Shown one piece after another: positions 1 through 64,000 of a DNA stretch of 64,000 nt. The translations under genes and the position numbers were made by a program. The notes beneath the pieces are model-generated. The model saw only the letters and a list, made by a program, of their open reading frames with translations, made no database searches and was not told where the DNA came from. Origin of the DNA: Anaerosomatales bacterium (GTDB taxonomy: Bacteria > Actinomycetota > Coriobacteriia > Anaerosomatales > SLCP01); assembly GCA_029210645.1 (NCBI GenBank), contig JARGFT010000001.1, forward strand, positions 127,035 to 191,034. The letters are read 5' to 3'. Positions within the stretch are counted from its first letter, which is position 1. Every line of letters starts with the position of its first letter.

Positions 1-266
1 GCAACATGTGTTACAAGACAGTTTCGTTCAGGTTTGTGCTCCGGGGACGGTCCTTCGAGATCGTCCGCCGCCCACCGAGCGGTTTGCGCCGTCCACCTGA
101 TCCACCGGTACTGAAGTGCGTTGCGACGCGATACGCTAGGGCACGCAACGCCCGAGCGCTGCGTTGAGAGACGCACGGCGCGAGGGCACGACAGTCCGCA
201 AGTGGGTGGGCGCGTGCGTCCGTCGAACCGACTGGACTGACCGATTCCAGGAGTAGGAGGCCGCTT
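1..266. other. Non-coding leader upstream of acs
   Basis: No convincing gene is seen in this stretch; the only long frame is an antisense shadow running into acs. It ends in a good Shine-Dalgarno sequence (AGGAGG at 255-260) for acs. A GCGTTGC / GCAACGC inverted repeat lies around 117-150, of unknown meaning. No clear -35/-10 pair could be assigned. Confidence 0.5.
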
Positions 267-2258
<1,992 letters not shown>

Positions 2259-2288
2259 AGGCGCGGGCGACCGGTGTGCGAATCAGTC

Positions 2289-2320
2289 GAGGCTCCGGCC
2301 CCCACGGGGGTCGGAGCCTC
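2289..2320 (+). terminator. Rho-independent-type hairpin after acs
   Basis: The arms GAGGCTCCG and CGGAGCCTC are perfectly complementary, and an inner C-run/G-run pair extends the stem around a small loop. The following bases (GCATCTTGTT) are only moderately T-rich. It lies 30 nt past the acs stop and before the heme operon. Confidence 0.75.
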
Positions 2321-2382
2321 GCATCTTGTTGTAGACTACACGCGGCTTTGTTCTTTCATCCGGCAGTGAAAGGTAACCGCAC

Positions 2383-3438
2383 ATGGCCTTCAATGACCTG
2401 TTCCTCCGTGCGTGCAGGTGCGAGCCGACCGAGCGCACCCCCATCTGGATGATGCGCCAGGCCGGGCGCTACATGCCCGAGTACCGCGCCATCCGCCAGA
2501 ACTACGACTTCCTTCAGATGTGCAAGCGGCCCGAGCTGGCTGTAGAGGTGACGCTGCAACCTGTGGACCTCATCGGGGTTGACGCGGCGATTCTCTTTGC
2601 CGATATCCTGCTGCCGCTCGAAGGCATGGGCCTCGACCTTGCCTTCGCAAAGGGGGAGGGCCCGGTCATCCACAACCCCGTCCGCACCTTGTCCGACGTG
2701 CAGCGGCTGCGAGTCTCAGACCCGGCCGCCGACACCGGCTACGTGATGGAAGCGATCCGCCAGTTGCGCCACGAGCTGCGCGACAAGGTGCCGCTCATCG
2801 GGTTCGCCGGAGCGCCGTTCACGCTGGCCTCATACATGATCGAGGGCGGCTCGACCCGCGCCTACATCAAGTGCAAGAGCCTGATGTGGTCAGAGCCCGA
2901 GGCGTGGGAGCGCCTCATGCAGGTCACCACCGACACCGTCATCCAGTACCTGCTGGCGCAGATCGAGGCTGGCGCCCAGGCCGTGCAGGTCTTCGACTCG
3001 TGGGTGGGCTTCCTGTCACCGGTCGACTACGAGCGCTCGGTCCTGCCGCACACCACCCGGCTCATCGCCGAGGTCAGCAAGGCGGGGGTTCCCGTCATCA
3101 ACTTCGCGAACAACGCCACGGCGATGCTCTCCAAGGTCAAGAGCGCGGGCGGGGACGTCATCGGCCTTGACTGGCGTGTCGACATCGCGGATGCGGTCGA
3201 GTGGATCGGGCCCGACTTCGCCATCCAGGGCAACCTCGATCCGATGACGCTCTTCGCACCGGTCGAGGTCATCGATGCCGCGGCACGCGACATCCTCGAG
3301 AAGGTCGGCACGCGACCGGGGCACATCTTCAACCTCGGTCACGGCATCCACAAGGACACCGATCCCGAGCACGCGAAGGCACTGGTGCACTCGGTCAGAG
3401 AGCACTCGACCCGGATCAGGAGCGGGGTGACGTCATGA
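2383..3438 (+). CDS. hemE: Uroporphyrinogen decarboxylase
   Basis: Removes four carboxyl groups from uroporphyrinogen III to give coproporphyrinogen III, the last step before the heme routes diverge. The 351-residue protein has the N-terminal signature PIWMMRQAGRYMPEYR (about residues 20-35) and the second signature GFAGAPFTLASYMIEG near residue 140. Both are typical of the family, and the length is normal. The ATG at 2383 follows a GAAAGG ribosome site. The stop codon overlaps the start of the next gene (ATGA), so hemE and hemH are translationally coupled in a hemE-hemH-hemY operon, the same order as in Bacillus. Confidence 0.97.
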   Translation: MAFNDLFLRACRCEPTERTPIWMMRQAGRYMPEYRAIRQNYDFLQMCKRPELAVEVTLQPVDLIGVDAAILFADILLPLEGMGLDLAFAKGEGPVIHNPVRTLSDVQRLRVSDPAADTGYVMEAIRQLRHELRDKVPLIGFAGAPFTLASYMIEGGSTRAYIKCKSLMWSEPEAWERLMQVTTDTVIQYLLAQIEAGAQAVQVFDSWVGFLSPVDYERSVLPHTTRLIAEVSKAGVPVINFANNATAMLSKVKSAGGDVIGLDWRVDIADAVEWIGPDFAIQGNLDPMTLFAPVEVIDAAARDILEKVGTRPGHIFNLGHGIHKDTDPEHAKALVHSVREHSTRIRSGVTS

Positions 3439-4427
3439 GTGGCAACGGCCAGGCTCCTACAGCGGTCATGATCGTGGGCTTCGGGGGGCCCGACTGTCTC
3501 GACTCCGTGCAGCCGTTCATGTGCAACCTGATGGGCCACGAGCCCTCCGACGAACTCGTCGAGCGCGTGCGGATGCGTTACCTGACGATCGGCGGGTCCT
3601 CGCCGCTGACCGCGATCGCCGGAGAGCTGGCAACGAAGCTCGAGGCGAAGCTCGCCGAGAGCGGTCACGAGGTTCCCGTGGTGCTCGGCATGCGCTACTG
3701 GGACCCGCTCATCTCAGACACGCTGCGAGGCCTGCACGCCCACGGGTTTCGGAAGGTTATCGTGGTGTCGCTGTCGCCGTTCGAGTCGAAGGTCGCTACC
3801 GGCGCCTATCGCGAGGCGCTCGATGAAGCGGCAGACGACCTTCCGGGCATGGAACTCGTCGAAGCGCCTCTGCTTCACACGCTCTCGGGCTTCGGCGGAC
3901 TGCTTGTCGGAGGTGCTGCTAAAGCGCTGACCGAGGTCAAGGACCACGCGCCCGCTCTGCTCGTGTTCACGGCGCACAGCCTGCCCGTCGAGGACCTGGA
4001 CGATGACGACCCGTACGTTTCGGCGCTGCGCGGAGTCGTCGACCGTATCGTCTCGATCCTCAAGATGGAGCCGGGTAGCGAGCTCAACGGGACCGACCAG
4101 CGTCTGTCAGGCGTGAAGGCGTACGGGGCGCTCGAGGAGCCGCAGGCGTGGGTCATGGCGTTCCAGTCCAAGGGCAATCGTCCCGGCGAGTGGCTCGGGC
4201 CGGACGTCGACGACGTTGTCGATGCGGCCATCGCCGGTGGATTCAAATCCATCGTTGTTGCGCCGGTCGGCTTTGCGACCGATCACATGGAGACCCTCTA
4301 CGACCTCGACGTGGTGCTCGCCGGTCGCGTGCTCGAAGCGGACATCGAGTTCGCCCGTGCCGACGTGCCGAACTCCGACGAGCTTCTGGTCGACTCTATC
4401 GCCGAGGCGATCACCCCCCTTCTGTAA
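3435..4427 (+). CDS. hemH: Ferrochelatase, probably coproporphyrin III ferrochelatase (CpfC)
   Basis: Inserts Fe2+ into the porphyrin. In actinobacteria and Firmicutes with this operon order the substrate is normally coproporphyrin III, so CpfC is the likely function; that assignment comes from context. The 330-residue product has the metal-binding FTAHSLP motif (His181) and the GFATDHMETLYD motif with the conserved Glu286. The frame is open further upstream, inside hemE, but the ATG at 3435 overlaps the hemE stop as ATGA and fits coupled translation, so I chose it. The stretch LDDDDPY follows the His motif. Confidence 0.95.
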   Translation: MSGNGQAPTAVMIVGFGGPDCLDSVQPFMCNLMGHEPSDELVERVRMRYLTIGGSSPLTAIAGELATKLEAKLAESGHEVPVVLGMRYWDPLISDTLRGLHAHGFRKVIVVSLSPFESKVATGAYREALDEAADDLPGMELVEAPLLHTLSGFGGLLVGGAAKALTEVKDHAPALLVFTAHSLPVEDLDDDDPYVSALRGVVDRIVSILKMEPGSELNGTDQRLSGVKAYGALEEPQAWVMAFQSKGNRPGEWLGPDVDDVVDAAIAGGFKSIVVAPVGFATDHMETLYDLDVVLAGRVLEADIEFARADVPNSDELLVDSIAEAITPLL

Positions 4428-4456
4428 CACGACCACCACACGAGGAGCACACACGC

Positions 4457-5935
4457 ATGAAGAAGGTCATCATCATCATCGGCGGAGGCATCGCCGGACT
4501 GGCTGCGGCGTACAAGGTCGCCCGTGCGGCGGAGGCCGGCCACGATGTAGATTTCACGCTCGTCGAGAAGGACGAGCGCCTCGGTGGCAAGATTGCCACG
4601 CACTACGTCGATGATTTCGTGATCGACGGCGGACCGGACTGCTTCCTTACCGAGAAGCCCGCCATCCACCGCATCGCGAAGCTGCTCGGGATCTTCGACG
4701 ACGAGCTTCCCACCGATGATGCCCGCAAGAGGACCTACATCCTCTCGCGCGGACGGCTGCACGATCTGCCTGACGGCGTGATGATGTTCGCTCCCACTAA
4801 GTTCTGGCCCTTCGCGACCACGGGGCTGTTCTCGTGGCCCGGCAAGATTCGCATGGGCATGGACCTGTTCATCAAGCCCAAGCCGGCGGGGCCGGACGGC
4901 CCAGCCGACGAGACGCTCGAGAGCTTCGTGGTGCGACGGATGGGCAGGGAGTGTCTCGACCGGCTCGCCGAGCCGCTCGTCGGCGGGGTCCACGCGTCCG
5001 ATCCGGCGAGGATGAGCCTGGCTGCGACCTTCCCGCGCTTGCTCGAGATGGAGCAGAACTACGGGGGCATGATCAAGGGCTTCTATGCCGCTCGCAAGAA
5101 GGTCGCTGAGATGCGCAGGAAGTACCCGCCGAAGCCCGGCGCCAAGCCCCGGACGTTCTTCACCTCATTCGAACGCGGCATGCAGTTCCTCACCGATGCG
5201 ATGGTCGACGCAGCGGGGCGCGACCGGATGAGCACCGGTTCGGCTGCGACCGGTATCCATACCACACCCGCAGGGTGGACGGTCGAGCTGGAGGACGGAA
5301 CTCGTCTCGAGGGCGATGCCGTTATCGTGGCCACCGAGAGCTGGGCGGCGGAGAAGCTCATCCGGCCGGTGGACTCGGGGATCGCAGACGCGCTTGCCGG
5401 TATCGATCACTCCTCCTCTGCAACGGTGTCACTGGCGTTCGAGGAGTCGCAGGTCGGAATCGACATGAATGCCTTCGGTGTGCTCTGCCCGCTCGCCGAG
5501 AAGCGCTCGCTGATGGCCGCGACGTACTCCTCGACCAAGTGGCCCGGGCGCGCTCCCGATGGCAGGGTGTTGTTCCGCGGGTTCGTCGGGGGCCCGCACA
5601 ACCAGGCGGTCATGGCCGAGCCGGACGAGCGCCTGGCCGAGATCGTGCTGGGCGAGTTGCGAGCGGTGCTTGGCGTGAAGGGTGAGCCGCTCTTTGCCAA
5701 GGTCTTCCGCTGGAAGAAGGGCATGCCCCAGTACACGATGGGCCACCTCGGACGCGTAGAGACCATCGAGGAGCGTTCGGCCGCGCACAGGGGACTCGCT
5801 CTCGCCGGTGGCTCCTACCGCGGGGTGGGAGTGCCGAACTGCGTCGAGAGCGGCGAGCGAGCGGTGAGCAAGGTGCTCGGCGAGTGGGGGATGGAGCTGG
5901 CCGAGGACTCCGAGGAGCAGAAGCGCTACTACTGA
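4457..5935 (+). CDS. hemY: Coproporphyrinogen III / protoporphyrinogen oxidase (HemY/CgoX family)
   Basis: FAD-dependent, oxygen-using oxidase of the porphyrin pathway. By its place after hemH it should oxidise coproporphyrinogen III to coproporphyrin III (CgoX). The 492-residue protein starts with a Rossmann dinucleotide motif, GGGIAGLAAAY, within its first 20 residues. It ends with the FAD-closing segment ALAGGSYRGVGVPNC typical of the amine-oxidase/HemY fold. The ATG at 4457 has GAGGAG about 9 nt upstream; longer in-frame starts lie inside hemH. HemQ, the last enzyme of this route, is not in the window. The 3' end overlaps the convergent gene by 7 nt. Confidence 0.94.
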   Translation: MKKVIIIIGGGIAGLAAAYKVARAAEAGHDVDFTLVEKDERLGGKIATHYVDDFVIDGGPDCFLTEKPAIHRIAKLLGIFDDELPTDDARKRTYILSRGRLHDLPDGVMMFAPTKFWPFATTGLFSWPGKIRMGMDLFIKPKPAGPDGPADETLESFVVRRMGRECLDRLAEPLVGGVHASDPARMSLAATFPRLLEMEQNYGGMIKGFYAARKKVAEMRRKYPPKPGAKPRTFFTSFERGMQFLTDAMVDAAGRDRMSTGSAATGIHTTPAGWTVELEDGTRLEGDAVIVATESWAAEKLIRPVDSGIADALAGIDHSSSATVSLAFEESQVGIDMNAFGVLCPLAEKRSLMAATYSSTKWPGRAPDGRVLFRGFVGGPHNQAVMAEPDERLAEIVLGELRAVLGVKGEPLFAKVFRWKKGMPQYTMGHLGRVETIEERSAAHRGLALAGGSYRGVGVPNCVESGERAVSKVLGEWGMELAEDSEEQKRYY

Positions 5936-6759
5936 TCGGCCGGAATCTCCGCGCTCGTCGTGCGGATGAGGTCAAGCATCGCTTGGTGCAAGGCGGGGTT
6001 CGCAACGAGGATGCCGCTGTTGGCCGTGGGTGACCACTCGCGCCCCTCGATGTCCGTGACCCGTGCGCCCGCTTCGCGGCAGATAACCGCACCTGCAGCC
6101 GTGTCCCACGGTTGGAGACCGTACTCCCAGAAGCCGTCGGCCCGCCCTGCGGCGATGTGGCAGCAGTCCAGCGCAGCCGAGCCGTCTCGGCGGACACCGT
6201 GGACCGGCGCGCGCAGGAACGCACCCAGCACCGCGAGTTGACGGTCGAGCGGCAGGCCGCGGTCGTACGGAAAACCGGTGACGAGCAGCGCCTCGGCGAG
6301 CCGGTTCGTGCGCGAACAGCGGATCGGTCGGCCGTCGAGGTCCGCGCCCAGGCCCATCGCTCCACTCGTCATCATGTCGCGGGGCACGTCGCATATCGCA
6401 CCTGCCACCGGAACGCCGTCGCGCAGCAGGGCTACCGACACCGAGTAGGCGGGGAAGCCGTGAACGAACGAGGTTGTTCCGTCCACGGGATCGATGATCC
6501 AGACCTCCGGGCCGTCGAGGTCGCCGGGCTCGGTCCCCGCCAGATCGTAGACCTCGTCCTCTTCGACGACTATCCGTGCCGCCGGGTCGTGGTCGAGAAG
6601 TGCACGGACGACCGCAACCCCGGATGCGATGTCGACCTCGGTCACGAGGTCGGTCCTGGAGGACTTCGAGCGGACCGGACCCGTGTCGTCGGCGCGTGTG
6701 CGAACCACCGAGGCGCCAGCCCGGGCTGCTGCGATCGCCGCCGCGCGTTCGTCGTGCAT
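5929..6759 (-). CDS. Inositol monophosphatase family protein
   Basis: Member of the Mg2+-dependent inositol monophosphatase / bisphosphate nucleotidase family. The natural substrate cannot be told from sequence: inositol-1-phosphate, PAP or a sugar phosphate are all possible. The 276-residue protein has the metal-binding EED pair, the signature DPVDGTTSFVHGFP, and the C-terminal WDTAAG motif. The frame is open upstream, but the ATG at 6759 is preceded by GGGAGGGG at good spacing and gives the normal family length. It is the last gene of a minus-strand transcript with the hydrogenase protease and HemW-like genes, 20 nt after the protease stop. Its link to hydrogenase is unexplained. Confidence 0.9.
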   Translation of the reverse strand: MHDERAAAIAAARAGASVVRTRADDTGPVRSKSSRTDLVTEVDIASGVAVVRALLDHDPAARIVVEEDEVYDLAGTEPGDLDGPEVWIIDPVDGTTSFVHGFPAYSVSVALLRDGVPVAGAICDVPRDMMTSGAMGLGADLDGRPIRCSRTNRLAEALLVTGFPYDRGLPLDRQLAVLGAFLRAPVHGVRRDGSAALDCCHIAAGRADGFWEYGLQPWDTAAGAVICREAGARVTDIEGREWSPTANSGILVANPALHQAMLDLIRTTSAEIPADQ

Positions 6760-6779
6760 CGTGAGCCCCTCCCGGTCGG

Positions 6780-7328
6780 CTAGGCGTCGGGCATGTCGCT
6801 GCGCGTGCGAATCGCCTCGATGATGTCCGCGTCGATCGAGGAACCGTCGCGCGGCAGCAACTCGATACCGCGGGCTGCGAGAAGGTCCAGCACAGCTGCC
6901 ACAGCGGCGGGAAGCGCGGCCTCGACCACGGGTGTCAGCTCGGTCATCCACTGCTCGAGGCTGGCGACCTGCACGCCGATGCAGATCGCCTCGGGCTGCA
7001 TCCCCGTCAGCGCTGCCGCTTCGAGCACGTTTGCGAAACGCGTGTCGTGCAAGGAGTGCATGATCTGAGACGGAGCGAGTTCCTCGGGGGTGAGCAGGAC
7101 GACGGTACCGGGCTCGTGGCCGGTGTTATCGATCGCGTCGACGACGATGACGAAGTCCCGGCCGCGCAAGAGGTTCATGATGCCGAGGCCCATGGTGCCC
7201 GCGTCGACGACCTCGACGTCGTCGGGCAACTCGAAACCGCCGAGGAGGAGCTCGGCAACGCGGACTCCCACCCCCTCGTCGGTCATCAGAGGGTTGCCGA
7301 TGCCGAGTATGAGAACCCGATCGCTCAC
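6780..7328 (-). CDS. Hydrogenase maturation endopeptidase (HyaD/HybD family)
   Basis: Removes the C-terminal tail of the hydrogenase large subunit after the Ni-Fe site is loaded, cutting just after the conserved His of the L2 motif. The 182-residue protein opens with the nickel-sensing signature GIGNPLMTDEGVG (residues 9-21). An acidic residue in VVDAGTMG and a His in the IMHSLHDTRF segment fit the other two metal ligands. The start is GTG at 7328, 6 nt after the stop of the HemW-like gene; no strong Shine-Dalgarno is visible, so coupling is likely. The only large subunit in the window, the candidate selenoprotein at 9547-11193, is the obvious substrate. Confidence 0.92.
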   Translation of the reverse strand: MSDRVLILGIGNPLMTDEGVGVRVAELLLGGFELPDDVEVVDAGTMGLGIMNLLRGRDFVIVVDAIDNTGHEPGTVVLLTPEELAPSQIMHSLHDTRFANVLEAAALTGMQPEAICIGVQVASLEQWMTELTPVVEAALPAAVAAVLDLLAARGIELLPRDGSSIDADIIEAIRTRSDMPDA

Positions 7329-7334
7329 GGTTGT

Positions 7335-8666
7335 CTACACCGCAGCGGCGCGTTGCGGCTCGGTGCGAGGCACGCTACACGGCTCGGCCTCGATGAGGAG
7401 CATGCGCTCGTCGGGCGGCAACTCGTCACGTGCGTGGTCCCTGAGGTCGTTCGAGGTCGCGAGCGTCTCGCGCATCATGACCATGAGCAGGTAGCGACCC
7501 TTCTCGGTGAGCGTGATGAACTCCCCGTCGTCGCCGGCGATGCCGCCGGCAGCGCGCATGAAGGCAAGCTCGGCGGCCAGTCCCCGCTCGACCGGGATTC
7601 CGAAGTCGCGCTCGAACCTCCGCTTGTCAAGCTTCAAGCCGAAGAGGTCCGTGACGAATCGATATCGCCGCATGGCCTTCTTCGAGTAGGGGTTACCCGC
7701 CTTGGCCACAGACATCTGACCCGCATCGATCCGGGCGATGTAGTCGCGCAGGGAGAAGGTGTTTCCGAAGATGCGCCCATCAAGGAAGGAGAGCGCTCCC
7801 GAGCCGACACCGACGTACTCGCCGTAGTCGACGATGTACTCGTCTATCATGGCGTCTGTTTCGCGCGAGTAGGTCCACGCCGACGTCGGCTGGAAGTCAG
7901 GCGAGAGGCTCTCGGCGATGATGCGGTAGTAGACGGCCTCGCGAGCGTAGTCGATGTGGCCGACCTGGCGTGCGAGCTCGGCACGGGTGCGCGGGGACGC
8001 CATAAGCGGGTAGAACGTCGTCTGGTTCGCACCGGACTCCTTGAGGAGCTCGATGTCGCGCGCGAGCATCTCCTCTGTCTGCGAAGGGAAGTTGAAGATG
8101 AGATCGACGTTGAGCGAGTGAAACTGGCCGGCGACCGAGTTGATGTGCCTGAAGATCTCCTCGCCGCTGCCGTACTTGTCGTAACGGTCGACCTGTCGCA
8201 GTATCCCGTCGTCGAAGCTCTGGATGCCGACGGACAGACGCTGAACGCGCTCTTTGAGCACTGAGACGAGTTCCGGTCCCAGGTGGTTAGGGCTCGTCTC
8301 GCAGGAGACCTCCTCGATCGAGAAGAGGCCGCGCGCAAGGTCGATGGTCTCGGCGAGTTCGTCCAGGAGGATGGTGGGAGTGCCGCCCCCGATGTAGAGG
8401 GAGGGAAAGTCGTAGCCGAGGTCTGCGACCATATGCATCTCGCGGCGAAGACGCTTGAAGTACTCGCGGGCTCGCTGCTCCTGGAACAGGTAGCGGTTGA
8501 ACGAGCAGTACAGACAGAGACGCTCGCAGAAGGGAACATGCGCGTAGAGCACGTAACCGTGCCCCGGCCGAGGCACGGGGACCGACTCCAGGTCAACCGG
8601 CTCCTGGTGCAGGTACTGCTTGTTGAGTACTCGGAGGGCGCCGGAGACGATCCGTTCAGACAGCAT
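7335..8666 (-). CDS. Radical SAM protein of the HemN/HemW family
   Basis: The 443-residue protein carries the radical SAM cluster motif CERLCLYC (Cys47, Cys51, Cys54), the GGGTPTILL glycine-rich SAM motif and a SVGIQSFDD segment, with a HemN-type C-terminal region. True coproporphyrinogen dehydrogenases (HemN) have a fourth Cys just after the cluster; here the sequence is CSF. That fits HemW/HutW-type heme chaperones or heme-handling enzymes better. The ATG at 8666 has GAAAGGAT upstream; an ATG 45 nt earlier lacks one. It leads a transcript with the hydrogenase protease and lies downstream of the hydrogenase cytochrome b, so a role in heme delivery to that cytochrome is possible but is only an inference. 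Confidence 0.85.
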   Translation of the reverse strand: MLSERIVSGALRVLNKQYLHQEPVDLESVPVPRPGHGYVLYAHVPFCERLCLYCSFNRYLFQEQRAREYFKRLRREMHMVADLGYDFPSLYIGGGTPTILLDELAETIDLARGLFSIEEVSCETSPNHLGPELVSVLKERVQRLSVGIQSFDDGILRQVDRYDKYGSGEEIFRHINSVAGQFHSLNVDLIFNFPSQTEEMLARDIELLKESGANQTTFYPLMASPRTRAELARQVGHIDYAREAVYYRIIAESLSPDFQPTSAWTYSRETDAMIDEYIVDYGEYVGVGSGALSFLDGRIFGNTFSLRDYIARIDAGQMSVAKAGNPYSKKAMRRYRFVTDLFGLKLDKRRFERDFGIPVERGLAAELAFMRAAGGIAGDDGEFITLTEKGRYLLMVMMRETLATSNDLRDHARDELPPDERMLLIEAEPCSVPRTEPQRAAAV

Positions 8667-8810
8667 GCAGATCCTTTCGTGCGCGCGACGACCTTGCTGG
8701 TTCACTCGCAAGTAGTGCGGACTCGGCGTCCGGGCACGTACCCCGATACTCTACCGTATTACGGCGTGTCTGGTCTGATGTCGAACGGCTCCGCGGCCGG
8801 TTGCAAGAAG

Positions 8811-8840
8811 CAAGGCCCCGGACGTGCGTCCGGGGCCTTG
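8811..8840 (-). terminator. Hairpin terminator after the hydrogenase operon
   Basis: A CAAGGCCCCGGAC arm pairs with its complement across a short loop. Read on the minus strand it lies 29 nt past the stop of the cytochrome b gene and is followed by CTTCTTGC. It separates the hydrogenase transcript from the HemW-like/protease transcript. Confidence 0.75.
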
Positions 8841-8868
8841 CCGCTCAGACAGAACGCCAAGAGGAACC

Positions 8869-9546
8869 CTAGTGACCGGATCCTCCGATGACCTTGCCGT
8901 CCGCGTCGAATCGCAGTCCTTCCTCCTCTTTCCACGCAAAGATCAGGCGGGAGGGAGCGACGCCCTCGACGTTGGCCAGGTAGGCGTGGATCGCGGTGAA
9001 CAGGATGAATACCCACATGATGTAGTAGTGGATGATCCGCATGTTCATCTGCCCGCCGACCCAGTCGGTACCTGCCGCGAAGAATGCTGCATCCATGAAG
9101 GGCGCGTAGATCGCGAACCCGGTGTAGGCGGCTGCGAGCGTCAGCGGGATCGTGACGATGTAGGCGATCTTCTGGAGAACGCCGTACTTCGCCCCGATCG
9201 GATGGTCCTTCTTCAGGAACAGGTAGTACTTGAGCCACGCACCAAGCTGGTGGCGGTTGAGCTTCTGCGGCAGCCAGTTCTTGATGTCCGTCTCGACCTC
9301 ATGCGTGCCTAGGCGCGTCGCCGACTTGACGAAGAACGCGGCGACGATGCGCACGAACAGGTTGATGAGGATCACGTACATGAAGAAGAAGTGCATGCCA
9401 CGAGCCACACCCATGAAGTTCGCGAAGAACGGGTAGTGGATGTAGAAACCCGAGAAAGCGAGCGCCACCATCGAGATCAGGTTGATCCAGTGCGTGCACA
9501 CGAAGATCAGCGGGTGGGCCTCACGGTAGTGTGCGGGATGCGACAT
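8869..9546 (-). CDS. Ni/Fe-hydrogenase b-type cytochrome subunit
   Basis: Integral membrane diheme cytochrome b that passes electrons from the hydrogenase small subunit to the quinone pool. The 225-residue protein has four hydrophobic segments. Candidate heme-ligand histidines are His19 (THWIN) and His52 in the first half and His173 and His187 (HYYIMWVF / AIHAYL) in the last helix. This is the pattern of the HyaC/HupC family. The ATG at 9546 directly follows the TAG that ends the extended large-subunit frame, which supports that read-through frame. It is the last gene of the small-large-cytochrome operon and is followed by a hairpin. Confidence 0.93.
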   Translation of the reverse strand: MSHPAHYREAHPLIFVCTHWINLISMVALAFSGFYIHYPFFANFMGVARGMHFFFMYVILINLFVRIVAAFFVKSATRLGTHEVETDIKNWLPQKLNRHQLGAWLKYYLFLKKDHPIGAKYGVLQKIAYIVTIPLTLAAAYTGFAIYAPFMDAAFFAAGTDWVGGQMNMRIIHYYIMWVFILFTAIHAYLANVEGVAPSRLIFAWKEEEGLRFDADGKVIGGSGH

Positions 9547-11193
9547 CTACCTCACCCCCATCGGCTTCGTGTAGACAGTTGCTTCCTTGCCGGTTGTCGG
9601 TTCAATCACGTGAACCGCGCACCCTACTCAAGGATCGAAGCTGCGTGCGATACGCGCGGCTTCAAGCGGCCGCTCGACTTCGATAATCGGCGTACCGACA
9701 AGCGCCTCCTCCATCGGGCCACGAACGCCCCCGTCGTCGCGGGACGAGCAGTCCCAGGTCGAAGGGGTGATGACCTGATAGCGAGCGATCTTGCCGCCCT
9801 GGATGTCGATGAAGTGTCCGAGTGCGCCACGCGGTGCCTCCCAGAGGCCAGCACCCATGCCTTCGTCCACGTCGTGGGGCTCGAAGAACTTCGAGTCTCC
9901 ACCAGCGACGGCCCCGATGAGCTCGTTGACCCACTCGAGCGACCAGTCAGAGACGACCTTCGTCTCGAGATTGCGGGCCGCGATACGGCCGAGCAGAGAG
10001 ACGAGGACCTCCGGACGGCCGGCGGCACCGAGTGCTTCCAGTGCTCCGTTCACGAGGTTCTGGACAGGCTGCACGCCACGCAGGTAGGCGACGAGCATAC
10101 GCGAAAGAGGACCTGCCTCCATCGGTGCGCCGTCGTAGCGGGGCGCCTTGACCCATGAGTACTGGGCGTCGACGTTGTATTCTGAGAAGTTCGCATCCGC
10201 TTCGCCTGCAGAGGGGTGGAGTCCGGTTGCCGAGTCGTACCAGGACCTCTGAACGTCCTCGGTAAGGACCGAGGCGTCTGCATCGGCGACGGTGAGACCC
10301 TGCGCGACTTTGATAACGCCTGCAGGCATGTAGCGGTTGTTGGCCTCGAAGGACTCGTCATTGAACACGCCCCATGCGAGGAAGTTGCCGTGTCCTCCGC
10401 CGTACTCCAGCGCGCCTGCGTAAAACGGCGCGATGGCAAGCGTATCCGGGATCATGGTGTTGGTGACCCACTCGTTGAGCTTGACGAAGCGGAACAGGAT
10501 GTCATCCAGCTTCTGCTCGGTGGGCATGAACGTCGTGCCACCCGGGAGTGAGGTCATGAAGTGCGGGAACTTTCCGCCCATGATCGCGATGATCTCGGCT
10601 GCGACAGCCTGCATCTCGAGCGCCTCGAGGTAGTGGGCGACTCCGATGAGGTGCAGCTCGGCGGGCATGTCCTCGGCATACGCCGGGTGACCGAACCAAC
10701 CGTTGGTGAAGATGGACAGCTGGCCGTTGTCCACGAAGGCCTGGAGCCGCTTGGCAACCGCACCGAAGTCGGAAACGCCGGTGCCGGCAGCCTGCGCGAG
10801 CGCGTAGGTGTCGGCGATATCGGCCGACAGCGCCTTGACGGGATCCACGTAGTCCAGCGCAGCCAGTGTGTAGAACCACAGGATGTGGCTGTGGATGTAC
10901 TGGGCGGCCTCGATGAGGTTGCGGACGATACGGGCGTTGTTGGGGATGGTGATGCCGAGCGCGTCCTCGGTAGAGGCGGTCGACGCGTGCCCATGCGAGA
11001 TCGGGCAGACGCCGCAGATGCGCTGTACCACGTAGAACGCATCGGAGGGACGGCGGTCGAGGAGGATCTTCTCCATGCCCCGGTACAATCCGCCTGAAAC
11101 CCAGGCGTCGGTTACGACGCCGTTATTGACCTCGACCTCGACACGAAGATGTCCTTCGATCCGGGTCAACGGGTCGACAACTGAGCGAGCCAC
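9547..11193 (-). CDS. [NiFeSe] hydrogenase large subunit with predicted selenocysteine at residue 522
   Basis: Catalytic subunit for H2 oxidation. The N-terminal motif RICGVCPISHG gives two metal ligands, Cys60 and Cys63. A conventional reading stops at TGA (9628-9630) right after SFDP, losing the essential C-terminal DPCxxCxxH motif. Reading TGA as selenocysteine gives DP-U-VGCAVHVIEP, a perfect L2 motif with Sec522 and Cys525. The frame then runs 27 more codons to a TAG touching the cytochrome b start. Selenocysteine at the first Cys of this motif is the hallmark of [NiFeSe] hydrogenases. His528 would be the protease cut site, releasing a 20-residue tail. The start is GTG at 11193, sharing one base with the small-subunit stop (TAGTG), with GGGAGG upstream. 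A nonsense mutation is the alternative, but the intact downstream motif argues against it. Confidence 0.88.
9598..9617 (-). promoter_or_regulatory. Candidate bacterial SECIS hairpin in the hydrogenase large-subunit mRNA
   Basis: Just downstream of the in-frame TGA (10 nt after it, on the minus strand) the mRNA can form a perfect 7-bp stem, CGGTTCA with TGAACCG. It closes a six-base loop CGTGAT with G in the second position. Bacterial SECIS elements sit directly after the UGA, with an apical loop roughly 16-37 nt away and a G among the first two loop bases; this hairpin fits both. The stem lies within codons of the L2 motif, as SECIS elements in bacteria do. No folding energy was computed. Confidence 0.65.
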
Positions 11194-12359
11194 TATTTAC
11201 CGCCTCCCTTCTGCATCCGCTTCCTATCGTGTGCCTTCATCTCCTCGTAGGGAGCACCGCCGTCCATGCGACCGGAGGCCTTCATCCCGACCGCGTGCAG
11301 GCCGAGACCCAGCGCCGCGACACCGGCGACCACACCCGCGACGACGCCGGGCTGGGTGTTGCCGACGCCGGGCAGCGGCAGATCGCGGTGACGGTTGAGG
11401 AAGGGAGCGCCCACGTCGACCCAGTCGAGACTGCCGCACCCGATGCAGGGAGCACCGGACTCGACACACCAGCTCGTTCGGCGGTTCCAGCGGACGATCG
11501 GGCAGTTGGTGTAGGTCTGTGGTCCCTTGCAGCCGACCTTGTACAGGCAGTAGCCGAGGGCCTCTTCCTCAGTACCGAACTCGTTGACGAAGTTGCCATT
11601 CTCGAAGTGGCCGCGGCGCGGGCAGTTATCGTGAATGGTCTGCCCGAAGATGTACTTGGGACGTCCCCAGTCATCGAGCTTGTCCAGGATCGCGCCGCTC
11701 TCCAGCGAGCCGAGGAGCAGCACGTCGACGACGATCGCAACCAGCCACTCGGGGTTGACCGGGCAGGTGGGCAGGTTGACGACGGGGGTGGTGATGCCCT
11801 TTCCCTCGAGGTAGGGCTTCACGCCGGTCGCGTCGGCGGGGTTGGGGTTCGCCATGACGAATCCGCCGTCGACCGCACAGGAGCCCACCGCGACGATAGC
11901 CGCAGCGTTCGGTGCAGCGTGATCGAGCTCCTCGAGCCCGGTCTTGCCGCCGATCCGCAGCGCGTTGCCATCAAAGCCCTGCATGACCGAGCCCTCGTAG
12001 ATCAGTATGTAGCCGGGCTCTTCGAAGACGGCCTCTGCCGCAGCGAGTGCATCTTCGCCCATCGCCATGGAGAGCGTCTCCATGAAGTCGATCGAGAGCA
12101 GATCGAGCACGATGGTCGCCACGTCGGGCGTGTCCACCTGCGCGATCGACTCCGTGCAGCCGGTACACGCGCCGCCGTTAAGCCAGACAGCCGGCTTAAG
12201 CTTCGCGCCGTGGTTCACGGCCGCCGCGATCTGCGGGACGAACGACTCGGACAGTCCCAGCAGCGCCGCGATCGAGCCGCAGTACTTGAGGAAATCGCGA
12301 CGCGACACGCCTCTCGCAGCGAGTAGGTCGTATATTGCGCCGTGGTCCTCATGCGCCAT
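11193..12359 (-). CDS. [NiFe]-family hydrogenase small subunit, Tat-exported and membrane-anchored
   Basis: Carries the Fe-S relay between the active site and cytochrome b, on the outer face of the membrane. The 388-residue protein has a twin-arginine signal (SRRDFLK, Arg20-Arg21). The proximal-cluster motif is WLNGGACTGCTES, and NLPTCPVNP lies downstream of it. The remaining clusters use HDNCPRRGHF, GYCLYKVGCKG, NCPIVRWN and SGAPCIGCG. A C-terminal hydrophobic helix near residue 350 anchors it. The ATG at 12359 has AAGGAGG 8 nt upstream; an in-frame ATG 45 nt earlier has none. This is the first gene of the operon, and the organisation fits a group 1 respiratory uptake enzyme. Confidence 0.94.
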   Translation of the reverse strand: MAHEDHGAIYDLLAARGVSRRDFLKYCGSIAALLGLSESFVPQIAAAVNHGAKLKPAVWLNGGACTGCTESIAQVDTPDVATIVLDLLSIDFMETLSMAMGEDALAAAEAVFEEPGYILIYEGSVMQGFDGNALRIGGKTGLEELDHAAPNAAAIVAVGSCAVDGGFVMANPNPADATGVKPYLEGKGITTPVVNLPTCPVNPEWLVAIVVDVLLLGSLESGAILDKLDDWGRPKYIFGQTIHDNCPRRGHFENGNFVNEFGTEEEALGYCLYKVGCKGPQTYTNCPIVRWNRRTSWCVESGAPCIGCGSLDWVDVGAPFLNRHRDLPLPGVGNTQPGVVAGVVAGVAALGLGLHAVGMKASGRMDGGAPYEEMKAHDRKRMQKGGGK

Positions 12360-12893
12360 GCCATACACCTCCTTGTTCGAATACAGACGTTGTATGCGCA
12401 CCATTCCGCAGAGTGCGGGCCGGTGCTTCGGTCAGGTACCCACGATGATCACGGTGTCGTCAGCGCAAACCCCCCTTCCCGTGAACAACTGGATCGTCCT
12501 TGGTGCCTCTGCTTCCGCACAGCGTGCTCGACCGGAACGGGCCGACGCTGCAAAGGCCGATAGGAGAGGGGAGCGCCAGCGGTCTCCCGGAGAACGCCCG
12601 TGAGCCGGCGTCATGTGAAGTGGAGCACAAACATGCGTCCCGGACACACGGTCCGAGCCGATCTCAGAGGTTCACATCGAGAAACCGCGCAAGGGTACCG
12701 GCACCCCCTCGGTAAGGAGGACTATCTGTGCGGTCGACCTCGGCCCGCACATCCCCCAGGCAGGAAGCGTGCGAGCACCTTCACGAATCATTGCCATTCT
12801 AACCCTTCATCATGGTTTGCGCTAAGAATCTCGACGAAGTTGGGAATGACGTAGACAGAAGGTATCGAGCGGACAGAGAGTGGAGTGGCTGAC
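12360..12893. other. Gene-free intergenic region with the hydrogenase promoter
   Basis: About 530 nt between the divergent hydrogenase operon (minus) and a small plus-strand gene. Short frames here have no family resemblance and no good ribosome sites. The region must hold the hydrogenase promoter, but I could not assign a clear -35/-10 pair or an Fnr-type site. Several short G/C-rich stems can be drawn between about 12540 and 12770, without matching any riboswitch or structured RNA that I recognise. Confidence 0.5.
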
Positions 12894-13094
12894 ATGCCGG
12901 ACCTACCGCGCGATGACGACCGCAGAACCTCCCTCGGCAACGCTCCCGACACGCCGTTGGAAGGCGAGGACGAGGAGAGCTTCAGGGAGCGATGCGACAC
13001 CGACCTGGCGTCGATGTCGCCCCGGGAGACCGCGGACTGCGCCGGAGCTGACCTCGCCGAGCTCTACGAGAACGAGGAGGATGGCGGGTCGTAG
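12894..13094 (+). CDS. Small acidic hypothetical protein
   Basis: A 66-residue, strongly acidic protein rich in Asp, Glu and Arg, with two Cys (about residues 34 and 49) and no membrane segment. I do not recognise a family. The ATG at 12894 has GGAG 8 nt upstream (12882-12885). A GTG nine bases earlier overlaps that site and is less likely. Codon third positions are rich in G and C, as in neighbouring genes, which supports coding. It is followed after about 60 nt by the DUF2249 gene on the same strand and may be co-transcribed with it. Confidence 0.5.
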   Translation: MPDLPRDDDRRTSLGNAPDTPLEGEDEESFRERCDTDLASMSPRETADCAGADLAELYENEEDGGS

Positions 13095-13156
13095 TGTTGA
13101 ACCAATGAGGTGACCGCGGGCGTGGGTGCCCCGGCGGATCTCGAAGGGGGTGAGAG

Positions 13157-13417
13157 GTGGCCAGCACTTCACAAGGGGTCGTTCTGGACGTTCGCGGGTG
13201 TAATCCCGATATCAGGAAGCCCCTGATCTTTTGCGTCATCGACAAGATGCTCGAGGTCGACGCCGGCGACAGCCTGCTCGTCGTCACTGACTACGATCCT
13301 TCCGGAATCGGCTACCAGCTCGACCTGCGCAAGGAGACCCGTGGCAAGTTCGAGTACTTCTTCGACCAGCGCCTGGACGGCGCGTGGGTCGCGCTGATCA
13401 GGCGTAAGGCCTTCTAG
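13157..13417 (+). CDS. DUF2249 domain protein
   Basis: The 86-residue protein matches the DUF2249 fold, a small alpha/beta domain related to TusA-like proteins. It shows LDVRGCNPDIRKPLIF near the N-terminus, then a Gly-Asp turn and VVTDYDPSGIGYQLDL. The C-terminal part (GAWVALIRRKAF) is also typical. Its cellular role is unknown; relatives often neighbour nitrogen-oxide or heme-related genes. The start is GTG at 13157 behind an AAGGGGG ribosome site. Cys15 sits where TusA-like proteins have their motif, but no sulfur-transfer function is shown. Confidence 0.8.
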   Translation: MASTSQGVVLDVRGCNPDIRKPLIFCVIDKMLEVDAGDSLLVVTDYDPSGIGYQLDLRKETRGKFEYFFDQRLDGAWVALIRRKAF

Positions 13418-13424
13418 CGAGCGC

Positions 13425-14129
13425 TCACCACTCGCTCACGAGGCGCGGCAGGTCGCGAGCGAGCAACTCGAGGTCTCCGCGGAGATCGGCCCCGGCATCC
13501 GTGTCGGGGCCGACGTAGTAGGTTCGCATACCGGTTGTCGCTGCGGGGAGGTCCAGCGCTGCGTCGTCGCCGACCATGAGACAGCGGTCAGGTGCGACTC
13601 CGATGCGTTCCGCCGTCTCCAGAAAGTATTCTGACAGTGGCTTGCACGAGTGCATCGTCTCGTACGACGTGACGACGTCCACTGGCAGGTCGTCTACGCC
13701 GGCCCACGCCATGCGGTGTCTCACCGCGGCAAGCGGGAAGATGGGGTTGGTCGCGACCGCGACCTTGAGTCCGAGGTCCATCGCTCTTTCGATCGCCTCT
13801 CGCGCTCCCGGCACCGGCCCGAAACCGTCGCCGAGCAGTGGGAACTCCTCGGCGTAGAATCGGTCGAACAGCTCCCGGTGCTTCCCGATGTCTATGCCGG
13901 TCGACGCTTTGAACTCGGCAGTGAAGACCTGCTGGTTCGTGTGACCGGGGTGGGGAAGCATCATCGCGTGTGTGGAGAGGTTCAGCGCGTGCATCGCATG
14001 ACCGAGCGCTTCCGGACCGCTTGTCAGGGGCTCCATCGCACGGGCCAAGGCAGCGAAGTAGCGCTCGACGAACGCCCCGATATCGATGTCGAGGAGGGTG
14101 CCATCGAGATCGAAGAGTACTCCCTGCAC
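13425..14129 (-). CDS. HAD-superfamily phosphatase
   Basis: Haloacid-dehalogenase-type hydrolase of 234 residues. Motif I is DLDGT (nucleophile Asp7, acid Asp9), motif II is in VATNP, motif III Lys is in SCKPL, and motif IV is GDDAALD. A helical cap domain lies between motifs I and II. The substrate is unknown; it resembles phosphoglycolate phosphatase and nucleotidase-like members. I chose the GTG at 14129 because AAGGAG lies 6 nt upstream. An ATG five codons earlier has no ribosome site, and longer starts run into a palindromic promoter region. It is convergent with the DUF2249 gene (7 nt gap). Confidence 0.85.
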   Translation of the reverse strand: MQGVLFDLDGTLLDIDIGAFVERYFAALARAMEPLTSGPEALGHAMHALNLSTHAMMLPHPGHTNQQVFTAEFKASTGIDIGKHRELFDRFYAEEFPLLGDGFGPVPGAREAIERAMDLGLKVAVATNPIFPLAAVRHRMAWAGVDDLPVDVVTSYETMHSCKPLSEYFLETAERIGVAPDRCLMVGDDAALDLPAATTGMRTYYVGPDTDAGADLRGDLELLARDLPRLVSEW

Positions 14130-14190
14130 GTGGTGCTCCTTCATCCGGCAGTGGCATACGGGCGCCATGGTATCACGGGCCAGCCATTGA

Positions 14191-14217
14191 CCGAGCATAC
14201 CTGGGGGGTATGCTCGG
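14191..14217. promoter_or_regulatory. Perfect 11-bp inverted repeat, CsoR-like operator candidate 1
   Basis: CCGAGCATACC and GGTATGCTCGG flank a five-base TGGGG spacer. The core ATACC-TGGGG-GGTAT resembles the G-rich pseudo-palindromes bound by CsoR/RcnR-family repressors. It lies between divergent genes, about 90 nt before the FAD oxidoreductase start, and is not followed by a T-run. An operator is therefore more likely than a terminator. Confidence 0.5.
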
Positions 14218-14228
14218 AGCGTCCACAC

Positions 14229-14244
14229 ATACCCATAAGGGTAT
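14229..14244. promoter_or_regulatory. Second palindrome ATACCC-N4-GGGTAT, CsoR-like operator candidate 2
   Basis: A perfect six-base inverted repeat with ATAA between the arms, 12 bp from the larger repeat and sharing its ATACC/GGTAT core. Two related sites in tandem just upstream of one gene suggest cooperative repressor binding. No CsoR-like regulator gene is present in the window. Confidence 0.45.
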
Positions 14245-14304
14245 CGAAGTAGAGTCATGCGTGAAGTGGGTCACAAGGACCCCGGTCGAGAAGGAGCGAT
14301 CTTG

Positions 14305-15618
14305 ATGGCGCCAGTCAGTCAGCATGTGAGGGAGTCCCTGCAGGAGATCTTCGGCGATCGGGTGCGAACCGATCGAGTCGAGCGGAAAATGTACTCGTTC
14401 GACATCGGGACGATGCCCCGGCTGGTGAAGCCGGTGGTACCAGCGGGCCTGGCAGGTGCGGCAGTGCGCCCTCAGAGCGAGGCCGAGGTGGTCGCGCTGC
14501 TCGAACTCGCTTCACGCTTGAGCGTCGCCGTGGTGCCCCGTGGCTGGGCAACCTCCGGCTACGGCGGAGTCCTGCCGCGCGCGGGCGCCGTTGTTGCCGA
14601 CATGTCCGGTATGAACCGGATCCTCGCGCTCGACCACGCGAACATGACCGTGACCGTTGAACCCTCGGCTATCTGGCAGGACATCGACCGGGAGCTTGCC
14701 AAGGACGGTCTGACCCTGCGGCTCTATCCCTCGTCGACACCGAGCTCGGGAGCGGCGGGGTGGCTTGCGCAGGGCGGCGCCGGCTTCGGGTCGTTCGAGT
14801 ACGGCACCTTCAAGGAGAATGTCGTTTCTGCACGGGTGGTGCTTCCCGGTGGACAGGTCCGCGAGTTTGCCGGCAGTGACCTTGAGCGCTACGTCGCGGA
14901 CGCAGAGGGCATCACCGGGGTCATCACCCAGCTCACGTTCCGGATCCGGGCTCTCGAGCCCGAGGTCCACCACCTCTTCGCCTTTCCGGATGCACGCTCG
15001 CTGGCCATGATGCTCGCGGACGTGTCGCGTGCCGAACTCCCGCTATGGTCGGTGACCTTCCTCAATCCGGCGTCTGTCTCGCTCAAGAAGCAGCTTCCTC
15101 ACCGCCACGGGCATCCCTACGAAGAGGCGCATCCGCACGTGGAGCCCCAGCTCCCCGAATCGTATCTGGCTGTCGTGGCCTACCCGGAATCGCGCATGCC
15201 CGAGATCGACGAACGCCTCGAGGAGATTGTGCGGATACACGGGGGTATCGATTTGGGCCCGGAGGCTGCCGAGCACGAATGGGAGATGCGCTTCTCACCG
15301 ATACGGCTGAAGCGCATCGGCCCCTCGCTCGTGCCGACGGAGGTCGTGGTCCCGCTTGAGTCACTGGCTGACGTGCTGGCTGAGATCGACGCCCGGATCC
15401 GTCAGCCGTTCATCCTCGAGGGGATGCATGCGAAGGGCGACCGGATCGTCCTGCTCGGATTCATCCCTCATGACGAGCGCTTGTTCGCGTTCAATCTGGC
15501 CTTCGCGCTCTCGCTCTCGGTGATCCGGATCGCCAAGCAGCACGGGGGCTCAGCGTACTCGACCGGGCTGTACTTCCGGCGCGAGGCGCAGAGCGTTCTC
15601 GGTCCGGAGAGGGTCTAG
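14305..15618 (+). CDS. FAD-binding oxidase (GlcD/LldE-type PCMH domain), apparently truncated
   Basis: A 437-residue flavoprotein. The FAD-binding PCMH domain covers about residues 42-215, with PRGWATSGYGG and AAGWLAQGGAGFGSFEYG as flavin-contact regions. A C-terminal FAD-oxidase cap follows, as in glycolate oxidase GlcD and D-lactate dehydrogenases. The ATG at 14305 has AAGGAG 8 nt upstream. The frame ends at TAG after LGPERV. Beyond that stop the same frame continues ALSAFKAEVDP, which is the conserved end of this domain in relatives, so the stop looks premature. The substrate is unknown; an alpha-hydroxy acid is plausible. The next gene is its Fe-S partner. Confidence 0.85.
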   Translation: MAPVSQHVRESLQEIFGDRVRTDRVERKMYSFDIGTMPRLVKPVVPAGLAGAAVRPQSEAEVVALLELASRLSVAVVPRGWATSGYGGVLPRAGAVVADMSGMNRILALDHANMTVTVEPSAIWQDIDRELAKDGLTLRLYPSSTPSSGAAGWLAQGGAGFGSFEYGTFKENVVSARVVLPGGQVREFAGSDLERYVADAEGITGVITQLTFRIRALEPEVHHLFAFPDARSLAMMLADVSRAELPLWSVTFLNPASVSLKKQLPHRHGHPYEEAHPHVEPQLPESYLAVVAYPESRMPEIDERLEEIVRIHGGIDLGPEAAEHEWEMRFSPIRLKRIGPSLVPTEVVVPLESLADVLAEIDARIRQPFILEGMHAKGDRIVLLGFIPHDERLFAFNLAFALSLSVIRIAKQHGGSAYSTGLYFRREAQSVLGPERV

Positions 15619-15682
15619 GCACTGTCGGCTTTCAAAGCCGAGGTGGATCCGCGAGCTGCAGCTTCCGATCGAGCACAACTGG
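15616..15682 (+). other. Junction with premature stop and missing Fe-S domain
   Basis: After the TAG at 15616-15618 the FAD frame still encodes ALSAFKAEVDPR up to about 15654. In the frame one base later, RELQLPIEHNWMEMRGKL leads straight into the Fe-S protein. In fused relatives, a segment with two CxxCxxCxxxCP clusters normally sits between these two sequences; none is present here. The junction therefore looks like a stop mutation plus an internal deletion or frameshift, or an assembly error. Confidence 0.55.
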
Positions 15683-17026
15683 ATGGAGATGCGCGGCAAG
15701 CTCGTCCACGAACAGAAGGTCGGGACATTTCCGCCATTCGAGATGATGGCGGCCTCCCTGCGCGGCGAGAACGACATCTGGGCCGGGAAACGGGAGAACC
15801 GCGCGAACTGGGTGCCCGAGGATATCAAGCCCAAACTCAAGGAGAGCGGCGAGCTGATGTACTTCGCGGGCTGCACGGCAAGCTACGTCGAACACGACGT
15901 TGCCGAGGCGAGCGTGCGCCTTCTCACCGACGCTGGCTACGACATCTCCTACATGGGCACCGACGAGGCGTGCTGCGGCATTCCGATGAAGGTCGCCGGC
16001 AAGTGGGACGTCTTCGAGGAGATCTACGAGCACAACACCTCCGAAGCCCGAAAGCGTGGCGCGAAGACGATCGTCACGTCCTGTCCGGCATGCGCGCTCG
16101 TGTGGAAGGAGCTCTACGCCAACCTCGCCGCCGAGCGCGGAGATGCCTACGAGTTCGAGGTGAAGCACTACTCGGAGCTGGTGAGCGAAGCGCTCGCTGA
16201 CGGGCGGCTCGAACTCGCAAATCCGGTCGGGGGCCGCATCACCTTCCACGACTCGTGCCATGCAGGGCGCGCTCAGGGGCTCTACGATCCGCCTCGCGAC
16301 ATGCTCAAGGCGATTCCGGGCGTCGACTACGTCGAGATGGAGCACAACCGCGAAGAGGGCTACTACTGCGGCTCGGTGCTGACGCTCGTCGGCGAGATCG
16401 AGGTCGCTCCCGTGCTCGGAAAGCAGCGGCTGCAGGAGGCTGTCGACGTCGAGGCGGACACGGTGGTCGCACTCTGTCCCTGCTGTCAGGTCCAGTTGCG
16501 CGACAGCAACATCAAGAACGACCTCGGCCTGAAGATCGACGACCTGTCCCGTGTGGTGGCCCAGGCCGCCGGTTACGACATCCCCGAGACGACCGAGCGA
16601 GCGATGTACTACTGGGGATACTTCGACAAGTTCATCATCCTCATGCAGCCCGAGAACATGGCGGCGCTCATGGAGCGCATCTTCCCGCAGATGATGGATG
16701 CGATGCCGGCGGGCATGAAGCCGATGATGCTCGGCATGGGCCGGATACCCGGAGGCCCGAAGCTCATGGAGAAGATGATGCCGCTGATGTTCCCGTTGCT
16801 GGTGGACGGCATCATGAAGAAGGTCATGCCCGACCTGATCGCCGCGGTCCAGGAGTACATCGGTCCCATGCCCGATGACATGGAGGAGCTCGTGCCCGAC
16901 CTGCTGCCTCGCACGATGGAATCGCTGATGCCGACCTACCTGCCCGAGCTCATACCGCACCTAACGCCGCGGCTGATCGAGTGCATACGTCAGGGCTGTC
17001 GCGAGGAGGAGCTCGCGGCGTCGTAG
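15683..17026 (+). CDS. HdrD/GlcF-like (Fe-S)-binding protein, N-terminal ferredoxin module absent
   Basis: The 447-residue protein has two cysteine-rich CCG-type domains. The first spans FAGC...DEACCGIP around residues 59-104. The second spans the DSCH segment and EGYYCGS, ending in CPCCQ. Such domains bind the catalytic or relay cluster in heterodisulfide reductase HdrD and glycolate oxidase GlcF. The 2[4Fe-4S] ferredoxin module that normally precedes them is missing. The last ~120 residues are unusually rich in Met and Pro, with repeated MPxLxP-like units. The ATG at 15683 is the first in this frame, but homology seems to begin upstream (ELQLPIEHNW), so the true start is uncertain. It presumably worked with the FAD protein upstream. 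Confidence 0.75.
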   Translation: MEMRGKLVHEQKVGTFPPFEMMAASLRGENDIWAGKRENRANWVPEDIKPKLKESGELMYFAGCTASYVEHDVAEASVRLLTDAGYDISYMGTDEACCGIPMKVAGKWDVFEEIYEHNTSEARKRGAKTIVTSCPACALVWKELYANLAAERGDAYEFEVKHYSELVSEALADGRLELANPVGGRITFHDSCHAGRAQGLYDPPRDMLKAIPGVDYVEMEHNREEGYYCGSVLTLVGEIEVAPVLGKQRLQEAVDVEADTVVALCPCCQVQLRDSNIKNDLGLKIDDLSRVVAQAAGYDIPETTERAMYYWGYFDKFIILMQPENMAALMERIFPQMMDAMPAGMKPMMLGMGRIPGGPKLMEKMMPLMFPLLVDGIMKKVMPDLIAAVQEYIGPMPDDMEELVPDLLPRTMESLMPTYLPELIPHLTPRLIECIRQGCREEELAAS

Positions 17027-17071
17027 GAGCCGCCTCTCAAGCGCCACCGTGCCAGCGCCGATAGTCATCAC

Positions 17072-17770
17072 ATGAGAAGCACAGTTGTGAGCAAGAGCGC
17101 GGCGGGGAAGCTGGCTGCATTCCCGCTGTTCTCCACGTTGCCGATGGCAGACCTTGAGGAACTCGCGGGTATGCTCCGCTCCCGGCGATACTCCAAAGGC
17201 GTCTTCGTCGCATCGCGGGGTGAACCCTGTACCGCCATGTACCTGCTCGCATCCGGACGCGTGAAGCAGACCATCCCTTCGCCGGACGGCAAGGAGTTGG
17301 TGCTCGGCCACCTCGATGCTCCCGCGCACTTCGGCGAGGCGAGCCTGGTAGAGATGCAGCATCACATGGCGGACGTGGTCGCACTGTCAGAAACCGAGGT
17401 GCTCACGCTCGATGCGCGCGAACTCGAGCGCGCGATCCACATCCAGCCGCGCCTCGCACTCTCTCTGATCGCTGCGCTCTCCTCGCGACTGCGTGAGGCA
17501 GTCGAGCGGCTGGAGAGTCTGACGTTCCACGATGCCGCGCACCGCGTCATGCGAGTCTTGCTCAACATCGCCTCGGCACGCCACAGCATGACGGGTGCCT
17601 CGGCGATCTCCGGCTTCACCCATTACGACATCGCGACGCTTGCCGGGACATCGCGCGAGACCGCGAGCCGGGTGATCTCTTCTCTGACACGCGACGGGAT
17701 CATTGCGGTGCGTGGGAGAACGATCCTCGTCGACGTCGAGAAGCTGCGTGCAGAACTTGTCGTCCGATAG
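17072..17770 (+). CDS. Crp/Fnr-family transcriptional regulator
   Basis: The 232-residue protein has an N-terminal cyclic-nucleotide-binding-type beta roll (about 20-135), a long dimer helix and a C-terminal winged helix. The recognition segment THYDIATLAGTSRETASRVI is typical of the family. There is no N-terminal cluster of four Cys as in oxygen-sensing Fnr, so a [4Fe-4S] sensor is unlikely. The effector is unknown. It follows the Fe-S oxidoreductase gene after 45 nt and precedes the cytochrome b5-like gene, so either could be a target. Confidence 0.92.
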   Translation: MRSTVVSKSAAGKLAAFPLFSTLPMADLEELAGMLRSRRYSKGVFVASRGEPCTAMYLLASGRVKQTIPSPDGKELVLGHLDAPAHFGEASLVEMQHHMADVVALSETEVLTLDARELERAIHIQPRLALSLIAALSSRLREAVERLESLTFHDAAHRVMRVLLNIASARHSMTGASAISGFTHYDIATLAGTSRETASRVISSLTRDGIIAVRGRTILVDVEKLRAELVVR

Positions 17771-17891
17771 CCCCGTGCGTATGCGGCCCCGGAGCTGATC
17801 GCGGTCGCACATTCGCTCGGCCGAGAGGTTTCATGACGCTGTATCGGGGGAGATATACCAGGCAACGGCAACCTCAAACCACGGAGGCATC

Positions 17892-18119
17892 ATGAAGGAC
17901 TTCACCCTCGAGGAACTCGGGCGCTACAACGGCAAGGACGGCCAGCCGGCGTACGTGGCCTTCAAGGGCATCGTGTATGACGTGACCGAGAGCGCGATGT
18001 GGGGAGAGGGCGATCACGAGGCGATGCACGACGCCGGCGCCGATCTGACCGACGAGCATGCTGACGCGCCGCACGACGAGTACATCGTCGACTTCCCCGA
18101 GGTCGGTCGCCTCGTCTAG
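17892..18119 (+). CDS. Small cytochrome b5-like heme-binding protein
   Basis: A 75-residue soluble protein matching the prokaryotic cytochrome b5 domain: FTLEELGRYNG at the start, then PAYVAFKGIVYDVT, then GDHEAMHDAGADLT and APHDE. His residues in the third and fourth segments are candidate heme ligands. The ATG at 17892 has GGAGG upstream. A possible promoter (TTCATG, 18 nt, TATACC) lies just before. There is no signal peptide, so it acts in the cytoplasm. The electron partner is unknown. Its stop overlaps the convergent methyltransferase gene by 4 nt. Confidence 0.85.
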   Translation: MKDFTLEELGRYNGKDGQPAYVAFKGIVYDVTESAMWGEGDHEAMHDAGADLTDEHADAPHDEYIVDFPEVGRLV

Positions 18120-19420
18120 AGGTCGTCCCGCTCGAAGATGGCGACACTCTCGACGTGATAGGTCTGCGGGAAGAGATCGTGAGGTGTCACGCGTACGATG
18201 CGGTATCCGGAGTCGCACAGTTCCCGGGCATCACGCGCGAGCGTCGCAGGGTCGCATGAGACATAGGCGATCTTCCGCACACCCGTGCCGGTGAGTGCAG
18301 CGCGTGCGTCGTGGTCGAGGCCCGATCGAGGCGGGTCCAGCACCGCGAGGTCGAACGCGCCCAGTGCCGGGAGCTCCCTGGAGACGTCTCCTCCAACAAT
18401 GTCAGCGTACACCTGTGCCGACTCGAGGTTACGGCGCAGGTCAGCCAGGGCGTGACGTGACCCTTCGACAGCTACCACTTCTCCCGCCCGGGCCGCCAGC
18501 GGGAGCGTGAAGGTGCCGGCTCCCGAGTAGAGGTCGAGGACGCGGTCGTTCTCGCCGGGTGCGAGGGCGCCGATGACGTCATCGACGAGTGCTTCGGCGG
18601 CACGCGTGTTCACCTGGAAGAACGATGGTGCGGAGATCGCCATCCGGTTTCCACCGAGCATCTCACGCCAGTTGCCACGCCCCTTGAGAACCTCCACTCC
18701 GGTGGCGTTGCGCTGGTTCGGCGGTCCCTTCACGAGGACGCGTACCACGCCGGTGGCGCCGACCGCATCGGCCAGCGCCTTCGCGGCCATCTGCCGCGGA
18801 AAGTGCCCCGGGCTCGTCCAGAGTGCCACTTCGACATCTTTCGTGTGCCGTGCGACGCGGATCCCGACCCGGTGGACGCCGAGTGGGCCATGGCCCCCGG
18901 CGAGGTAGCGAAGCGCTCCTGCGAGTGCGTGAGGAGCGTTCTGCAGTTCGCGCGGCAACAACAGGCAGCTCAATACCGGCAGCAGGGTCGTATCGCGTCG
19001 CCGGTGCAGGCCGAGCTGGAGCCCCTTGTCGGTCTCCTCCGCGACGAACTCGACCTTGTTGCGGTACCCGTAGGGGGGAGATGCGGTGACGATCCGGTCC
19101 GCCCCCGCTTCGATCCTCCCGATCCGCTCGAGAGAATCCACGACGATCCTGGTCTTCGCGTCGTGCTGCATATGCTCGGTCACGTGCTGCCACTGGCATC
19201 CACCGCACCTGCCGAAGTACTGGCAGGGTGGCTTCACGCGATCGGGGGAGGGATCGAGAACCGAAGCGATCCTTGCGTCGACGCGGCTACCGTGATCGGT
19301 GACGATCTCGATCTCGAGGACATCTCCGGGGCAGCCACCACGCACGAACGCGACGCGTCCATCCTCAAGCCGTGCGACGGCGTCTCCGCCGTGAGCGAGC
19401 GACTCTACTGAAACGCGCAC
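18116..19420 (-). CDS. 23S rRNA (uracil-5)-methyltransferase, RlmD/RumA family
   Basis: SAM-dependent RNA m5U methyltransferase. The 434-residue protein has an N-terminal TRAM domain, a [4Fe-4S] site with Cys66, Cys72 and Cys75 (CQYFGRCGGC) and a fourth Cys further on, and a SAM motif LDLYSGAGTF. The catalytic motif is AYVSCDPATLARD, and DPPRSGLD is also present. The exact target base (U1939, U747, or tRNA as in TrmFO-like roles) is not deducible. I chose the GTG at 19420 because GGAAGG lies 8 nt upstream; an ATG 42 nt earlier has no ribosome site. Confidence 0.9.
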   Translation of the reverse strand: MRVSVESLAHGGDAVARLEDGRVAFVRGGCPGDVLEIEIVTDHGSRVDARIASVLDPSPDRVKPPCQYFGRCGGCQWQHVTEHMQHDAKTRIVVDSLERIGRIEAGADRIVTASPPYGYRNKVEFVAEETDKGLQLGLHRRRDTTLLPVLSCLLLPRELQNAPHALAGALRYLAGGHGPLGVHRVGIRVARHTKDVEVALWTSPGHFPRQMAAKALADAVGATGVVRVLVKGPPNQRNATGVEVLKGRGNWREMLGGNRMAISAPSFFQVNTRAAEALVDDVIGALAPGENDRVLDLYSGAGTFTLPLAARAGEVVAVEGSRHALADLRRNLESAQVYADIVGGDVSRELPALGAFDLAVLDPPRSGLDHDARAALTGTGVRKIAYVSCDPATLARDARELCDSGYRIVRVTPHDLFPQTYHVESVAIFERDDL

Positions 19421-19583
19421 GGAGCGGTCCTTCCGGCAGGCGACTCGAACATCGTAGCGCACCGCTCATCCCGGTAGAACTGGCGGGACTGAAGCATTCT
19501 GACACTGATGCCGATAACCCGAACGAGTGACCGTGAAGGAGGTCGTCAGAGGCAGTTGGCGGCCCCGAGGAGGAGGTAGTGCG

Positions 19584-21275
19584 GTGTCGGCATCAAAGAA
19601 GGTGCTCATAGTCCACGACGACGCAGCTCTCGTCGAGCGCGTGCGTGCGTCTCTTGTCACCTCGGGAGCGCCCATCGAGGTCGTGAGCGCGATCGGGGGC
19701 CCGAGGGCACTCGGCATGATGGCGACACAGCACCCCGACGTCATCGTGGTCGATGCCGAGCTGGTCGGCATCGATGGCTACGCTCTCACCCAGCAGCTGA
19801 AGAAGAATCCCGAGACCGCCCGGGTTCCGGTGGTCATCGTCACGCTGAACCCGACCGAGTCCTCCGCGCTGAGAGCACGCCAGTGCGGTGCGGCGGCTCA
19901 TCTGCCGGCAACCGGACCGGTCGACGCGATCGTCGCGAAGGTGGTATCGCTTGCGGGCGCCGGGGACGCGGTGCGCTCGCCACAGCCGATACCCGTGCCC
20001 GTCGGAGTCGGAGCGCAGACCACCACCACCGCCCCCACAGTCACCTCGAGGGCGGCCGGTGTGTCGTCGCCTGCCTCGCAGGTACCGCCTGCGTCTCCGT
20101 CGCGCGATGAACTCCCGCCTCATCCCCCCGTGACCCGCGGGAACCAGCGCGACCTGTCGTTCGTTCCGGAGGTGGCGATAGGCAGCGACCCGCCGCATCA
20201 GGAGGAGAATCCGCACATCGACGATCTCCTGCGCATCATGATCGATCGCGGCGGGTCCGATCTGCATCTGACGGTGGGGAGCCCTCCGGGTATCAGGCTG
20301 CGCGGCGAGATAGTCCCCCTGGAAGACGCCCAGCCGCTGCAGCCGCGGGACACGATGGAGATGATCCTGAGCCTACTCTCCGAGGAGCAGAGGCGCCGGT
20401 TCGAGACGGAACTCGAGCTCGACTTCGCCTACAGCATCCCGGGTGTCTCTCGCTTCCGTGCCAACGTCTTCCAGCAGCGCAACTCGATGGGTGCCGTCTT
20501 CCGTGTCATCCCGATCGAGATTCCGACGCTGGAAGACCTGGGACTGCCCAAGGTCTGCCGCTTCCTCGCGGACAGGCCCCGAGGCCTCGTGCTCGTCACG
20601 GGCCCGACGGGGTCGGGTAAGTCAACCACGCTGGCGGCGATGATCGATCACATCAATGAGACTCGCCCCCTGCATATCGTCACGCTCGAGGACCCGATCG
20701 AGTTCATGCATCGCAACAAGCGGGCCTACGTCAACCAGCGCGAGGTCGGCGAGGACACCCACTCGTTTGCGGCAGCTCTCAAGCGGGTGCTCCGTCAGGA
20801 CCCCGACGTGATCCTCGTCGGCGAGATGCGCGACCTGGAGACAATCTCGGCTGCTATCACAGCTGCCGAGACCGGGCATCTGGTGCTCGCGACCCTGCAC
20901 ACCACCGGAGGCCCTGCCACGGTCGACCGCATCATCGACGTCTTCCCGCCTCATCAGCAGCAGCAGGTCCGCATGCAGCTCTCGGGGACTCTGGAGGGCG
21001 TGCTCTCCCAGGTCCTTCTGCGCTCCACGGACGGCAAGTCACGCGTCATGGCAATGGAGATCATGCTCGGCGTGCCGGCTATCTCCAACCTCATCCGTGA
21101 GGGCAAGACGCATCAGATGCCGACGATCATCCAGGCCGGCGCATCGGTGGGGATGCAGACGCTCGACCAGCATCTCAAGACGCTGCTCCAGGCCGGCAAG
21201 GTCACGTTCGAAGAGGCGATCAGCAAGGCGCAGAGCCCCCGCGAACTCGCACAGATGGTCGGCCGCAAGATCTAA
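19584..21275 (+). CDS. Receiver-domain / PilT ATPase fusion (type IV pilus twitching motor)
   Basis: The 563-residue protein starts with a CheY-like domain (residues 5-115). It keeps the acidic pair Asp12-Asp13, the phospho-acceptor Asp57 and Thr87, but the conserved Lys is absent (AAHLPATGP). A Pro/Thr/Ser-rich linker (about 130-190) joins it to a complete PilT ATPase. That part has Walker A GPTGSGKST at 340-348, the Walker B region DPDVILVGEMRD, the His-containing LATLHTT box and a QLSGTLEGVLSQ segment. PilT powers pilus retraction in other bacteria. The GTG at 19584 has AGGAGG 7 nt upstream; a start 57 nt earlier does not. No other pilus genes lie in the window. Confidence 0.92.
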   Translation: MSASKKVLIVHDDAALVERVRASLVTSGAPIEVVSAIGGPRALGMMATQHPDVIVVDAELVGIDGYALTQQLKKNPETARVPVVIVTLNPTESSALRARQCGAAAHLPATGPVDAIVAKVVSLAGAGDAVRSPQPIPVPVGVGAQTTTTAPTVTSRAAGVSSPASQVPPASPSRDELPPHPPVTRGNQRDLSFVPEVAIGSDPPHQEENPHIDDLLRIMIDRGGSDLHLTVGSPPGIRLRGEIVPLEDAQPLQPRDTMEMILSLLSEEQRRRFETELELDFAYSIPGVSRFRANVFQQRNSMGAVFRVIPIEIPTLEDLGLPKVCRFLADRPRGLVLVTGPTGSGKSTTLAAMIDHINETRPLHIVTLEDPIEFMHRNKRAYVNQREVGEDTHSFAAALKRVLRQDPDVILVGEMRDLETISAAITAAETGHLVLATLHTTGGPATVDRIIDVFPPHQQQQVRMQLSGTLEGVLSQVLLRSTDGKSRVMAMEIMLGVPAISNLIREGKTHQMPTIIQAGASVGMQTLDQHLKTLLQAGKVTFEEAISKAQSPRELAQMVGRKI

Positions 21276-21325
21276 AGGGGGTACATACACCGCGACAGAG
21301 GGCGTCGTGACGAGAGGCGTGGTGT

Positions 21326-21772
21326 ATGGACACAGTGCGCGTTCGTTGGAGTGAGAACCGTCAGCTCATCGGGTGGGACGAGGCTGGTCACGGCATCGTC
21401 ATGGATGCGAGCCCCGCATACCACGGGGAGGGCACCGGGATACGCCCGATCGAGCTGGTCCTCTACGGCATAGCAGGCTGCACGGCCATGGATGTCATCT
21501 CGATCCTCGAGAAGAAGCGCCAGGACGTCCGCGGTGTTGAGGTCGTCGTCGAAGGCGATCAGCGCACCGACGAGTATCCGAAGGTCTACACAGAGATCCG
21601 TCTCCATTACATCGTGACCGGTTTCGGGGTCTCCGAGGAGGCCGTCCGTCGATCTATCGAGCTTTCCGAAGAGAAGTACTGCTCGGTCGGTGGTATGCTC
21701 AAGCCTCATGTGCGGATCGCGACCTCGTACGAGGTCCGCGAGGCACGGCAGGCAAACACCCCGTCGAGATAG
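21326..21772 (+). CDS. OsmC family protein
   Basis: The 148-residue protein has the OsmC/Ohr fold pattern: an N-terminal beta region, then the helix YGIAGCTAMDVISILEKKRQ with the first redox Cys near residue 55, and a C-terminal KYCSVGGML segment with the second Cys. OsmC-type proteins reduce organic hydroperoxides using thiols; many relatives have unknown roles. The ATG at 21326 has only a weak ribosome site. The gene is 50 nt after pilT and 11 nt before the glycosyltransferase gene. It may be part of the cluster with PIG-L and BshC-like genes. Confidence 0.88.
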   Translation: MDTVRVRWSENRQLIGWDEAGHGIVMDASPAYHGEGTGIRPIELVLYGIAGCTAMDVISILEKKRQDVRGVEVVVEGDQRTDEYPKVYTEIRLHYIVTGFGVSEEAVRRSIELSEEKYCSVGGMLKPHVRIATSYEVREARQANTPSR

Positions 21773-21783
21773 GACCATCATCG

Positions 21784-22488
21784 ATGTCAGATGCGGTGCT
21801 CCTGCCTGTCTACAACGAAGAGGAGACCGTTGGCTCGGTCCTCGACGCGGTCCGCGGGTACTTTCACGGCGACGTGCTGGTGGTCGACGATGGCTCCACC
21901 GACGGGACAGCCGAGGTTCTCTCCGCGCGCACTGACGTCTCAGTGATCACCCATCCCTTCAACATGGGCTACGGGCGTGCCCTTTCCGAGGGATTATCGG
22001 TGGCGCGTGCTCGCGGGTGCGGGCGGGTCGTGACGATGGACTGTGATGGGCAGCACGAGCCGGCGCACATCCATGAGTTTCTCACCGTCCTCGACGAAGG
22101 CTGGGACATCGTCTCGGGCAGTCGGTATCTGCCGGATAGCGAGGAGCTCGGCATCGTTGCGCCGGGACAGCGCCAGGAGGTGAACCGGCGGGTCACCGAT
22201 GAGATCAACAGCGTCACCGGCTGGTCGATCACCGATGCGTTCTGCGGCTTCAAGGCGTACCGCCTGGCGGCACTCGACGGCATCGAGCTCTCCGAGCCGG
22301 GATACGCGCTGCCGCTCGAGATGTGGGCGAAGGCGTACCGGGCGGGGCTGCACGTGCGGGAGATGGCGGTCGCGCGCATCTACTGCGACCACAACCGTTC
22401 CTTCGGCGACGGACTCGACGATGCGGAGCACCGTTTCGGCTACTACATGCGTGTCTGGCGACAGGCGCTCGGTGCCGAGGGGGCGTGA
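21784..22488 (+). CDS. Glycosyltransferase family 2
   Basis: A 234-residue GT-A-fold enzyme with the nucleotide-sugar region LLPVYNEEETVGSVLDAV at the N-terminus, the VVDDGSTDGT segment and a DCDGQHEP metal site (Asp-x-Asp type). It looks soluble, like dolichol-phosphate-mannose-synthase-type GT2 enzymes without membrane helices. Donor and acceptor are unknown. It is followed after 4 nt by the PIG-L deacetylase, so the deacetylase may act on the sugar this enzyme transfers. Confidence 0.88.
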   Translation: MSDAVLLPVYNEEETVGSVLDAVRGYFHGDVLVVDDGSTDGTAEVLSARTDVSVITHPFNMGYGRALSEGLSVARARGCGRVVTMDCDGQHEPAHIHEFLTVLDEGWDIVSGSRYLPDSEELGIVAPGQRQEVNRRVTDEINSVTGWSITDAFCGFKAYRLAALDGIELSEPGYALPLEMWAKAYRAGLHVREMAVARIYCDHNRSFGDGLDDAEHRFGYYMRVWRQALGAEGA

Positions 22489-22492
22489 GAGC

Positions 22493-23176
22493 GTGGTTGA
22501 CGTTGTCTGTGTCGGAGCCCACCCCGACGATGTGGAGATCGGCATGGGAGCGACCGTCTCCGGTATGGTGCGCCGCGGGCTCTCCGTCGCGATCGTCGAC
22601 CTCACCGATGGCGAACCGACGCCGGCGGGCACGCGTGAGATACGGCTGGCCGAAGCCGAAGCCGCCGCTCGAGTCCTGGGAGTGAGCGAACGCCGGACGC
22701 TTGCGCTTCCGAACCGGAGTCTCTTCGACACCGAGGAGGCGCGCGCCGCTCTGGCAGAGGTCTTTCGCGAGTTGCGTCCGCGCGTCGTGTTCGGGCCGTA
22801 CCCGCTCGATGCCCATCCCGACCACATCGCAGCCTCGGCCATCGTTCAGGCCGCGCGTTTCTGGGCCAAGCTCACCAAGAGTGCGATGCGCGGTAAACCG
22901 CACTACCCGGCGCGGCTCTACCGGTATATGGCGGTACACCTGCGCCTCGTGCGCGAGCCCTCGTTCGTGGTGGACGTCAGCGAGGACCTCTCGACCAAAC
23001 TCGAAGCACTTGCGATGTATGAGTCGCAGTTCTTCGCCAACCCGGCAAACACCGGCATCATCGAGATGATGGATGCGGCCGCGCGTATGTGGGGCGGCAC
23101 GATCGGGACGGCGGCGGGGGAGCCGTTCTTCTCAGACGAGCCCGTCGGTATCCGCTCGTTCGATGCACTCGTCTGA
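22493..23176 (+). CDS. PIG-L family deacetylase (LmbE/BshB-like)
   Basis: Zinc-dependent N-deacetylase, typically acting on GlcNAc-containing small molecules or lipids. The 227-residue protein has the metal motif GAHPDDVEIGMG (residues 8-19) and the second His site in DAHPDHIAAS. The C-terminal segment YESQFFANP fits the BshB1 subgroup. I chose the GTG at 22493 because it directly follows the glycosyltransferase stop and has a G-rich ribosome site. Longer starts lie inside that gene. Between a glycosyltransferase and a BshC-like gene, a role in a bacillithiol-like thiol pathway is possible but unproven. Confidence 0.88.
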   Translation: MVDVVCVGAHPDDVEIGMGATVSGMVRRGLSVAIVDLTDGEPTPAGTREIRLAEAEAAARVLGVSERRTLALPNRSLFDTEEARAALAEVFRELRPRVVFGPYPLDAHPDHIAASAIVQAARFWAKLTKSAMRGKPHYPARLYRYMAVHLRLVREPSFVVDVSEDLSTKLEALAMYESQFFANPANTGIIEMMDAAARMWGGTIGTAAGEPFFSDEPVGIRSFDALV

Positions 23177-23189
23177 GGTGCCGACTGCC

Positions 23190-24758
23190 ATGCGCCCTCG
23201 TGCTGATATGCCTTCCGGCCACGGAGAGCTTACCGCGGTTCCCCCTGTCAACGAATGGGCCGACCTCGCCCGCGCCAACGCGCGTGCGGCCGAGTCGTGG
23301 GAGTTCGAGATCGCGGGCGTGCCCGTGTCCGACGTGCGGTCTGAAGCGCGCAGGGCGCTGCTCGCGGTCGCATCCAACGTCACCGCGGCGATGGGCCTGG
23401 ATGCGGCGCCCGTCTCCGAAGATCCGGGTCCGGTCGTGGTGACCGGTCATCAGCCGGACCTCTATCACGCCGGCGTGTGGGCCAAGGACTTCCTGGTTCA
23501 GCACATTGCCCGCCAAACGCGGGGAACCGGCGTGGACATCGTGGTGGACACCGATGGGTTCGACCGGGTGGGCGTCGACGTTCCCTGTCTCGATCTCGCA
23601 GAGAAACGGTGCCGACATGACCTTGTCGTCGGTTCCGAAGGCTCGTGCTTCGGGTGCGCCCCGGTGCCCTCAACCGAGCAGATCGAGGACTTCTGTCAGG
23701 CGACCACGGCGACGCTCCGTACGCTGCCCGCGCCCGCCGTCGCACACCACTTCTCGCACTTCTGCGATGTCCTACGGGAGGCGCACCCGTTCAGTCGCTC
23801 GCTCGCCGACCTCATCACCGGGGCGCGGCGGCGCTTCGAGGGCGAGCTGACCGACTACCTCGAGCTGCCGGTCACCGACGCCGCGGCGACCCGACCGTAC
23901 CTGCGCTTCGCGCTCGACATCCTGCTCGATGCGGAGCGGTTCGCCCGGTGCCACAACGCGGTGCTCGACGAGTTCCGGTCGCGCAACCGGGTGCGCACTC
24001 CGGCACAGCCCTTCCCGAACCTGAGCGTGTCGCACGGGAGCGTCGAGGTCCCGTTCTGGCTCGTCAGTGCCGAGGGCCGCTTTGCGGCGAGGATTGCGGA
24101 AGCCGGCGATGGCATCGACCTGCTCGGCCCCGAAGGTCCCGTCCTCCACCTGCCGAGCGACACCGAGGTAGCCCTGACCGTTCTCGCGGACTCAGGTCTG
24201 ACCCTGGCGCCGCGAGCGGTAACGCTCACGCTGTTCTTCCGGACCTTCCTGGCGGACCTGTTCATACACGGGATCGGGGGAGACCGGTACGATCGCGTTA
24301 CCGACGGCATCGCACGAGAGTGGTGGGGCATCGAGCTTCCGCCGTACGTGGTCGCTTCGCTCACGATGTACCTTCCGCTGGAAGCTCCCATCGTCAGCGA
24401 CGAGGATATCGCTGATCTCGATTGGCGAGTGCACCGCCTGACGCACAATCCGGACGAGGCGCTCGCAGAGATGTCGTTCGACAGCGCCGATGAGCAGAGC
24501 CGTGCTCTCGCCCTTGTCGAGGAGAAGCGCCGACTCGTGCATGAGATCTCTGTCGACGGTGCGGACAAGAAGGCGCTCGGGACCCGTATCCGTGCGGTGA
24601 ACGACGAGATGGGCATCCTTGTCGCGCCGCTCGTCGCCGAGGTGCGTGCGCGACGTCACAGGCTGGTGGCGCAGCAGCGCGATTCCGAGGTCCTGACCGA
24701 TCGGACGTACCCGTTCTGCCTGTGGAGTCCGGCACAGATCGCGGACCGGATCGGGTGA
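23190..24758 (+). CDS. BshC-like protein of unknown function
   Basis: A 522-residue soluble protein of a family without established function, as far as I recognise. The segment VVVTGHQPDLYHAGVWAKDF (about residues 83-102) has the same layout as the GQQ-x-L-x-x-G-P-x-Y-x-x-K region of BshC, the bacillithiol cysteine ligase. VVDTDGFDRV parallels the acidic motif that follows in BshC. IHGIGGDRYDRVTDG is conspicuous near residue 360, and a helical, charged region follows in the last 110 residues. The length is close to BshC (about 540). The ATG at 23190 follows GAGGTG. I rank distant BshC homology as a hypothesis only. Confidence 0.7.
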   Translation: MRPRADMPSGHGELTAVPPVNEWADLARANARAAESWEFEIAGVPVSDVRSEARRALLAVASNVTAAMGLDAAPVSEDPGPVVVTGHQPDLYHAGVWAKDFLVQHIARQTRGTGVDIVVDTDGFDRVGVDVPCLDLAEKRCRHDLVVGSEGSCFGCAPVPSTEQIEDFCQATTATLRTLPAPAVAHHFSHFCDVLREAHPFSRSLADLITGARRRFEGELTDYLELPVTDAAATRPYLRFALDILLDAERFARCHNAVLDEFRSRNRVRTPAQPFPNLSVSHGSVEVPFWLVSAEGRFAARIAEAGDGIDLLGPEGPVLHLPSDTEVALTVLADSGLTLAPRAVTLTLFFRTFLADLFIHGIGGDRYDRVTDGIAREWWGIELPPYVVASLTMYLPLEAPIVSDEDIADLDWRVHRLTHNPDEALAEMSFDSADEQSRALALVEEKRRLVHEISVDGADKKALGTRIRAVNDEMGILVAPLVAEVRARRHRLVAQQRDSEVLTDRTYPFCLWSPAQIADRIG

Positions 24759-24778
24759 GTCGTTCGCGTGCACTCGCG

Positions 24779-24787
24779 TGATATCAT
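24779..24787 (+). promoter_or_regulatory. Candidate extended -10 promoter for the ferredoxin gene
   Basis: TG-A-TATCAT matches an extended -10 element; no good -35 hexamer is seen. It would give a leader of about 40 nt. Confidence 0.4.
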
Positions 24788-24835
24788 GGTCGCCACCCTA
24801 CGGGGTTTCGGCTTCATCGGAGAAAGGAACCAGGC

Positions 24836-25009
24836 ATGGCCATACCCGTCGTCGACTCGAACCTTTGCACCGCGTGCGGCATCTGCGTGGACGAGTGCCC
24901 CCAGAGCTGCTACGACCTCGAGGACGTTGCAGTACTCGCGCGTCCCGACGACTGCACCGAGTGCGGCATCTGTGTCGATGCCTGCCCGAGTGAAGCGATC
25001 TCGATGTAG
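24836..25009 (+). CDS. 2[4Fe-4S] ferredoxin
   Basis: A 57-residue clostridial-type ferredoxin, a soluble low-potential electron carrier. It has two cluster motifs, CTACGICVDECP (Cys11, 14, 17, 21) and CTECGICVDACP (Cys40, 43, 46, 50). The ATG at 24836 has an AAAGGA site upstream. An extended -10 element (TGATATCAT at 24779-24787) lies about 50 nt before it. It could serve as electron donor to the Rnf complex encoded 7 kb away. A strong hairpin follows. Confidence 0.95.
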   Translation: MAIPVVDSNLCTACGICVDECPQSCYDLEDVAVLARPDDCTECGICVDACPSEAISM

Positions 25010-25027
25010 TTCTCTGCCGAGCGTGAC

Positions 25028-25053
25028 GAAGGCCGGCCAGATGGCCGGCCTTC
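25028..25053. terminator. Hairpin terminator between convergent ferredoxin and plsY genes
   Basis: A perfect 11-bp stem, GAAGGCCGGCC with GGCCGGCCTTC, closes an AGAT tetraloop. It lies 18 nt past the ferredoxin stop and 23 nt past the plsY stop on the other strand, so it can serve both transcripts. Confidence 0.8.
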
Positions 25054-25076
25054 GTGCGTTTCAGGCACGTGAGTCT

Positions 25077-25868
25077 CTAGCCTCGTGGCCCCATGCGGTC
25101 TTCGACGTACAGCTTCGGCTCCTGGCCGCGGAGCAGGCCGACGAAGCGCCGGTGGTGTCTGAGGTACACGAGACCGCCGAGAAGAAGCACGAAGAGCATG
25201 TCCTGTTGCCCGGTGACGATCACGTACACGGGGAGTGAGAGTGCTGCTGCGACCTGTCCAGCCATCATGTAGCGGGTGATGGCGATCGTGGCGAGTCCCA
25301 CACCCAGCACGATAAGGAAGTAGCGCCAGTCGTACGCGAGCAGCGCGCCGCCGCCGGTAGCAAGCCCCTTGCCGCCGAGCACTCGCCGGTTGGCGATCGA
25401 GAGCCACAGCGAGTAGTTGTGCCCGATGACCGCACCCAGGACGACAGCCTGGGGCCCGAGCACCGCTGCGGCTGCGAACGGGGCCGCTCGTTCACTCCAC
25501 ACCGCTCCGCCGACCGGCATCGACGGGTCGACCAACAGCAGGGGGATCGTCACCGCCGCCAACGTCGGCAGCAGCCCTTTGAGCGCATCGGCCAGCATCG
25601 CGACGGTGAACCACGCCCACGATCCAGTCGTGCGTCGTACATTCATCGCGCCCACGTTGCCGGTTCCGTGCTCGGTGATGTCCTCTCCGGCCACGGTCTT
25701 GACGATGATGTAGGCAAAGGGGACCGACCCGATCAGATACGCGACCGCTCCCATGATCGCGACGGGCGCCAGGAGTACCGGCAGACGCTCCACGCCGACC
25801 TCTCGCACGAGGGAGAAGAGCGACATCCGCATCTCCATGTTCTGGCCGACGAGAGACAGGATGGACAT
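25077..25868 (-). CDS. plsY: Glycerol-3-phosphate acyltransferase PlsY
   Basis: Integral membrane enzyme that acylates sn-glycerol-3-phosphate from acyl-phosphate in the first step of phospholipid synthesis. The 263-residue protein has several hydrophobic helices. It shows the three family motifs: SVPFAYIIVK, GTGNVGAMNVRRTTG and GHNYSLWL with GGKGLATGGG. The protein is longer than many PlsY (about 200 residues) because of an N-terminal extension and a segment near residue 120. The ATG at 25868 lies 3 nt after the stop of the upstream lipid kinase gene, so the two are an operon for lipid synthesis. Confidence 0.93.
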   Translation of the reverse strand: MSILSLVGQNMEMRMSLFSLVREVGVERLPVLLAPVAIMGAVAYLIGSVPFAYIIVKTVAGEDITEHGTGNVGAMNVRRTTGSWAWFTVAMLADALKGLLPTLAAVTIPLLLVDPSMPVGGAVWSERAAPFAAAAVLGPQAVVLGAVIGHNYSLWLSIANRRVLGGKGLATGGGALLAYDWRYFLIVLGVGLATIAITRYMMAGQVAAALSLPVYVIVTGQQDMLFVLLLGGLVYLRHHRRFVGLLRGQEPKLYVEDRMGPRG

Positions 25869-25871
25869 CCT

Positions 25872-26774
25872 CTACCACCTTTCGGGCACGATGACCTCGA
25901 GGGCTCCCGGCAGAATGGAGATGTCGTAGGTCGAGGAGAGTGTCACCTCTCCGTCGATCTGTCCTTCGATCGGGACGTCGGAGCGGATCTGTACCGAACG
26001 GTGCAGTTCGAGCGCGACCGGGCGCATCCATCCGTGATGGCCGACCACGACAAACGGCAGTCGGGCCAATGCGCCAAGCAGCGAGACCTTCCAGATGATG
26101 CAGGTATCGAGGAGACCGTCGTCATCTATCGCCTTCGGCGTGATCTTGAAGCCGCCGCCGTAGGTAGGTCCGTTGGTGGCTGCCACGAGGAGCAGCTCGG
26201 TCTCCACGGGAGGCTCCCCGTCGATGGCGAGGGTGACACGGTGGGTGTAGAACTGCCGGAAGAGCACGATGAAGAGCGCACGCATGTAGAGCATGATGCC
26301 GGACCAGCCGGTCGTACTCTTGAGCTCGACCGCCTTGGCGGTGACTCGCGCGTCCAGCCCGACGGCCACCGAGTTGGCGAAGTAGACCCCGTTGACCACG
26401 CCGATGTCGACCCGCTTGCGTACGCCTCCGATGATCTGCCGGCCGGCGGTCGTGAGGTTCGTCGAGATGCCGAGAGTGCGGCGGTAGTCGTTCCCCGTGC
26501 CGGTGGGCAGGAGTGCGAGCGCGGGACGGTCGGCCGCAGGCCGCCCCATAAGCCCGTTGAGGACCTCGTGCACGGTCCCGTCACCGCCCACGGCGACCAC
26601 GGTGTCGAACCCGTTCGCCTCCCGGGCCAGTATGGTGGCGTGTCCCGGGCTCTCGGTGACTCTCAGTTCGTACTCGACCTGGCCGTCGAGAAGGCCGGAG
26701 ACGACCGGGATGAGGTCTGCGGTCACGCCGTGACGCGCAGCGGGATTGACAATGACGAGAGTCCTTCCGAGCAC
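25872..26774 (-). CDS. Diacylglycerol kinase family lipid kinase (YegS/DgkB-like)
   Basis: Soluble ATP-dependent lipid kinase of the DAGK-catalytic superfamily, 300 residues. The nucleotide-binding segment NPAARHG opens the protein. The signature VAVGGDGTVHEVLNGL (about residues 58-73) and LLPTGTGNDYRRTLG follow. Substrate may be diacylglycerol or another lipid; sequence alone does not decide. The start is GTG at 26774 with GGGAGG upstream. It is co-transcribed with plsY, which supports a role in phospholipid turnover. Confidence 0.9.
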   Translation of the reverse strand: MLGRTLVIVNPAARHGVTADLIPVVSGLLDGQVEYELRVTESPGHATILAREANGFDTVVAVGGDGTVHEVLNGLMGRPAADRPALALLPTGTGNDYRRTLGISTNLTTAGRQIIGGVRKRVDIGVVNGVYFANSVAVGLDARVTAKAVELKSTTGWSGIMLYMRALFIVLFRQFYTHRVTLAIDGEPPVETELLLVAATNGPTYGGGFKITPKAIDDDGLLDTCIIWKVSLLGALARLPFVVVGHHGWMRPVALELHRSVQIRSDVPIEGQIDGEVTLSSTYDISILPGALEVIVPERW

Positions 26775-26858
26775 CGCGTCCTCCCTGTTCTGCGCGGCTC
26801 CACACCGCTCCCGGCGACCTGGTGACCGCTCGCATGGTGTGATAGAGTGCGTTCGCTC

Positions 26859-26934
26859 GCCCTCGTAGCTCAGTGGATAGAGCGCCTGCCTCCGGAGCAG
26901 GAAGTCACAGGTTCGAATCCTGTCGAGGGCACCA
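26859..26934 (+). tRNA. tRNA-Arg (anticodon CCG)
   Basis: A complete cloverleaf can be drawn: acceptor GCCCTCG pairing with CGAGGGC, D-arm GCTC/GAGC, anticodon stem CCTGC/GCAGG around CTCCGGA, and T-arm ACAGG-TTCGAAT-CCTGT. The anticodon is CCG, and the CCA end is encoded. A weak -10-like TAGAGT lies just upstream. Confidence 0.97.
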
Positions 26935-26945
26935 TCCGAATCGAT

Positions 26946-26976
26946 CGAACGGGCCCGGCTGAGCCGGGCCCGTTCG
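26946..26976. terminator. Hairpin terminator after tRNA-Arg / after the EF-G-like gene
   Basis: A perfect 14-bp stem, CGAACGGGCCCGGC with its complement, closes a TGA loop. It sits between the tRNA (plus strand) and the stop of the EF-G-like gene (minus strand), so it probably terminates both. Confidence 0.8.
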
Positions 26977-26990
26977 CTGTCGGTGCGGCT

Positions 26991-29060
26991 CTACGAGGAC
27001 TCCTTCTCTGCCCTAGCCTGCTCGATAACCTTCTTGGCCATGTCGAACGGGACCTCGGCATACTCGTCAACTGAGATAGTGTAGGTTCCCGTGCCGCTGG
27101 TGATCGACCGCAGGTGAGGGGAGTAGTGGACGACCTCGGCGTAGGGGACCTGTGCCTTGATCGTCTGGATGCCTGCTTCAGGCGAGTCCATGCCCAGAAT
27201 CCGGCCGCGCATCGAGCTGATGTCGCCCATCACTGCTCCGGCGTGCTCGTCGGGTACCTCGATCTCGAGTGTCGCGATCGGCTCGAGCAGCACCATGTCG
27301 GCCTTCTCGGCAGCCGCACGAAACGCGATGCGCGCGGCGGTCTTGAACGCGATCTCCGAGCTGTCGACCGAGTGGTACGAGCCATCGAAGACGGCGGCCT
27401 TCACGTCGACGACCGGGTATCCGGCCAGAACGCCCTGGACAAGCGTGTCCTGGATGCCCTTGTCGACCGCGGGGATGAACTGGCGCGGGATCTTGCCGCC
27501 GACGATCTCGTCGACAAATTCATACCCCTTACCGGGGTTGGGCTCCAGGCGCAGCGAGCAGTCGCCGAACTGCCCCGAACCACCGGTCTGCTTCTTGTGG
27601 CGGCCCTGGGCGCTGGCGCTCTTGCGGATGGTTTCGCGGTAGGGGATACGGATGTCGATCGTCTCCGCCTCGACGTGGTTTCGGTCTCGAAGATGTGCGA
27701 GCGCGACGTCGATCTGCACGTCGCCGAGACCGGACAGCACCGTCTGGTGCGTCTCCTCGTCGCGGAGCAGGTGCAGCGTCGGCTCCTCCTCGACGAGCTT
27801 GTTCAGCGCGGTGCCGAGTTTGTCCTCGTCGGCCTTCGTCTTGGCCTGGATCGCGACGGGGTAGAGGGGTTCGGGCAGCGGCAGCGGTGCGTAGGTGACG
27901 GAGCCGTCGGCCGAGAGCGTGTCGCCCGTCACAACGTCGCCGAGTTTCGGCAGGACCGCGATGTCGCCGGCCGGGATCGACTCGACGTCGGTAGCCTCCT
28001 TGCCGACGACTTTGTAGACGCGGCCGATCCGTTCCTTCTTACCGGTGCGCGAGTTGATCATCTCGCTGTTGGGGGTGATCTCGCCGGAGACGACCTTCAC
28101 GTAGTTGAGTCTGCCGATGTAGGGGTCCGACACCGTCTTGAAGACGAAGGCCGAGGCAGATTCCTCTATCGAGACCTCGCGCTCGCCACCATCGGTTGTA
28201 GCGATCGGACCGTGAGCGGTGGGCTGAGGGAAGAATGACACGATCTCGTCGAGCAAGTCCTCGACCCCGTGGAGGGCCGTCGCCGAGGCAACGAACACGG
28301 GGATGAATATGCCCTGGTAGATCGCCTTGTCCAGGAGTGTCTCGAGCTCCTCCTGGGTCAGGCGTTCACCGTCGATCAGGTACTTCTCCATCAAGGCGTC
28401 GTCGGCCTCTGCGACGAGCTCGGTGAGCTTCTCGCGAGCTGACTCGGCGACCGCCTTGAACTCCTCGGGGATGGCGGTGACCTCTTCGCTGTCGCCCTCG
28501 TGCATGTAGGCCTTCATCCGGATTACGTCGATGACGCCATGGAAGTCGGCCTCTGCGCCCATCGGTATCTGGACAGCGCCGACGCGGTGGCCGAACTTGG
28601 CGTCCAGCGCGGCCATGACCGCGTCGAAGTCAGCGTTCTCCTTGTCCATGCGGTTGATCAGGACGGACCGGGCGATACCCATCTGCCCGGCGAGTCGCCA
28701 GAGACGCTCCGTCTGGACCTGGGGTCCTGCGACAGCATCGACGACGAACAGAGCCATCTCGGCTGCCGCCATACCGGCGATCGCGTCACCCAGGAAGTCG
28801 GCGTAACCGGGTGTGTCGATGATGTTGATCTTCACACCCTTGTGCACCACGGGGGCCAGCGCGAGGCTGATGGAGTTCTTGCGGCGGATCTCCTCGGGAT
28901 CGAAATCGAGGTTCGAGTGCTCATCGTCAACGCTGCCGAGCCGGTGCGTGACACCGGCGAGGTGCAACATCGCCTCGGCGAGCGAAGTCTTGCCCGATCC
29001 CCCGTGGCCGACGAGCACTACGTTTCGGACCTTGTCAGTTGCAGGTGCGCCCAAGTACAT
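26991..29060 (-). CDS. Elongation factor G-like translational GTPase (EF-G paralogue)
   Basis: A 689-residue GTPase with the five-domain EF-G layout. The P-loop is GHGGSGKTS (residues 18-26); the standard EF-G form is AHIDAGKTT. The switch and G3 region are INIIDTPGYADF, and G4 is NRMDKE. The altered P-loop marks the EF-G-like (FusA2/EF-G II) paralogue group rather than the main elongation factor. Its role may be in translocation backup or ribosome recycling. The ATG at 29060 is preceded by AAGGAGG almost without spacing. It is divergent from the cyclophilin gene. Confidence 0.9.
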   Translation of the reverse strand: MYLGAPATDKVRNVVLVGHGGSGKTSLAEAMLHLAGVTHRLGSVDDEHSNLDFDPEEIRRKNSISLALAPVVHKGVKINIIDTPGYADFLGDAIAGMAAAEMALFVVDAVAGPQVQTERLWRLAGQMGIARSVLINRMDKENADFDAVMAALDAKFGHRVGAVQIPMGAEADFHGVIDVIRMKAYMHEGDSEEVTAIPEEFKAVAESAREKLTELVAEADDALMEKYLIDGERLTQEELETLLDKAIYQGIFIPVFVASATALHGVEDLLDEIVSFFPQPTAHGPIATTDGGEREVSIEESASAFVFKTVSDPYIGRLNYVKVVSGEITPNSEMINSRTGKKERIGRVYKVVGKEATDVESIPAGDIAVLPKLGDVVTGDTLSADGSVTYAPLPLPEPLYPVAIQAKTKADEDKLGTALNKLVEEEPTLHLLRDEETHQTVLSGLGDVQIDVALAHLRDRNHVEAETIDIRIPYRETIRKSASAQGRHKKQTGGSGQFGDCSLRLEPNPGKGYEFVDEIVGGKIPRQFIPAVDKGIQDTLVQGVLAGYPVVDVKAAVFDGSYHSVDSSEIAFKTAARIAFRAAAEKADMVLLEPIATLEIEVPDEHAGAVMGDISSMRGRILGMDSPEAGIQTIKAQVPYAEVVHYSPHLRSITSGTGTYTISVDEYAEVPFDMAKKVIEQARAEKESS

Positions 29061-29247
29061 CTCCTCCTTGATCGTGAACGTCTCGGAACGAGAATCCTGG
29101 TATCTCTACCGCACGCCGTGCGGTGGCATCCTTCGCGACAGCATACTCCTTTATGCCCTTCCGGCCACACTGCTAGAATGACGAACTGTGCCCGGAACGA
29201 CCCGGAGCGCACCGATTTGGAAGGCTAGCGAGAGGACGCTCCCACGC

Positions 29248-29901
29248 ATGCGCACTGCCTACAATGTACTTCTGCCATTGACCCTTGCCATCCTCCTGGT
29301 CTTTGCGGTCCTGGCGCTGCCCGGCTGCTCGACCCGCGCGGAGGAGCCGGTGCTGACGCCGCCGGCGAACACGCCTGCCGAACAGTCCGAGACTGAACCG
29401 TCCGTCCCTGAGGAGGACCCCTTGTACACTGCTGAGTACACCCCGACCGGCACCGAGGTAGCGGTCATCACGACCCCCAAGGGCGTCATCAAGTTCGAGT
29501 TCTACGCCGACGATGCCCCCAACACCGTTGCGGCGTTCATCGAGCGCGCTGACGAAGGCTTCTACGACGGGACGAAGTTCCACCGCGTGGAGCCCGGCTT
29601 CGTCATTCAGGGAGGTGACCCGCTCTCCAGGACCGACGATCCCATGGTGGGAACCGGCGGCCCGGGTTACCAGCTGAAGGCCGAGTTCAACGACAGGAGC
29701 CACCTTGATGGTACGGTGGCGATGGCACGTTCTCAGAACCCTGACTCCGCGGGCTCCCAGTTCTACATCTGCCTGGGGCCGCAGCCGTTCCTCGACGGTC
29801 AGTACACTGTGTTCGGCCAGGTGACGGAGGGTATGGACGTCGTCCGCCAGATCGCGGTCGGCGACGTGATGGAGAGCGTGCGTATCGAGCGTTCCGAGTA
29901 G
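29248..29901 (+). CDS. Cyclophilin-type peptidyl-prolyl isomerase, lipoprotein
   Basis: The 217-residue protein starts with a signal peptide and a lipobox LALPGC (Cys near residue 27), so it is anchored on the outer face of the membrane. A Pro/Glu-rich linker follows, then a cyclophilin domain (about 65-215) with [31 protein letters not shown] and SQFYI. Such isomerases help fold exported proteins. The ATG at 29248 has GAGAGG 12 nt upstream; an ATG 60 nt earlier would put residues before the signal peptide. A TAGAAT -10 candidate lies at 29174-29179. Confidence 0.92.
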
Positions 29902-29912
29902 ACGGGAATACC

Positions 29913-31241
29913 GTGGACCAGGCCCGCTTCGAGGAAGGTCAGGCGGCGTACGCCGCCAAGGACTACCGCGCTGCAGCCAAGGCGTTCCTCGCCGCTGCGG
30001 ACAGGGGCGAGGGGAACGGCCCCGCGTATCACATGGCCGGGAACTCCCTCGTCAGGCTGCGCCGGTTCTCCGACGCGGTCACCGTCTACCGTCACGCCGC
30101 CAACGACGAGAGTTACGAGCGGCGCAGTGCCGTTCAGGCGAACCTGGGGGCCGCTCACGTCGCGCTCGGCGAGTACGCGGAGGCGGTCAGAGCGTACGAT
30201 GTCGCGCTTGAAGACCCCGGGTACGCCGGGCAGTTCAAGGCGCTGCAGGGCAAGGCGGGCGCGCTTTTCGAGATGGGACGCATCGAGGAAGCCGCCACAG
30301 CATACCGCCAGGCCGCCCTTGACGGGGACAACCCCGATCCCGGGAAGGCGCTCAACAACCTCGGACTGTGCTTCATGGCCATGGACCGGCCGACGGATGC
30401 CGTGGAGGCGTACCGGGCGGCACTCGGGTTCGACACCTACACCGGTCGCGGTCGGGCGCTTTCCAACCTGGGCATGGCGTACCACGTCATCGGCCGTCAC
30501 GAGGATGCCGTCAGGTCGTTCGAGAAGGCGACCGAGCTGCATGGGCACGAGCTTTCGGAGACCGCGCGGGTAGCGTACGTGACAAGCGCCGGCCAGCTGC
30601 GCTCTCCCGAGCAGCGAGAGATCGTCGAGGGCTGGAGCACGGGGGAGATGCCGCCGGTCATGATCAGCGCCGGCGACACGCAAGGGGAACGGGAGGCGAA
30701 GTCCAAGGCCTCTCCGGACGCGACGACCTCGATGCCACACCCGAGTGGTGATGAGGTCGACTCGTTCTTTCGCAGGACCGATGAGGAGATGCGCGAGCGT
30801 GACCGCGAGTCGAGGCGCTCGGAGCGTCAGATGAGGCAGAGCGAGCGCAACCCGTGGTCGGCGGTGATTATCGTCGTGCTGGCGGTCGCGCTCGTGCTGG
30901 GCAGCACGGCAGCGCTGTTTGCGATGGGCATCGGCTATCCGACGCAACGGATGACGGTCGCGGGCATGCTCGAGGCGCGCGCGAGCGGCAACCCGGTTGC
31001 GCGCTACTGGGTGGCGGTCCCCACGTCAGACGTCGACAAGGAGATGGCGAAGCTTCCTCCGATGAAGGAGTTCTCGATCGACAGTGTCGAGCGTTCGCCG
31101 AGGACCTCGCTCGTGACCGTCACCGTCACCCCCGAGAGTGGCGCTCCCTTGAGTTACGGGATCACTCTCGCCCGTGAAGGTGTGGGCTGGAAGGTAACGG
31201 GAGTGGAGAACGACTGGCGCTCGACCGGCGGCGGCTCCTGA
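29913..31241 (+). CDS. TPR-repeat membrane protein
   Basis: The 442-residue protein has about six tetratricopeptide repeats (residues 5-200, for example ARFEEGQAAYAAKDYRAAAKAF and GRGRALSNLGMAYHVIGRHEDAV). A charged, Arg/Glu-rich low-complexity stretch follows (about 280-310), then one membrane helix near 315-335 and an extracytoplasmic C-terminal domain of about 100 residues. The function is unknown; such proteins often organise complexes. The start is GTG at 29913, 11 nt after the cyclophilin stop, so the two are likely co-transcribed and may act together on exported proteins. Confidence 0.8.
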   Translation: MDQARFEEGQAAYAAKDYRAAAKAFLAAADRGEGNGPAYHMAGNSLVRLRRFSDAVTVYRHAANDESYERRSAVQANLGAAHVALGEYAEAVRAYDVALEDPGYAGQFKALQGKAGALFEMGRIEEAATAYRQAALDGDNPDPGKALNNLGLCFMAMDRPTDAVEAYRAALGFDTYTGRGRALSNLGMAYHVIGRHEDAVRSFEKATELHGHELSETARVAYVTSAGQLRSPEQREIVEGWSTGEMPPVMISAGDTQGEREAKSKASPDATTSMPHPSGDEVDSFFRRTDEEMRERDRESRRSERQMRQSERNPWSAVIIVVLAVALVLGSTAALFAMGIGYPTQRMTVAGMLEARASGNPVARYWVAVPTSDVDKEMAKLPPMKEFSIDSVERSPRTSLVTVTVTPESGAPLSYGITLAREGVGWKVTGVENDWRSTGGGS

Positions 31242-31312
31242 GGCCGCACTGCCGAGCCGGTACTGGTAGACTCGCAGACTTACGGAGTGCGAGTCGCGAC
31301 GGAAGGATGAGC

Positions 31313-31717
31313 GTGAATCAGAGGACCTACATCATGATCAAGCCCGATGCGGTCGCCCGCGGACTCGTCGCCCCCATCGTGGCGCGGTTCGAAGCGTGCG
31401 GCCTGAAGATCGAGCGCATGGAACTCGGTACCGTCACACGGGAGCAGGCCGAGGCCAACTATGCCGAGCATGAGGGCAAGCCGTTCTACACGGGTCTCGT
31501 CGCCTACATCACCTCCGGGCCTGTCGTGAAGATGGTGCTCTCCGGCCCCGAGGCCGTCATGGTCTGCCGTAAGCTCATGGGTGCGACGAACCCGCGGGAT
31601 GCAGCTCCCGGTACGATCCGGGGCGACTTCGGCCTGACGCTCGATGCGAACATCATTCACGGCTCTGACTCTGCCGAGTCGGCCGCACGTGAGATCGCCA
31701 TCTTCTTCGGCGAGTAG
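31313..31717 (+). CDS. ndk: Nucleoside diphosphate kinase
   Basis: Transfers the terminal phosphate between NTPs and NDPs through a phospho-His. The 134-residue protein shows TYIMIKPDAVARGL at the N-terminus and the active-site NIIHGSDS motif (His near residue 113). The family length is normal. I chose the GTG at 31313: GGAAGG lies 6 nt upstream. An ATG at 31307 directly abuts the ribosome site and would add two residues. Confidence 0.95.
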   Translation: MNQRTYIMIKPDAVARGLVAPIVARFEACGLKIERMELGTVTREQAEANYAEHEGKPFYTGLVAYITSGPVVKMVLSGPEAVMVCRKLMGATNPRDAAPGTIRGDFGLTLDANIIHGSDSAESAAREIAIFFGE

Positions 31718-31867
31718 GGGTCCGGTAAGCCAGCGTATGCACGGGGTACGGACACGCGGGGTGTGACCCGGGATCGGCTTCGCTGTCCCGGAGATTGCAG
31801 GATTGTCGCCCTCGTGGTCGAACCCCGCTCTAATCGCCGGATGTGATCGATGAGGGGACGACACGCA

Positions 31868-33169
31868 GTGGCCACCCGTGTCTTCAAGGGCGGGATACAC
31901 CCCGCAGACTGCAAGGATGCCACCAGCGCCCTGGCGGTGACACGCGCGCCCGTGCCGCAGATCTTGCGAGTGCCGCTCTCCCAGCATCTCGGTGCGCCCT
32001 GTGCTCCGACCGTCGGAAAAGGTGACCGCGTCCGGCGCGGGCAGGTCATAGGCGACGTCGAGGCGATGGTGAGCGCACCCGTTCATGCTCCGGCGAGCGG
32101 TGAGGTCGTGGAGATAGGCGGGGTTCTGCTGGCCTCCGGTGCCCGCGTCCAGGCCGTCTCCATCGCTCCCGATGAGGACCAGGACTTCGACCGGTTCGAA
32201 TCCATCGAGCGTTCCGGGAGTGTTCCGGCGACGGTCCGGGCTGCAGGGATCGTCGGTATGGGCGGCGCAGCGTTTCCTACTGCCGTGAAGCTACAGCCGC
32301 CGAAGGATATGACGGTTCGCACGCTGATCCTCAACGGTTGCGAGTGCGAGCCCTACCTCACCTGCGATCACCGGACGATGCTCGAGCATCCCGAGTGGGT
32401 GATCCGTGGCGCGGAGCTGATCGCCTCGGCGGTGGGCGCGACGCGCACCGTCATCGCGGTCGAGGACAACAAGCGCGACGCGGCTGCCGCTCTCGAGGAG
32501 AGGGCCGGCTCAGCTGTCGAGGTCATGGTCGTGCCGACGCGCTACCCGCAGGGCGCCGAGAAGCAGCTCATCTGGGCGGTGATCGGCTCGGAGGTACCGC
32601 ACGGCAAGTTGCCGGCGGCCACAGGAGCGCTCGTACACAACGTGAGCACGGCCGCTGCAGTCGCCGACGCGGTCGACCGCGGTCGACCGCTCATGGAACG
32701 GGTGGTGACCGTCACCGGCAACGTCCGCACCCCCGGGAACTACCTCACTCTGCTGGGTACTCCCGTCGCCGACCTCATCGAGGCTGCCGGCGGTCTCCAC
32801 GGCGAGTACGGCCGCATCATCGCCGGTGGCCCGATGACCGGAATGGCACTGGCCGATCTTGCGGTTCCGGTCGTCAAAGGAATGGGCGGGATCGTCGTGC
32901 TCGATCCCGGCGACACTGCGCCCGCAGTCCATGGCGACCAGCCGTGTATCCGCTGTTCACGCTGTTCTGACGCGTGTCCGATGATGCTCGAGCCGTTCGC
33001 CATCGGCATCTACGCGAACCGGGCCGATTGGGACGGGGCGCACCGGTTCCACGCGCTCGATTGTATCGAGTGCGGCTGCTGCAGCTACGTGTGCCCGACT
33101 CGCCGTCCGCTTGTGCAGTTGATACGTCGTGCCAAGCAGGTCCTGCTGGAGAAGGGGGCTTCGCTGTGA
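31868..33169 (+). CDS. rnfC: Rnf complex subunit C, NADH-dehydrogenase-like
   Basis: Peripheral subunit that binds FMN and NAD(H) and passes electrons to or from RnfB/ferredoxin. The 433-residue protein has the N-terminal barrel-sandwich region, the GIVGMGGAAFPTAVKL and NGCECEPYLTCDHR flavin/NAD signatures shared with Nqo1, and two C-terminal [4Fe-4S] motifs, CIRCSRCSDACP and CIECGCCSYVCP. The GTG at 31868 follows GAGGGG and gives the normal start ATRVFKGGIHP; the ATG 18 nt earlier lacks a ribosome site. It is the first gene of the rnfCDGEAB operon. The 150-nt leader holds a CCGGGA / TCCCGG hairpin (31768-31791). Confidence 0.95.
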   Translation: MATRVFKGGIHPADCKDATSALAVTRAPVPQILRVPLSQHLGAPCAPTVGKGDRVRRGQVIGDVEAMVSAPVHAPASGEVVEIGGVLLASGARVQAVSIAPDEDQDFDRFESIERSGSVPATVRAAGIVGMGGAAFPTAVKLQPPKDMTVRTLILNGCECEPYLTCDHRTMLEHPEWVIRGAELIASAVGATRTVIAVEDNKRDAAAALEERAGSAVEVMVVPTRYPQGAEKQLIWAVIGSEVPHGKLPAATGALVHNVSTAAAVADAVDRGRPLMERVVTVTGNVRTPGNYLTLLGTPVADLIEAAGGLHGEYGRIIAGGPMTGMALADLAVPVVKGMGGIVVLDPGDTAPAVHGDQPCIRCSRCSDACPMMLEPFAIGIYANRADWDGAHRFHALDCIECGCCSYVCPTRRPLVQLIRRAKQVLLEKGASL

Positions 33170-34176
33170 GCGCCGGCGCCACCCCTGCCCGAATGAAGGT
33201 AGCGGCATCTCCGCACATCGCCGCGCGCGAGAACGTGACTCATATCATGTTCTGGGTGGTCGCCGCCCTTGCCCCGGCGACTCTGTGGGGCGTCTGGAAC
33301 ATGGGAATGGTCGCCGTTGTGCTGCTCGCGTCGTGCATCGGCGGTTCGGTGGGCACCGAGTGGATCTGGAACAGGATCGCCAAGCGCTCGCAGACCCTCT
33401 GGGACGGCAGCGCACTCGTCACCGGTCTCCTGCTCGCGCTGGCGCTGCCTCCCCGCACCCCGTGGTGGATGGGGCTTGCCGGCGGCATCGTTGCGATAGG
33501 CCTGGCGAAGATGCTCTTCGGCGGACTTGGCTGGAACCTGTTCAATCCCGCACTCGTCGGTCGGGCGTTTCTCTCCGTCTCATGGATGGGTGTGCTGGCG
33601 GACGTACGCCCGTTCCCCGGAGGCTGGTACTCCGCGATCGACGTTCCCGCAACCGGCTCCCTGGACGCGATCAACGGAGCGACCCGCCTGGCCATCGCAG
33701 CCGCTGACCGCGCTGCCGGCGGCGCGTACGGGATCGATCTGGCTCGCTACTACGAGCCGCTTCTCGTGCGCAACCTGGAAGGGTCGTTCGGTGAGGTCTC
33801 GGGGCTCTTGCTCATCGCGGGTGGACTCCTTCTGATCGCGAAGCGAATCATCGACTGGCGGATCCCTGCGGGATACATCGCCACGGTCGCTTTGATGTCG
33901 TGGGCGTTCGGCTCCGATCCGCTCTTCAACGTCCTTGCGGGCGGGGTGCTTCTCGGAGCCTTCTTCATGGCTACCGACTACGTCACCTCTCCGATGACAC
34001 GCACCGGGCGCCTGGTGTTCGGGTGCGGCTGCGGCCTGTTCAACGTGGTCGCGCGGTTCTTCGGACCGATGCCCGAGGCCACTACCTTCGCGATCCTCTT
34101 CATGAACGGGCTCGTGCCCCTGATCGACCGCGGGTTCGCGCCGAGGACGTTCGGGTGGGTGAAGCGCCGTGGCTAA
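33166..34176 (+). CDS. rnfD: Rnf complex subunit D, membrane flavoprotein
   Basis: Integral membrane subunit with covalently bound FMN, implicated in coupling electron flow to ion transport. The 336-residue protein has several membrane helices. The FMN attachment motif INGATRLA places Thr173 as the flavin-bearing residue. The GTG at 33166 overlaps the rnfC stop as GTGA, with an AGAAGGGGG ribosome site. The gene ends inside the start of rnfG (8-nt overlap). Confidence 0.94.
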   Translation: MSAGATPARMKVAASPHIAARENVTHIMFWVVAALAPATLWGVWNMGMVAVVLLASCIGGSVGTEWIWNRIAKRSQTLWDGSALVTGLLLALALPPRTPWWMGLAGGIVAIGLAKMLFGGLGWNLFNPALVGRAFLSVSWMGVLADVRPFPGGWYSAIDVPATGSLDAINGATRLAIAAADRAAGGAYGIDLARYYEPLLVRNLEGSFGEVSGLLLIAGGLLLIAKRIIDWRIPAGYIATVALMSWAFGSDPLFNVLAGGVLLGAFFMATDYVTSPMTRTGRLVFGCGCGLFNVVARFFGPMPEATTFAILFMNGLVPLIDRGFAPRTFGWVKRRG

Positions 34177-34768
34177 GCGGGCAGCATCGACACCGCTCAA
34201 CATGATCGGGGCCGTGCTCGCCACGTGCCTGGTAGCCGCGAGCGCGCTGACCGTTACCTACGAGCTGACCCGCGAGCGCATCATCGAGCAAGAGCGGGCC
34301 GCCGAGCGTGCCGCGCTCGATGCGGTACTCCCGGGCACCGGAAGCATCGAGTCGGCCGGTGAGCTCGTGGCACCGGCCACCGAGGCTGCGGGCAGCGTCA
34401 CGCTGCAGGGAGTCTACCGGGCCTACGACGCGGCGGGGGCGCTCTCCGGATGGGGCGTGCGGGTCGCGCCGCGTGGCTATTCGGGTCCGGTAAGTATGGT
34501 TGTGGGATTGGATAGAGATGGGTCAGTACTCGGTGTCAGTATCATCACTATGAGCGAGACGCCTGGTCTGGGGACCAAGATCGTGACCCAGGAGGGCTGG
34601 ATCGAGCAGTTCGTGGGGTGGCAGGGCGCGGATATCGACGCCTCGGCGCGCGAGTTCGATGCGATCGCAGGCGCGACACGCTCTTCTGCCGCTGTTCGCA
34701 ACGGCGTGACAGCTGCCGGCCGTGTCTACGCCGAGGTGCTCTCGGCTGAAGAGGGAGGTGCGCAATGA
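34169..34768 (+). CDS. rnfG: Rnf complex subunit G, FMN-binding
   Basis: Membrane-anchored subunit with a single N-terminal helix and an extracytoplasmic FMN-binding domain. The 199-residue protein has DAIAGATRSS, with Thr170 as the predicted covalent FMN site, and ETPGLGTKI upstream, both typical of RnfG/NqrC. FMN attachment needs a flavin transferase (ApbE); none is in the window. The GTG at 34169 overlaps rnfD. Confidence 0.94.
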   Translation: MAKRAASTPLNMIGAVLATCLVAASALTVTYELTRERIIEQERAAERAALDAVLPGTGSIESAGELVAPATEAAGSVTLQGVYRAYDAAGALSGWGVRVAPRGYSGPVSMVVGLDRDGSVLGVSIITMSETPGLGTKIVTQEGWIEQFVGWQGADIDASAREFDAIAGATRSSAAVRNGVTAAGRVYAEVLSAEEGGAQ

Positions 34769-35424
34769 GGGAGTGGATCGCGGTCTTCAAGCGCGGCATC
34801 TCCATCGACAACCCTCTGACCGTGCTGATGATCGGCCTGTGCGCGACACTTGCCGTCTCCACCAAGCTCGAGGGCGCGCTGTTCATGGGGCTGGCCGTCA
34901 TCTTCGTGCTGGGGATGTCGAGCATCATCGTCTCGTCGATCCGCTCGCTCGTTCCCGAGCAGGTCCGCATCCCGGTCTTCATCGTCATCATCGCGTCCTT
35001 CGTCACGGTCGTCGATCTCACCATGAAGGCGTTCCTGCCCGACATCTACACCTTCCTCGGTGTGTGGATCCCGCTCATCGTCGTGAATTGCATGATCCTC
35101 GGGCGGGCCGAGGCGTTCTCATACCACCAGCCGGTCCGTCTGGCGATCGCAGACGGCCTCGGCATGGGACTGGGCTTCAGCATCGTGATCGTGGTGCTCG
35201 CCGCGATACGAGAACTCTTCGGCAGCGGCGAGATCGTCTTCCTCGGCGCGCGTCTCATCGCGCTTCCCGAGTGGTACCGCCCGCCTGGAGTACTCCTGCT
35301 GTTCCCGGGAGCGTTTCTCGTGTTCGGCTTCATCAGCGCGCTCGCGAAGTGGTACAACACCCGCACCTCGGGGCGCGTGGTGCAGACCGACGCCCACTGC
35401 ACGATCGAAGAGGGGGTGAGGTAG
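34765..35424 (+). CDS. rnfE: Rnf complex subunit E, integral membrane
   Basis: One of two homologous membrane subunits (with RnfA) that form the core Fe-S/ion path. The 219-residue protein has six hydrophobic segments. It shows NPLTVLMIGLCATLAVST near the N-terminus, and VNCMILGRAEAF around residue 110 with the conserved Cys that helps hold a membrane-embedded cluster. The ATG at 34765 overlaps the rnfG stop (ATGA). Confidence 0.95.
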   Translation: MREWIAVFKRGISIDNPLTVLMIGLCATLAVSTKLEGALFMGLAVIFVLGMSSIIVSSIRSLVPEQVRIPVFIVIIASFVTVVDLTMKAFLPDIYTFLGVWIPLIVVNCMILGRAEAFSYHQPVRLAIADGLGMGLGFSIVIVVLAAIRELFGSGEIVFLGARLIALPEWYRPPGVLLLFPGAFLVFGFISALAKWYNTRTSGRVVQTDAHCTIEEGVR

Positions 35425-35426
35425 GC

Positions 35427-36047
35427 GTGGAGACCCTCCAGCACTTCGCCCTCTTGCTTGTCGGAGGCGCACTGGTCAACAACATCCTGCTGACACGGTT
35501 CATCGGTCTGTGCCCGTTCTTCGGTGTCTCGAACTCGCTCGACACGAGCCTGGGTATGGCGGGCGCCGTGGTGTTCGTGATGACGCTCGCGACAACCGCG
35601 ACCTGGGTGTTCTGGAACGTGCTACTTGTCCCCCTCGGGGTGGGAGACTTCCTCTACATCCCCGCGTTCATCCTCGTGATTGCCGCGCTCGTACAGTTCG
35701 TCGAGATGTACCTGCGCAAGGCGAGCCCGTCGCTCTACCGCTCGCTCGGTATCTTCCTGCCGCTGATCACCACCAACTGCGCCGTCCTGGCGACGGCGAC
35801 CGAGTCGGTCCGCCCCGGCTTCTTCAAGATGGGGGTCGAGTACGGGTTCACCTTCGGCGAGGCTCTCATCTACACGGTCGGCGTGTCCCTCGGCTTCGGC
35901 ATCGCGCTGTTGACCTTCGCCGCGTTGCGCGAACGACTCGAAGTCGCGCCCGTGCCTGACGTGATGCGCGGGACGCCCATGGCATTCATCACGGCGGGCC
36001 TTCTGTCCTTTGGCTACGTGGGCCTCGCCGGATTGTTCGGACTGTGA
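35427..36047 (+). CDS. rnfA: Rnf complex subunit A, integral membrane
   Basis: Homologue of RnfE in inverted topology; the pair bind a [2Fe-2S] cluster in the membrane. The 206-residue protein shows NNILLTRFIGLCPFFGVS and LITTNCAVLATA, each with the conserved Cys. Six membrane helices are evident. The start is GTG at 35427, just after the rnfE stop and behind a GAGG site; the frame is open much further upstream, but those starts lie in rnfE. Confidence 0.95.
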   Translation: METLQHFALLLVGGALVNNILLTRFIGLCPFFGVSNSLDTSLGMAGAVVFVMTLATTATWVFWNVLLVPLGVGDFLYIPAFILVIAALVQFVEMYLRKASPSLYRSLGIFLPLITTNCAVLATATESVRPGFFKMGVEYGFTFGEALIYTVGVSLGFGIALLTFAALRERLEVAPVPDVMRGTPMAFITAGLLSFGYVGLAGLFGL

Positions 36048-36060
36048 GAAAGGTGAGCGT

Positions 36061-36969
36061 GTGGACCCGTTGCTCGTCATAAAGGCCGTCGCTGCGTTGA
36101 GCGCCATCGGCCTCGCGGCGGCCGCGATGCTCACCGCGGCTTCCCGCAAGTTCAGCGTGGAGGTCGACCCGAAGGTGGAGCGGGTCTTGAGCGTGCTGCC
36201 CGGAGCCAACTGCGGTGCCTGCGGCAACCCTTCATGCTTCGCTGCTGCCGAGGCCCTGGTCGAGGGCACGATTCCCGTCACCGCGTGCACGGCAGGAGGT
36301 CAGGCGGTCGCGGACGGAGTCGCCGATGCCCTTGGCGTGGAGAAGTGCGCCGTAGCGTCGATCGTATCGTTGCGCCACTGCGGCGGGGGGCGTGCCGCCT
36401 CCCGCTCCTTCGAGTACAGCGGCGTGCTGGAGTGCAACGCGGTCGCTCGTCTGGCCGGTGGTGACCTCACGTGCCCGGCAGGCTGTTTCGGCTACGGAGA
36501 CTGCGCACGCGCGTGCCCCTTCGACGCGATCACGATCGACAGCCGCGGTCTCCCCGTCATCGACCTGGACCGTTGCACGGGCTGCGAGGTCTGTGTACGC
36601 GAGTGTCCGCGCGGAGCTGCGGGCCTGCTCGCCATGGTTCCCGAGGATGCGGCCATCGCCGTGCGCTGCAACTCGCATGACAGGCCCCGGGCGCGCAAAG
36701 ACTACTGCTCGATGTGCTGCATCGCATGCAAGAAGTGCGAGAAGGCGTGTCCAGCCGATGCCATCCACGTGATCGACCTGCTCGCGGTCGTCGACTTCGA
36801 CAAGTGCATCGCGTGCGGCATGTGCGTCGATGTCTGTCCGCAGGAGTGCATCGATCTCACTGGTCGGCTGGCGATAGCGCCTGCCAGGACTCTGGACGGT
36901 CGCGGTCCCAAGGTCGACGGTTTCGCTCCGGTCATCCCAGGGTCGCCCGCAGGAGTTGAGTGGGGATGA
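36061..36969 (+). CDS. rnfB: Rnf complex subunit B, multi-cluster ferredoxin protein
   Basis: Entry point for ferredoxin electrons. The 302-residue protein has an N-terminal membrane helix and a Fes domain (ANCGACGNPSC, Cys51, 54, 59). Four further Cys sets follow: CPAGCFGYGDCARACP, CTGCEVCVRECP, a CSMCC-x-x-CKKCEKACP set and CIACGMCVDVCP. That is up to five [4Fe-4S] clusters, as in clostridial-type RnfB and more than in the proteobacterial form. The start is GTG at 36061 with AAAGGTGA upstream. It overlaps the next gene. Confidence 0.94.
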   Translation: MDPLLVIKAVAALSAIGLAAAAMLTAASRKFSVEVDPKVERVLSVLPGANCGACGNPSCFAAAEALVEGTIPVTACTAGGQAVADGVADALGVEKCAVASIVSLRHCGGGRAASRSFEYSGVLECNAVARLAGGDLTCPAGCFGYGDCARACPFDAITIDSRGLPVIDLDRCTGCEVCVRECPRGAAGLLAMVPEDAAIAVRCNSHDRPRARKDYCSMCCIACKKCEKACPADAIHVIDLLAVVDFDKCIACGMCVDVCPQECIDLTGRLAIAPARTLDGRGPKVDGFAPVIPGSPAGVEWG

Positions 36970-37319
36970 CGAGGGGCGACGTACTGGTCGCGATCGCGGT
37001 CGTCGCTGTTGCGCTCCTCACTGTGCCGAGTGCTGTTGCGATGCTGGCACCAGCCGGCGACGCGGCCGTCCTGCGTGGCCCGGCTGGTAGCACCACGGTC
37101 AGCACAACCTCTCCTGGAACGTACGTCGTCGAGGGTCATGCGGGGCGTGTGGTCTTCAGGGTTGTCGGGGGCCAGGTCATGGCTACTGCCGCCGACTGTC
37201 CGGACCGCCTCTGCGTCCGGATGGGTGCCGCAGCCCCAGGGCGACCCGTCGTGTGCGCGCCTAACGGTGTCAGTGCGACGCTTGAAAGAGGGGAGGAGCT
37301 CGATGCGGTCTCCCGCTAG
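36966..37319 (+). CDS. NusG domain II-containing protein
   Basis: The 117-residue protein has one N-terminal membrane helix (about residues 7-28) and an extracytoplasmic domain of the NusG-domain-II type, with DCPDRLCVRMG and VVCAPNGVSATL. Cys residues in these two motifs are probably paired. Members of this family often follow rnf genes in clostridia and Coriobacteriia; their role is unknown, and they may help the extracytoplasmic Rnf subunits. The ATG at 36966 overlaps the rnfB stop (ATGA). Confidence 0.85.
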   Translation: MTRGDVLVAIAVVAVALLTVPSAVAMLAPAGDAAVLRGPAGSTTVSTTSPGTYVVEGHAGRVVFRVVGGQVMATAADCPDRLCVRMGAAAPGRPVVCAPNGVSATLERGEELDAVSR

Positions 37320-37842
37320 ACAGAGCTCCGCGCACCGTCTGGCAGCGGGCGCACTTCTTCTCGCGTGTGCCGCACTGCTGGGATACCTGGAGAGCGTGCT
37401 CCTGCCACCTCTGCCCGTCCCGGGCCTGAGACTCGGTCTCGCAAACATCGCAATCGTTCTCGCGCTCGCGATGCACGGTCCCCGTGTGGCGGCGGTCGTC
37501 TCGCTCGGTCGCGTGCTGGTCGTGGCGCTGGCCACCGGCACGCTCGGCGGCCCGGCCTTTCTGCTCTCTCTCGCCGGAGCGTATGCTGCTTTGGCCGCGA
37601 TGGTGCTGCTGGCATGCGCGGGTCCCACCTTCTCCGTGGTCGGCTGGTCGGTGCTGGGTTCTGCTGCTCACGTCACGGGCCAGTTGCTCGTCGCTTCACT
37701 CCTCGTCTCCTCGAGCGCTCCGCTCGCGCTTCTCCCGGTCTCTCTCGGCCTGAGTGTCCCTCTCGGACTCGCTGTCGGTTCCACCGTCCGTCTCCTTCTC
37801 TCCCGCATCCCCGACTTGTCGCTGTCGGCTGCCGGAAGATAG
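37303..37842 (+). CDS. Gx transporter family / heptaprenyl diphosphate synthase component I-like membrane protein
   Basis: A 179-residue, very hydrophobic protein with five or six membrane helices. The motif GLRLGLANIAIVLALAMHGP is characteristic of this S-component-like family. Although named after a heptaprenyl diphosphate synthase subunit, the family resembles ECF-type transport S components and its substrate is unknown. It regularly sits beside rnf and NusG-II genes. The ATG at 37303 has GGGAGG upstream and overlaps the previous gene by 17 nt, so it belongs to the rnf operon. Confidence 0.85.
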   Translation: MRSPARQSSAHRLAAGALLLACAALLGYLESVLLPPLPVPGLRLGLANIAIVLALAMHGPRVAAVVSLGRVLVVALATGTLGGPAFLLSLAGAYAALAAMVLLACAGPTFSVVGWSVLGSAAHVTGQLLVASLLVSSSAPLALLPVSLGLSVPLGLAVGSTVRLLLSRIPDLSLSAAGR

Positions 37843-37855
37843 GGAGGTGGGCGCC

Positions 37856-38518
37856 ATGGCGCCTCGCCTGATGCAGAACGGGGCCACGCCCCGCGAGATC
37901 GTGTTGTCCGGTCGTGTCGAGTCGCTCTCGGATGCGGCATTGCTCTCCGTGTTGATCGGAGAGGAGGGCGACGACCGGGCCCGCGTCCTGCTCGAGCGAC
38001 ACCCCGCGCCAGATGCGCTGTGGCGTGTGTGCGCGGAGGACCTCGTGGTGCTCCCGGGTGTCGGTCCCGCCGCAGCCTCACGCGTCCTGGCGTGTCTGGA
38101 GATGAGCCGGAGGGCGGCTGTCTGGCGAACAGGTTCCAAGAAGACCGTCTCTACGCCGGAGGATGTTGTCGCGTTGTGCTGGCCCCAGATGCGCGGTGCC
38201 GACAAAGAGCACTTCTGGGCTCTCGCGCTCAACACCAAGAACCACGTCATGCGAGTTGTCGAGGTCTCGGTGGGGAGCCTTAACGCCTCGATCGTCCACC
38301 CGCGCGAGCTGTTCAAGGAAGCCGTGCGCCTCTCGGCAGCATCCGTGGTCGTGGTACACAATCATCCGAGCGGCGACCCGACCCCGTCGGGTGCCGACAT
38401 CCAGCTGACGCGCCGGCTGGTCAAGGCGGGCGACGTGCTGGGCATAGAGCTCCTCGACCACGTCATCATCGGAGACGGGGGGGAGCATTCGAGCCTCCGG
38501 GAACTGAACCTCATGTGA
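37856..38518 (+). CDS. radC: RadC-family JAB/MPN-domain protein
   Basis: The 220-residue protein has an N-terminal helix-hairpin-helix part and a C-terminal MPN domain. The zinc motif is [14 protein letters not shown] (His168, His170, Asp181), and [26 protein letters not shown] precedes it in shorter recognisable parts. Despite its name, RadC is not proven to be a repair enzyme. It is next to mreB, an arrangement common in many bacteria. The ATG at 37856 has GGGAGG upstream. Confidence 0.93.
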
Positions 38519-38572
38519 GTTTCGTGTAGCTCAGAGGCGTTGCCGTACCGTAGCGAGCAGCGTCAAGCGCTG

Positions 38573-38581
38573 TGCTACACT
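38573..38581 (+). promoter_or_regulatory. Candidate extended -10 promoter upstream of mreB
   Basis: TG-C-TACACT fits an extended -10 element in the 200-nt gap between radC and mreB; no good -35 is seen. It would drive the rod-shape operon with a leader of about 130 nt. Confidence 0.4.
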
Positions 38582-38720
38582 TGTCCGGGTCTCGGACCTG
38601 CGGTTCTCGGGAACGGATGCTCCCGCGGACCATTTCGTTGTGCGGTCGCTCGGCATGCGGGAGTGCATGCGGGCGCTCCGCGGCGGCATCGCCGCCACCG
38701 TGAAAGGAGCTGCAGCGACC

Positions 38721-39761
38721 GTGTCGCTTGTGGATATGTTCTTCAACTCGTGGGGCGGCGACATGGCCGTCGACCTCGGCACCGCCAACACACTCGTCTC
38801 CGTGCGCGGCCGGGGCATCGTGCTCATCGAGCCGTCGGTCGTCGCGGTGGAGAAGGACACCAAACGTGTCCTGGCCGTCGGCATCGAGGCCAAGCGGATG
38901 CTCGGCCGAACACCGGGCAGCATCGTTGCGATCCGTCCGCTCAAGGACGGTGTCATCGCCGACTTCGAGGTCACCGAATCGATGCTGCGCTACTTCATCA
39001 ACAAGACCAGAGTGAAGCGGTTTCCCTGGCAGCCCAAGCCGCGCGTCGTCGTCTGCGTTCCCTCGGGTGTGACCGAGGTCGAGAAGCGCGCGGTCTTCGA
39101 GGCAACCATGCAGGCGGGCGCACGGCAGGCATACCTGATCGAGGAGCCGATGGCCGCCGCGATCGGCGCAGGTCTCCCGATCCAGGAGCCGACGGGGAAC
39201 ATGGTCGTCGACGTCGGCGGTGGTACCACTGAGGTGGCGGTGATCTCGCTCGGCGGTATCGTCGTGGCACAGTCGATCAGGATTGCCGGCGACGAGTTCG
39301 ACGAGGCGATAATCGCTCACGTCAAGCGCGCGTACAACGTGCTCATCGGCGAGCGGACCGCCGAGGAGATCAAGTTCGAGATCGGCAGCGCATGGCCGCT
39401 TCTCGAGGAGGTAGATGTCGAGGTTCGCGGCAGGGACCTGCTTACCGGACTTCCCAGAACGGTGGCGATGGAGTCCGAGGAGATTCGCGAGGCGATGGAG
39501 GAGCCGATCGCGGCGATCGTTGCTGCCGTCAAGGCCACTCTCGAGCAGACGCCGCCCGAGCTTGCGAGCGATCTGATGGAGTACGGTATCGTGCTGACCG
39601 GCGGCGGAGCCCTGCTGAAGGGTCTCGATGAGCGACTCAAGCACGAGACCGGCATGCCCGTCCACGTCTCGGGCAACGCGCTCACGAACGTGGTCGACGG
39701 CTCAGCGATGGCTCTTGAGGAGATCGACGCACTCAAGAAGGTCCTCACGGGCGCCAGGTAG
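38721..39761 (+). CDS. mreB: Rod shape-determining protein MreB
   Basis: Actin-like ATPase that forms membrane-associated filaments and guides cell-wall elongation. The 346-residue protein has the phosphate-binding motifs DLGTANTLV and [13 protein letters not shown] and the adenosine motif [14 protein letters not shown]. The length is normal with the GTG at 38721; an AAAGGAG site lies about 11 nt upstream. Longer starts add residues unlike the family. It leads mreB-mreC-mreD-PBP2-rodA, which together make the elongasome. Confidence 0.95.
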
Positions 39762-39778
39762 GGAGGCTCGTCTCCGCA

Positions 39779-40639
39779 GTGCGCATCTCCGAACGCGAGA
39801 AGAGAGGCGGAGACGGGTGGATACTCGCCCTGCTTCTCGTCGCGGCCTTCGTGCTGACGACGGTCTACTTCCGTGAGAGTCCCACGGGTCCCCTTCATAC
39901 CGCTCGCAGCGGAGTACAGGCCGCCCTTGCACCGGTAAGTCGCCTCGGCTACGCGGCTACCTCTCCGGTACGGGCGGTCAGTAGCTGGTTCGGTGATCTC
40001 GGGGTGTCGCGGAGCGATCTTGAAGCGCTGCGCGCGCAGAACGAGGAGATGCGTGCACGTCTCGCAGCTCTGGAGGAGGCGCGTCAGGAGAACGAGCGAC
40101 TCCGCGAACTCGTCGAGTTCGTCGAGACACGCGAACTCGAGGCGGTGGGGGCACGGGTGATCGGCAAGCCCGCAACGCTGTGGGAGGGCGTCATCACCAT
40201 CGACCGTGGCACTGCCGGGGGGGTTGAGCCGGGCATGCCGGTGCTTGCCGCGCAGGGCTTGATCGGGCAGATCGTCGAGGTTGCCCAGCACAGCTCACGG
40301 GTACGGCTGATCACGGATCAGAGGAGCGGAGTCTCCGCGATGCTGCAGTCGACGCGGGCCGAGGGTATCGTTAATGGCTCCATCGAGGGCGATATCACGC
40401 TCGACTTCGTCAGTCGAGAGAGCACCGTGACGGTGGGCGAGGCCGTGCTCACCTCCGGGATGGGCGGCGTCTACCCCAAGGGGCTCCTGATCGGTGAGGT
40501 CGCAGATGTCCAGCTCAATGAAGCCGACCTGTTTCCCCGTATCCGCTTGCGTCCGACCGCCGACCTCGCGGGTCTCGAAGAGGTCGTCGTCTTGGTCGGT
40601 GCCCCGATCGACGCCGAAGTCACCGGAGGTGGCGAGTGA
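39779..40639 (+). CDS. mreC: Rod shape-determining protein MreC
   Basis: Bitopic membrane scaffold that links MreB to the peptidoglycan synthases. The 286-residue protein has one membrane helix near residues 14-30, a coiled coil (about 80-118) and two beta domains with GVITIDRGTAGGVEPGMPVL and GLIGQI. GTG at 39779 is the most likely start, though the GGGAGG site lies 12 nt away. It overlaps mreD. Confidence 0.93.
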   Translation: MRISEREKRGGDGWILALLLVAAFVLTTVYFRESPTGPLHTARSGVQAALAPVSRLGYAATSPVRAVSSWFGDLGVSRSDLEALRAQNEEMRARLAALEEARQENERLRELVEFVETRELEAVGARVIGKPATLWEGVITIDRGTAGGVEPGMPVLAAQGLIGQIVEVAQHSSRVRLITDQRSGVSAMLQSTRAEGIVNGSIEGDITLDFVSRESTVTVGEAVLTSGMGGVYPKGLLIGEVADVQLNEADLFPRIRLRPTADLAGLEEVVVLVGAPIDAEVTGGGE

Positions 40640-41145
40640 ACAGGTACGTGCCGCTCATCACCGTCGCCGTCGCCTTCCTGCTGCAGGCGGCGCTCGTTCC
40701 CTACATCGCGATCGCGGGCGTCATGCCCAACGCTCTGCTCCTTGCAGCGGTCACTATCGCGCTCGTCAAGGGCCCTCGGGGCGGGATGCTGAGCGGGTTC
40801 TTCGGGGGAATCCTCTTCGATCTGTTGGGGACGGGACCCATAGGCGTGGGTGCATTCGTGTTCTGTCTCGTCGGATTCATCGCCGGTTCGATCCAGGAGA
40901 ACACGTTTTCCGATGGATGGGTCGTGCCGCTGGTTATCGTCTTCATCGCAAGCGTTGCCGCCGAGGCGATGTACGCGGTCGGGCTCAGCGTTCTGGGCGA
41001 AGGAGGACTCAGCATGGGTGGCGCGCTCGGGCTCGTCCTCCCGGCGGCGTTGTATAATTCGGCTTTGGCCGTCCTCGTGTACCCGTGGGTGGCGCGCTTC
41101 TTGCGAAGAGAGAAGCCGATGACCACCTTCCGTCGTCTGGCGTAG
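40636..41145 (+). CDS. mreD: Rod shape-determining protein MreD
   Basis: A 169-residue polytopic membrane protein with five or six helices and the family pattern VKGPRGGMLSGFFGGILFDLL in shorter parts (near residues 42-62). It stabilises the MreBC complex. The GTG at 40636 overlaps the mreC stop (GTGA) with GGAGGT upstream. Confidence 0.9.
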   Translation: MNRYVPLITVAVAFLLQAALVPYIAIAGVMPNALLLAAVTIALVKGPRGGMLSGFFGGILFDLLGTGPIGVGAFVFCLVGFIAGSIQENTFSDGWVVPLVIVFIASVAAEAMYAVGLSVLGEGGLSMGGALGLVLPAALYNSALAVLVYPWVARFLRREKPMTTFRRLA

Positions 41146-41204
41146 CCCGACGCGTCGTCTCCGAGTCCGTGGGCGTCCCCGGTACAGCTGTGTGGAGCTT
41201 GATA

Positions 41205-43061
41205 GTGGCCACCTTTCGTGAACGACTCAAACCTCGATATGCGACGCTCGGGATCATCTTCCTGAGCGTCCTTGGCGTGTTGTTCCTGCGCGCCTGGAGC
41301 ATCCAGGTGATCAACGCCGATCGCTATGCGGCGGCCGCCGAGAACAACCGCGTGCGCGAGATCGCGATCGACGCACCACGGGGGCGGATCCTCGACCGCA
41401 ACGGGAACCCGCTCGTCACGAACCGGGCCACACTCGGGGTCACCGTGGCGCCGGGCGCGAAGGACGACGAGGACATGCTCTATCGCCTGTCCGTCGTGCT
41501 CGAGATGCCCCTCGACGACCTGATGGAGCGGGTGAGCTCGACGCGCGAAGCTGCGCTCAAGCCACGGCTGGTGGCGCTCGACGTGCCGATGACGGTTGTC
41601 GCGTACCTCGCCGAGCACGAGACGGAGTATCCCGGCGTCGAGGTCTCGGTGGTCCCCGTGCGCGAGTACCCTCACGGGTCCCTCGCTGCGCACGTGCTCG
41701 GATACACGGGCGAGATCTCCGAGGAGAGCCTTAACTCCGGAGAGATGGAGGGCTACGTACTGGGCGACCTGGTGGGCAAGTCGGGCGCAGAGTGGCAGTT
41801 CGAGTCGGTGCTCCAGGGCGAGAAGGGCTACCGGCGCGTCGAGGTCGATGCAGTGGGCTCGCCGCGGCACGTTCTCGAGGAGGCCGAGCCGGTCGCAGGG
41901 CGCGACGTGGTACTGACCATCGATCTCGAGATCCAGCAGGTCGCCGAGGAGGCGCTGGAAAGGGCGCTCGTGGAGGCGAGGGCCGACGACTTCCTTAACG
42001 CCCGCGCCGGAGCGGCGGTTGCGCTCGACGTGCACACGGGCGAGGTACTGGCCATGGCGAGCGTGCCCACCTTCGACCCGACGCTGTTCATCGGCGGCAT
42101 CAGCACCCGCGATTGGGAGGCCCTGACCGCGGAGGACAGCGAGTATCCGCTGAACAATCGCGCCATACAGGCGGCGTATCCTCCCGCGTCCACGTACAAG
42201 GCGATCACGGGTATGGCAGGGCTCGAGTTCGGCGTGACCTCGCTCGGGCATTCGTACTACTGCGCCGGTCGCTGGACAGGTATGGGAGAGCAGTGGTCGA
42301 AGTTCTGCTGGAAACGTAGCGGACACGGCTCGATCGGCTTCACCCGCGGGGTGGCCGAGAGCTGTGACGTGGTCTTCTACGAGATCGGCTACGAGTTCTA
42401 CAAGCGTGACCGTGAAGAACTTCAGGAGTTCGCGCGCCGCTTCGGAGTCGGCTCCGTGACGGGGATCGATCTTCCCGGTGAGGTGTCGGGCAGGGTGCCG
42501 GACGCAGCATGGAAGGCGGAGTTCAACGCGAACTACCCCGAGTACCGCCAGTGGCTGCCGGGCGACACCGTGAACATGGTGATCGGCCAGGGAGATCTCC
42601 TCACCACACCGCTGCAGATGGCTGCCGTCTACGCGGGCATCGCCAACGACGGCGACGTCATGCGACCGCACGTGCTCAAGGAGGTCCTGGATTCCAGGGG
42701 CGAGGCCGTCCGGGCGTTCGAGCCGGAGGTGGCGTTCTCGCCTGAGGTCTCACCCGAGACGCTCCGCACGATGCACAACGCGCTGCTGGCGGTCACAGAG
42801 TCGGGGACCGGCCGGAGTGCGCTCAGGGGCTTCGCCGAGCGGGTGGCAGGCAAGACCGGGACCGCGGAGGTCGCCGGCAAGGACGACTACGCGTGGTTCA
42901 CCGCCTACGCACCCGCGGACGACCCGCAGTATGCCGTCGCCGTCGTGATCGAGCAGGGCGGGGGAGGCGGGGCGGTCGCAGGGCCTGCCGCGCGCAAGAT
43001 TCTCGCGGCGCTCCTCGGACTGCCCGTCGAACATGTGCAGGCGACCGATGTCTCGCGTTAG
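41205..43061 (+). CDS. mrdA: Penicillin-binding protein 2 (transpeptidase of the elongasome)
   Basis: Class B PBP that cross-links peptidoglycan during elongation. The 618-residue protein has an N-terminal membrane helix (about 12-32), the PBP dimer/pedestal domain with APRGRILDRNGN, and a transpeptidase domain with SxxK (Ser329-Thr-Tyr-Lys332), an SxN-equivalent ESCDVVF and KTG at 550-552. I chose the GTG at 41205, which has GGAG 7 nt upstream and gives MATFRERLKPRY; the open frame upstream overlaps mreD. It works with RodA, encoded next. Confidence 0.94.
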   Translation: MATFRERLKPRYATLGIIFLSVLGVLFLRAWSIQVINADRYAAAAENNRVREIAIDAPRGRILDRNGNPLVTNRATLGVTVAPGAKDDEDMLYRLSVVLEMPLDDLMERVSSTREAALKPRLVALDVPMTVVAYLAEHETEYPGVEVSVVPVREYPHGSLAAHVLGYTGEISEESLNSGEMEGYVLGDLVGKSGAEWQFESVLQGEKGYRRVEVDAVGSPRHVLEEAEPVAGRDVVLTIDLEIQQVAEEALERALVEARADDFLNARAGAAVALDVHTGEVLAMASVPTFDPTLFIGGISTRDWEALTAEDSEYPLNNRAIQAAYPPASTYKAITGMAGLEFGVTSLGHSYYCAGRWTGMGEQWSKFCWKRSGHGSIGFTRGVAESCDVVFYEIGYEFYKRDREELQEFARRFGVGSVTGIDLPGEVSGRVPDAAWKAEFNANYPEYRQWLPGDTVNMVIGQGDLLTTPLQMAAVYAGIANDGDVMRPHVLKEVLDSRGEAVRAFEPEVAFSPEVSPETLRTMHNALLAVTESGTGRSALRGFAERVAGKTGTAEVAGKDDYAWFTAYAPADDPQYAVAVVIEQGGGGGAVAGPAARKILAALLGLPVEHVQATDVSR

Positions 43062-44181
43062 TCAACGGATGACAGCCAGGACGTCGGGTCTGCGCAAGTG
43101 GGCGAACTTCCCGCTCCTGCTGACCGTCGGGTTCCTGCTCCTGTACGGCGCCGTGATCGTTCACTCGGCGACCTCAGGCTTTGGATCGGGAGCAGCGATG
43201 TTCCAGCGCCAGCTTCTCGGCGCGGGGCTTGGCCTCGTCGCCCTCTGTGTCATGTGGGTGCTTGACTATCGCATGTACGAGAGTTGGCTCGGGCCGCTTG
43301 TTGTGTTGAACGCGTTTCTGATCGTGAGCCCGCTCATTCCCGGGCTCGGCGTCGAGGCCAAGGGCGCTCAGGCATGGCTGGAGATCGCGGGGGTGCGGCT
43401 GTTCCAGCCCGCCGAGCCGGCCAAGCTGATCACGATCGTGATCATGGCGATCGTTATCTCGCAGTACAAGGGGGTGATCGAAAGGCCACGGGACGTAGCG
43501 AGGATAACCGCATTCCTGGCGCTGCCCTTCGGTCTGATCCTGCTCCAACCGGACCTGGGCACCGGGCTGGTCTTCATCGCGATCACGATGGGCATGCTGG
43601 TAGTGGGCGGGCTCAAGCCCAAGTGGTTCGTCCTGTTCGCTGTGATCGGCGTGATCGCCGTGGCCGGGGTGTTCCGGTTCGGGCTGCTGCAGCAGTACCA
43701 GGAGGACCGCTTGCTCGTCTTCATCCAGCCGGATCGCGACCCGCGCGGTGCCGGCTACAACCTCGAGCAGTCCAAGATCGCGATCGGGTCGGGAGGGCTG
43801 ACCGGCAAGGGTCTGGGCCAGGGCACCCAGTCGAACCTGAACTTCCTGCCCGAACGCCACACCGACTTCATCTTCTCGGTGCTCGGCGAGGAACTCGGAT
43901 TCGTGGGAACGGTTCTGCTGCTCGGACTGTACCTCGCACTTCTGATGGTCGCGCTGGAGATATCGACATCCTCGCGTGACCTGTACGGATCGCTGGTCGC
44001 GGTCGGTCTCATCAGCATGTGGACCTTCCAGATCCTGCAGAACATGGGTATGACGATGGGGCTCATGCCCATCACGGGCATCCCGCTGCCTTTCATCAGC
44101 TTCGGCTCGTCGTTCATGCTCACGAACCTGGCCGGAACAGGTATGCTCTTGTCTGTATGGGCACGGCGCTCCGGCGTCTAG
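43048..44181 (+). CDS. rodA: Rod shape-determining protein RodA (SEDS glycosyltransferase)
   Basis: SEDS-family peptidoglycan polymerase, 377 residues with about ten membrane helices. Characteristic motifs are EPAKLITIV, QPDLGTGLVF, GLGQGTQSNLNFLPERHTDF and ITGIPLPFISFGSS. It pairs with PBP2 from the gene upstream. ATG at 43048 overlaps the mrdA end by 14 nt; an ATG at 43069 is the alternative, and neither has a strong ribosome site. Confidence 0.94.
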   Translation: MSRVSQRMTARTSGLRKWANFPLLLTVGFLLLYGAVIVHSATSGFGSGAAMFQRQLLGAGLGLVALCVMWVLDYRMYESWLGPLVVLNAFLIVSPLIPGLGVEAKGAQAWLEIAGVRLFQPAEPAKLITIVIMAIVISQYKGVIERPRDVARITAFLALPFGLILLQPDLGTGLVFIAITMGMLVVGGLKPKWFVLFAVIGVIAVAGVFRFGLLQQYQEDRLLVFIQPDRDPRGAGYNLEQSKIAIGSGGLTGKGLGQGTQSNLNFLPERHTDFIFSVLGEELGFVGTVLLLGLYLALLMVALEISTSSRDLYGSLVAVGLISMWTFQILQNMGMTMGLMPITGIPLPFISFGSSFMLTNLAGTGMLLSVWARRSGV

Positions 44182-44212
44182 GGCCATCTGTCGTGAAGAA
44201 GGGGGAATCCCC

Positions 44213-45178
44213 GTGGCTTTGCCGATCAACGTTCCCGATCTGCTGCGCTCGAGTTCGAAGATCAACGCCGAGCGGGAGCAGCCGCTTCGCATCGTGATCG
44301 TCGTCGAGCCCGACGCTCCCGACGAGCTGATCGACGCCGTGCGCGACCGGTTCAGACCCAACACCTCCAACGCTCGTCTGCAGATCGAGGTGGCGGAAGC
44401 TGACGTCCGTGTCCCGCTCAGAGACACGAGCGACGCGGTCATCGCGGTGGTGGGGAGCGGCCGCTCCGGGATCGCGGCGACACTGGCCGAGGCCCGGGAC
44501 AGGGCCATTCCGGCGCTCGCCGTCGGGCTGGCCGGCAACCTCCGGGATGTCGCGGAGTACGCCGCCCATCCGTACGCGGACACCGTTGCGGAGCTCGACG
44601 CCGCGCGCGTGATCGACGACGAGGTCTCGGCATGGCTCGTCGAGCGACTGTCCGGAAAGCGCCTTGCGCTGGCGCACAACTTTCCCTTTATGCGCAAGGC
44701 GGTCGCTGACGAGGCCGTCAAAGCGACTGCACTGCAAAACGCGCTCATCGGGACCGTCGTGATCATCCCCGGTGCCGATATGCCGCTCATGACGCTCAAC
44801 CAGGCCAAGATGCTGCTTCAGATCGCTGCGGCCTACGGACAGCGTCTCGGTACCGAGCGCATCAAGGAGCTTGGGGCCGTCGTCGGCGGCGGTTTCGCGC
44901 TCAGGGCAGTGGCCCGCCAACTCCTCGTGTTCGTGCCCGGCTTCGGGTGGGCGGTCAAAGGCGCCATCGCGTACGGCGGGACGATCGCGATGGGCAAGGC
45001 GGCCGTCAGCTACTTCGAAGAAGGGTTCGATCTCGCGGAGATCGCGGGCAAGCTCGTGGAGGTACGGGACGCCGCGGTCGAGCGGATCCGTCGCGACAAG
45101 CATGTGCTGAGACATACGGCCGCCGAGCTGGCCGAGGCGCGCGACGCGCGCGCGGACGACGAGCCCAGTGAACTCTGA
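44213..45178 (+). CDS. DUF697 family protein
   Basis: The 321-residue protein has a GTPase-like N-terminal half without a clear P-loop (VVGSGRSGIAAT is a candidate) and a C-terminal DUF697/YcjF-type region. The latter shows hydrophobic helices around QNALIGTVVIIPGADMPLMT and VPGFGWAVKGAIAYGG. It may be membrane-associated. The function is unknown. The start is GTG at 44213 with AAGGGGG upstream, 31 nt after rodA. It overlaps the radical SAM gene by 11 nt, so it is probably co-transcribed with it. Confidence 0.8.
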   Translation: MALPINVPDLLRSSSKINAEREQPLRIVIVVEPDAPDELIDAVRDRFRPNTSNARLQIEVAEADVRVPLRDTSDAVIAVVGSGRSGIAATLAEARDRAIPALAVGLAGNLRDVAEYAAHPYADTVAELDAARVIDDEVSAWLVERLSGKRLALAHNFPFMRKAVADEAVKATALQNALIGTVVIIPGADMPLMTLNQAKMLLQIAAAYGQRLGTERIKELGAVVGGGFALRAVARQLLVFVPGFGWAVKGAIAYGGTIAMGKAAVSYFEEGFDLAEIAGKLVEVRDAAVERIRRDKHVLRHTAAELAEARDARADDEPSEL

Positions 45179-47021
45179 CCTGTACCAGCGCGTCGAGGCG
45201 CTTCTTCCGCGCGTCGAGCGTCCGGTTCGCTACATCAACAGTGAGTGGGGCGCCAGACACGCTTCCGACGGCGGGCATCGAACGGTCCTGCTCTATCCGG
45301 ACACTTACGAGGTCGGCCAGGCGAATCAGGCTCTTGCGATCCTCTACGACCGCCTCAACTCGATCGAGGGGCTCGCTGCCGAGCGGGCGTACGTGCCGTG
45401 GGTGGACATGGCCGCCGAGATGCGCGCTGCAGGAGTGCCGCTGTTCTCGCTCGAGTCCTGTTCGGCGGTGGCGGACTTCGACATCCTCGGCATCACGCTG
45501 CCCTACGAGCTGACCTACACCAACATCCTCGAGGCGCTCGACCTTGCCGGCATCCCGCTTGATGCGACCGGCCGCGCCGAGGAGCACCCGATCGTGCTCG
45601 GCGGGGGACCGTGCGCATACAATCCCGAGCCCGTCGCGCGATTCTTTGACGTCATCCTGATCGGTGAGGGCGAGGACGCGGTTGTCCAGATCGCGACCGC
45701 ACACCGCGACGCGAAGCGCTCGGGACTCTCCAGGTCGGAGTTCCTGGACAACCTCGCGGGCATGCCTGGGGTCTATGTGCCGACACTCTACCGCCCGGCG
45801 CCGGGCGGTGGCGTCGAGCCGTCGGGCAGTGCGCCGCCCGTCGTGATGAAGCGGGTGCTCACCGACATCGGTGTTCATCGCCCGCCGCTGTGCCCCGTCG
45901 TTCCGTACATGGACGTCGTTCACGACCGGTTCGCCGTCGAGGTGCTGCGCGGATGCACGCGCGGCTGTCGCTTCTGTCAGGCCGGAATGGTCTATCGTCC
46001 TGTAAGGGAGCGTTCCGCGGACGACATCGTCCGCGACGTCATGGAGGGTCTGCGCTGCACCGGCTACGACGAGGTGTCGCTCACGTCGCTCTCTACGACC
46101 GACCACAGCCAGCTGGAGGAGGTACTCAGGCGCCTCACCGGGCGGCTCGAGGGGAGCGGGATCACGGTCTCGCTGCCGAGCCTGCGCGTCGATGCGTTCA
46201 GCGTGTCGATGGCCCGGCTGGTATCGGGCGGGCGCAAATCGGGACTGACCTTCGCCCCCGAAGCCGGCACCCAGCGGCTCAGGGACGTGATCAACAAGAA
46301 CGTCACCGAGGAAGACCTCATCGAGACGGTCTCGCGTGCGTTCTCTGCGGGGTGGCGGCGGGTGAAGCTCTACTTCATGATCGGTCTCCCCACCGAAACC
46401 GACGAGGACATCCTCGGTATCGGAGGCCTCGTGTACCGGGTGCAGCAAGCGGCACGAGAAGCCGTTCCCGCCTCGGACCGCGGGTCGGTACGCATCGGGG
46501 TGTCCGTCTCCACCTTCGTACCGAAGGCTCACACGCCCTTCCAGTGGGAAGGCCAGATACCCACCGAGGAGATCGTGCGCCGACAGGAGGTACTGCGCTC
46601 GGCGATGCCGCGCAAAGGTATCGATCTGTCCTGGCACGACGCCGAGGTCTCCTTCCTGGAGGGGGTCGTCGCCCGCGGGGGGCGTGAGGTCTCCGCTGCG
46701 ATCGAGGATGCGTGGCGTGCGGGCGCCCGCTTCGATGCATGGACAGAGCGGTTCGGGTTGGCTCCGTGGCGCCAGGCCTTCGCGGAGGCAGGCCTCGATC
46801 CGGCGGCGATCGCGTCGCGCTCGTACCGGCGTGACGAGCGCCTTCCGTGGGCCCACATCTCCTCCGGTGTATCCGAACGCTACCTGTGGCTGGAACGTGA
46901 ACGGGCCCTCTCCGGTACCACGACCGTCGACTGCAGCTTCGACGGCTGCACGGGCTGCGATGCGTGCGGCACGCTGAGCGTTGACGTCCTGCTCGGAGGT
47001 GAGGCGCGTGGCCGCCGGTGA
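45168..47021 (+). CDS. TIGR03960-family radical SAM protein
   Basis: A 617-residue protein with an N-terminal B12-binding-like region (about 1-200) and a radical SAM domain. The cluster motif is GCTRGCRFCQAG (Cys263, Cys267, Cys270), with EAGTQRLRDVINK downstream. The last residues have a Cys-rich C-terminal tail, FDGCTGCDACG. The reaction is unknown. In many bacteria it is partnered with the TIGR03936 protein encoded next, sometimes as one fused protein. The GTG at 45168 overlaps the DUF697 gene. Confidence 0.9.
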   Translation: MNSDLYQRVEALLPRVERPVRYINSEWGARHASDGGHRTVLLYPDTYEVGQANQALAILYDRLNSIEGLAAERAYVPWVDMAAEMRAAGVPLFSLESCSAVADFDILGITLPYELTYTNILEALDLAGIPLDATGRAEEHPIVLGGGPCAYNPEPVARFFDVILIGEGEDAVVQIATAHRDAKRSGLSRSEFLDNLAGMPGVYVPTLYRPAPGGGVEPSGSAPPVVMKRVLTDIGVHRPPLCPVVPYMDVVHDRFAVEVLRGCTRGCRFCQAGMVYRPVRERSADDIVRDVMEGLRCTGYDEVSLTSLSTTDHSQLEEVLRRLTGRLEGSGITVSLPSLRVDAFSVSMARLVSGGRKSGLTFAPEAGTQRLRDVINKNVTEEDLIETVSRAFSAGWRRVKLYFMIGLPTETDEDILGIGGLVYRVQQAAREAVPASDRGSVRIGVSVSTFVPKAHTPFQWEGQIPTEEIVRRQEVLRSAMPRKGIDLSWHDAEVSFLEGVVARGGREVSAAIEDAWRAGARFDAWTERFGLAPWRQAFAEAGLDPAAIASRSYRRDERLPWAHISSGVSERYLWLERERALSGTTTVDCSFDGCTGCDACGTLSVDVLLGGEARGRR

Positions 47022-47697
47022 GTTCCGTCTGCGGGTCTGCCACGCGAAGTCCGGCAGGGCGCGGTTCCTCTCCCATCTCGAGGTGATGCGTGCGCTCGAG
47101 CGGTCGTCGCGGCGAGCAGCTTTGCCGTATGCTGTCACGAAGGGCTTCAACCCGCACATGAAAGCAGCGTTCGGACCGGCGCTCCCCGTCGGCACGGCGG
47201 GAGAGCGGGAGTACTTCGACATCTGGCTTACACAGCCCGTTCCGGCCGCCGAGGCGCTCGAGCGTCTGAGACGATCGACGCCCGGGGAACTCGGCATCAG
47301 AGAGGTCCGGTATGTTCACGAGCGGGAGCCGTCGCTCACGGCGGCTTCCACGATGGCCCGCTACGAGGTAGCGGTCGGTGGAGAGGGGGTGACCGCCGAA
47401 GGTATCGCAGAGGCGCTCGTCACCGTGATCGGCGAGGGACGTCTTGAAGTGGAGCGCAAAGGCAAGACCAAGGTTTTTGATCTCGCGCGCAGCCTCCCGG
47501 AAGAGGTGCGCGTGGGGTCGACCGGGCCGCCTGTCATCGTCGAGGTCACCACCCGGATGGGTCAGGAGGGCTCGTTGCGGCCGGACGCGCTTCTCGAAGA
47601 GGCTCTCTCTCGCGCCGCGGTTGACGGCGCCGTCGTGTCGGTGACGCGCACCGACATCCTGATCGAGGAAGAGGGTGTCGTGCGGCGTCCCCTGTGA
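47008..47697 (+). CDS. TIGR03936-family protein (DUF2344)
   Basis: A 229-residue protein with the family start FRLRVCHAKSGRARFLSHLE and TKGFNPHMKAAFGPALPVG. It is nearly always next to, or fused with, the TIGR03960 radical SAM protein, and both sit before rng and rplU in Firmicutes and Coriobacteriia. A role in ribosome or tRNA modification has been guessed from that position; no function is established. GTG at 47008 has a GGAGGT site and overlaps the radical SAM gene by 14 nt; it matches the usual start of the family. Confidence 0.9.
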   Translation: MAAGEFRLRVCHAKSGRARFLSHLEVMRALERSSRRAALPYAVTKGFNPHMKAAFGPALPVGTAGEREYFDIWLTQPVPAAEALERLRRSTPGELGIREVRYVHEREPSLTAASTMARYEVAVGGEGVTAEGIAEALVTVIGEGRLEVERKGKTKVFDLARSLPEEVRVGSTGPPVIVEVTTRMGQEGSLRPDALLEEALSRAAVDGAVVSVTRTDILIEEEGVVRRPL

Positions 47698-47706
47698 CGG
47701 GAGACG

Positions 47707-49212
47707 GTGGTGACAGACGCACAACGCGAGATGCTGATCTCGCACGACTCGAACGAAACGCGGGTCGCTCTGCTCGAGAACGGAGAGCTGGTCGAGCTCT
47801 ACGTCGAGAGGCCGAAGCGCTCCGTGGTGGGGAACGTCTATCTCGGCAAGGTCAAAGACGTTCTTCCCGGGATGCAGGCCGCATTCGTCGACATCGGCCT
47901 GGACAAGAACGCCTTTCTCTACGTTGACGAGATCGTCATCCCGGCGCGAGCCGAACCGGGGTCGCGCCGGGACATCGCGTCGCTCGTCAGGCCGGGCGAT
48001 CAGGTGTTGGTGCAGGTTCTCAAAGACCCCATGGGCACGAAGGGTGCACGCGTCACGACCGACATCACCCTGCCAGGCCGTTTCGTCGTGCTCATGCCCT
48101 TCTCGGACTCCGTCGGGGTCTCGCGCAAACTCGCCGATGCCGACCGGGACCGCCTGCACGCCGTCATCGAGCAGAAGGTTCCTGCCGGCGTCGGCGCCAT
48201 CGTGCGCACCGTTGCGCAGGGCGTTGCCGACAAGGAGATCCTGGCCGATCTCGAGTTCCTCCTGCGCCTCTGGAAGCGAGTGAGCCACCAGGCCGAGGAG
48301 GCGCTCGCTCCCGAGGTCGTCTATACCGAGATGGATCTCGCGCTGCGGCTCGTGCGAGACGTCTTCTCCGACGGGTTCAAGCGGCTTGTGGTCGACGACA
48401 AGACGACCCACGCGAAGGTGGTCTCCTTCTTGAAGAAGACCTCTCCCGAGCTCGTCAAGCGTGTGAGTCACTTCCGCGAGCGGACCGCGCTGTTCGATGC
48501 ATACGGTGTGACGCCGGTGATCGACTCGGCCATGCGGCGTGTGGTGGAGCTCCCGTCCGGAGGCCACATCGCCATCGATCGCACCGAGGCACTCACCGCC
48601 GTCGACGTGAACACCGGTCGCTACGTCGGGCGCAAGAACCTCGAGGACACCATCGTAAGGATCAACCTCGAGGCAGCCGGAGAGGTCGCCCGTCAACTCC
48701 GCTTGAGAGACATCGGCGGCATCATCGTGATCGATTTCATCGATATGGAGCGGCCGGAGAGTCGTGCGGCGGTGATGAAGCGGCTGACCGAGGCACTCGA
48801 GCGCGACCGGACCAAGACACGCGTGCTCGAGATGTCGAGGCTGGGCCTGGTGGAGATGACCCGCAAGAACGTGACGGACGGGCTGTTCGGCACGATGACC
48901 GAGGTGTGCCCGCGCTGCAACGGCCAGGGCCGGGTCCTCTCGGCGGCGACCCGTCGCATCGCCGTCGAGCGCCGCCTGCGGGAGTTGTTGGGCAGCGCAG
49001 GGTCCTCGGCATTCCTGTTCGGCGTTCATCCCGAGACGTATGACCTGCTCATGGCCCCGGGAACCAATGTGATCGCGGCGCTCAAGTCCGAGACACGCAA
49101 GGAGGTGTCGATCGTCCCGGATGCGGAGTGCGAACCGCTCGAGGTCAAGGTGCTCATCGAGGGGAGGAGCGGCTTTCTCAAGCGCAGTATCGACACGCTG
49201 AGGCGTCGTTGA
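47707..49212 (+). CDS. rng: Ribonuclease E/G family protein (RNase G)
   Basis: Endoribonuclease for rRNA and mRNA processing. The 501-residue protein has an S1 RNA-binding domain (about residues 38-125), the catalytic Mg2+ site with Asp300 (VDVNTG) and Asp343/Asp346 (VIDFIDME), and the zinc-link motif CPRCNGQG (Cys401, Cys404) that joins subunits. It lacks the long C-terminal scaffold of RNase E. The start is GTG at 47707; an adjacent GTG at 47710 has better spacing from GGGAG and is an alternative. The rplU promoter overlaps its stop codon. Confidence 0.93.
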   Translation: MVTDAQREMLISHDSNETRVALLENGELVELYVERPKRSVVGNVYLGKVKDVLPGMQAAFVDIGLDKNAFLYVDEIVIPARAEPGSRRDIASLVRPGDQVLVQVLKDPMGTKGARVTTDITLPGRFVVLMPFSDSVGVSRKLADADRDRLHAVIEQKVPAGVGAIVRTVAQGVADKEILADLEFLLRLWKRVSHQAEEALAPEVVYTEMDLALRLVRDVFSDGFKRLVVDDKTTHAKVVSFLKKTSPELVKRVSHFRERTALFDAYGVTPVIDSAMRRVVELPSGGHIAIDRTEALTAVDVNTGRYVGRKNLEDTIVRINLEAAGEVARQLRLRDIGGIIVIDFIDMERPESRAAVMKRLTEALERDRTKTRVLEMSRLGLVEMTRKNVTDGLFGTMTEVCPRCNGQGRVLSAATRRIAVERRLRELLGSAGSSAFLFGVHPETYDLLMAPGTNVIAALKSETRKEVSIVPDAECEPLEVKVLIEGRSGFLKRSIDTLRRR

Positions 49213-49237
49213 CGCTGTTCATGCCCTCTGCTAGCAT
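49209..49237 (+). promoter_or_regulatory. Sigma-70-type promoter for rplU-rpmA
   Basis: TTGACG (49209-49214), a 17-nt spacer, then TAGCAT (49232-49237). The -35 box overlaps the rng stop codon. It would give a leader of about 33 nt before rplU. Confidence 0.65.
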
Positions 49238-49276
49238 ATCCCTTCGCGCATGAAGGCGAGTGAGAGGTTCAACCCT

Positions 49277-49804
49277 ATGTACGCTGTCGTTTTAACCGGC
49301 GGTAAGCAACTCAAGGTCGAGAAGGGCACGGAGGCCGTTATCGAGCGGCTCGCTGCCGAGGTCGGAGAGACCGTGACCTTCGATGTCCTGTTCGTGTCTG
49401 ACGGCGAGGACATCGTCGTTGACTCGGACGCGCTTGCCTCCGCCACCGTGACCGCCGAGATTCTGGAGCACTTCCGGGGCGACAAGCAGGTCGTATTCAA
49501 GTTCAAGAAGCGCAAGGGGTACAAGCGTTTGAAGGGTCATCGGCAGGAGCAGACGCGGGTGCGAGTCACCGACGTTGCCTTGGGCACCGGCAAGCCGGCC
49601 GCCAGGAAGGCCGCCAAGGCTGAGGCCCCCGCGCCCGCGGCCGAGAAGAAGGTCGAGACGCCCGCCGTCGACGAGGTCGTTGCCGTGGTCGAGTCCGCCG
49701 CAGCGCAGTGTGAGGCCGTCAAGAGCAACGGCGAGCGCTGCGCCAACAAGGCCAAGGAAGGCTCGAAGTACTGCGGCGTTCACGCCAAGAAGTACGAGGG
49801 CTAG
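49277..49804 (+). CDS. rplU: Large ribosomal subunit protein L21 with a C-terminal Cys/His zinc-finger-like extension
   Basis: The first ~103 residues are a complete bL21, including FKFKKRKGYKRLKGHRQ near its end. An Ala/Lys/Pro-rich linker of about 35 residues follows, then a module with C145-x9-C155-x10-C166-x2-H169 (motifs AAQCEAVKSNGERC and SKYCGVH). This looks like a small zinc finger of the kind with spaced Cys-Cys-Cys-His. Ordinary L21 ends near residue 105, so the 175-residue length is unusual. The ATG at 49277 has GAGAGG 9 nt upstream; an earlier ATG at 49250 would precede the ribosome site. Confidence 0.93.
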   Translation: MYAVVLTGGKQLKVEKGTEAVIERLAAEVGETVTFDVLFVSDGEDIVVDSDALASATVTAEILEHFRGDKQVVFKFKKRKGYKRLKGHRQEQTRVRVTDVALGTGKPAARKAAKAEAPAPAAEKKVETPAVDEVVAVVESAAAQCEAVKSNGERCANKAKEGSKYCGVHAKKYEG

Positions 49805-49866
49805 CAGTATCGGACCGCGTCCCGGAGCACGTCCGCGGACGGATGCACGAAAGCAGGTAGGTAGAG

Positions 49867-50121
49867 ATGGCTCATAAGAAAGGCCTCGGCTCAACCAAGA
49901 ACGGCCGCGATTCCAAGGCCAAGCGCCTCGGCGTCAAGCGGTTCGGCGGCGAAGAGGTCACGTCCGGCTCGATCCTGGTCCGCCAGCGTGGAACGCACTT
50001 CCATCCCGGCGAGAATGTGGGTCGTGGCAGCGACGATACGCTCTTTGCGCAGGTCGACGGCATCGTCGAGTTCACCAAGGGCCTGAAGCGCCGCATTCAC
50101 GTTCGACCGTTCGAGGGCTAG
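49867..50121 (+). CDS. rpmA: Large ribosomal subunit protein L27
   Basis: An 84-residue bL27 near the peptidyl-transferase centre. It has the N-terminal [16 protein letters not shown] and the [17 protein letters not shown] motif. It lacks the N-terminal cleavable extension of many Firmicutes L27 proteins. The ATG at 49867 follows an AGGTAGGTAG ribosome region. It is co-transcribed with rplU (62-nt gap). Confidence 0.96.
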
Positions 50122-50166
50122 ATACACTTCGGGAACAGCCCGCGCCGAGCGATGCGACGTACGCAC

Positions 50167-50202
50167 ACGAGCCCCCCGCTCCCTCGCGAGCAGGGGGCTC
50201 GT
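50167..50202 (+). terminator. Hairpin terminator after rpmA
   Basis: ACGAGCCCCC pairs with GGGGGCTCGT, with an inner GCTC/GAGC pair making a longer, slightly imperfect stem. It lies 45 nt past the rpmA stop and before obgE, and is followed by CCCGTATCATCT. Confidence 0.7.
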
Positions 50203-50251
50203 CCCGTATCATCTGAATCGCATCGCGACCCACCGACCCAGAGGACCGCGC

Positions 50252-51586
50252 ATGTTCGTTGATGAAGCGAAGATATTCGTCAAGGCCGGCGACGGCGGTG
50301 GCGGCTGCACGTCGTTCCGCCGTGAGGCGCACGTGCCCAAGGGCGGTCCGGACGGTGGAGATGGCGGATGGGGCGGGAATGTTGTCCTTGAGGCCGATGC
50401 CACGGTGTCGAGCCTGCTCGACTTCCACTATCGTCGACACTTCAAGGCAACGCGCGGCATCCACGGCAAGGGGTCGGTCCGTCACGGTGCAGCAGGCGAG
50501 GACCTCGTGCTCAAGGTCCCTCTCGGCACGTTAGTTCGCGATGAGGAGGGAACGCAGACACTTGCCGACCTCACCCATCACGGCCAAAGGATCGTGGTGG
50601 CTCGCGGCGGCAGGGGTGGCAGGGGCAACATCCATTTCGTGACTCCCACGCGCCGGGCACCCGCCTTCTCGGAACTCGGAGAGCCCGCCGAGGAGCGCGG
50701 GATCACGCTCGAGATGAAACTCATGGCAGATGCCGCACTCGTGGGCATGCCCAACGTCGGGAAGTCATCGCTCATCGCGCGCATGAGCGCGGCTCGGCCC
50801 AAGATCGGCGACTACCCGTTCACGACCATCGTCCCGAACCTCGGTGTGGCCAAGGCGGGAGAGCACTCCTTCGTGCTGGCGGACGTCCCGGGCCTCATCG
50901 AGGGAGCTCACGAGGGCGTGGGTCTCGGTCATGCGTTCCTCCGCCACATCGAGAGGACGGCACTCATCCTCCACGTCGTCGACCTTTCCGGTGGATGGGA
51001 AGGACGCGACCCCGTCGAGGACATCCGCGTGATCGACCGCGAGCTTGCGCTTCACGCGTCCGAGCTCGCCGAGCGCCCGCGTATCCTTGTCGGCAACAAG
51101 TGCGACACGCAGGGCGCTGCGGAGGCTTCGGCGGCGGTCGCTTCGTTTGCATCAGGGCACGAGGTAGCGTACTTCGAGGTCTCCGCCGTCACCGGTCAGG
51201 GCCTCGACAGCCTGTTGCTCGCGGTCGGCGAGCGCGTCTACCGCCTACGACAGGAGATCGCCGAGGCAGAGGCCGTCGAACAGGTGTACGCGTACGAACC
51301 GCGTCACGACCACTCCTTCCGGGTCGTGCGCACCGGTTCTAGCAGCTTCCGGGTCGAGGGCACCGGTGTCGAGCGCATGGTCATCATGACGGAGCTGGGT
51401 AACGAGGAGGCGGTCGCCTTTCTCCAGAAGCGTCTGGTGAAGTCCGGCGTCGAGAAGGCACTTGAGGAGGCGGGAGCGGTGGATGGCGATGAGATCTCGA
51501 TCGCCGGTGCCACCTTCGAGTTCTCCGGGGCGCTTGCCGCCGATCCCGAGGTGGCGTTTGTCGAGGAAGAACCGGAAGACGGATAG
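50252..51586 (+). CDS. obgE: GTPase ObgE/CgtA
   Basis: Essential GTPase for 50S ribosome assembly and stress signalling. The 444-residue protein has the glycine-rich Obg fold (about 1-160, GGGGCTSFRREAHVPKGGPDGG in part), a G domain with P-loop GMPNVGKSS (165-173), G3 DVPGL and G4 NKCD. It ends in an OCT domain from about residue 340. The ATG at 50252 gives the standard MFVDEAKIFVKAG start. Confidence 0.96.
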   Translation: MFVDEAKIFVKAGDGGGGCTSFRREAHVPKGGPDGGDGGWGGNVVLEADATVSSLLDFHYRRHFKATRGIHGKGSVRHGAAGEDLVLKVPLGTLVRDEEGTQTLADLTHHGQRIVVARGGRGGRGNIHFVTPTRRAPAFSELGEPAEERGITLEMKLMADAALVGMPNVGKSSLIARMSAARPKIGDYPFTTIVPNLGVAKAGEHSFVLADVPGLIEGAHEGVGLGHAFLRHIERTALILHVVDLSGGWEGRDPVEDIRVIDRELALHASELAERPRILVGNKCDTQGAAEASAAVASFASGHEVAYFEVSAVTGQGLDSLLLAVGERVYRLRQEIAEAEAVEQVYAYEPRHDHSFRVVRTGSSSFRVEGTGVERMVIMTELGNEEAVAFLQKRLVKSGVEKALEEAGAVDGDEISIAGATFEFSGALAADPEVAFVEEEPEDG

Positions 51587-51597
51587 AGGGCTGGCAG

Positions 51598-52704
51598 ATG
51601 CACGACATCCGCAGAGTGGTCATCAAGGTGGGCAGCTCCACGCTCGCACCCGAGGGTGAGGGCTTGGACCGCGAGTACGCGGATGCGCTGATCGACCAGG
51701 TCGCAGAGGTGCGCGGCCGGGGGACCCAGGTGGTCCTGGTGACGTCCGGTGCCATCGCTGCGGGGATCCAGGCTCTCGGCATGCACTCCCGGCCCGACGA
51801 TATGCCCTCGCTGCAGGCATCGGCAGCAGTCGGTCAGGTCCAGGTGCTCGGCATGTACGCGGCGCTGGCAGCTGCCAGGGGAGTGGCGGTCGGTCAGGTT
51901 CTCTTGACCCGTCACGACACCGCTCACCGTCAGGCGTACCTGCACGCGCGCGATACGCTCGAACGCCTGCTCGCCCTGGACGTCATGCCGGTGGTCAACG
52001 AGAACGACACGGTGGCGGTCGATGAGATCCGCTTCGGCGACAACGATACGCTCGCCGCCTTAGTCGCCACGATGGTCCGTGCGGACCTCGTCGTGATCCT
52101 GACCGACATAGAGGGCCTCTACGATGCCGACCCGCGGCAGAGTGCCGAGGCACAGCTCGTCGAGCACGTCGAGGAGTTGACCGAGCAGATGATGAGCGCC
52201 GCCGGCGGTACGGGCTCCGGGGTGGGCTCCGGCGGGATGGCCACGAAGGTCGAAGCGGCCCGCGCGCTCATGAGGGCGGGAATCCCCATGGTCGTGTGTG
52301 ACGGGCGCAGGCCGTCGGTGATCCCGGATGCTGTCGCCGGGAAGCCGGTCGGTACCTTCTTCGCCGGTGGCGAGGTCGGGCTTCGGGCCCGAAAGCGCTG
52401 GATCGCTCTGGGAGGCACTCCGAAGGGCGAGGTGGTCATCGACGACGGTGCTCGGGCGGCGCTCTGCGAGCGTGGAAAGAGCCTGTTGCCTGCTGGTGTC
52501 ATCTCGGTGGCCGGAACGTTCTCGCCGGGTGATGCGATAGTATTGAAGGACGCTACGGGTGCGGTCGTCGCCCGAGGGCTGACCGCACTTTCGTCGGCCG
52601 ATCTGGAGACGGTTCGGGGTATGCAATCAGCCCGTATCGCCGAGGTACTGCCTGCTGCCGCTGGCAAGACAGTGGTCCACCGCGATCACCTGGTGATCTT
52701 CTAG
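51598..52704 (+). CDS. proB: Glutamate 5-kinase
   Basis: First enzyme of proline synthesis; phosphorylates glutamate. The 368-residue protein has the amino-acid-kinase domain with KVGSSTL, VTSGAIAAG, NENDTVAVDEIRFGDNDTL and a C-terminal PUA domain (about 280-360). The ATG at 51598 follows a GAGGG site, 11 nt after obgE. It is followed by proA, whose product takes the unstable phosphate product. Confidence 0.96.
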   Translation: MHDIRRVVIKVGSSTLAPEGEGLDREYADALIDQVAEVRGRGTQVVLVTSGAIAAGIQALGMHSRPDDMPSLQASAAVGQVQVLGMYAALAAARGVAVGQVLLTRHDTAHRQAYLHARDTLERLLALDVMPVVNENDTVAVDEIRFGDNDTLAALVATMVRADLVVILTDIEGLYDADPRQSAEAQLVEHVEELTEQMMSAAGGTGSGVGSGGMATKVEAARALMRAGIPMVVCDGRRPSVIPDAVAGKPVGTFFAGGEVGLRARKRWIALGGTPKGEVVIDDGARAALCERGKSLLPAGVISVAGTFSPGDAIVLKDATGAVVARGLTALSSADLETVRGMQSARIAEVLPAAAGKTVVHRDHLVIF

Positions 52705-52764
52705 GGTGGGTGCGCGGGGAAGCGTGTCCGACGCGATCGTGGTAGATGAGGAGAAGGGGTCGGC

Positions 52765-54018
52765 ATGTCAGAAGTGAGAGATCTCGCGGTGCGCGCTCGT
52801 CGCGCGGCGTCCGGTCTTGCAGTGACCTCGAGCGCCGAGCGCGATGGCGCACTCATCGCTATGGCATCGGGCCTGCGCGAGCGGACCGCAGAGATCCTTC
52901 AGGCCAACGCCCTCGACATGGAGACGGCTCGGGCCGGTGGCACGGGCATGTCCCTGCTCGACCGTCTCGCGCTCGACCCCGGCCGTGTCGATGCCATCGC
53001 GTGCGCTCTCGAGGCGCTTGCGGCACTGCCCGACCCCATCGGTGAGGTTGTCGAGGGACACACGATGCCCAACGGCATCCGCCTGAGCAAGGTCCGGGTT
53101 CCCCTGGGAGTCGTCGCCATCATCTACGAGGCTCGCCCGAACGTGACTGCTGACGCTGCGGGCCTATGCCTGAAGACCGGCAACGCCGTGATCCTGCGCG
53201 GCGGTTCGCTCGCCGTGCACTCGAACCTGGCAATGACCCGCGTGCTTGCCGAGGCGGCCGAGGCGGCCGCCATGCCGGAGGGATGCATCCAGAGCGTCGA
53301 GTCTACGAGTCGGGAGGCCGCCGAGGAGCTCATGGGCTTGCACGGCTTCATCGACGTGCTGATTCCACGAGGGGGGGCGGGGCTGATCCGCAGTGTGGTC
53401 GAGAACGCCAGGGTTCCGGTCATCGAGACCGGGGTCGGCAACTGCCACATCTACCTGCACGAGGGCGCGGACCCGGAGATGGCCCGTCGCATCGTCGTCA
53501 ACGCGAAGTGCCAGCGGCCCGGTGTCTGCAACGCCGCCGAGAGCCTGCTGGTGGATGAGGCCGCCTACGAACGGCTCCTGCCTCCGATCCTGCGCGACCT
53601 GGAGGCCAACGGCGTCAAGATCGTCGCCGACGACCGGGTCGCAGCACTCGGTGCGGTGAGCGCAGTACAACCCGCGACCGAGGAGGATTGGGGCACCGAG
53701 TACCTCGACCTCAAGATCTCCGTGAAGGTCGTCGCCGGCCTCGATGAGGCCGTGGCTCACATCAACACGTACGGTTCGAAACACTCGGAAGCCATCATCA
53801 CAGGCGACTACGCTGCTGCACAGCGGTTCCTCGCCGAGATCGATGCCGCGGCGGTGTACGTGAACGCGTCAACCCGCTTCACCGACGGCGGTGAGTTCGG
53901 GCTCGGCGCCGAGATCGGCATCTCGACCCAGAAACTGCATGCACGCGGCCCGATGGGCCTGTCCGCGCTCACGTCGTCCAAGTTCGTCCTGATGGGGAAC
54001 GGTCAGATCCGGGAGTGA
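52765..54018 (+). CDS. proA: Glutamate-5-semialdehyde dehydrogenase (gamma-glutamyl phosphate reductase)
   Basis: NADPH-dependent second step of proline synthesis. The 417-residue aldehyde-dehydrogenase-fold protein has PLGVVAIIYEARPNVT, the catalytic Cys in KCQRPGVCNAAE, and the C-terminal TDGGEFGLGAEIGIS. The ATG at 52765 has GAGGAGAAGG upstream. Its stop overlaps the nadD start (GTGA). Confidence 0.96.
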   Translation: MSEVRDLAVRARRAASGLAVTSSAERDGALIAMASGLRERTAEILQANALDMETARAGGTGMSLLDRLALDPGRVDAIACALEALAALPDPIGEVVEGHTMPNGIRLSKVRVPLGVVAIIYEARPNVTADAAGLCLKTGNAVILRGGSLAVHSNLAMTRVLAEAAEAAAMPEGCIQSVESTSREAAEELMGLHGFIDVLIPRGGAGLIRSVVENARVPVIETGVGNCHIYLHEGADPEMARRIVVNAKCQRPGVCNAAESLLVDEAAYERLLPPILRDLEANGVKIVADDRVAALGAVSAVQPATEEDWGTEYLDLKISVKVVAGLDEAVAHINTYGSKHSEAIITGDYAAAQRFLAEIDAAAVYVNASTRFTDGGEFGLGAEIGISTQKLHARGPMGLSALTSSKFVLMGNGQIRE

Positions 54019-54638
54019 GAGCAACGACGCGCCTCGGCATAATGGGTGGGACCTTCGATCCCATCCACTTCGGACACCTCGTCACCGCTGAGGAAGCCCT
54101 GGTCCAGTTCAACCTCGACCAGGTGATCTTCATGCCTGCCGGTCGCCCGGCCCGCAAGGCCGACACAGAGGTCACCTCTGCCGAGCATCGCTACCTGATG
54201 ACCGTCATCGCGACCGCCGCGAACCCGGACTTCGAGGTCTCACGGATGGAGATCGACCGGCCGGGCATCACCTACACGGTGGACACGCTCAATGCGCTTC
54301 GGGACGTCCACGGGCCGCATGCCGAACTCTTCTTCATCACAGGGGCCGACGCGGTGTGGGAGATCGTCACCTGGAAGGACGCGGAGCGCTTTCGCGGCTT
54401 GGCGACCTTCATCGCCGCGACACGACCCGGCTACGACCTCGACGCGGCTCAGCAGGTGCACGCCGAGCAGCTTTCACGCATCGACATACACTTCATCGAG
54501 GTCCCCGCGCTTGCGATCTCCTCGACAGAGATCCGGCGTCGGGTGGCCGAACGGCGTCCGATACGCTACCTGATGCCCGAAGCGGTCGCGTCCTACATCC
54601 ACAAGTACCGGCTCTATCGGGGAGGCCGGCGGCCATGA
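54015..54638 (+). CDS. nadD: Nicotinate-nucleotide adenylyltransferase
   Basis: Forms deamido-NAD from nicotinate mononucleotide and ATP. The 207-residue protein has the nucleotidyltransferase motif GGTFDPIHFGH (residues 11-21) and the C-terminal ISSTEIRRR motif. The GTG at 54015 overlaps the proA stop. It is followed by yqeK and rsfS, a common arrangement. Confidence 0.96.
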   Translation: MRATTRLGIMGGTFDPIHFGHLVTAEEALVQFNLDQVIFMPAGRPARKADTEVTSAEHRYLMTVIATAANPDFEVSRMEIDRPGITYTVDTLNALRDVHGPHAELFFITGADAVWEIVTWKDAERFRGLATFIAATRPGYDLDAAQQVHAEQLSRIDIHFIEVPALAISSTEIRRRVAERRPIRYLMPEAVASYIHKYRLYRGGRRP

Positions 54639-55210
54639 TGCCCGCTGCGGCGGAGGCCCGCGCGGCGCTTGCCAGTCGACTCGGCAAGCGCGGGTACGCA
54701 CACAGCGTCGCGGTCGCCCAGACCGCCGCTCGGCTTGCGGACGCCTACGGCGTGGACGCGCGCGAGGCCTACCTCGCGGGGTTGCTGCACGATTGGTCGC
54801 GGGATGAAGACGGCGCCACGCTGTGTGCCGAGGCGGTGCGCCTCGGCATAGACGCGACACCTGTCGACGAAGCGGTGCCCTACCTGCTGCACGCGAGGAC
54901 GGGAGCGGCCGCGCTGCGGGAGCGCTTCCCGGGACTTCCCGAGAGGATCCTCGAATCGGTGGAGCGGCACACGTTCGGCGGACCGGACATGACCGACCTC
55001 GACAGGGTCGTCTACCTGGCCGATGCGCTCGAGCCCGCCCGGGACACCCCCGCGGTGGACGAGCTCCGCGAGCAGGTCGGGCGAGCTTCACTCGATGAAC
55101 TCTATGCACGAGCGTATGCGGCCGCACTCGAGCACCTCATCCGCCGCCGCCGCCGCATCCATCCGGCCACCGTCGATGCGTGGAACAGCATCGTCGGGGA
55201 GTCAGGCTGA
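54635..55210 (+). CDS. yqeK: YqeK family HD-domain hydrolase, probable diadenosine tetraphosphatase
   Basis: The 191-residue HD-domain metal-dependent hydrolase has the His in YAHSVAVAQTA, the HD pair in GLLHDWSRD, and a DLDRVVYLADALEP motif. YqeK enzymes split Ap4A symmetrically. It has two adjacent ATG codons (54635 and 54638); the first overlaps the nadD stop (ATGA). GGAGG lies 9 nt upstream. Confidence 0.92.
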   Translation: MMPAAAEARAALASRLGKRGYAHSVAVAQTAARLADAYGVDAREAYLAGLLHDWSRDEDGATLCAEAVRLGIDATPVDEAVPYLLHARTGAAALRERFPGLPERILESVERHTFGGPDMTDLDRVVYLADALEPARDTPAVDELREQVGRASLDELYARAYAAALEHLIRRRRRIHPATVDAWNSIVGESG

Positions 55211-56334
55211 TGGCCCGCAAGAAGCCCGATACCCCACCGCCACCTGAGATGCCGACCGGCTGGCGCAGCTCCCGGCGGGGCTCGCGCGTGCGCCGGGACG
55301 CCGAGAAGGCGATCCGCGCCCACGAGAAGCGCCAGCGGTACTCCCGGGTCCTCGATCTCGTGCGTTGGGGTACGCGCAACGGGTTCTACGCGACGCTGAT
55401 GGGTGCGGGAGTCCTGATCCTCATCGCGGTGCTCGTGTGGGGCGCCGCACTCGCGATCAACGGCGCGGCCCGCTGGAACGCCAAGCGTCTTGCCGAGCAG
55501 GAGGCTTCGCCCGAGGGCCAGGCCGAGCGGGCTCGCGACAATCTGCTGGTCATCGGGGTGACCGAAGGCAGGGCCAGCGGCTTTCTCGCCATGCGGATCG
55601 TTCCGGATCAACAGCAGGTGTTCGGCATCGCGATTCCTGACGGCGCCTTCATCGAGGTGCCCGGACAAGGCTTCGAGCGCATCGGCGACAGCTTCCTGAC
55701 CGGGCCCGAGACCTCGCTGGCTGCCGTGACCAACTTCTTCACCGTGCCGTTCACCGGCTACGCGATCGTCGATGCCGAGGCGTACCAGAACGCGCTGACG
55801 GAGCAGTCGGTGGCCCGACTGCTTACGGCCGTACAGGCCGAGAGCACCAATCTCTCCGGTCCGGACCTCGATCGCTGGGATGAGTTCTTCGCTGAGGTCC
55901 CCTCGGAGAACGTCGCACTGATCCCCATGCCGGTCAAACCCATCAACGTCGGGACGCAGACATACTTCGAGCCACAACGCGAGGAGATAGCCGACCTCGT
56001 CTCTTCCTGGTGGGGGGTGGCCATCGATGCCGAGGACCCGACGGTACGGGTGATCGTCTACAACGGCTCGGGTGAACCCGGCGTGGCGGGGCAGGCGGCA
56101 CAGCTGCTTATCCGAGGAGGTTTCCGCGTCGTCGACACCAAGAATGCGGACAGCTTCGACTACGATGTCACCCAGATCGTGGTGCAACGGGGTGACGCCC
56201 TCGGTGGCGAGGGCGTGCGCGAGGTGCTCGGGGTCGGCGAAGTGGTCTCGCAACCGGCCGACCAGGAGGTCGCGGACATCATCATCATCATCGGATCGGA
56301 CTTCGAACCACCGGCGCCCGAGGCCGCCGAGTAG
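55210..56334 (+). CDS. LytR C-terminal-domain protein with a degenerate LCP-like region
   Basis: The 374-residue protein has a basic cytoplasmic N-terminus and one membrane helix near residues 68-90. An extracytoplasmic part follows that resembles an LCP domain in layout (NLLVIGVTEG, IAIPDGAFIEVPG), but it lacks clearly recognisable catalytic Arg/Asp motifs. A LytR_C domain is at about 280-330 (VRVIVYNGSGEPGVAGQAA). It may act in attaching glycopolymers to the wall, or be a regulatory relative. Its start shares bases with the yqeK stop (TGATG). Confidence 0.85.
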   Translation: MARKKPDTPPPPEMPTGWRSSRRGSRVRRDAEKAIRAHEKRQRYSRVLDLVRWGTRNGFYATLMGAGVLILIAVLVWGAALAINGAARWNAKRLAEQEASPEGQAERARDNLLVIGVTEGRASGFLAMRIVPDQQQVFGIAIPDGAFIEVPGQGFERIGDSFLTGPETSLAAVTNFFTVPFTGYAIVDAEAYQNALTEQSVARLLTAVQAESTNLSGPDLDRWDEFFAEVPSENVALIPMPVKPINVGTQTYFEPQREEIADLVSSWWGVAIDAEDPTVRVIVYNGSGEPGVAGQAAQLLIRGGFRVVDTKNADSFDYDVTQIVVQRGDALGGEGVREVLGVGEVVSQPADQEVADIIIIIGSDFEPPAPEAAE

Positions 56335-56363
56335 CACATCGAGAGAGAAGGCAGGGGAGAGCA

Positions 56364-56783
56364 CTGGACTCACAGGATTTCGCACGGCTCGCTGCAGAGA
56401 CCGCATCGGAGAAGAAGGCCGAGGACATCGTCGCGCTCGACGTGGGAGGGCTTCTCGTCGTGACCGACTACTTCGTGATCTGCACGGCGCGCAACGACCG
56501 CCAGGTGCGCACCATCGCCGAGGAGGTCGAGCTCAAGCTCAAGCAAGCGGGCCTGCCTGCCATCGGGGTAGAGGGCGCCGAAGAGGGCAAGTGGGTGCTG
56601 ATTGACTTCGCGGACGTCGTCGTCCACGTCTTCCAGCCCGATGAGCGCGACTTCTACCGGCTCGAGAAGTTGTGGAGCGATGCGCCGAGGCTCTCGCTTC
56701 CGGCCGAGGTCGTGAACGCGACGTCCACTGCGGTCGCTGCTCAGGAGGAAGAGCGGCACGCTGCGGGGGACACCACGCCGTGA
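56364..56783 (+). CDS. rsfS: Ribosome silencing factor RsfS, with apparent CTG start
   Basis: Binds L14 on the 50S subunit and blocks subunit joining in starvation. The 139-residue reading shows the family region DYFVICTARNDRQVRTIAEEV in shorter parts, GVEGAEEGKWVLIDF and VVHVFQPDERDFYRLEKLW. The first GTG (56442) would remove about 26 conserved residues. In frame upstream only CTG at 56364 is available, and it has GGGGAG 4-5 nt before it and gives the expected start DSQDFARLAAE. So I call a CTG start. The stop overlaps the next gene (GTGA). Confidence 0.85.
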   Translation: MDSQDFARLAAETASEKKAEDIVALDVGGLLVVTDYFVICTARNDRQVRTIAEEVELKLKQAGLPAIGVEGAEEGKWVLIDFADVVVHVFQPDERDFYRLEKLWSDAPRLSLPAEVVNATSTAVAAQEEERHAAGDTTP

Positions 56784-57772
56784 CGCCACAGGCAAGACGG
56801 TTGTGGGTGACCGCCGCTCTCATCGGGGTGGCGGCCGTCTGGGGTGGGACGTTCGTGCTCGTCAAAGACGCGGTCGAGCATTATCCGCTCTGGGGCTTTC
56901 TCGGACTGCGTTTCTCGATCGCGGTCGTTGCCTTCGTCGTGCTCTTTCCCCGATCGTTCACGCGCTTCAGCCGCGGGACGTTGAAGGTAGGCATCCTGGC
57001 CGGCTTGCTCCTTACCGCAGGTTACGTGTTTCAGACCTGGGGCCTTCAGGGGACCACAGCGAGCAAGGCCGCCTTCATAACCGGTATGTTCGTCGTGATC
57101 ACACCGCTGATGCAGGCGGTCGTGCTCCGGCACCCCCCTCGCCGCATGACGCTTCTGGGTGTCGCTCTGGCAGTGGGAGGGCTGTGGCTGCTCTCGGGGG
57201 CCTCGGCGAACGGCTGGACGCACGGCGATACACGGGTGCTCCTGTGCGCTGTCGCTTATGCGGCTCACATGATCGTGCTCGGCAGTCTGGGAACGCGCCA
57301 CGACGTAACGGCCCTCACGCTGGCGCAACTGGGCGTGGTGGCGGTGGTCTGCATGTCGATCTCTCTTGCGGTGGAGCGGCCCGGTCTTCCGACCGACGGC
57401 TCGGTGTGGTTCGCGCTGTTGCTCACGGGCATTCTCGCCTCGGCGGTCGCGTTTGCCGTGCAGACGTATGCACAGCGCTACATCTCGCCGACAAAGACGG
57501 CGCTGGTGCTGGTGACCGAGCCTGCGTTCGGCGGGCTCTTCGGCTGGCTCGCCGGCGACTACTTCGGCATCGGAGGGCTGGCAGGCAGTGCGCTGATCCT
57601 CGGCGGCATGATCCTGGCCGAGCTGATGGGGACCGGTGAGCCCGGGGTCACGGTGGTTCACGAGCCTGCATTGGAGGGCCTGCCGGTGCCGCTCGAGGAG
57701 TCTGTTGACCGCCGCACGACGCCTGATATACTAACCCCTGCCGCTCAGGCGGACCCAGACGTGGGGCCATAG
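56780..57772 (+). CDS. EamA/DMT-family transporter
   Basis: A 330-residue membrane protein with ten helices in two EamA repeats, for example VWGGTFVLVKDAVEHYPLWG in part at the start and TKTALVLVTEPAFGGLFGWLAG in part in the second half. The family exports or imports metabolites such as amino acids and sugars; substrate is unknown. The start is GTG at 56780 overlapping the rsfS stop. The last 40 or so residues are polar and not conserved-looking. The TAG stop lies inside tRNA-Ala, so the annotated C-terminus overlaps the tRNA by 10 nt. Confidence 0.87.
   Translation: MTPQARRLWVTAALIGVAAVWGGTFVLVKDAVEHYPLWGFLGLRFSIAVVAFVVLFPRSFTRFSRGTLKVGILAGLLLTAGYVFQTWGLQGTTASKAAFITGMFVVITPLMQAVVLRHPPRRMTLLGVALAVGGLWLLSGASANGWTHGDTRVLLCAVAYAAHMIVLGSLGTRHDVTALTLAQLGVVAVVCMSISLAVERPGLPTDGSVWFALLLTGILASAVAFAVQTYAQRYISPTKTALVLVTEPAFGGLFGWLAGDYFGIGGLAGSALILGGMILAELMGTGEPGVTVVHEPALEGLPVPLEESVDRRTTPDILTPAAQADPDVGP
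57705..57732 (+). promoter_or_regulatory. Sigma-70-type promoter for tRNA-Ala
   Basis: TTGACC (57705-57710), 16 nt, TATACT (57727-57732). It lies inside the 3' end of the EamA gene, and the tRNA starts about 30 nt downstream. One mismatch per hexamer to consensus. Confidence 0.7.
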
Positions 57773-57838
57773 CTCAGCTGGGAGAGCGCATGGCTGGCAG
57801 CCATGAGGTCAGGGGTTCGATCCCCCTTGGCTCCACCA
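57763..57838 (+). tRNA. tRNA-Ala (anticodon GGC)
   Basis: Complete cloverleaf: acceptor GGGGCCA with TGGCTCC (one G-T pair), D-arm GCTC/GAGC, anticodon stem CATGG/CCATG around CTGGCAG, and T-arm AGGGG-TTCGATC-CCCCT. Anticodon GGC; CCA is encoded. The first 10 nt overlap the end of the EamA reading frame. Confidence 0.97.
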
Positions 57839-57850
57839 TCGACCTTCACG

Positions 57851-57876
57851 ACGCCCGTCGCAACCGCGACGGGCGT
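57851..57876 (+). terminator. Hairpin terminator after tRNA-Ala
   Basis: A perfect 11-bp stem ACGCCCGTCGC with GCGACGGGCGT closes an AACC loop, 13 nt after the tRNA. I looked for a T-box leader for leuS here and see only this simple hairpin. Confidence 0.75.
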
Positions 57877-57977
57877 TCGCATACGTCGAGAGAGCACGGC
57901 GGATGCCGTCGGTTCCGCGAGCTGGCGCAAGTCGGTATCATGCACAGAGCACCTACCCGCCGCCCTTGGAGGATCCC

Positions 57978-60509
57978 GTGAGCCGAACGTACGAGCCGCA
58001 CGCAATCGAGACGAAGTGGCAGCACGCCTGGGAGCGCGACGGCCTGTACTCGGTCACCGAGGACGCGACGAAGCCCAAGTACTACCTCCTGGAGATGTTC
58101 CCGTACCCCAGCGGCGACATCCACATGGGTCACGTCCGCAACTACACCATCGGCGACGTGGTGGCGCGACAGCTCAGCATGCGGGGGCATCAGGTCCTTC
58201 ACCCGATCGGCTGGGACGCCTTCGGTCTGCCCGCCGAGAACGCAGCCATCAAGAGCAAGACCCATCCCGCAGAGTGGACCTACGCCAACATCGAGAAACA
58301 GGCCGCCTCGTTCAAGCGGATGGGCTTCAGTTACGACTGGGACCGGACCGTCGTCACGTGCGACGAGAGCTACTACCGGTGGGGACAGTGGATCTTCCTG
58401 AAGTTCTGGGAGCGCGGTCTTGTCGAGCGCAAGAGCAGCCCGGTGAACTGGTGCCCGAGCTGCAAGACGGTTCTCGCCAACGAGCAGGTGCTCGGCGGCG
58501 GGGAGTGTTGGCGCTGCAAGAGCGTCGTGGTGAAGCGCGAACTCGAGCAGTGGTACTTCAAGATCACCGAGTACGCCGATGAACTGCTCGACGATCTGGA
58601 CGCGCTTCCCGGTTGGCCCGATCGTGTCAAGGCGATGCAGGCCAACTGGATCGGTCGTTCCGAGGGTGCCGAAGTGGACTTCGCGCTCTGCGACGCCGGG
58701 GGCCAGCCGACCGACACGACGATCACCGTCTTCACTACGCGGCCCGACACGCTCTTCGGGTGCACCTTCTTCCTGCTCGCGCCCGAGCACCCGCTCGTCC
58801 ACGAGCTCGTGCACGGGACGGAGCATGCGGGACCGGTGCTCGAGGTCGTCCAGGCGGCAGCCAAGGAGACCGCTGTGGAGCGCGCGATGGGCGAGCGCGA
58901 GAAGCGTGGTGCGTTCACCGGGCGGTACGTGATCAACCCCGTCAACGGCGAGAAGATCCCGGTGTGGGTCGCCGACTACGTGCTGATGGAGTACGGCACC
59001 GGGGCTGTCATGGCGGTGCCCTGCGGCGATCAGCGCGACTTCGAGTTCGCCCGGAAGTACGGGCTTCCGATCCCGCCGGTCGTCCTGCCCGAGGACGATC
59101 CGGCGCTGGAGACGCTGCGCGAAGCGCAAGGCCGGGTCATCGACGATGTGACCTGGGAGTGCGCATACGACGGTCCGGGCATCATGGTGCAGTCCGGGGC
59201 GTTCACCGGGATGCCCACGGGTAAGGGTGGCGCGGGGGTGAACGCGGTCACCCGCTGGCTCGAGGACCACGGCGCGGGCAGGTTCTCCATCAACTTCCGC
59301 CTGCGTGACTGGCTCATCAGCCGCCAGCGGTACTGGGGTAACCCGATCCCGGCCGTGCACTGTCCGCAGTGCGGGCTCGTTCCCGTACCCGAGTCCGAGC
59401 TGCCGGTGAGGCTTCCGCGTGACGTCGATATCACAAAGGGCGAGACGCTCGCCGACCATCCCGAGTTCTTCACCACGACGTGCCCCACATGTTCCGGACC
59501 TGCGCGTCGCGAGACCGACACCATGGACACCTTCACCTGCTCTTCCTGGTACTACCTGCGCTACTGCGACGCGCGCAACGACGGCGCGATCTGGGAGCGG
59601 GAGAAAGCGGGCTACTGGATGCCCGTCGACCAGTACATCGGCGGGATCGAACACGCGATCCTGCACCTGCTGTACTCCCGGTTCTTCACGAAGGTCTTCC
59701 GCGACATGGGTCTGGTCGATTTCGCCGAGCCGTTCACCAACCTGCTCACCCAGGGCATGGTCAAGAAGGACGGCGAGGTGATGAGCAAGTCCAAGGGCAA
59801 CGTGGTCGCTCCCGAGGACATGGTCGCCGAGTTCGGCGCCGACACGCTTCGCGCCTACATCCTCTTCATGGCGCCGCCCGACAAGGACCTGGAGTGGTCC
59901 TACGATGGTCTTGAGGGCATGTTCCGCTGGCTTAACCGCGTGTGGCGGCTCGTCACGGAGGTGGCCGAGGAGTCGGCATCCGGCGCGGAATCTGCCGCAC
60001 CCGGCGACGCGGCCTCGAAGGGTCTGCGCCGGGAGATGCACCGTGTCATCGGCAAAGTGACCGACGATATCGCCCGTTTCCAGCTCAACACCTCGATCGC
60101 CGCGATGATGGAGCTCACCAACGCTGCGTACGACTACCGGAAGTCCGTTGACGCCGACTCCCGCGACCACGCGTGCATGAGGGAGGTCGCCGAGACTCTG
60201 ACGCTGCTGCTCGCACCGTACGTGCCGCACATGTCCGAGGAGCTGTGGCGTGAGGTCCTCCGGGGTGAGGATTCCGTGCACGGGCAAACATGGCCCGCCT
60301 TCGATGCGTCGGCAGCCGCCGCGGAGGAGATCGAGATGGCGGTCCAGGTGAACGGCAAGGTGCGGAGCCGGATCACCGTCGCGGTCGATCTTCCCGAGGA
60401 CGACATCATGACGACCGCTCTCGCATCCGTCGCCTCCCATACCGAGGGTAAAGAGATCGTCAAGACGGTCGTGGTCGCCGGTAAGCTGGTGAGCGTGGTC
60501 GTCAGGTAA
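57978..60509 (+). CDS. leuS: Leucyl-tRNA synthetase
   Basis: Class I synthetase of 843 residues. It has the HIGH-type motif [11 protein letters not shown] (42-52), the CP1 editing domain ([27 protein letters not shown]), a zinc-like set in [14 protein letters not shown] and ECWRC, and the KMSKS motif MSKSKGN (602-608). An anticodon-binding and C-terminal region follows. The GTG at 57978 has GGAGG 5 nt upstream and gives [14 protein letters not shown], the normal start. Confidence 0.97.
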
Positions 60510-60574
60510 GGATCCGGTCGGATACGGTTGGGCAGAGCCTGCTCTAATCGGGTGGTCCGATGCGTTTCCGTGGC

Positions 60575-60603
60575 GCCCCCTTCGCCGGAACTCGGAAGGG
60601 GGC
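60575..60603 (+). promoter_or_regulatory. Hairpin that can sequester the comEA ribosome site
   Basis: GCCCCCTTC (60575-60583) pairs with GAAGGGGGC (60595-60603), a 9-bp stem with an 11-nt loop. The right arm holds the G-rich Shine-Dalgarno of comEA, whose ATG is 7 nt further on. It may limit translation, or act as a terminator for leuS. Confidence 0.45.
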
Positions 60604-60610
60604 GTCCGTC

Positions 60611-61324
60611 ATGTTCGAACAGGTTGACGAGCCTGCAACCGCCTCTCGGCCGTCATTCGCCCGGCTGGTGGCCACTGCCGGGTTGGGCGGGGTACCGCGA
60701 GGGGCGATCGGTGGCTGTGTCGTGTTGGTAGTGCTGGCGCTCGGCGTGGCGGGATGGCGGCTCGGCGGCGCCGCTGCGAGTGGTGAGTTCTCGTATGTGG
60801 ATTCCGACGTCGCCTCTGTGAGCGAGGATTCGGTGCCCGGTCCGGTCGCAGCCGCGGCAGACGAGGAACCGACTCCGCTCTGGGTGCACGTCGCCGGTGC
60901 CGTGCGGGTGCCCGGACTGTACGAGCTCGAACCGGGCGCCCGTGTCGGCGACGCACTCACGGTGGCGGGGGGTACGCTGGACGATGCCGCGCTGGACGCT
61001 GTCAACCTGGCACGCCTGCTCGCCGATGGCGAGCAGGTCTATGTGCCAAGTGAGGAGGAGGTCGAGGCAGGCGTCGCGCAACCGGGAGCTGCCGCAGCCG
61101 GGGCAGCTCCAAACGCGGCGCCGGGCGGTGGCGCTGTCGATATCAACACGGCAACCGCAGGTGAACTCGAGGCGCTCCCTGGGGTCGGGCCGGCGACCGC
61201 CGCCAAGATCATCGCTGAGCGCGAGGCGAACGGTCCGTTTGCGGCTCCGGAGGACCTCATGCGCGTCGCGGGAATCGGCGAGAAGAAGTTCGAGGCCCTG
61301 CGAGACCTGATCGTGGTGAGGTGA
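60611..61324 (+). CDS. comEA: ComEA competence protein, DNA-binding
   Basis: Membrane-anchored receptor for incoming DNA in natural transformation. The 237-residue protein has a membrane helix (about residues 36-56), a SLBB-type domain (about 95-130, HVAGAVRVPGLYELEPGARV in part), an Ala/Gly linker and a C-terminal double helix-hairpin-helix (about 175-237; DINTATAGELEALPGVGPATA and GIGEKKFEALRDL). The ATG at 60611 follows a GGAAGGGGG site. Its stop overlaps comEC (GTGA). Confidence 0.93.
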   Translation: MFEQVDEPATASRPSFARLVATAGLGGVPRGAIGGCVVLVVLALGVAGWRLGGAAASGEFSYVDSDVASVSEDSVPGPVAAAADEEPTPLWVHVAGAVRVPGLYELEPGARVGDALTVAGGTLDDAALDAVNLARLLADGEQVYVPSEEEVEAGVAQPGAAAAGAAPNAAPGGGAVDINTATAGELEALPGVGPATAAKIIAEREANGPFAAPEDLMRVAGIGEKKFEALRDLIVVR

Positions 61325-63745
61325 GCACCGGGAGCACGCGGCCCGCCGTCCCCGCACTTGCATGGTGGGCCATCGGTGTCTTTCTCGGCGTACTTGGTGC
61401 CGAGGCCGTGTCGTGGTGGAGCTTTGCCGGCGCAGGCCCCGGCCTGTTCAGTGTTGCCGCATGCGCGGGGGTGTGTGCGGTGCTCCTGGCGATCGTCACG
61501 TTGTCTCGCAGCAGAGCGGGCGCACCACGAACGAGCATCGCCCTCGTGCTGATGTTGGGTGTGTGTGCGGGCTGCCTCGTCGGTTGTGTCACGTGGGCTC
61601 GCTGGCAGGCATCGCATGCTGAGGCAGGCCGGAGCACGATCGAGATGACCGGAACGGTGGTGAGCGACCCTCAGTCGGGAAGGGCGGGCTGGTCGTTCCC
61701 GGTGCGATCGTCCTCCCGTCGGACCGTGACGTTACGGGTTCAGCTTGCCGAGGGCGTGGCGCCCCCGGTCAATGCACAGCGGGTGCATATGGAGGGAAAC
61801 ATCCGCCCGATCGAGCCCGGAGACGAGTGGGCGCGTCGTTCCCATCGGAGAGGTGAGATAGGGTCGGTACGGGCTCATGTCCTGAGCGCCGGCGGGTGGG
61901 GCGGAGGCCTGCAAGGCCGGGTGGCACCTGTGCGCTCGCACCTGCGCACGCTGATCGCTCGCATCGATGGTGCGGGGGGAGATCTGCTCCAGGGGATACT
62001 GCTCGGCGACCGCACCCGGCTGGCCGGCAGCACGGCGGAGCAGGACCTGCGGGTGTGCGGGCTTTCGCACCTGCTCGCTGTCTCCGGGACCCATCTCGGC
62101 ATACTCGGGGCCATGATGGCGTGGGTCGCCGCGCGCACTCGGCGCGGGATCCGGGGCAGGGTCGTGCTCGTCACCGGTGTGGCGCTTCTCTACGTCGTGA
62201 TGACCGGGGTCCAGCCATCGTCTGTACGCTCGCTCATCATGGGCGCCATGGCGGGAGTCGCCGCCCTGAGCGGCAGGAGGAGCGACGGACTCGCAGCGTT
62301 GTCGGCGGCGGCATCGGTCATGCTCGTCGTCGACCCCTACGTCGCGTTCGATGCGGGATTCCGCCTGTCGGTCTCGGCCGTGGCCGGCCTGCTGCTCTTC
62401 GCCTCACTGGCCACCCGCTGGGCCGAGGATGCGCTCGGCAGACGCGCGCGTCGCCTTGCCGGACCGCTCGCGCTCACGCTGGTCGCCCAGGCATCGACCC
62501 TCCCGGTCGCGATACCGCTCTTCGGAATAGTCTCGCTCGTTTCGCCGCTCGCCAACATCGTCGCCGTGCCTCTCGTGACCGTCGCACTCCTCCTCGGACT
62601 GATAGGAGGCACCGTCGGGATGCTCTCTGCGGGTCTCGGGATCGCAGTGCTGAGGACAGCGGCTCTCCCGCTTTCTCTCGTGGCGTCGTTCTCTGAGCGT
62701 CTTGCGATGCTTCCGGGGGCTGCGGTCGGTCTGGAGGTCGGGGCCGGACTGCTGGGTGCAGCGGCGCTGCTGTTAGGTTCGGTCGTGTGGGCCTGGTGGC
62801 CGCTTCCGGCATCCCGTCGCAGCGCCGGGAGTGTCGTTGCTGCTGTGGCGGTACTCCTGACCGTGCTCGCGGTGGGGTCTCCCGTTGTCTCCGGCCCACG
62901 TCTGACCGTGCTCGACGTGGGTCAGGGTGACGCGACCCTTATCCGTGAAGGCAGTGCTGCGGTTCTTGTGGACACCGGTGGGGATCCGGACGCACTCCGT
63001 ACTGCGCTCACCCGGGAGGGCGTGAGGCGACTCGACGCGCTCATCCTGACCCACGACCATGCCGACCACACCGGGGGGATCGCCGGCCTCGTAGGACTTG
63101 TCCGCGTGAAGCGTGTATTCGTGCCTGCCACACAAGATGATCAGGCCTTCGCATCCGTGCGCGGCCACGTGCAGCGCCTGCTGGCATCTGCACGGGAGGG
63201 GGACTCGGCAGAGACACTCGTGGCAGGGGACACTCTGCGCGTTGGTAGTAACGAGCTCAGAGTGCTTTGGCCACAGAACGCGGACGCGAGACTCGACACC
63301 AACGACACGAGCGTCGTGCTCGAGGTCGTCCGTGGCCGTTTCTCTGCCCTTCTCACGGGTGACGCAGAGGAGGCGGTGTGGCGCGCGTTGGAACGCACGG
63401 GTGAGTTGCGAGAGATCGACGTTCTCAAAGTTCCCCATCACGGCAGCACCAACGGGCTCACCGCCGAGGCGCTCGCGATCTGGCGCCCTGTCGTCGCGAT
63501 CATCAGTGTCGGGCAACCCAACGATTTCGCTCACCCCGCCCCGGCGACCCTCGAGCTTCTCGAGGCCGCCGGGGCGCGCGTGATGAGGACCGACACGGAT
63601 GGCACCGTGATGGTGGTGCCCGCGAATGCAGGCTTCAGGGTGCGTGTCCGCGGCAGCGCACAACGGGTGGCGTCCTATGCGACAATCAGGCGTGCAGCGC
63701 CGACCGGTGGTGCCCACCTGCGAACGGCCGAGAGCCAGGGAGATC
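61321..63745 (+). CDS. comEC: ComEC competence channel protein (3' end unresolved)
   Basis: Membrane channel and nuclease for DNA uptake. The protein has N-terminal membrane helices, a soluble OB-like region (about 100-200), a competence domain with VSGTHLGILGAMM and many helices (about 200-480), and a metallo-beta-lactamase domain (from about 525; VLDVGQGDATLI, LTHDHADHTGG, KVPHHGSTNGL). The GTG at 61321 overlaps the comEA stop. The frame has no stop before the end of the window; family similarity ends near 63650. I end the feature at the start of holA because overlap beyond that is implausible. Another frame has a TGA overlapping the holA ATG, so a frameshift near the 3' end is possible. 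Confidence 0.88.
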
Positions 63746-64000
63746 ATGACAGCCCCCGACGTGAGCGACCTCAAGCCCGTCTACCTCATCTACGGCCCCG
63801 AGGAGCTTCTGCTCGATCAGGCAGTGGAGCGATTGAAGCGACGACTCTCGGCCCGTGCCGACCTGGACTTCAACCTCGACGTGTTCGATGCCGAGACCGC
63901 ACAGCCCGCCGACATCGTCGCGGCTGCCAACACCCTTCCGTTCATGTCCGAGCGCCGTCTGGTCATCGTGCGCAGGGCCGACCGCATGACCGCCGACTCT
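63746..64000 (+). CDS. holA: DNA polymerase III subunit delta, N-terminal part
   Basis: Clamp-loader subunit that opens the sliding clamp. The first 85 residues are present, and the gene runs off the window. It shows LKPVYLIYGPEELLLDQAVERL near the N-terminus (typical HolA start, residues 8-29) and ANTLPFMSERRLVIVRRADR. The ATG at 63746 has AGGGAG upstream. It follows comEC, an arrangement common in Firmicutes and actinobacteria. Confidence 0.9.
   Translation, partial: MTAPDVSDLKPVYLIYGPEELLLDQAVERLKRRLSARADLDFNLDVFDAETAQPADIVAAANTLPFMSERRLVIVRRADRMTADS

Follow-up and report, generated by a model that had tools for sequence, protein, structure and literature searches.

Three adjacent genes of an Anaerosomatales genome, encoding a GT2 glycosyltransferase, a PIG-L deacetylase of the BshB1 family and a remote homologue of the bacillithiol ligase BshC, form a conserved set that also recurs in other phyla. 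We consider it fairly probable that this triad makes a cysteinyl-glucosamine thiol of some kind, bacillithiol included. We put at about even the odds that this product, while a low-molecular-weight thiol of the kind to which bacillithiol and mycothiol belong, is not bacillithiol itself; and the broadest reading, an undescribed third branch of the cysteinyl-glucosamine thiols in which glycosyltransferase, aglycone and ligase family are all distinct, used by anammox bacteria, many other Planctomycetota, Armatimonadota, Nitrospinota and Anaerosomatales, falls just short of even. In the proposed pathway the GT2 enzyme would transfer GlcNAc to a small acceptor (X), the BshB1-family enzyme would strip the acetyl group, and the BshC-like protein would ligate cysteine to the free amine in an ATP-dependent reaction, giving Cys-GlcN-X. 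We infer these three reactions and their substrates, and equally that the amino acid ligated is cysteine and that a redox thiol results.

The window analysed is the whole stretch of 64,000 nucleotides, from a metagenome-assembled genome of 1.98 Mb in 46 contigs (order Anaerosomatales, class Coriobacteriia). A four-gene run on the + strand consists of an OsmC-family protein (21326..21772, 148 aa; PF02566, 66.9 bits), a GT2 glycosyltransferase resembling DPM and GpgS (21784..22488, 234 aa; PF00535, 89.5 bits), a PIG-L/LmbE de-N-acetylase of the BshB1 family with a GTG start (22493..23176, 227 aa; PF02585, 95.6 bits, and TIGR04001) and the BshC-like protein (23190..24758, 522 aa; assigned by the match of its AlphaFold model to BshC, 4wbd). 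The gaps between them are only 11, 4 and 13 bp, and the adjacency of the four genes reported in a preliminary description of this DNA is confirmed, each being found at its place on that strand.

The family of the 522-aa protein was found in 65 of 99 relatives, all belonging to the order of the host, and in none of 30 genomes from other orders of the class. The order GT2-BshB-BshC-like is kept in all 30 loci of Anaerosomatales that were read; together these counts place the gene arrangement far beyond chance. Since the neighbourhood is syntenic within the order anyway, only conservation across phyla counts as independent. A wider scan of 84,980 genomes returned at least 547 relatives, the best 80 of which were kept. 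Outside the order, the full GT2-BshB1-BshC-like triad is present in Armatimonadota, ANGP1, Nitrospinota, Nitrospirota and Limnochordia-type Bacillota; in most non-anammox Planctomycetota loci GT2 adjoins the BshC-like gene and bshB lies elsewhere in the genome, while anammox genomes contain all three genes unlinked. Among the 246 Planctomycetota sampled, 42 have the BshC-like family, a few of them through weak or partial matches only. When neighbours were clustered, only the triad, overlapping spurious frames aside, recurred widely within the order as well as beyond it. The cluster proposed in the preliminary description is therefore conserved, both in Anaerosomatales and in several phyla besides. 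Over 53 loci, the three proteins have pairwise distances that correlate with one another at 0.84-0.88, a level expected of co-inherited genes and for which there is no independent control.

These data bear directly on the view that the three genes have unrelated jobs and are held together by regional synteny. Inside the order both flanks are conserved, unrelated genes included, as such a view would have it; outside the order, however, the triad stays while its neighbours differ between phyla, and the genes co-occur even when they are unlinked. By these two results the explanation is largely refuted, and we regard it as very improbable. With regard to unlinked genes, a GT2 orthologue (233-332 bits) was found elsewhere in the genome in 14 of 15 genomes, mostly anammox, that have no GT2 beside the BshC-like gene, and in none of eight genomes that lack the BshC-like gene, where the best GT2 scored 132 bits; the corresponding Fisher probability (~2e-5) is indicative only, given the relatedness of the genomes and a cut that was set after the gap had been seen. 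Of 66 genomes tested for BshB1, 56 have it over the cut-off, whereas the four Coriobacteriia without the BshC-like protein all lack it at that level. One locus, L070, from a genome labelled Slackia heliotrinireducens FI88, has GT2 and the BshC-like gene with no adjacent BshB and no BshB1 over the cut-off in the genome.

The resemblance of the 522-aa protein to BshC, originally suggested by motif spacing, was examined at the levels of sequence, profile and structure. Searched as a single sequence, the protein has no Pfam or NCBIfam match, and none of 67 diverse members of its family, scanned singly, could be assigned to a Pfam family; thus, it appears to belong to an unclassified family. Pfam matches of the family at E 0.001-1 were scattered chance matches, and the sole PDB match of an order-only profile, to the de novo protein Syn-F4, was a coiled-coil artefact. 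The AlphaFold model (67 input sequences) has a pLDDT of 93.3 and a pTM of 0.86. A PDB structure search with this model yielded a single match at E≤1e-3, BshC from Bacillus subtilis (4wbd; E 7e-13, probability 1.00, whole-length TM 0.51, ~12% identity), followed at E 0.003 by weak matches to tyrosyl-tRNA synthetases, which are class I tRNA synthetases. Profile alignment with hhalign to a reference of 29 canonical BshC proteins from another phylum gave E 1.5e-5 (5.7e-6 with query and target swapped) over ~435 colinear columns, against E≥0.03 for reversed, shuffled and unrelated control profiles. The suggested relationship is thus upheld by fold and by profile (E ~1e-5) alike. The acidic motif is VVDTD, and the other motif reads GHQPDLYHAG, a spacing of GHQ-x-x-L-x-x-x-G that departs slightly from the GHQ-x-L-x-x-G of the preliminary description. 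Canonical BshC has TGQQ, and the 522-aa protein GHQ. Of 21 aligned positions that are at least 80% conserved in both families, 11 are identical (G86, Q88, K99, D120, D122, R297, P341, G361, G363, Y367 and R505, corresponding to GxQ, K, DxD, R, P, GxGxxxY and R) and the rest differ. The curated BshC model (TIGR03998, cut-off 265.8 bits) has no match in the host genome.

Judged by profile and predicted structure, the 522-aa protein is a remote BshC homologue that lies outside the curated BshC family, and it is likely to work like BshC. This remote homology is also the basis on which we take cysteine as its probable substrate; at such a level of identity, and with a TM score of only 0.51, the ligated amino acid could be another. 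A more distant BshC-like subfamily seems to be present in Planctomycetota (genomes G394, G468, G513, G524, G455, G285, G317 and G378), with scores of 74-188 bits, some of them as two segments of one frame.

The deacetylase scores 207.4-207.8 bits with TIGR04001, over the curated equivalog cut-off for BshB1 (182.5), and its closest PDB entry is B. subtilis BshB1 (6p2t, E 8.7e-53); as MshB it reaches only 43 bits. The AHPDD and HPDH motifs, which contain the metal and base residues of PIG-L enzymes, are invariant or nearly so among 27 diverse members, the invariant residues of the two motifs being H10, D12, D13, H108, D110 and H111. The BshB1 score suggests a substrate near GlcNAc-malate, and to this extent it favours bacillithiol as the product.

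The model of the glycosyltransferase (pLDDT 93.7) matches Dpm1 in Foldseek searches (5mlz, E 2.4e-14), and also ArnC and GpgS (TM 0.77); GpgS and dolichyl-phosphate mannose synthase share its fold and are its nearest structures, at an identity of ~20-24%. Neither of the two is known to have a deacetylase and an amino acid ligase as partners. The acceptors of BshA, MshA and GpgS are small and anionic, and for this reason we prefer, by analogy, a small hydroxy acid as the putative acceptor of the GT2 enzyme, with a lipid phosphate as the less favoured candidate. GpgS is a retaining GT81 enzyme; as it is among the closest structures, we do not assert strict inverting chemistry, and hence a beta anomer, from the GT2 label. 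Since the enzyme is neither BshA nor MshA, the aglycone X, the anomer, or both are probably unlike those of bacillithiol, and the identities of acceptor, anomer and product are all predictions in this sense.

Among the relatives of GT2 are enzymes acting on polyprenyl phosphate, which raises the possibility of a non-redox glycoconjugate: a carrier such as polyprenyl phosphate would be loaded with an amino sugar by GT2, the deacetylase would expose the amine, and the BshC-like protein would add some other amino acid, for a role in the envelope or in a natural product. The curated models that stand nearest to GT2 are those of polyprenyl- and dolichyl-phosphate sugar synthases; in the PDB, dolichol-phosphate mannose synthase is closest in sequence. 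However, GT2 has no transmembrane or strongly hydrophobic stretch (its highest Kyte-Doolittle mean over 19 residues is 1.02), none of the genes seen to accompany the triad across phyla is a flippase, a polymerase or another envelope gene, the deacetylase is of the BshB1 type rather than a general PIG-L enzyme, and the ligase matches nothing but BshC in the PDB at the threshold given above. We therefore consider this alternative rather improbable.

The preliminary description had also reasoned that a GT2 enzyme implies a different product. This argument does not hold, because an unrelated glycosyltransferase could also arrive at GlcNAc-malate, and by its score the deacetylase is a BshB1. The nearest alternative to a new thiol, and the main rival, is accordingly ordinary bacillithiol made by replaced enzymes: GT2 would have displaced BshA in a non-orthologous manner to make GlcNAc-malate, BshB1 would act on it, and a highly divergent BshC would add cysteine. 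The equivalog-level scores of the triad deacetylases are consistent with such a route, as is the fact that GpgS, a structural neighbour of GT2, glycosylates a small phosphorylated hydroxy acid. A further point in its favour is the one exception to the absence of BshA, which is over the cut-off in only one of 66 genomes; this genome, a Candidatus Scalindua (G113; loci L092 and L157), has BshA at 282 bits together with BshB1 and the BshC-like protein, and has no canonical BshC. On the other hand, the first and the last enzyme both differ from those of bacillithiol synthesis, and canonical BshC (TIGR03998) was found in none of the 38 genomes with the BshC-like protein that were tested (the host and 37 further genomes), a pattern that a changed acceptor explains more easily. 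On balance we hold bacillithiol by this route to be unlikely, although less so than a glycoconjugate, and a thiol other than bacillithiol remains our preferred reading. The gene content of the Scalindua genome itself points to a possible mixed or transitional pathway.

The search for known thiol enzymes, for which the preliminary description had named BshA, MshA and MshC, is in agreement with this reading: no BshA, BshC or MshC passes its curated cut-off in the host genome. The best match to the BshA model (TIGR03999) has 116.2 bits, against a cut-off of 273.7, and the GT4 enzymes of this genome, at 68-116 bits, were set aside as ordinary GT4 proteins. MshC over its cut-off (485.1 bits) was found in none of 37 genomes, and the best matches to its model, at 210-313 bits, are most probably CysRS. 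GshB-type ATP domains (PF02955) are absent from the host genome. They do occur, however, in 15 of the 37 genomes tested, relatives or carriers; this counts against the reading, since some carriers may make glutathione too. Within the order, 10 of 25 genomes (G004, G006, G007, G009, G013, G021, G024, G038, G043 and G052) have a protein with a strong GshB ATP domain (172-183 bits) and an 11th has a weak one; the genus of the host has none.

The fourth gene of the run was regarded in the preliminary description as part of the system. The OsmC-family protein does precede the cluster, ending 11 bp before GT2, and the gap is short (≤46 bp) in all 35 loci of the order that were measured. It retains C52 and C119, as in OsmC, Ohr and YhfA, and its best curated model is PRK10738 (121.6 bits, under the cut-off of 138). 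However, OsmC adjoins the triad in Anaerosomatales loci only and in none of the loci from other phyla, and within the order unrelated neighbours are equally conserved; we therefore rejected it as a core component in favour of a lineage-specific neighbour. Its product may be a user of the thiol, or the gene may simply share the operon.

These results can be compared with the pathways already described. The triad has the same logical order as BshA-BshB-BshC, with a glycosyltransferase, BshB1 and a protein that has the fold and length of BshC and shares the GxQ, K, DxD and GxGxxxY positions. It differs in that BshA is a GT4 enzyme and the enzyme found here is of the GT2/DPM-GpgS type, in that the BshC-like protein, ~12% identical to BshC, is missed by TIGR03998 and by every Pfam family, and in that the genes occur in other phyla and in one operon. 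The mycothiol pathway (MshA-MshB-MshC-MshD) has in common the scheme of glycosyl transfer, PIG-L deacetylation and cysteine ligation, as well as a high-GC Actinobacteriota host; here, however, MshC is missing at its cut-off in all of the genomes searched, the deacetylase is BshB1, and the ligase is not CysRS-like in sequence. N-methyl-bacillithiol of Chlorobaculum tepidum is likewise a variant of the bacillithiol scheme in anaerobes; as described in two reports (PMC6282198, PMC12719100), its pathway retains BshA and BshC, with the methyltransferase NmbA in addition, whereas here the first and last enzymes differ. In these reports, the distribution of bacillithiol, N-methyl-bacillithiol and mycothiol was traced through homologues of BshA/BshC or MshA-D. 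Hiras et al. (2018; PMC6282198) state that for Planctomycetes and other major lineages a low-molecular-weight thiol has been neither documented nor predicted. We found no description of the GT2/BshC-like combination in the part of the literature that is under open licence and was available. A gene set that is linked or co-occurring in at least six phyla, including the environmentally important anammox bacteria, makes it possible to search for a predicted class of product starting from named genes. It may explain which glutathione-like compound is used by phyla without known thiol routes, and the BshC-like protein provides a distant second family for the study of BshC.

A few observations concern the surroundings of the triad. 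In Armatimonadota/ANGP1-type loci (L071, L074, L077-L082, L084, L086 and L106), genes for an ABC-type ATPase and for CcmB/C-, CcmF- and CcmE-like proteins of cytochrome c maturation lie near the triad, joined in several of these genomes by haem synthesis genes, mostly within ~8 kb of the BshC-like gene; all were read from the sequences alone. A link of the triad's product to cytochrome c or haem is possible. In the window itself, a 582-aa frame upstream of the run (19527-21275, +) encodes a PilT-type T2SSE ATPase that has a response-regulator receiver domain at its N-terminus, and at 14257-17770 (+) an FAD-binding oxidase, a CCG protein (HdrB/GlcF-like) and a Crp-type regulator stand in a row that resembles an oxidoreductase composed of a flavoprotein and a cysteine-rich partner.
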